Shown: one piece after another, positions 1 to 22,905 of the stretch
Position numbering within the stretch: the first letter of the stretch is position 1
Layout: every line of letters starts with the position of its first letter
Origin: Sulfurimonas sp.
GTDB lineage: Bacteria; Campylobacterota; Campylobacteria; Campylobacterales; Sulfurimonadaceae
Direction of reading: 5' to 3'
Length of the DNA stretch: 22,905 nt
Assembly (NCBI GenBank): GCA_002733155.1
Contig: NVUO01000018.1
Location: 7,470 to 30,374, forward strand
Made by a program: the position numbers and the translations under genes
The notes under the pieces: model-generated
The model's input: the letters and a program-made list of their open reading frames with translations, nothing else
The model's database searches: none
What the model was told of the DNA's origin: nothing

Positions 1-614
1 ATTTCTAATAAATGATCAGTACTTTTTGTACATTCTACATTTATTTCTAATCTATAAAGTAATACAAACCCAATTACAAACATAAAAGCATCTAAAATAA
101 ATGCAAATTTAACACCAAATACATATACTACAAATCCACTAACTGCCATACCAAGTGCATATGATAATGACCATATTATGGAATGAAGTTCATTTGCTTT
201 TTGTAACTTTTTTCCATTTAATAATTTTGGAAGTAGGGACATTTCAGTTGTAAAATAAAAAGAGGCTGCTGCCATTTTTATAAATACTAATGTATAAAGC
301 AACCATAAATCAGATAAGTCATTGATAAAAATTAAAAATATGGTTGCGAAAATCTCAAAAGTAATTAAAATCAACATAAGTTTTTTTGCTTTCATACTAT
401 CAATTATTGAGCCAGATATTGGTGCCTGTATAACACCTGACAAAAGATGCAACATTGCAACAAAGGCTACAATCTCAGCTGAGACTTTCATATCTAAGAG
501 TAAGGTATATATAGCTACATTTGAAAACCATGCACCGAAATATGCAATAAATTGAATACTTGATAAACGTTTAAGTACTGGTTCTGATTCTAATAAATTC
601 ATATAATCTTTCAT
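1..614 (-). CDS. MFS transporter, N-terminal part (runs off window)
   Basis: Reading leftward from an ATG at 612-614 gives 204 uninterrupted residues beginning MKDYMNLLESEPVLKRLSS, and the frame is still open at base 1. The protein is mostly hydrophobic, with about six membrane-spanning stretches. It carries a motif-A-like loop between the second and third segments (GSIIDSMKAKK), with Gly, Asp and basic residues placed as in the major facilitator superfamily. This fits the N-terminal six-helix half of an inner-membrane secondary transporter of the MFS_1/EntS-like type; the substrate cannot be told. A second in-frame ATG (600-602, Met5) is possible. Neither start has a clear Shine-Dalgarno sequence. 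The gene is transcribed divergently from flaG, with about 136 bp between the two starts. Confidence 0.8.
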   Translation of the reverse strand, partial: MKDYMNLLESEPVLKRLSSIQFIAYFGAWFSNVAIYTLLLDMKVSAEIVAFVAMLHLLSGVIQAPISGSIIDSMKAKKLMLILITFEIFATIFLIFINDLSDLWLLYTLVFIKMAAASFYFTTEMSLLPKLLNGKKLQKANELHSIIWSLSYALGMAVSGFVVYVFGVKFAFILDAFMFVIGFVLLYRLEINVECTKSTDHLLE

Positions 615-678
615 AAGTGCAAGATTAGCATAGAATTTACACAAAATCACACAAATTTAAAATATTTTACAAATATAC

Positions 679-705
679 TAAACAAATTTTTTTTTATGTC
701 GATAT
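679..705 (+). promoter_or_regulatory. Sigma-28 (FliA) flagellar promoter of flaG
   Basis: TAAA at 679-682 is followed after exactly 15 bases by GTCGATAT at 698-705. This matches the FliA consensus TAAA-N15-GCCGATAA at all four -35 bases and six of eight -10 bases, and the CGATAT form is the one usual in Campylobacter sigma-28 promoters. The spacer contains a run of nine T (687-695). A sigma-70-like TATAAT (703-708) overlaps the -10, so the promoter could also be read by the housekeeping polymerase. The position 45 bp upstream of the flaG start supports the call. Confidence 0.7.
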
Positions 706-717
706 AATGTATACTAT

Positions 718-735
718 GTAAAAGCGAGATTTTAC
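718..735 (+). other. Small hairpin in the flaG leader
   Basis: GTAAAA (718-723) and TTTTAC (730-735) form a perfect 6-bp stem around the loop GCGAGA. It ends three bases before the Shine-Dalgarno sequence AAGGAGA (739-745). The stem is A/U-rich and weak. It could stabilise the 5' end or tune ribosome access, but chance is also possible in DNA this A+T-rich. Confidence 0.35.
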
Positions 736-750
736 ACTAAGGAGATAGTC

Positions 751-1140
751 ATGGATGGCGTAACAAGCGTTGTAAAACAACAGCAGTCACTGATTAGTTC
801 GAAAGAGATTCAAGGAAGAGCTCCTCGGGCACAGGAACAGACTGTACAGCAAACAAAACAAAAAACTCTTATTAAAGAATTACAAGAGGCAGTATCAAAA
901 ACTGAAACTAATATAAATTCTAAAGAACAAGTTCAAGAGTTAGTAAATCAATTAAATAAGGCTATGGCACCAATTAGTACTAATCTTAGATTTGGTGTTG
1001 ATAGCGAAGATATATTTTTTGTATCTATAATTGATGCTGAAACTAGCAAAATGATTAGAAGATTTCCAGCTGAACAAGCAATAGATTTTTTACCTAAAAT
1101 GCAAGAAGTTGTAGGAATGTTATTTGATTCAAGGGGCTAG
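751..1140 (+). CDS. flaG: FlaG family flagellar protein
   Basis: The 129-residue product has the FlaG layout. A variable, Gln/Lys-rich N-terminal third (about residues 1-55) is followed by a conserved C-terminal domain (about 56-129) with the family pattern LNKAMAPISTNLRFGVDSE, then VSIIDAETSKMIRRFPAEQAIDFLPKM. FlaG proteins affect flagellar filament length in polar flagellates. The protein is thought to work with the filament and cap export apparatus, but its molecular role is not settled. The start at 751 is fixed by a strong AAGGAGA six bases upstream. The flagellar sigma-28 promoter at 679-705 fits late-class flagellar expression. The gene stands alone here: fliD and fliS, its usual neighbours, are not in the window. 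The next gene, argG, is unrelated and 158 bp away. Confidence 0.9.
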   Translation: MDGVTSVVKQQQSLISSKEIQGRAPRAQEQTVQQTKQKTLIKELQEAVSKTETNINSKEQVQELVNQLNKAMAPISTNLRFGVDSEDIFFVSIIDAETSKMIRRFPAEQAIDFLPKMQEVVGMLFDSRG

Positions 1141-1145
1141 TACAG

Positions 1146-1221
1146 CTTACCCTATTTAAATATATACATCTACAACTACTACACACTTTCACTAATCTAA
1201 ACTTATCAAATAACCTATATC
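1146..1221 (+). terminator. Possible Rho-dependent terminator region after flaG
   Basis: This 76-nt stretch directly downstream of flaG has no G on the + strand, while about a quarter of its bases are C, mostly in YC dinucleotides. It has no obvious hairpin. Such C-over-G unstructured RNA is the hallmark of a Rho-loading (rut) site. No intrinsic terminator was seen between flaG and argG, so a Rho-type stop is a reasonable guess. It rests on base composition alone. Confidence 0.35.
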
Positions 1222-1298
1222 GTATCTACGTAACCATTATTTAATATCTTTTATTATACAATCGCGATGATTATTTTGCTCATAAGGATTCTTTGTAT

Positions 1299-2534
1299 AT
1301 GAAAAAAGAAGTTAAAAAGGTAGTCTTAGCTTATTCTGGCGGACTAGATACTAGTGTTATTTTAAAATGGTTACAAGATGAATATAAGGCTGAAGTTATT
1401 ACATTTACAGCTGATTTAGGTCAAGGTGAAGAGGTAGAACCAGCTCGTCAAAAAGCACTCAAGAATGGAATAAAACCTGAAAATATATTTATCCTAGATG
1501 TTCAAGAAGAGTTTGTAAAAGATTATGTATATCCTATGTTTAGGGCTAATGCTATTTATGAAGGTGAGTACTTACTAGGTACGTCTATTGCTCGTCCCTT
1601 AATTGCTAAAAAACAGATTGAGATTGCAACTAAAATGGGCGCGGATGCAGTAAGCCATGGAGCTACTGGAAAAGGTAACGATCAAGTTAGATTTGAATTA
1701 GGCTACCTTGGACTAAATCCAGACATTACAGTAATAGCACCTTGGCGTGAATGGGATTTAAATTCAAGAGAAAAACTACTTTCTTATGCAAGAAAGCATG
1801 GTATTGATATTGATGCTAAACATATTGATAAAGATGGAAATCCTAGTGTAAGCCCATATTCTATGGATGCCAATTTACTACATATATCATATGAAGGTCT
1901 ACATTTAGAGGACCCAATGAACGAACCTGAAGATTCTATGTGGTTGTGGTCATCTTCTCCAGAAAATGCTCCTGATGAAAAAGAGTATATAACTATTGCT
2001 TACAAAAATGGTGACCCAGTATCTCTAAATGGAAAAGATTTATCACCAGCTACTATGCTTAGAACTCTAAACGAGTATGGAAATAAACATGGTATTGGAA
2101 GAATAGATATAGTTGAAAATCGTTTTGTTGGTATGAAGGCACGTGGTTGTTATGAAACCCCTGGTGGGACTATTATGCTTAAGGCTCACCGTGCAATTGA
2201 ATCTATATGTTTAGATAGAGAAGAAGCTCATATGAAAGATGGTATGATTGCCAAGTATGCTGAGCTTATCTACAATGGTTTTTGGTTTTCTCCAGAACGT
2301 GAGATGATGCAAGCAGCTATTGACACTACTCAAAAGTATGTGCAGGGTGAGGTTAAGCTAAAACTATATAAAGGTAATGTTGAAGTTGTTGGACGTAAAT
2401 CAGATATGTCTTTATATTCTGAGGAACATTCAACATTTGAAGAAGATGAGGTATATAATCAAAAAGATGCTGAAGGTTTTATTCGCCTGAATGCACTTAG
2501 AGGAATTATTGCTGGTAAAAAAAGAAATATATAG
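1299..2534 (+). CDS. argG: Argininosuccinate synthase
   Basis: ArgG joins citrulline and aspartate, using ATP (released as AMP and pyrophosphate), to form argininosuccinate, the penultimate step of arginine synthesis in the cytoplasm. The 411-residue protein has the full family length. The N-terminal N-type ATP pyrophosphatase loop AYSGGLDTS lies at about residues 11-19. The conserved stretches [15 protein letters not shown] and YETPGGTIM are also present. An in-frame TTG at 1293 would add two residues. ATG 1299 is preferred because AAGGA (1284-1288) lies ten bases before it but only four before the TTG. A TATTATA-like -10 (about 1252-1258) may be the promoter; no ARG box was recognised. The argG-rplI-hslV-hslU-era neighbourhood is also found in Campylobacter. 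Confidence 0.97.
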
Positions 2535-2568
2535 TCAAAACGACAAAGTTAACTAAAGGAATATAAAA

Positions 2569-3306
2569 ATGAGCATGATTAAAATTGATATGAATTCACC
2601 TGAATTTATTACAGAGATGGAAAAAACTATAAAATTCACAGATAAGGTAGTTAAGCAATTCAACTGGGAATATAATCCTCAAGCAGAGATAAATGAAGGT
2701 GTACAAATGGGTCTTGCGCGTAACAAGATGATGTACAACAAAAGATTTTGTCCATGTTTTATGGTTGAAGAAGTTGATGGAAAAGCAAAATCTGTTGAAG
2801 ATAGAATATGTCCATGTAAACCAGCTCTTGAAAAAGAGATTCCAGAAGATGGTGTATGTCACTGTCAAATTTTTTGTACACCTGAATATGCGGCATCTAG
2901 ACGTGTAGAACTAGGTATGGAGGAGGTAGCTCATACTCACTCTCGTGGTTTAACTGACAAAGAAGCACAAATGTTAGTAAATAAAGATGAATTAGATTCT
3001 GATGAAATAGTTTCACTTTTAGAAGCTAGAGAACTTGGAATGGTTAACTTTAAACTTATAGATGTTCGTGAGCATATGGAATGGCAAATGGGTCATATCA
3101 AAGGTGCAGATATATTAATCCCTACTAGTAGTTTTTTTCCAACTTTAGAAGAAGCAAAACTATCTAAAGATGAAAATATAATCTTATACTGTCATGTTGG
3201 AAGTCGTTCATCACACTGTGCTAGAATATTAACTGATAATGGATTTAATAAAATAGGAAATATTACAAATGGTATAGTTTCTTATGCTGGCGAAATAAAT
3301 AGATAA
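2569..3306 (+). CDS. Ferredoxin-thioredoxin-reductase-like domain fused to rhodanese domain
   Basis: The 245-residue protein has two parts. Residues about 10-115 carry a six-cysteine set CPC (61-63), CPC (81-83), CHC (97-99), plus Cys103. This is the arrangement of the catalytic beta chain of ferredoxin-thioredoxin reductase, which holds a 4Fe-4S cluster beside a redox disulfide. The gaps (17 and 13 residues) are a little longer than in plant and cyanobacterial FTR. Residues about 145-245 form a rhodanese domain with LIDVREHMEWQMGHIKGA and the active-site loop CHVGSRS (Cys208). It probably passes electrons or sulfane sulfur in thiol chemistry; the true partner is unknown. No FTR alpha chain, thioredoxin or ferredoxin gene is nearby. 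AAAGGA (2555-2560) sets the start. It is cytoplasmic (no signal sequence). Confidence 0.85.
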   Translation: MSMIKIDMNSPEFITEMEKTIKFTDKVVKQFNWEYNPQAEINEGVQMGLARNKMMYNKRFCPCFMVEEVDGKAKSVEDRICPCKPALEKEIPEDGVCHCQIFCTPEYAASRRVELGMEEVAHTHSRGLTDKEAQMLVNKDELDSDEIVSLLEARELGMVNFKLIDVREHMEWQMGHIKGADILIPTSSFFPTLEEAKLSKDENIILYCHVGSRSSHCARILTDNGFNKIGNITNGIVSYAGEINR

Positions 3307-3333
3307 TAAAACAAAGTTAAGGATAATTAAGTA

Positions 3334-3780
3334 ATGAAAGTACTATTGATTAAAGATGTTAAAAGTTTAGGTAAGGTTGGTGAAGTTAAAGAAGTAAAAG
3401 ACGGATATGGAAAAAACTTTTTAATAGGAAAAGGTTTTGCTAAACATGCAACTAAGGAGATTCTGGCTCAACATAAGGCTGATGAAGCTCAAGCTGTAGC
3501 AGACTTAGCTGATGAAATAACAACTTTAAAAGCTATAGCTGAGAGGCTAGACAAGGCTGAGATTATTATAAATAAAAAACTTGGTAAAAACGGTCACTTA
3601 TTTGGTGCTATAACTAAAGATGAGATAGCTCAAGCCTTATCCAAACAACATAATATTGAAATTGATAAAAAACACATTACTGATAAAGTTGCTATTAAAA
3701 CCGTAGGTGAGCATAACTTAGACTTAAGACTAGGTCATGCTATACATGCTATACTTCATGTAGACGTTCAAGGCGAATAG
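3334..3780 (+). CDS. rplI: 50S ribosomal protein L9
   Basis: The 148 residues match bL9 in length and layout. An N-terminal globular domain (1-50) starts MKVLLIKDVKSLGKVGEVK and carries the family signature VKDGYGKNFLIGKG. It is followed by a long connecting helix (about 45-75) and a C-terminal domain with GHLFGAITKDEIAQAL. L9 binds 23S rRNA at the base of the L1 stalk and helps keep reading frame. AAGGA (3319-3323) lies ten bases before the ATG. It is 27 bp after the rhodanese fusion and 84 bp before hslV, as part of a rightward housekeeping set. Confidence 0.97.
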   Translation: MKVLLIKDVKSLGKVGEVKEVKDGYGKNFLIGKGFAKHATKEILAQHKADEAQAVADLADEITTLKAIAERLDKAEIIINKKLGKNGHLFGAITKDEIAQALSKQHNIEIDKKHITDKVAIKTVGEHNLDLRLGHAIHAILHVDVQGE

Positions 3781-3864
3781 TGAAAATTTTTTCCTCGCCA
3801 ATAGGCGTAGCTTCAGTCAGAGGAATTGAAACTGGACTTGTTCAGGTTCAAGGAGACTTATAAT

Positions 3865-4422
3865 ATGTTTGATGCTACTACTATACTTGCTTACAAAGGC
3901 AAAGATAAAGCTGTAATTGGTGGTGATGGTCAAGTTACCTTTGGAGATTCAATACTCAAAGGTAATGCTACTAAGATACGCACACTACATAAGGGTAAGA
4001 TTTTAGCTGGATTTGCAGGAAGTACAGCTGATGCATTTAATCTTTTTGACATGTTTGAAGAGTTTTTAGAAGATAAAAAAGGTGATATTTTAAAATCAGT
4101 TGTTGAATTTTCTAAGGCTTGGAGAAAAGACAAGGTACTTCGTAGATTAGAAGCTATGATGATAGTTTTAAATAATGAACATATTTTCATTTTAACTGGA
4201 AATGGTGATGTGGTTGAGCCAGAGGATGGAGAGATAGCATCAATTGGCTCTGGTGGGAACTATGCTATATCAGCAGCAAGAGCACTAAAAAAACATGCGA
4301 ATTTAGATGAAGAAGAACTAGTTAAAGAAAGTTTAAATGTAGCAGCTGATCTTTGTATCTATACCAATCACAATATTAAAATCCTAACACTCCAAGAAAA
4401 AAATCATGAACTTAACACCTAA
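3865..4422 (+). CDS. hslV: HslV, peptidase subunit of the HslUV (ClpQY) protease
   Basis: HslV is the proteasome-beta-like threonine peptidase that forms a double hexamer capped by HslU and degrades unfolded and regulatory proteins. The frame is open from a TTG at 3826, but ATG 3865 has a strong AAGGAG (3850-3855) nine bases upstream. It also gives the Campylobacterota-type N-terminus [12 protein letters not shown]. The four residues MFDA are expected to be removed so that Thr5 becomes the catalytic N-terminal nucleophile. [19 protein letters not shown] and IGSGGNYA are family blocks. The 185-residue length is normal. The last 17 bases overlap hslU, the standard coupled arrangement. Confidence 0.96.
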
Positions 4423-5734
4423 AGAAATAGTAAGCTACCTAGATCAATATGTAATATCGCAAGATGATGCAAAAAAAACAATAGCCTTAGCTCTTCGTAC
4501 TAGATATAGAAGAATGCAGCTAAGCAAAGAACTTCAAGATGAGATAATGCCTAAGAATATTCTAATGATTGGTTCAACTGGGGTTGGAAAAACAGAAATA
4601 TCAAGACGTCTTGCAAAGATGATGAAGGTACCTTTTATAAAGGTAGAAGCGAGCAAATATACCGAAGTTGGTTTTGTTGGACGTGATGTTGAATCTATGA
4701 TTAGAGACTTGGTTGTATCTGCAATTGCCATAGTAAAAGCTGAAAAAGAGGAAGAAAATAAAGAAAAAATCCAAAACTATATACTTAATAAGATAGTTGA
4801 AAAATTATTACCACCACTTCCAAATGGAGCAAGTGAGAGTAAAAAAGATGATTACCAAACACTTTTAGAGGCTACGGAGAAACGTGTAGAATCTGGTGAA
4901 ATGGATGATACCACTATTGAGCTTGAAGTTGAAAAAATAAATATAGAATTTAATGACACTAACCTTCCCCCAGAGATGGCAAAGGTACAAGAAAGTTTTT
5001 CAAAAGTTTTTTCTCAAATGAGTAAAGAAGATAATAAAAAAGAGCTAAGCATAAAAGATGCAAAATCTGTACTCAAGTTAGAGGCTAGTGCTAGACTTCT
5101 TGATTCTACAAATATTAATACAGAGGCATTAAAACGTGCTGAAGATGGAGGAATTATCTTTCTTGATGAGATTGATAAAATTGCTGTTAGTTCAAAAAGT
5201 CAGGGCAGAAACGATCCAAGTAAGGAGGGGGTACAAAGGGATTTATTACCTATAGTTGAAGGCAGTAGCGTTACAACAAAGTATGGTGTAATTAATACTG
5301 ATCATATTTTATTTATTGCAGCTGGTGCATTTCATCTAACTAAACCAAGTGATTTAATCCCTGAACTTCAGGGAAGATTTCCACTTCGGGTTGAACTTGA
5401 ATCCTTAACTGAAGATACGCTTTATAAAATTTTAACCCAAACTCAGCACTCACTTCTGGAGCAATATATAGCCCTACTTAGCGTAGAAAATTTAAAAATA
5501 ATCTTTGAAGATGATGCAATTAAGTCTATAGCTAAACTTTCACATAGGGCAAATGAACTAAATGAAGATATAGGTGCAAGACGCCTTCATACAGTTTTAG
5601 AGAAAGTTTTAGAAGATATTAGCTTTAATGCAGATGAATATAAGGGTGAAGAGTTTATAATAACATCTGAATTAGTTCATGACAAACTAGATATAGTAGT
5701 TGAAGACAATGACTTATCTAGGTATATCTTATAA
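4406..5734 (+). CDS. hslU: HslU, ATPase subunit of the HslUV (ClpQY) protease
   Basis: HslU is the AAA+ unfoldase hexamer that feeds substrates to HslV. The 442 residues match the family length. Visible motifs are Walker A GSTGVGKT (56-63), the pore-loop GFVG (89-92) that grips substrate, Walker B IIFLDEID (250-257), an arginine-finger region GRFPLR (323-328) and sensor-2 GARR (390-393). Residues about 110-230 form the inserted I-domain, rich in Lys and Glu. The C-terminus DLSRYIL is the conserved tail that inserts into HslV to activate it. The start overlaps hslV by 17 bases, so translation is probably coupled. Confidence 0.97.
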
Positions 5735-5833
5735 TTAGTCTAAAAAAGACACTTATTACTATACTAATTTCTATAATTTACTATCAGCAGGCATTTTTGT
5801 CTGTTAATAACTTTAAAACAAGGTAATATATAT

Positions 5834-6712
5834 ATGACAAAAGCTGGTTTCGTATCTTTAATTGGTCGTCCAAATGCTGGAAAAAGTACTTTAATGAATT
5901 CACTACTTGGTGAAAAAATTGCAATGGTCTCACAAAAGGCAAATGCTACAAGGAAACGCTCAAACGCTATAGTTATGTATGATGATACACAAATTATCTT
6001 TGTTGATACACCTGGCCTTCATGAAAGGGAAAAAGTTCTTAATCAATACATGCTTGATGAAGCACTAAAAGCTATGGGTGATTGTGATTTAATTGTATAT
6101 CTAGCTCCAATCACAGATAATACTGAGCATTATGAAAAGTTTTTAAAACTAAATAATGGACGTGTTAAGCATATAATTGTTTTAAGTAAAATAGATCAGG
6201 TAAAACAAGATAAGTTATTTAAGACTATAGCTTCATATAATAAATATTCAGATAAATTCGAAGCATTAATACCAGTAGCTATCCCTAAAAAAATTGGTCA
6301 CAATGAACTACTTAAAGTAATTTCATCAAATCTACCTGAATCACCATTTCTTTATGATCCGCAAGATTTAACATCTGAATTAGTCCGTGATATATATGCA
6401 GGTTTCATTCGTGAGGGAATTTTTGAAAATGTAAGTGATGAAGTACCATATGAAAGCGATGTACTTATAGATAGTATAGATGAAGAAAAAAATATAGATA
6501 AGATTTATGCAACTATAATAATTGAAAAAGAATCTCAAAAGGGAATAATCATCGGTAAAAATGGTGATTGTATCAAAAGAATAGGTAAGGCTGCAAGAGA
6601 AAAAATAGAGATATTAAGTGGGAAAAAAGTATATCTTGAACTTCAAGTAACTGTGAAAAAAGGTTGGTCAAAAGACAAGGCATTTTTAAATGAAATAGGA
6701 TATAAATCGTGA
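5834..6712 (+). CDS. era: GTPase Era
   Basis: Era is an essential GTPase that binds the 3' end of 16S rRNA during 30S subunit maturation. The 292-residue protein has the GTPase domain with G1 GRPNAGKST (11-19), G3 DTPG (58-61) and G4 SKID (118-121). A C-terminal KH RNA-binding domain carries GIIIGKNG (237-244). The G5 position reads VAIPK instead of the usual SA-containing motif, a mild departure. AAGG (5820-5823) precedes the ATG by ten bases. The 99-bp gap after hslU contains only a wobble-rich hairpin, so a promoter of its own is possible but unproven. The stop overlaps the next start by four bases (GTGA). Confidence 0.97.
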   Translation: MTKAGFVSLIGRPNAGKSTLMNSLLGEKIAMVSQKANATRKRSNAIVMYDDTQIIFVDTPGLHEREKVLNQYMLDEALKAMGDCDLIVYLAPITDNTEHYEKFLKLNNGRVKHIIVLSKIDQVKQDKLFKTIASYNKYSDKFEALIPVAIPKKIGHNELLKVISSNLPESPFLYDPQDLTSELVRDIYAGFIREGIFENVSDEVPYESDVLIDSIDEEKNIDKIYATIIIEKESQKGIIIGKNGDCIKRIGKAAREKIEILSGKKVYLELQVTVKKGWSKDKAFLNEIGYKS

Positions 6713-7668
6713 AAATATTTTTTTTAATACTTATAAGTTTATCTCTAAATGCAAGTGATTTTTTAACTAATTATAGAAATAACGGTATATCTGAGATTGA
6801 AAAGCAGATGGATTTAGAATTGACTAAAAATAAATATTGGTCAAAATATATAAAAAATAAAGATACTAAATTTGGTTACTTAGAGAGCTATACAAATGTA
6901 TTAACTTGTAACAAAACTAACTCTACTTTGAACCTATATAGATTAAATAACAAAAAACAATTTAAGTTTCAAAAAGAATATGCAGCTTTTACAGGCAAAC
7001 TAAAGGGTGATAAGCTTAGAGAAGGTGATTTAAAAACACCAATTGGTGTATACAAGCTAACTAAAAAGCTATCTAATGTTGATAGTTTTTATGGACCAAT
7101 GGCTTTTGTAACATCCTACCCAAATATTTATGATAAATATAGGGATAAAGGTGGCCATGGGATTTGGATTCATGGTCTTCCAAGCAAACAAGAGCGTGAT
7201 GAATTTACCAAAGGCTGTATAGCAATCAATAATACTAATATAAAGTGTTTAGATAGAAATATAGATATTTTTAAAACTGTACTTATTATAGATAGTGAAA
7301 AGGTTGAGCAAGATGTATCTAAAGAGATATTAAGTTCAATATTATCTCAATTATATAAATGGAGATATTCTTGGAAATATAATGATATAAATTCATATCT
7401 TAGTTTTTATGATTCAAAATTTGTTAGAAGTGATGGTATGAATTATGAAAGATTTAAAAACTATAAAACAAGAGTTTTTAAAAAGATAGAAAAAAGATCC
7501 ATTATATTTACAAATATAAACCTATTACCATACCCAGATACTACAGATATATATCAATTGACATTTAAAGAATTTTATAAGTCTGATACATTTGAGTTTA
7601 TTGGGGATAAGGTTTTAGTTATAAGACTTCAAATTAATAACAAAATAAAAATTTTAACTGAGAAATAA
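6709..7668 (+). CDS. pgp2: YkuD-type peptidoglycan LD-carboxypeptidase/transpeptidase (Pgp2/Csd6-like)
   Basis: The GTG start overlaps the era stop. A short signal peptide (about residues 1-15, ending LSLNA) sends the 319-residue protein to the periplasm. A YkuD catalytic domain (about 85-200) holds GGHGIWIHGLP with His155 and TKGCIAI with the nucleophile Cys170. An NTF2-like C-terminal domain (about 205-319) follows. This two-domain layout is that of Campylobacter Pgp2 and Helicobacter Csd6, which trim tetrapeptides to tripeptides and are needed for helical shape. In Helicobacter csd6 also sits next to era, and here the pgp1/csd4-like gene follows two bases later. The symbol is by homology and context; activity (carboxypeptidase versus transpeptidase) is inferred. 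Confidence 0.87.
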   Translation: MKIFFLILISLSLNASDFLTNYRNNGISEIEKQMDLELTKNKYWSKYIKNKDTKFGYLESYTNVLTCNKTNSTLNLYRLNNKKQFKFQKEYAAFTGKLKGDKLREGDLKTPIGVYKLTKKLSNVDSFYGPMAFVTSYPNIYDKYRDKGGHGIWIHGLPSKQERDEFTKGCIAINNTNIKCLDRNIDIFKTVLIIDSEKVEQDVSKEILSSILSQLYKWRYSWKYNDINSYLSFYDSKFVRSDGMNYERFKNYKTRVFKKIEKRSIIFTNINLLPYPDTTDIYQLTFKEFYKSDTFEFIGDKVLVIRLQINNKIKILTEK

Positions 7669-7670
7669 TA

Positions 7671-8978
7671 GTGCTGAAAAATACTGTTAAATTTTTATTT
7701 AGTATTTTAATAATTTTACATTTTAATGTATATGCATCTAATACTATACAAATAATTAAAAAAGAAAACAAGGGTTCAGACACTACCCTACTTGTAATAG
7801 CTGGTATTCATGGAGATGAACCTGGTGGATACTTTTCAGCATCTATACTCGCAACTCATTATAAAATAAAATCTAAAAATTTATGGATAATACCAAATCT
7901 AAATAAAAATAGTATTCAAAGAAATGTACGTGGTATAAATGGTGATATGAATAGAAAATTTGCAAAACTTAAAAAAAATGATAAAGATGCAGATATTATT
8001 AAAGATATTAAAAAAATTATTTTATCAGAAAAAGTTTCCTTAGTCTTAAACCTTCATGATGGTCACGGCTTTTATAGAAAAAAAAATCAGGGTAATATAT
8101 TTAATCCAAATGCATGGGGTCAAACTTGTGTAATTGACCAGTGCAATTTAAAACAAAATCAACCATTTGGGAACTTAAATAATATTGCTATATCTGTTAA
8201 AGATAAAATGAATAAAAAGCTTTTAAAACAACATCATAGTTTTGATGTTAGAAATACTAATACTAAGTTTGATGATGAGGCTATGCAACTCTCACTTACA
8301 TACTTTGCAGTAACAAATAATAAACCAGCATTTGCAATTGAGAGTTCTAAAAATCTTTCTTCATTAAGTCAAAAAGTTTTTTATCAACTACTAGCTATAG
8401 AAGAGTTTATGAATATTATGAAAATAAAATTTAGCAAAGACTTTAAACTCACTGAAGAAAATATTTCTAAGATAATCAAAAATTATGGAACATTGGGTAT
8501 AAATAACAATATATTTATTAATTTATCTAATATAAAAAAAAGTTTAAGCTTTATTCCGATAAAATTAAATAGTAATGATTTTAAGTTTTCTAATCCATTA
8601 GGTAGTGTACGTAAAAAACATGGTTATTTCAAAATTTATATAGGTAATAAAAAAATTACTACTTTAAAACCAGATTATTTTAAAATATCTAAAAATTGTT
8701 TAAAAGAATTTGATGTAAAGATAGACAATAAAATATCTAAACTTAAGGCTAGTGAAGATTTTTTTGTTAAAAAAAGCTTTAAAATAATGGCAAAAGACAA
8801 TATTCGCGTTAATATTATTGGATATAAATCCAAAAAACAAAAAAATGAAAATAATATAAATATTAAATATAAAGAGATGAATAAGTGGTATGCAGTCGAT
8901 AAAAATAAAAAAATATATAGGGTTGAATTTTATAAAGATGATAAATTTTGTTTTATGTCTAAAGTTCATTTTAAATAG
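7671..8978 (+). CDS. pgp1: Zinc DL-carboxypeptidase for helical shape (Pgp1/Csd4-like, M14/M99)
   Basis: A signal peptide (about 1-22, ending NVYA) precedes a metallo-carboxypeptidase domain (about 35-255). Zinc ligands appear as His47 and Glu50 in GIHGDEPGG and His129 in NLHDGHG. Substrate-binding residues sit in RGINGDMNR (87-95), and the catalytic Glu is probably Glu224 in FAIESSKN. Helicobacter Csd4 uses Gln at the position of His47; here the canonical His is present. The rest (about 255-435) is a Lys-rich beta-domain tail as in Csd4/Pgp1. These enzymes cut tripeptide to dipeptide stems and, with Pgp2, produce cell curvature. The GTG start lies two bases after the pgp2 stop, and the Shine-Dalgarno is weak, so coupling is likely. 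An A9 run at 8078-8086 lies within the catalytic domain. Confidence 0.87.
   Translation: MLKNTVKFLFSILIILHFNVYASNTIQIIKKENKGSDTTLLVIAGIHGDEPGGYFSASILATHYKIKSKNLWIIPNLNKNSIQRNVRGINGDMNRKFAKLKKNDKDADIIKDIKKIILSEKVSLVLNLHDGHGFYRKKNQGNIFNPNAWGQTCVIDQCNLKQNQPFGNLNNIAISVKDKMNKKLLKQHHSFDVRNTNTKFDDEAMQLSLTYFAVTNNKPAFAIESSKNLSSLSQKVFYQLLAIEEFMNIMKIKFSKDFKLTEENISKIIKNYGTLGINNNIFINLSNIKKSLSFIPIKLNSNDFKFSNPLGSVRKKHGYFKIYIGNKKITTLKPDYFKISKNCLKEFDVKIDNKISKLKASEDFFVKKSFKIMAKDNIRVNIIGYKSKKQKNENNINIKYKEMNKWYAVDKNKKIYRVEFYKDDKFCFMSKVHFK
8078..8086 (+). repeat. A9 homopolymer tract inside pgp1
   Basis: Nine A in a row cover codons 136-139 of the pgp1-like gene, just after the zinc ligand His129. The gene is in frame at this length. 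Loss or gain of one A would truncate the enzyme soon afterwards. Poly-A tract changes in pgp1 are known to switch Campylobacter cells between helical and rod shape, which makes this tract a candidate for the same effect. A second run, A8, lies at 7971-7978. Confidence 0.6.
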
Positions 8979-8989
8979 GATTAAAATAC

Positions 8990-10225
8990 ATGGATAAAAA
9001 AGAACACAATATATATTCAAATGTAATTTCAATTAATCCATATAATAACTCATATATAAATGAAAAATCTGGCTTTTTAAACTCCGTATTATCTCCAAAC
9101 TATTCAAAAGACAAATATGTAATATCATACTTAAATACTAAAGATTTTATAAGCTCTCAAATCTCTATCAGTAAAAATATACCACAAGAAGATATATATG
9201 ATGCTATTTTTTCTAAGGCATATGATGATTTAGCCTTAGATCAGACTATAGAATACCAAATTCAATATATAGAGATTTTCAATTTATTAGATGAAGAAAA
9301 TAGAAACTTTCATCTATTTATAATAGATCCATTTACAATAAAGGATTTATTCTCACAATCTATAAAACAGATTAAATATATAGATTATATAATTCCATCC
9401 CCTCTATTATTAAAATCATTATATAGCAGAGAAATTATACAAAACAATGGGGTACATTGTTTTATTTATTTTGATGAGAAGGACACATTTATAACTATCT
9501 ATAGTGACAAAGAATTTATATATACAAAATCAATAAACTACTCACTAATACAAATGCATGAAAGATTTTGTGAATTATATGGTGAACAGATAGAATACAA
9601 AGAGTTTATAAAATTTTTATCTACACAAAGTTTAAAAACTAGCACTAGCGAATATAAAGAATTTATATTCAAACTCTATAAAGAAATTTTTGCAAATATA
9701 AATGATGTTTTAACTTATGTTAAAAGAGTATTAGAGATACAAAAAATAGACAACATATATATTGGTTCAGCTATATATACAAAAATAAAACTTCATGAGA
9801 TAGCAGAGGTTGAACTTGGTATTAAAAGTACTGAGTTTGATTACGGTTATGACAATAAAAAAAATTTTATAAATCAACTTCATTCATTAATACATATTTA
9901 TGCATCATCAAGCTCAGATGAAAGATATGAAAGTAACTTTACCCTCTATAAGCGTCCACCAAAATTTATAAAAAGACAAAGTGGTAAAATTATTTTACTT
10001 ACAGCTGCATCATTTTTGATAGCCTTTATTTATCCAATAGCATACTGGTCATTATCTTATATGCAAAGTACTAAGTACATCTCACTTCAAAAAGAATATA
10101 AAGAAATACATAATAAAAAAACTACTCTAGAGGCTATTATTAATAATAAAACTTCTCGAAAGAAAAAACTTTATACATTATTAAAAAAAGAAAAGAATAA
10201 TTATATTGAAAAAAAAATACACTAA
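8990..10225 (+). CDS. mshI: MshI-like (PilM/GspL-type) protein, N-terminal part ending at a frameshift
   Basis: Residues about 1-310 have alternating beta/alpha patterning suggestive of a degenerate actin-like (PilM/GspL) cytoplasmic domain. A Lys/Arg-rich stretch (321-333), one membrane segment (333-357) and a coiled coil (about 362-408) follow, the layout of fused PilM-PilN or MshI proteins. The frame stops at TAA 10223-10225 right after a run of nine A. The C-terminal periplasmic domain that should follow lies in the -1 frame at 10210-10512. Joined through one extra A the protein would have 507 residues. It is the first gene of the MSHA-type set, 11 bp after pgp1. Sequence similarity is faint, so the name rests mostly on layout and order (mshI-J-K-L-M-N-E-G). 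Confidence 0.7.
   Translation: MDKKEHNIYSNVISINPYNNSYINEKSGFLNSVLSPNYSKDKYVISYLNTKDFISSQISISKNIPQEDIYDAIFSKAYDDLALDQTIEYQIQYIEIFNLLDEENRNFHLFIIDPFTIKDLFSQSIKQIKYIDYIIPSPLLLKSLYSREIIQNNGVHCFIYFDEKDTFITIYSDKEFIYTKSINYSLIQMHERFCELYGEQIEYKEFIKFLSTQSLKTSTSEYKEFIFKLYKEIFANINDVLTYVKRVLEIQKIDNIYIGSAIYTKIKLHEIAEVELGIKSTEFDYGYDNKKNFINQLHSLIHIYASSSSDERYESNFTLYKRPPKFIKRQSGKIILLTAASFLIAFIYPIAYWSLSYMQSTKYISLQKEYKEIHNKKTTLEAIINNKTSRKKKLYTLLKKEKNNYIEKKIH
10209..10217 (+). repeat. A9 tract at the mshI frameshift
   Basis: Nine consecutive A (codons GAA AAA AAA ATA) lie eight nucleotides before the stop codon that ends the first mshI part. An A10 version, or a -1 ribosomal or transcriptional slip here, would replace the ending KKIH-stop with KKNTLIKIHDV and continue 97 residues to the stop at 10510-10512. 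The downstream frame is open from 10210, immediately after the TGA at 10207-10209. Confidence 0.85.
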
Positions 10226-10257
10226 TTAAGATTCATGATGTTAAAGTAAATTATCCT

Positions 10258-10512
10258 ATGAAAGCTTCTCTTTTATATAAGTTAACAAAAGATTTAAATA
10301 AAAATGGGGTTAAAATAGAATCATTATCATATTCTGAAGCTAAAAATAAAATATTAATACTTAACCTAGTATCGTCTAAGGATAAAAAAATAACTAACCT
10401 TGTAAAATTTTTAACAAATAAATATCAGAATCAATTCCATTTTTCCTTAACTAAAATTTATTATGAAAAAAGTGAAAACAAATACCTTAGTGAATTAAAG
10501 GTAAATTTATAA
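10258..10512 (+). CDS. mshI: C-terminal ferredoxin-like part of MshI, out of frame
   Basis: The 84 residues from Met (10258) are the likely continuation of the preceding gene; the same frame is open back to 10210. Its pattern, MKASLLYKLTKDLNKNGVKIESLSY then KILILNLVSS, then a helix and a closing strand ELKVNL, fits the periplasmic ferredoxin-like domain at the end of PilN/MshI/GspL proteins. There is no good Shine-Dalgarno before 10258. Independent translation is therefore doubtful, and expression probably needs slippage at the A9 tract or a length change there. The stop overlaps the mshJ start (TAATG), so ribosomes finishing this part would feed mshJ. Confidence 0.65.
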   Translation: MKASLLYKLTKDLNKNGVKIESLSYSEAKNKILILNLVSSKDKKITNLVKFLTNKYQNQFHFSLTKIYYEKSENKYLSELKVNL

Positions 10513-11144
10513 TGCAAATCAATATAGAAAATTATTTACAAAAAATAGACTTGTCACTAAATTCAAAAACTAAAAAAGATGTATATATGATTTATATTAT
10601 GCTTTTTATGGGTATATTTTCTTTTTCTTATTTAGTGTTTTGGGATACATCTTTACAAAATTTTAATAAAATGAATAAACAAATCAGTTCAATAGAGGCT
10701 AAATTATTTACTGATAATATTTATCTAAAAAATAATACTGAAGCTAAAATATCAATATTAGAAAAAAAAATTAAAAAAGTACAAATGGATTTAGCAATAA
10801 TTAAAGATAAAAACTCATATATTAAAAACAAAGTAGAGACAATATCTAGCCTTTTATATAATGAAAAAACATGGGGTTCATATATAAACTCTATTTCACA
10901 AAATGCAAAAAAATATAATATAAAAATATTAACTTTTACAAATGAAATTGCAATTTCACATAAATCATTTGGACATATGCTTGACATAAACCTTAATTTT
11001 ACTGGTAATTATATAAATACACTTAGTTTTATTAACTCTTTAGAACAAAGTGAACTAGTAGTTGACTTACATGCTTTAAATATACAGGCTCAAGATAAAC
11101 TTAATACAGATTTAAATATATCTGTATGGGGGATAAACTACTAA
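10512..11144 (+). CDS. mshJ: MshJ-like (PilO/GspM-type) inner-membrane protein
   Basis: The 210-residue protein has a short cytoplasmic N-terminus, one membrane segment (about 24-44), a long Lys-rich coiled coil (about 48-112) and a small alpha/beta periplasmic domain (about 118-210, including WGSYINSISQNAKKYNIKIL). This is the PilO/GspM/MshJ layout, whose members pair with PilN/MshI to form the ring linking inner-membrane platform to secretin. The start overlaps the previous stop by one base (TAATG), and the stop overlaps mshK by one base. An A9 run (10762-10770) encodes in-frame lysines in the coiled coil. Confidence 0.72.
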   Translation: MQINIENYLQKIDLSLNSKTKKDVYMIYIMLFMGIFSFSYLVFWDTSLQNFNKMNKQISSIEAKLFTDNIYLKNNTEAKISILEKKIKKVQMDLAIIKDKNSYIKNKVETISSLLYNEKTWGSYINSISQNAKKYNIKILTFTNEIAISHKSFGHMLDINLNFTGNYINTLSFINSLEQSELVVDLHALNIQAQDKLNTDLNISVWGINY

Positions 11145-11596
11145 TGAAAAAAATTTTAACTTTTAGTATATTATTTATATTTATTTCAATTATTAATTCA
11201 GATGAGTTATCCTGGGTAGATGAACAAGTTAAAGCTATAAAACCAGCTAGACCTGGTATAAACAATTCAATTATTTCTAATATAAAAGACCCATTTCTCT
11301 TTTTAGAAAAAAATGGTTTTAAAAATATAAAAAAAGAGATAAAGAAAAAACATATAGTAAAAATAAAAAAAACTAAATACAAAATAATAAAAAAATATAT
11401 GGCTAAACTTAATTTAGAGATGATTATAAACTCATCCGTCCTAATTAATGGCAGCTGGTATAATATAGGGGACTATATAAAAGGTCAACTTATATCAAAA
11501 GTATACAAAACATCCATAATATTAAACTATAATGGAAAAAAGTCAACTTTGTCTATTCAGAAAAAAAAATATAATTTAAAATTTAAAAAGAAATAG
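11144..11596 (+). CDS. mshK: MshK-like (PilP-type) secretin-linking protein
   Basis: An ATG at 11126 would put six residues before MKKILTF. The ATG at 11144, overlapping the mshJ stop, is preferred because it begins a proper signal peptide (about 1-19, ending IINS) and GGGGGA (11128-11133) lies ten bases upstream. The mature part starts DELSWVDEQVKAIKPARPG and contains DPF (49-51), resembling the DPxRP/DPF segment of MshK/PilP. A basic linker (60-85) follows. A small beta domain (about 90-145, with VLINGSWYNIGDYIKG) looks like the C-terminal homology-region domain that docks on secretin N-domains. Sequence similarity is weak; position between mshJ and mshL supports the name. Confidence 0.65.
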   Translation: MKKILTFSILFIFISIINSDELSWVDEQVKAIKPARPGINNSIISNIKDPFLFLEKNGFKNIKKEIKKKHIVKIKKTKYKIIKKYMAKLNLEMIINSSVLINGSWYNIGDYIKGQLISKVYKTSIILNYNGKKSTLSIQKKKYNLKFKKK

Positions 11597-11604
11597 GAAA
11601 AAGA

Positions 11605-13158
11605 ATGAAATTTTTAAATACAAGTATATTATCTATACTTTTAACACTTTTATTTTCTACAAATGCTGTAGCTGAATGCTCATATGAACTATTTAGCATT
11701 AGCTCAACTAAAGATACTAAGATAGTTGATTTTGTGGAACACCTTAGTAATGAGTGTGATTTAACAATAATTATAACAGATCCATATGCTAGTAAATTTT
11801 TAGATACAAAATTAAATCGTACTAACCTAAATAATTTAACTTTAACAGAAGTTTTAGATATTATATTAAAAGAAAATAATTTATCCTATACCTTAGAAAA
11901 TAATCTTTTAAAAATATCCTATCTTACAACAAAAATGTTTGAAATTGACTATATTTTATCCCAAAGAAGAAGCACAGGCAGTACTGATATTACACTCTCT
12001 TCTCAATCTCAAACTGGAGTAGGAAGTTCTAGTAATTCAGGTGCTAATCAAACTAACTCAAATTCGGGAGGTGGTGGAGGTGCAAGTGGTGGTGGAGCTA
12101 ATGCTATGTCTGGAATTAAAATTGAAACTGTTGATGAAGTTGAATTTTGGGAAAAATTAGATTTAGAGCTTCAAAGAGTTTTAAACAGACCTCAAGATGT
12201 ATATATAGCTGAGCCTCCAATTATAAATAAAAATGCAGGGATTATTACAGTAACTGCAACGATTAAACAGATGAATAGACTAGAGAAATACCTTAAAAAA
12301 CTTCAAGACAAGGTTCAACTACAAGTTTTAATAGATGTAAAACTACTTTCAGTTACATTAAATAAGTCTAAAAGTACTGGTGTAGATTGGGAACAGTTAT
12401 ACGCACTACAAAACTTTAAAGTTGAGAGTTCATTAGCTATGGGGGACACTTTAAATAAAAACTATATTACACTTTCAGGTGGTGGTAGTTTAAATCAGGT
12501 TATTAAATTTTTACAAACCCAAGGTGATGTAAGTTCAATATCCAATCCAAAGGTATTAACTTTAAATAATCAATCAGCTTTAATTACAGCTGGAACTGAA
12601 TATTTTTACAAAATAACAAATTCAACTAACCAAGGTACATCAGGTGGAAGTACAATATCAGTAAATCAGCTAGTTCAATCAGTATTTGCTGGAGTATTAT
12701 TAGATATTACGCCTGAGATATCAGATGATTTAACTATAACTTTAAAAATCAACCCATCATTATCAAGTACAGTTAGTGATATATCTTCAGAAGATAATTC
12801 AAATAGAAGTATGCCCCCTGACCTTGTACGTCGTCAATTAGCAACAGTGGTAACTGTAAAAGATGGTAACCGTATAATACTTGGAGGTTTAATTAATACA
12901 AAAAACTCTGTAGTTACAAGCAAGGTACCTATTTTAGGAGATATACCTATAATAAATAATTTATTTAAATATGAAAATAAAATTAAAGTACTTGAGGAAC
13001 TTGTAATAATTATAGAGCCTCATATTATAAATAAAGATAAAAATAATCTTTCACTAGCAGACCTTGGTTATGATGGTATATCTATAACAAAAGAAAAATC
13101 TTTATCTAAGCAATCTGATCTTTTATTAAAAACTTTTAAGACTAAAGATGCAAAATAA
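11605..13158 (+). CDS. mshL: MshL-like secretin (outer-membrane pilus/secretion channel)
   Basis: The 517-residue protein has a signal peptide (1-23, ending AVA). An N-terminal N0/STN domain (about 35-110) is followed by a Ser/Asn/Gly-rich linker (about 122-170, including a Gly-rich run) and an N1-like domain. The C-terminal secretin beta domain (about 235-475) ends in the diagnostic stretch VPILGDIPIINNLFKY followed by EELVIIIEPHII. Secretins form 12-15-mer gated channels through which the pilus or pseudopilus passes. It has no lipobox. AGGA (11595-11598) precedes the ATG by six bases. The stop overlaps mshM by 11 bases. This is the surest identification of a pilus/T2SS-type machine in the window. 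Confidence 0.9.
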   Translation: MKFLNTSILSILLTLLFSTNAVAECSYELFSISSTKDTKIVDFVEHLSNECDLTIIITDPYASKFLDTKLNRTNLNNLTLTEVLDIILKENNLSYTLENNLLKISYLTTKMFEIDYILSQRRSTGSTDITLSSQSQTGVGSSSNSGANQTNSNSGGGGGASGGGANAMSGIKIETVDEVEFWEKLDLELQRVLNRPQDVYIAEPPIINKNAGIITVTATIKQMNRLEKYLKKLQDKVQLQVLIDVKLLSVTLNKSKSTGVDWEQLYALQNFKVESSLAMGDTLNKNYITLSGGGSLNQVIKFLQTQGDVSSISNPKVLTLNNQSALITAGTEYFYKITNSTNQGTSGGSTISVNQLVQSVFAGVLLDITPEISDDLTITLKINPSLSSTVSDISSEDNSNRSMPPDLVRRQLATVVTVKDGNRIILGGLINTKNSVVTSKVPILGDIPIINNLFKYENKIKVLEELVIIIEPHIINKDKNNLSLADLGYDGISITKEKSLSKQSDLLLKTFKTKDAK

Positions 13159-13966
13159 TATTTATCATGATTCTCAAAAAGTTTTTTTAGATACAGTAAT
13201 AGTAGATGATTATATACAGTTTGATAAAGTATCAGCTATATACCAATCATTGCTATACTCTATAAAAAAACCACTTAAAATGATACTTATTTATGGAAAA
13301 CCAGGTACTGGGAAGAGTATGTTTTTATCTAAACTTTATAAAGATTCTAAAAATCAACAAAAAATGTACCTTTATAGTACACCTATCTTAGATGAGAGTG
13401 AATTTTTCAAAACCTTAGCTCAGGACTTACTTGGAGTTAACTACAATGGTGAACTAAATTTTACTCAATTTATGAGGACACTTGAGGGTAGAAAAATAAA
13501 CTTAAATAATGATATACCTTTAATCCTACTAGATGAGGCACAATTATACTCAGATTCATTAATGGAAAAAATTAGGTTATTATCAGATACAAGGGCTGTG
13601 AAATTTATAATAGCCTTACATAAAACAAAAGAGGAAGACCTTATTGCAAAAGAGCACTTTCAAACTAGAATCTGGGAGAGTATAGAATTAGAAAATTCTT
13701 CAGTAAATGAACTATCTATATACATACAAAATAAACTTAAAAAAGAGAAATGTTTTAATAGTGCTGCAATGTTTGATAAAAAATCCGTAAAACTTATATA
13801 TAAAATAACTAAGGGTAATTACAGGGATACAAATAAACTTTTATATTCTCTTTTTGATATATATATATATTATGCTCAAAATAACCCTTCAAAAATAGCT
13901 AAAAATACAATTTCTAATACCATAATTGAAATGGCAGCTATACATACAGGTTTAATAAATGCTTAA
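13148..13966 (+). CDS. mshM: MshM-like ExeA-family AAA ATPase
   Basis: The 272-residue protein is a cytoplasmic P-loop ATPase with Walker A GKPGTGKS (50-57) and Walker B LILLDEAQ (125-132), followed by sensor-like IIALHKT (154-160). It matches the ExeA/GspA family, which helps place secretins in the envelope; MshM is the MSHA member. Like MshM it lacks the C-terminal peptidoglycan-binding domain of ExeA. It overlaps mshL by 11 bases and mshN by 8, indicating strict translational coupling. Confidence 0.83.
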   Translation: MQNNIYHDSQKVFLDTVIVDDYIQFDKVSAIYQSLLYSIKKPLKMILIYGKPGTGKSMFLSKLYKDSKNQQKMYLYSTPILDESEFFKTLAQDLLGVNYNGELNFTQFMRTLEGRKINLNNDIPLILLDEAQLYSDSLMEKIRLLSDTRAVKFIIALHKTKEEDLIAKEHFQTRIWESIELENSSVNELSIYIQNKLKKEKCFNSAAMFDKKSVKLIYKITKGNYRDTNKLLYSLFDIYIYYAQNNPSKIAKNTISNTIIEMAAIHTGLINA

Positions 13967-14690
13967 TATCACAGATTTAGAAAATAGACATAAAAAATAT
14001 AAAATAAAGACATATATACCTAAATTGATAGCTTTTTTATCCATTATTATTTTAAGTATTTTATTTATTACAGTATTTAAGCCAAAAGAGAAAAAAATAA
14101 TTCAGCCACAAGTCGTCCAGCTGCAAGTTATAAAAAAAGAAAATATACAAAACTTAAAAGCACTTATACCTAAAAAAAATATAAATACTCAACAACTTGT
14201 TCTATATCCATCATTTAAATTTTTACAAGACCTAAAATTTGATGACTTAAAAAAAGAAAAAACTAAACAAACTGCAAAATTTCAAAAAGATATTTTGCAA
14301 AATAAGAAAATAATAGATATAAATAAAAACATGCAAATAGCACTAGAGAAAAAAAATGAAATAAAAATTAAAAGACAAAATACTAATAAAGATATAGAGC
14401 ATGTGCTAAAGAGATTTGAAAATAATAATAATCCAGCCTTAAGTTTATTTGTTGCAAAAAAATATTACGAACTTGGATTTTATGACAAATCCTATAACTA
14501 CGCTTTAATAACTAATAATATAAATAGTGAGATTGATGATAGTTGGATTATTTTTACTAAATCACTTGTTAAGTTGAATCAAAAAAACAAGGCGCTTAAA
14601 ATCTTAAAAGCATATATAAAACAATCCCATTCATCAGAGGCAAAAATTTTATTAAATGATATCTTATCAGGAAAATTCAATGAATCATAA
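13959..14690 (+). CDS. mshN: MshN-like TPR protein with N-terminal membrane anchor
   Basis: The 243-residue protein has a basic N-terminus (about 9-20), a single membrane segment (21-40) and a long polar, Lys-rich region (42-140). Two or three TPR-like helical pairs follow (about 145-240, with LFVAKKYYELGFYDKSYNYAL and KALKILKAYIKQS). The anchor plus C-terminal TPR layout and the place after mshM fit MshN of MSHA systems, which probably braces other assembly parts in the periplasm. Direct sequence identity to known MshN cannot be judged by eye. It overlaps both neighbours by a few bases. Confidence 0.65.
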   Translation: MLNITDLENRHKKYKIKTYIPKLIAFLSIIILSILFITVFKPKEKKIIQPQVVQLQVIKKENIQNLKALIPKKNINTQQLVLYPSFKFLQDLKFDDLKKEKTKQTAKFQKDILQNKKIIDINKNMQIALEKKNEIKIKRQNTNKDIEHVLKRFENNNNPALSLFVAKKYYELGFYDKSYNYALITNNINSEIDDSWIIFTKSLVKLNQKNKALKILKAYIKQSHSSEAKILLNDILSGKFNES

Positions 14691-15243
14691 ATACATATAT
14701 TTAAAACTACTGCTCCTTATTTTTATATCAAGTTCTTTGTATGCAAATAAAAAAAAAGATATGTTCTTATTTTATAAAGATACAAAATTTAAAGAGGCTT
14801 GCGATATTGGCTTTGAAAACTTTAGTAGATATAAAAAAGATGAAGAGTTTATATCACTATATGCCTTATCATGCCTTGAAGTTGATTATATAAATAGATT
14901 AGCTAAACCTATAGCTATTCTAAGAAATTCAAAAGAATCTCGTGCAAATTCAGCATACTTTTCTGTAATTTTAATGCAAAAAAAATTACTTTATCATGCA
15001 ATGATTGATGGCTATGATTTATCATCATTAAAACTACCAACTACAAAATATATACTATCAAAGGTATTTGACTTATATTTACAGCTTGGTAAACATTTAC
15101 AAAAAGACAGATATTTATTTAAAGATTCTACAGATTCAAGACTAAGTTATAAACTATACCTTATTAAAAATAATAACATTCAAAAAATAGTTATTGAAGA
15201 ATTATATAACTCTAAAATAATTAAAATACATACATACTGGTAG
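14680..15243 (+). CDS. Exported protein of unknown function in the MSHA-type cluster
   Basis: An upstream ATG (14656) is in frame, but ATG 14680 has AGGA (14669-14672) seven bases before it and begins a clear signal peptide (about 1-22, cut after SLYA). That gives a 187-residue protein. The mature part is helical, with repeated-unit character (FKEACDIGFENFSRYKKDEE, then FISLYALSCLEVDYINRLAK) suggestive of TPR/Sel1-like solenoids. The last 40 residues look like beta strands. I do not recognise the family. Its place between mshN and mshE, with an 11-base overlap with mshN and 6 bases before mshE, implies a periplasmic role in the same machine. An A9 run (14749-14757) encodes lysines right after the signal peptide. 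Confidence 0.6.
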   Translation: MNHKYIYLKLLLLIFISSSLYANKKKDMFLFYKDTKFKEACDIGFENFSRYKKDEEFISLYALSCLEVDYINRLAKPIAILRNSKESRANSAYFSVILMQKKLLYHAMIDGYDLSSLKLPTTKYILSKVFDLYLQLGKHLQKDRYLFKDSTDSRLSYKLYLIKNNNIQKIVIEELYNSKIIKIHTYW

Positions 15244-15249
15244 GCTATT

Positions 15250-16992
15250 ATGGATAGAATTACACAAGACTTATTGGCCAATGGCTCAATTATGCAAGCT
15301 CAGGTTGATAGACTTTTAGCTAAGGGTCAACACCCACATTTAGTACTTAAAGATATTACTACCTCTGGTTTTATGACTATGGATAGACTAGTTAGGTTTA
15401 TAGTTGAACAAATTAGAAATGGAGTTTATCAACTCTCTATCATAGACAACTATGAATATATAGAAGAAAAAGATATCTTAGAAAAACTAGCCTTTGAATT
15501 AGACTTAGTATATATAGATTTAGATTCCATAGATATGGACTATCAACTACTAAGTAAAGTTTCATTAACTCAATTGCAAAAACACAATGCCTTACCTGTA
15601 TATGTAGATGAGATGAACGTAACTATTGCATTTAATGATCCATTAAATATTGAAGCTCAGGAATCTATACAAAGGTTATTTCCAAAAACACCTATTAAAA
15701 TAGCTATATCTACTAAAAAGCAGATACATTCTTATCTTTTTAAAGTTGAGATAAAAGATAGTATAAAAGGACTAATTAAAAATATTAGAGAGGAACTTAA
15801 TTCTATCAGTTCTCTTGAAGAACAACAAGAGGCATCATCAATCCTACTTTTAATAGATGTAGTTTTAAAAGCCTGTATTAAAAACCGTGCTAGTGATATT
15901 CATATAGAACCTACAGAAAAAAACTGTGTAGTTCGTGCCAGAGTTGATGGTAAACTAACTGAAATGTTTATTTTTGAAAAAGATATATACCCCCCATTAG
16001 CATCAAGATTAAAACTACTTGCAAATCTAGATATAGCCGAAAGACGTAAACCTCAAGATGGTCGTTTTTCTGCTTCAGTTGGTTTTAAAGAGTATGACTT
16101 TCGTATATCAACCCTACCTATATTATATGGTGAATCTATAGTTATGAGGATATTAGACAAACAAAGGGTATTAGTTAAACTAGAAGATGCAGGTATGGAT
16201 TCTTTGAGTTATCAAAAATTTCTAAAAGGACTTAAAACTCCCTATGGACTTATTTTAGTAACTGGTCCTACTGGTTCTGGTAAGACTACTACACTTTATG
16301 GAGCCCTAAATGACTTAAGAAATACTGCAGATAAGGTAATTACAGTGGAAGATCCTGTTGAGTATAGGATGAATCTTATTCAACAAGTTCAAGTAAATCC
16401 AAAAATTGGTTTAAATTTTGCAGATGCACTTAGATCTATTTTAAGACAAGATCCAGATAAGATTATGATTGGAGAAATTAGGGATCATGAGACCTTAGAA
16501 ATAGCTATAAAAGCAGCCTTAACTGGTCACTTAGTTATTTCAACCTTACATACAAATGATTCAATATCTGCAATAGCTCGTATGGTTGATATGGGAGCTG
16601 AGCATTATCTAATCTCTGGGGCTTTAATTGCTATTCAAGCCCAAAGATTAGTTAGAAAAATATGCCCACACTGTAAGGTGCAAGATACAATTGCTAGTTC
16701 AGTCCTTGAAGATTTAAAAGAATATATCACATTAAACTCAGATATAGTTTTTCATATAGGTCATGGATGTAAAGAGTGTAATGATACTGGTTATCTAGGA
16801 AGAGAAATGATTTGTGAGGTATTAACTATAACTGAAGACATGTCCTCACTAATAGCTAAAGGCTCATCATATGACACATTATTATCTCAAGCAATTAAAG
16901 ATGGTTTTATTGGACTTTTACAAAATGGTATAGATAAGGCTATAAGTGGAGTTACTAGCCTTAAAGAAGTTTTAAGAGTTGCAAAAGGATGA
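15250..16992 (+). CDS. mshE: MshE/GspE/PilB-type pilus assembly ATPase
   Basis: The 580-residue cytoplasmic motor has Walker A GPTGSGKT (339-346), Asp box ITVEDPVEY (364-372), Walker B IMIGEIRD (405-412), His box GHLVISTLHTN (426-436) and a zinc-type four-cysteine set (Cys472, 475, 507, 510), all standard for assembly ATPases rather than retraction ATPases. The N-terminal domain shows three MshEN-like repeats at about 3-26, 31-54 and 60-83. Their hydrophobic pattern is kept, but the RLG signature that contacts cyclic di-GMP reads RIT, LVL and YQL. It powers pilin polymerisation with MshG. It starts six bases after the previous stop and overlaps mshG by four bases (ATGA). Confidence 0.93.
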   Translation: MDRITQDLLANGSIMQAQVDRLLAKGQHPHLVLKDITTSGFMTMDRLVRFIVEQIRNGVYQLSIIDNYEYIEEKDILEKLAFELDLVYIDLDSIDMDYQLLSKVSLTQLQKHNALPVYVDEMNVTIAFNDPLNIEAQESIQRLFPKTPIKIAISTKKQIHSYLFKVEIKDSIKGLIKNIREELNSISSLEEQQEASSILLLIDVVLKACIKNRASDIHIEPTEKNCVVRARVDGKLTEMFIFEKDIYPPLASRLKLLANLDIAERRKPQDGRFSASVGFKEYDFRISTLPILYGESIVMRILDKQRVLVKLEDAGMDSLSYQKFLKGLKTPYGLILVTGPTGSGKTTTLYGALNDLRNTADKVITVEDPVEYRMNLIQQVQVNPKIGLNFADALRSILRQDPDKIMIGEIRDHETLEIAIKAALTGHLVISTLHTNDSISAIARMVDMGAEHYLISGALIAIQAQRLVRKICPHCKVQDTIASSVLEDLKEYITLNSDIVFHIGHGCKECNDTGYLGREMICEVLTITEDMSSLIAKGSSYDTLLSQAIKDGFIGLLQNGIDKAISGVTSLKEVLRVAKG

Positions 16993-18233
16993 ACTATTAT
17001 ATAGCTACTATTTTAACTAAGGGTAAAAAACAAAATTTTGGTCTTTATGCTAAGGATAGAAAAGAAGCAAATGACTATGCTAAATTAAAACACTCAGGTA
17101 TATTAATAAAAATTGTAGAATCTAAAGAACCACTTGAATTAAAGTTTAAAAAATTCAAAACTTCTTTACTACAAAATATTAAAAAAAGAAAAATAAAACC
17201 AGATGCACTTATAGCTTCTATCAGACAACTAGCTGTAATGACAAATGCTGGTATATCTATTCATGATGCTTTAAAAGAGATAGCAGTATCAACTACTGAT
17301 AATAATTTAAAATTTGTATTTACTAGACTATCAGATGATATTAATGCTGGTCATTCATTATCTACATCTATGGAGAACTTCAGTTTTGAACTTGGAAACC
17401 TAACTATAGCTATGGTAAAACTTGGTGAAAAAACTGGTAATTTAGATCAATCTTTATACTCATTAGCTGATATGTTAGAAGAGATTAGGTCTAATGTTGT
17501 CAAGTTTAAAAAAGCTATGGCGTACCCAAGAAATGTTATGATAGCTATGGCTATAGCTTTTAGTATATTAATCTCTTATGTAGTACCAAAGTTTAAAGCT
17601 ATATTTGATAATTTTAAGGCTGAGTTACCATTACCAACTAAGATTTTACTATCCTTAGAGCATATTTTTAACAACTATGGTCCATATGTATTAATAGTAT
17701 TAATATTATCTGTAATTGTATTTAAATATTTAATAAACAACTATATACACATACGTTACACTTGGCATAAGCTACTACTAAAAACTTATCTTATTAAAAA
17801 TATCATTATGTATGCAACTCTAAGTAGGTTTACTCTTGTATTTTCTGAACTAATACGTGCAGGTATACCAATTGCAGAAGCTCTTGAAACATCAGTATCT
17901 ATGATAGAGAACTTACCACTTAAGAAAAATTTATCTTCAGTTAAAGCTACAGTTGAGAAAGGTTCATCACTAAACCAAGGATTAAATGATACTAAACTTT
18001 TTGAAAATATGATTATTCAAATGGTTAAGGCTGGGGAGGATAGTGGTACACTAGATAGTATGGTATCTAAGGTTGCATCTTATTTTAAAATGAAATTTGA
18101 CGCAATTATTGATAATTTATCATCTGCAATTGAGCCTATAATGCTTTTGTTAATTGCATCAATGGTTACATTATTAGCTCTTGGTATATTTATGCCAATG
18201 TGGGATATGGGTGCAGCTGTGAATGGTCGCTAA
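16989..18233 (+). CDS. mshG: MshG/GspF/PilC-type inner-membrane platform protein
   Basis: The 414-residue protein has two T2SSF domains. The first, about 72-195, includes IRQLAVMTNAGISIHDAL and VKLGEKTGNLDQSL; the second, about 270-395, includes LSRFTLVFSELIRAGIPIAEAL and VKAGEDSGTLDSMV. Membrane segments lie at about 182-200, 231-249 and 384-405. This is the rotating platform on which MshE acts. It is the last gene of the cluster; its stop overlaps the stop of the leftward yigZ-like gene by a few bases, with no intrinsic terminator visible. No pilin genes follow. Confidence 0.93.
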   Translation: MNYYIATILTKGKKQNFGLYAKDRKEANDYAKLKHSGILIKIVESKEPLELKFKKFKTSLLQNIKKRKIKPDALIASIRQLAVMTNAGISIHDALKEIAVSTTDNNLKFVFTRLSDDINAGHSLSTSMENFSFELGNLTIAMVKLGEKTGNLDQSLYSLADMLEEIRSNVVKFKKAMAYPRNVMIAMAIAFSILISYVVPKFKAIFDNFKAELPLPTKILLSLEHIFNNYGPYVLIVLILSVIVFKYLINNYIHIRYTWHKLLLKTYLIKNIIMYATLSRFTLVFSELIRAGIPIAEALETSVSMIENLPLKKNLSSVKATVEKGSSLNQGLNDTKLFENMIIQMVKAGEDSGTLDSMVSKVASYFKMKFDAIIDNLSSAIEPIMLLLIASMVTLLALGIFMPMWDMGAAVNGR

Positions 18234-18802
18234 AGTACTTCAATAACTCTAGACATAGTATCTAAAAAAATCAACATATCTTCTTTGGATGCTTTTAGTT
18301 TGTATACAGTCTTTATATCAAAAGTTTTATTTAATATACAAATATTATTAATCTCGCACTCATATTCAACTTTTCTAATATCACTATAGCCTATAGATAT
18401 ACTTATAGTAACTTCTTCTTTATATTCTAGAAGTGTAGCTAAATTTAAAACTTTATTTGTTGTTTCAGAATATGCACGTACTAATCCACCAGTACCAAGT
18501 TTAGTACCACCAAAATACCTAACAATAATTATAGCTGTATTTATTAGATTACAGCCTTGTAATACCATTAAAGTAGGTCTACCTGATGTACCTTTTGGTT
18601 CACCATCATCACTTGAATGTTCAACTATTTGATTAAATTCATTTAAGTACCTATATGCAACTACAAAATGTCTAGCTTTTGGATGAAAGTTTTTTAAATC
18701 TTTTAAAGTTTTCTCATAAAGTGAATATGGGACTAAGTGTGCTATAAACTTAGACTGCTTAACCTCATGTGTATATTCGTAATGTATATCTATATATTTC
18801 AT
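18230..18802 (-). CDS. yigZ: YigZ/IMPACT family protein (UPF0029)
   Basis: The 190-residue protein carries the UPF0029 signature: HSSDDGEPKGTSGRPTL (62-78) and IIVRYFGGTKLGTGGLVRAY (92-111). An N-terminal IMPACT domain (about 10-118) precedes a ferredoxin-like C-terminal domain (about 130-190). The bacterial members are linked to translation or RNA binding, but no reaction is known. It lies 55 bp downstream of yebC on the same strand and is probably co-transcribed. Its 3' end overlaps that of mshG tail to tail, so the two transcripts would be antisense there. The Shine-Dalgarno is weak. Confidence 0.9.
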   Translation of the reverse strand: MKYIDIHYEYTHEVKQSKFIAHLVPYSLYEKTLKDLKNFHPKARHFVVAYRYLNEFNQIVEHSSDDGEPKGTSGRPTLMVLQGCNLINTAIIIVRYFGGTKLGTGGLVRAYSETTNKVLNLATLLEYKEEVTISISIGYSDIRKVEYECEINNICILNKTFDIKTVYKLKASKEDMLIFLDTMSRVIEVL

Positions 18803-18857
18803 TTATTATGTCTCTCTAAAAAAACAAGTTTTTTGCAGCTTTAGTGGCTTAGTATCA

Positions 18858-19568
18858 TTATGAAAGATTTGTAAAAACCTTTTGTACATCTTCATCATCT
18901 TCTAACTTTTCAAGTAATAAATCAATCTCTGCTTGTTGCTCTTCATTTATTGATATTGGAGAATTTGCCATACGCTCTAGAGTTGCTTTTTTTATCTCAA
19001 TATCCATATTTTCAAGTGCAGAAGTTAAAGTACCAAAACTAGTATAATTGGCTGTAACAAGAACTTCATTTTCATTCTCTTCTATCTCTTGTAATCCTGC
19101 ATCAATTAATTCAAGTTCTAATTCTTCAATATCCATACCCTCTTTTAAATCAAATTCTATTAAGGCTTTTCTATCAAACATAAATTCTAATGAACCATTT
19201 GTTAGTAATTCTCCACCACGTTTTGTGAGAATATTTTTAACATTTGCAACTGTCCTAGTATTATTATCAGTCATAGTTTCAACAAATATTAAAACTCCAT
19301 GAGGTGCCTTACATTCATAATTCACTTCAGTCATACTAGCTGTATCTTTTGCACTTGCTCTTTTAATAGCAGCTTCTATATTATCCTTAGGCATATTCTC
19401 AGCCTTTGCATTTAAAATAGCTGTACGAAGTTTAGAGTTCATATCTGGGTTACTACTACCCTCTTTTGCAGCCATAGTAATAATTTTTCCAAGTTTTGGG
19501 AATAACTTTGACATCGCTCCCCATCTCTTCATTTTAGATGCTTTTCTATATTCAAAGGCTCTACCCAT
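18858..19568 (-). CDS. yebC: YebC/PmpR (TACO1) family protein
   Basis: The 236-residue protein begins [20 protein letters not shown] and has the family blocks [24 protein letters not shown] and [14 protein letters not shown], with an acidic C-terminal third. The family was first described as transcription regulators; more recent work ties members to ribosomes and translation of difficult stretches. AAGGAA on the minus strand lies six to seven bases before the ATG. The divergent region (19569-19645) contains an inverted repeat with a possible -10 for this gene (TATAAT, 19633 to 19628), giving a leader of about 53 nt. Confidence 0.95.
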
Positions 19569-19610
19569 AAAAAGTTCCTTACTTATTAATATTGTTTAAA
19601 AATCAAAGGT

Positions 19611-19634
19611 GTATAATACCATATAGTATTATAC
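19611..19634. promoter_or_regulatory. Perfect inverted repeat with divergent -10 elements
   Basis: GTATAATAC (19611-19619) and GTATTATAC (19626-19634) are perfect reverse complements around the six-base spacer CATATA. Each arm contains a TATAAT hexamer, one per strand, so the element could hold back-to-back -10 boxes for yebC (leftward) and the small gene at 19646 (rightward), or be an operator for a dimeric regulator. In RNA the 9-bp hairpin would end directly against the GGAGGA ribosome site (19635-19640) of the rightward gene. Confidence 0.55.
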
Positions 19635-19645
19635 GGAGGATTTAA

Positions 19646-20137
19646 ATGAGACTTAGTTTTAAAATAAAACACTATTTTTTTAGTGCTTTTCGTGAATTTT
19701 TCGTACACCACCATAATTCTTTGGAGTTTCGTGCAAAACTTTTTGCACTTCTTATAGCAGCAGATGAAAAATCAAGTTTACAAAGCTGTTTAATTGTTAA
19801 AAATATAGGTATGGATATTTACAAAAATGATGAAGATAGATCAAACCTTCTAATGTTATCAACTAAAGAACTAGTACAAAAGGTAAAAGATAATAATGGT
19901 CTTGATATAGATACACTTATAACAAATATTCAAAAAGAAGTAAGAATTATACCTAGGTATGCTAAAAAAATTAATATTGAAAACTTACAACAACTACTTA
20001 ATTTAACGACAGATGTAGATGTACTTGCATATCAAGAAAATATTATAGAATTTTTACAAACACTTAAAGATGATACACTTCAAAATAAAAAGCAACAAAT
20101 TGCAAAAGATGAAGAGAACTTAGAATCTAAATATTAA
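19646..20137 (+). CDS. Conserved-looking small cytoplasmic protein, function unknown
   Basis: The 163-residue product starts MRLSFKIKHYFFSAFREFF, then HHHNSLEFRAKLFALLIAADE, and is mostly helical with a charged C-terminus. No signal peptide is seen. The first helices, with a conserved-looking EFRAKLFALLIAADE, recall TerB-like helical domains, but I cannot claim membership. A strong GGAGGA lies five bases before the ATG, and a 9-bp inverted repeat abuts it. It is divergent from yebC and overlaps the 3' end of ttcA by four bases tail to tail. Codon use is like its neighbours. Confidence 0.7.
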   Translation: MRLSFKIKHYFFSAFREFFVHHHNSLEFRAKLFALLIAADEKSSLQSCLIVKNIGMDIYKNDEDRSNLLMLSTKELVQKVKDNNGLDIDTLITNIQKEVRIIPRYAKKINIENLQQLLNLTTDVDVLAYQENIIEFLQTLKDDTLQNKKQQIAKDEENLESKY

Positions 20138-20892
20138 AGGCTAAACTTCTCTTTATCAAAAAAACTCTCTTGTGAGATATTTTTAAATGCCGCATTTAAA
20201 GAAACAAAAAGTGAGGGAAAATCATTTTCCATTTTTGCAAGCATAACTTTCATACTAGCTCTTGCATGTGGCATTTTAACATCAAAACGCATAGCTGGAC
20301 AGGCTTCATCGCCAATAGCTTCAATATTATTATCTTCAACAAAAGCCTTAAGTTGTCTCTCCCTCATTTGAATAAGTGGACGAATTACTATAAGACCATT
20401 TTTAGCCTTGTAAATTGGTGCTAATGAACGCATTTGACCATTATAAATAAAATTCATAAAAAAGCTCTCGCAAGCATCATCAATATGGTGACCAAGTGCT
20501 ACCTTATTACAGCCCTGTTCCAAGGCTACACTATAAAGATAACCCCTACGCATCCTAGAGAAAAAAGAACAAAAAGATGAATTTTTTCTAATTTTTTCTT
20601 TTGCTAATTCATATGTATTAGTATTATGAATGATATGTTTAATATTATATTCTTCACAATGTTTTGATAGTTTATCGAAGTTCTCACCCATGCCATAAGC
20701 AATAGTTACAGCTATAAACTCAAACTTAAACGGGGCACGACGTTGTTGCTCTTTCATAGCATGAATCATAGTTAAAGAATCTTTACCACCACTAAGTCCA
20801 ACTAGAATCTTATCACCCTCTTGTATCAATCCAAACTCAGCATTTGTTTTTCCAAGTTTTGACATGATTTTTTTAGAAATTTTAATCGACAA
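20134..20892 (-). CDS. ttcA: TtcA-like tRNA 2-thiolation enzyme
   Basis: The 252-residue protein has the PP-loop SGGKDS (34-39), the family block CSFFSRMRRGYLY (108-120), GHHIDDACESFFMN (134-147) and IRPLIQMRER (170-179). TtcA adenylates cytidine 32 of certain tRNAs and adds sulfur using a 4Fe-4S cluster. Escherichia coli TtcA holds that cluster with a CxxC pair and a distal Cys. Here the first Cys (108) and the probable distal Cys (198) are present, but the second of the pair is Phe111. It may belong to a TtcA-like Campylobacterota subgroup with altered cluster binding or target. It overlaps mtn by 11 bases and is probably translated with it. Confidence 0.85.
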   Translation of the reverse strand: MSIKISKKIMSKLGKTNAEFGLIQEGDKILVGLSGGKDSLTMIHAMKEQQRRAPFKFEFIAVTIAYGMGENFDKLSKHCEEYNIKHIIHNTNTYELAKEKIRKNSSFCSFFSRMRRGYLYSVALEQGCNKVALGHHIDDACESFFMNFIYNGQMRSLAPIYKAKNGLIVIRPLIQMRERQLKAFVEDNNIEAIGDEACPAMRFDVKMPHARASMKVMLAKMENDFPSLFVSLNAAFKNISQESFFDKEKFSL

Positions 20893-21574
20893 TCTTATCT
20901 ACCATTTTCATTACAAATTCAGCAGATTCTACAGCTGAAGTCTCTAAAAATTCATCAAAAGAAAAACTAGCATCCATATCAGCTGCATCACTTATAGAGC
21001 GAAGTATAAAAAATGGAATATCTAAAGCATTACAAACAACAGCTACAGATGCACCCTCCATCTCTAAGGCATCAGCTTTAAAAGTATCCCCTATCCAGTT
21101 CTTACGATCTTCGTTTGCAACAAACTGATCACCAGTAGCAATAATGCCTTCTTTTACACTCTTGCCCATCTCAGATGCAACTTCTTTACTAATAGTTATC
21201 AAATCTTTATCAGTATCTATATACACAGAACCCTCGGGTACATATCCAAAAGCATGTCCAAAGGCAGTTATATCTAAATCATGTTGAGATAATTTAGTAG
21301 CTACAATTAAATCACCAACTTTAAGACTTGGACTAATTGCTCCAGCTACACCTGAAAATAATAATTTTTGTGCACCAAAGTGCTGAATCATACTACTAGC
21401 TGTAAGGGTTGAGAAAACCTTACCAATCTTAGAGTAGGCTATTACTAAATCTGCACCCTTGTATCTAGCCTCGTAATATTTATTTCCTGCATACTCAGTA
21501 GTTTTATATTCACCTAACTTTTCTAATATTGGTGCTATCTCTTCTGGCATTGCGCCCATAATCGCAATTTTCAT
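20882..21574 (-). CDS. mtn: MTA/SAH (and aminofutalosine) nucleosidase
   Basis: The 230-residue protein has the MTAN pattern: MGAMPEEIAPIL with the general acid Glu12, FSGVAGAISPSLKVGDLIV (73-91), EMEG (171-174) and SISDAAD with Asp196. It removes adenine from methylthioadenosine and S-adenosylhomocysteine. In Campylobacterota the same enzyme commonly also acts on 6-amino-6-deoxyfutalosine in menaquinone synthesis; other genes of that route are not in the window. AAGGAAA precedes the ATG on the minus strand. It follows the nitrilase gene after a 96-bp gap holding a stem-loop; fabD lies upstream beyond that gene, and the mtn-fabD pairing also occurs in Helicobacter. Confidence 0.95.
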   Translation of the reverse strand: MKIAIMGAMPEEIAPILEKLGEYKTTEYAGNKYYEARYKGADLVIAYSKIGKVFSTLTASSMIQHFGAQKLLFSGVAGAISPSLKVGDLIVATKLSQHDLDITAFGHAFGYVPEGSVYIDTDKDLITISKEVASEMGKSVKEGIIATGDQFVANEDRKNWIGDTFKADALEMEGASVAVVCNALDIPFFILRSISDAADMDASFSFDEFLETSAVESAEFVMKMVDKIVD

Positions 21575-21628
21575 ATCATTTCCTTTAATTTATGACGGTA
21601 TTTGAAGTAATTCCACTACCTACGTTAA

Positions 21629-21667
21629 CACTAGATTCCCTTTGGTAGGAGACCAAAGTCACTAGTG
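21629..21667 (-). other. Two-tier stem-loop between the nitrilase gene and mtn
   Basis: An outer 6-bp stem, CACTAG (21629-21634) with CTAGTG (21662-21667), encloses an inner 7-bp stem, CTTTGGT (21640-21646) with ACCAAAG (21652-21658), around the loop AGGAG. Unpaired ATTCC and TCA separate the tiers. The element begins four bases after the nitrilase stop. On the minus strand no U-run follows, so it is not a standard intrinsic terminator. It may be a processing or stability element. Confidence 0.5.
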
Positions 21668-21670
21668 CCT

Positions 21671-22387
21671 TTAAACATCAAATGTTTGAACTAACTCTTT
21701 GAAATGAGGAAGTTTATGCATTATATTTGCATTTTTATCAAGGATACATGAGCCACCCCAGAATCCAAGTCCATCTTCAAAACCCACACGGTTAACAAAT
21801 ATAAGTTTTGATTTGCATTCATTAGAGACTGTTTTTATAATACTTAACCACTGATTCTCTATCTCTAAACCCTTATCACTAAAACCTCGTGCAGGTGATG
21901 CTACTAGGACTATAATTAAGTCTGGATTTTCAAGTTTTAAATCATTTTGCACACTTTCATGCCATAAATCTTCGCATATAAGCATAAATACCTTACCATA
22001 AGAACTTAAAAAACTTTCAAATTTATCTCCAGCTTTGAAGTATCTAGCCTCTTCAAACATTCCATAATTAGGTAAATGAACTTTGTTATGAGATGATAAA
22101 AGTTTACCTTTTGAAAAATAAAGAGCTGAGTTTCTAAAACTTTTTTTATCTCTAATAGCTCCACCAATAGCTATATCTACATCTAAACTTAAAATCTTTA
22201 GCTCATCTAATTCATTTAAATCCCATGCATCTTCATATAACTTATCCTGAAGTAAATAACCATTTAAAGAAAGTTCAGGAAATACAATCAAATCACTATA
22301 GTTTGAATTTTTTTTAATAATCTTACAAATTTCATCTAAATTAGAACGGTTTAATTTTGGTGATATTTGAGCTAAAGTTATCTTCAT
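21671..22387 (-). CDS. Carbon-nitrogen hydrolase (nitrilase superfamily amidase)
   Basis: The 238-residue protein carries the nitrilase triad: Glu38 in FPELSLNGY, Lys102 in NKVHLPNYGMFEE and Cys138 in ICEDLWH. This pattern resembles the glutaminase-type branch near NAD synthetase amidase domains, but no synthetase domain is attached and the substrate is unknown. It is cytoplasmic. It starts one base after the fabD stop, so the pair is surely co-transcribed. It ends 96 bp before mtn. Confidence 0.85.
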   Translation of the reverse strand: MKITLAQISPKLNRSNLDEICKIIKKNSNYSDLIVFPELSLNGYLLQDKLYEDAWDLNELDELKILSLDVDIAIGGAIRDKKSFRNSALYFSKGKLLSSHNKVHLPNYGMFEEARYFKAGDKFESFLSSYGKVFMLICEDLWHESVQNDLKLENPDLIIVLVASPARGFSDKGLEIENQWLSIIKTVSNECKSKLIFVNRVGFEDGLGFWGGSCILDKNANIMHKLPHFKELVQTFDV

Positions 22388-22388
22388 T

Positions 22389-22905
22389 TTAAAGCTTTAT
22401 TTCTTCTTTTACTTTTTTTAGGGATGAAAAATCAGATATATTTAAAGTTTTCATATCCTTATTTATTTTACGATTAAGTCCTTTTAGAGTTACACCATTA
22501 CCAAATTCAATAGCCATATCAACGTCCGAAGCTATAGCTAATATAGACTGCTTATATTTCACAGGTTTAACAAGCTGATTTTTTAGTAATTCTACAGCCT
22601 CATCTTTTGTAGTATAAGCTTTAGTTGTAATATTTGAGATAACTGGTGCTTCAAATTTATCTTCAACCATGCTATGCATTAAACTCTCTAATGGAATCTG
22701 TGCAGATGATAATAAATCACAATGGGATGCTACTGACATATTAAGTAAAATTGTTTTTTTCGCGCCAGCATCTTTAAATGTTTGTTCTAAATCACTTAAG
22801 TCTGACTTTATTCCAGCTATAACTAATTGTCCATCTTGATTATAGTTAGCTGGCCATACTTTTTTTCCATTAGCTTGAGCATCTGTACAAATTTTCTCAA
22901 TACTT
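22389..22905 (-). CDS. fabD: Malonyl-CoA:ACP transacylase, C-terminal part (runs off window)
   Basis: The frame is open to the right edge and gives 171 residues of the FabD C-terminal half. ANYNQDGQLVIAG (19-31 of the part) is followed by the catalytic histidine block SVASHCDLL (His61 of the part, equal to the His of the Ser-His pair), and near the end EFGNGVTLKGLNRKI. FabD moves malonyl groups from CoA to acyl carrier protein for fatty-acid synthesis. The catalytic Ser in GxSxG lies outside the window. An internal Met (22739) is not the start. One base separates it from the nitrilase gene. Confidence 0.92.
   Translation of the reverse strand, partial: SIEKICTDAQANGKKVWPANYNQDGQLVIAGIKSDLSDLEQTFKDAGAKKTILLNMSVASHCDLLSSAQIPLESLMHSMVEDKFEAPVISNITTKAYTTKDEAVELLKNQLVKPVKYKQSILAIASDVDMAIEFGNGVTLKGLNRKINKDMKTLNISDFSSLKKVKEEIKL

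Follow-up and report, generated by a model that had tools for sequence, protein, structure and literature searches.

The gene at the mshI position of an MSHA-type cluster in this Sulfurimonas sp. genome is recorded as two pieces, with the change of frame exactly at a run of nine adenines, and the question is whether this split is a phase switch, a site of programmed slippage, an accidental mutation of the cells or a product of the assembly. The window, by which we mean the whole stretch of 22,905 nucleotides analysed here, lies within contig C6 of a metagenome assembly of 2,292,288 bases in 44 contigs, 84% complete. Coordinates are collected in Table 1.

Table 1. Coordinates of the split gene, its neighbours and the transposase copies discussed in the text (window positions, unless a contig is named).
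Feature	Position	Strand	Remarks
mshI-position gene, upstream piece, 411 aa	8990..10225	+	Predicted PilM/FtsA-like actin fold, transmembrane helix, start of long periplasmic helix; fold from model of relative P0002
A9 tract, site of frame change	10209..10217	+	Lysine codons of conserved EKKN block
TAA stop terminating upstream piece	10223..10225	+	
Downstream piece, -1 frame, 98 aa + stop	10216..10512	+	End of long helix and predicted GspL/PilN-like periplasmic domain; 77% identity to P0002
First ATG of downstream piece	10258..10260	+	Methionine within relatives' conserved block NYPMKA
mshJ / PilO-like gene	10512..11144	+	Start overlaps mshI stop; own A9 (10762-10770) in frame
MshL-type secretin	11605..13158	+	TIGR02519, 242.9 bits vs cut-off 250.2
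MshE-type ATPase	15250..16992	+	MshEN and T2SSE domains
Transposase copies in the window's genome	C1:10270-10929; C23:1062-1721; C10:853-1452	-; +; -	
Transposase loci with conserved A9G tract	L198, L200, L219, L202, L226		

The first-pass annotation had described a -1 frame change at the A9 tract with the -1 frame open from 10210, and both points hold. The TAA that ends the upstream piece is in frame and lies eight bases 3' of the tract, where the zero-frame codons read GAA AAA AAA ATA, and the -1 frame is open over 10210-10509 and ends in a TAA at 10510-10512. The downstream part had been given as 97 residues, whereas the homologous stretch begins at 10216 and comprises 98; the joined length of 507 residues stands as read, the proteins of the four nearest relatives measuring 507-509 aa. 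On alignment with relatives, the frame change sits within the conserved block EKKNTLIKIHDVKV, of which a second rendering is EKKNTLIKIHDVKVNYPMKA. The downstream piece shares 75 of its 98 residues with P0002 (77%, E 3e-47), the 509-aa protein that is its nearest known relative, and because this match is strong and the split interrupts conserved sequence, the split is more than chance. Identity of the upstream piece to P0002 is 75% (38, 40, 37, 45, 42, 31, 42 and 28 per 50 in successive blocks, then 4/8), and GC at the three codon positions is 0.29/0.18/0.14 in the downstream piece versus 0.30/0.24/0.16 upstream. By its identity to P0002 and its codon-position GC, the downstream piece is undecayed.

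Taken together, the two pieces would make an ordinary MshI/GspL-like gene, encoding a PilM-like domain, a transmembrane helix, a periplasmic helix and a PilN/GspL-like domain. This chain is predicted from a structural model of P0002 (mean pLDDT 70.2, pTM 0.47), the window's own protein being known by sequence only, and in VIA-align comparisons of the model with the PDB, FtsA comes very close to equalling PilM for the first domain. The surroundings are those of an MSHA-type cluster, with PilO, secretin, MshEN-T2SSE and T2SSF domains encoded 3' of mshI. No Pfam or NCBIfam family reached its cut-off for the mshI-position protein: PilM_2 scored 14.8 bits against 27 in P0002, in 1 of 48 family members, no NCBIfam family was returned for the upstream piece, and a sequence search of the PDB with the family profile gave no match. 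Directly 5' of mshI, the gene at 7671-8978 is hit by some 90 ORFs used as references from the loci of relatives and seems, from these matches, to be a steady neighbour of the msh cluster.

A comparison of related mshI genes for one-frame versions, as had been advised, found them in abundance. A match to mshI is present in 117 of 135 genomes of the genus, and one open frame of at least 473 codons in 103 of the 116 other than the window's own (104 places, G081 having two), a count made by hand from the genome match table that includes two genomes (G039 and G017) whose contig ends after the junction. Among the remaining 13, the gene stops at contig ends in four (G115, G100, G108 and G079), the match is distant in G008 (22%), and it is partial in G132, G052, G023, G025, G058, G091 and G127. 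In the one-contig genome G032, mshI carries an apparent, independent break near residue 216 (L125, about 2186), away from long homopolymers. When loci were considered, 107 of 132 matched P0002, which leaves 105 once the window's own two are subtracted; 101 of these cross the junction in one frame, four end before it, and a split at the junction was found in 0 of the 101. These comparisons indicate that the single frame is the normal, working form of the family, as first proposed. As named and unnamed loci overlap, distinct junction sequences were counted for what follows. The overlap of the mshI stop with the mshJ start, noted in the first pass, is real: among 73 distinct junctions, the mshJ ATG stands one base before the mshI stop codon (-1) 70 times, at +2 twice and at -6 once, and it is at +2 in the window, where it occupies 10512-10514 and overlaps the TAA. 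Such stop-start overlap thus appears conserved in kind.

How far the recorded tract length can be trusted depends on the assembly, whose soundness at homopolymers is doubtful. Isolated Ns number 81 in its first 313 kb and 177 in 672 kb, and they are not mainly at homopolymers: among the 81, two adjoin one of length 8 and five one of length 6. For 78 of the Ns in these first 313 kb the effect on the reading frame was assessed: the frame is kept at 46, the effect is unclear at 29, and three amount to an extra base. Two of these three adjoin A8 tracts, one in an lpoB-like and one in an ftsH-like gene (L150:6674 and L152:15034), and in polA (L239:5005) an N just past A7-G likewise shifts the frame as an extra base. 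The gene for DNA polymerase I is unlikely to be really broken. Mixed patches of Ns and letters occur in L133, L134, L141 and L142, and redundant near-identical stretches among contigs C1, C2, C4, C5, C9 and C23. In the 197 kb covered by relatives' proteins there are six broken genes, five of which rest on one reference protein: mshI (56 references) and hypF without an N, polA and the lpoB-like and ftsH-like genes with one N each, and one at an N patch. In hypF the frame changes at an identical position in each of two redundant contigs (L134:3757-3796 and L229 near 11509-11548), with no N and a single reference, and a further frame-break candidate lies at a T8 in L144. As controls, G012, a genome in one contig, showed no frame break over 110 kb, and 80 named contigs (1.18 Mb covered) contained one break in L069 and four in L080 with at least 12 references, although the rates of the named contigs and of the window's genome are only roughly comparable, since the named contigs come from around the msh genes and the depth of reference support differs. 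Short homopolymers are near the L069 and L080 breaks (A6, A7/A8, T6, C5 and A7). Single-reference events in L056, L060, L064, L076, L089, L090, L095 and L098 and one in L080 were not counted, although five of the six breaks counted in the window's genome have no more than one reference either, so that the two rates are not fully equivalent; the event in L059 had three references. Two apparent events in the window, near 19571 (one reference) and 20880 (two), were rejected, being antisense to 18858-19568 and 20134-20892 and vanishing when non-overlapping ORF references were used.

We consider it somewhat probable that the recorded A9 is a one-base homopolymer length error of the metagenome assembly. 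In such a scenario, the lysine-rich helix of an ordinary single-frame gene would happen to be encoded by an uninterrupted A tract, the assembly would have misjudged its length by one base and so created an apparent split, and the cells would probably carry one open mshI frame. This explanation gains from the one-frame form of the 101 covering loci and 103 of 116 genomes, from the undecayed state of the downstream piece, and from the extra-base Ns beside A7/A8 runs in polA and in the ftsH-like and lpoB-like genes. Indel ambiguity is observed at those other homopolymers, and we infer that the mshI tract would be one more error of the kind. It is weakened because the window is without any N, so that no conflict is flagged at the tract (Ns stand directly at both ends of its contig), because mshI and hypF are the only N-free breaks, too few for a firm rate, and because mshI is the only break in the 47.6 kb covered of its 70-kb contig. 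It is weakened also because the 411-aa form is found on two contigs, though their sizes (the longest at 71,007 and the window's own at 70,674) suggest one scaffold stored twice. A systematic under-calling of long A runs was dropped as a cause, because the A9 of transposases in this genome agrees with the A9 of other genomes. A homopolymer error had been named from the start as the main rival to the biological readings; the condition of the assembly strengthens it, and it is not proven.

The alternative that survives best is that strand slippage really did shorten the A tract, not long ago and without selection as a switch, in most of the population sampled, with the full protein still partly made through slippage by the ribosome or RNA polymerase. 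We regard this as possible, and favour the assembly error over it. Because A9 slippage and real A-tract indels in AT-rich genomes are both on record, a leaky, unselected slip is the main rival; such precedents do not imply a programmed site. In passages of the respective papers, in fact, C. jejuni fliR is described with A8 or A7 (PMC7677240), eight genes of Blochmannia vafer as frameshifted at A/T tracts (PMC3017870), an A9 cassette of another gene as giving 40% frameshifting in vivo (PMC3711429), and transcriptional insertions as rising exponentially with homopolymer length (PMC5574713). Moreover, there is no N at the tract, and mshI looks dispensable, having no match in five of the genus's 79 near-complete genomes and being apparently broken in G032. 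On the other hand, with an undecayed downstream piece such a slip would need either a very recent origin or a rescue, and the assembly is indel-prone elsewhere. A second allele was sought in protein matches as well, and among the best 120 of 909 none is of the same species, the next best being at 75%; no DNA of closer relatives was found, the best genome match being 63%.

Much less probable is a selected contingency tract, the phase switch of the first-pass annotation, in which one-base slips would turn an MSHA-type pilus on and off in a free-living Sulfurimonas. That the A9 form would be a leaky OFF state, with some full MshI made by slippage, seems to us equally improbable. Surface structures are typical targets of phase variation, according to part of one report (PMC3711429), a change of A-tract length in C. 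jejuni truncates a protein and tracks motility in the portion of another that describes it (PMC7677240), and the A9 is exactly at the break. The tract, however, is not kept. Over 78 distinct junction sequences, the longest A run at the homologous place is 3 (two sequences), 4 (three), 5 (43), 6 (nine), 7 (three) or 8 (18), with A9 in none; the commonest form is a run of five with a G inside. The KKN codons thus appear to be conserved and the unbroken A run does not. Nor are A tracts enriched in the msh cluster beyond synonymous-codon shuffles, which rule out that candidate, as five runs of at least 9 compare with 7.8 expected and 12 of at least 8 with 12.1. Other A9 runs inside ORFs of the window (8078, 10762, 11561 and 14749) are spanned in frame by 92, 98, 3 and 2 matches, the last two counts being small, and none of the 101 other covering loci is split at the site. 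For the mshI tract itself, 60 matches listed as spanning it were not used, as we read them as downstream-frame matches extending slightly 5' in lysine-rich sequence; one such match begins at 10159. An A9 is also ordinary for this genome, 672 kb of which contain 73 A/T runs of length 9, besides four of length 10 and a single one of length 11; runs of at least 10 number five in these 672 kb versus none in 0.8 Mb and none in 1.25 Mb of relatives. Among the 29 runs of at least 9 inside ORFs of the first 313 kb, that of mshI is the closest to its stop, at eight bases, followed by distances of 22, 27 and 40 bases, the 22 and the 40 belonging to transposase copies that also change frame. The tests made gave no sign of an evolved on/off switch, and the proposal is unsupported by these comparisons.

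Programmed -1 frameshifting at A_AAA_AAA, or programmed transcriptional slippage, yielding a short and a long MshI, had been offered alongside the switch and appears very unlikely. The heptamer is indeed contained in GAA AAA AAA ATA and is a known slippery sequence according to part of PMC3711429, and the DUF772 transposases of this genus have conserved A9G sites of a related kind, a cluster of this type being shown to recode in that work. Yet a programmed site is expected to be conserved, and neither the split nor the tract is present in the other loci examined: junction runs of 3 to 8 A in the 78 distinct sequences rule out a conserved slippery site. The model also predicts that a short MshI would be left without any of the GspL/PilN-like domain.

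That two separate genes are present, the second with its true start at the ATG of 10258, we regard as practically excluded by the one-frame relatives, since this ATG, although present, is an internal methionine of NYPMKA there, is not directly preceded by an AGGA-like ribosome site, as had already been noticed, and would start a product without a membrane anchor, whereas the covering loci hold one gene and two conserved genes were not seen.

The transposases deserve a comment of their own. DUF772 and DDE transposases in the window's genome and in G029, G074, G070 and G064 have TCTT-A9-GCAA in common and carry their second half in the -1 frame. Copies in G095 and G076 have the A9 and are nonetheless in one frame, and the copy in G121 has A8. 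In all, A9 was found in 11 of 15 fragments compared, four of them from the window's own genome, after loci whose match stopped earlier were skipped, and one own-genome copy has A8 where a near-identical copy has A9. Their frame change at A9 looks, on sequence comparison, like recoding rather than error.

If the mshI split were real, A-tract switching would extend to pilus assembly in free-living Campylobacterota. Our findings advise caution: a frameshift that is seen at an A run in only one AT-rich metagenome genome should be weighed against the homopolymer record of the assembly and against relatives before anyone infers a switch.

Among known systems, MshI/GspL-type assembly proteins, fusions of PilM and PilN, are the closest in architecture, and the gene described here differs from them in its split frame and in reaching no family cut-off. 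Contingency genes have a tract kept in relatives or enriched beyond codon expectation, neither of which was found, and a programmed -1 frameshift combines a conserved slippery site with an equally conserved frame change, compared with a split in 0 of the 101 other covering loci and A runs of 3-8 in 78 distinct sequences here. The DUF772 (IS1182) cluster, for which frameshifting of up to 24% is given in part of PMC3711429, and which the transposases above resemble, shares with mshI an A-rich slippery site and a second half in another frame, but the site is conserved in the transposases and not in mshI. In C. jejuni fliR, likewise of the Campylobacterota, a one-base A-tract change also truncates a surface-apparatus protein; there, however, as described in a section of PMC7677240, both lengths were counted in reads and the share with A8 versus A7 follows motility, whereas mshI is a single consensus. 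As for A-tract genes rescued by slippage, passages of PMC3017870 report that four Blochmannia vafer genes frameshifted only at A/T tracts show no unusual acceleration and that slippage may correct genes broken in this way. Although mshI differs in being known only from the consensus DNA of a doubtful assembly, it has in common with them an AT-rich genome, a single A-tract indel and an undecayed gene, the downstream part included.
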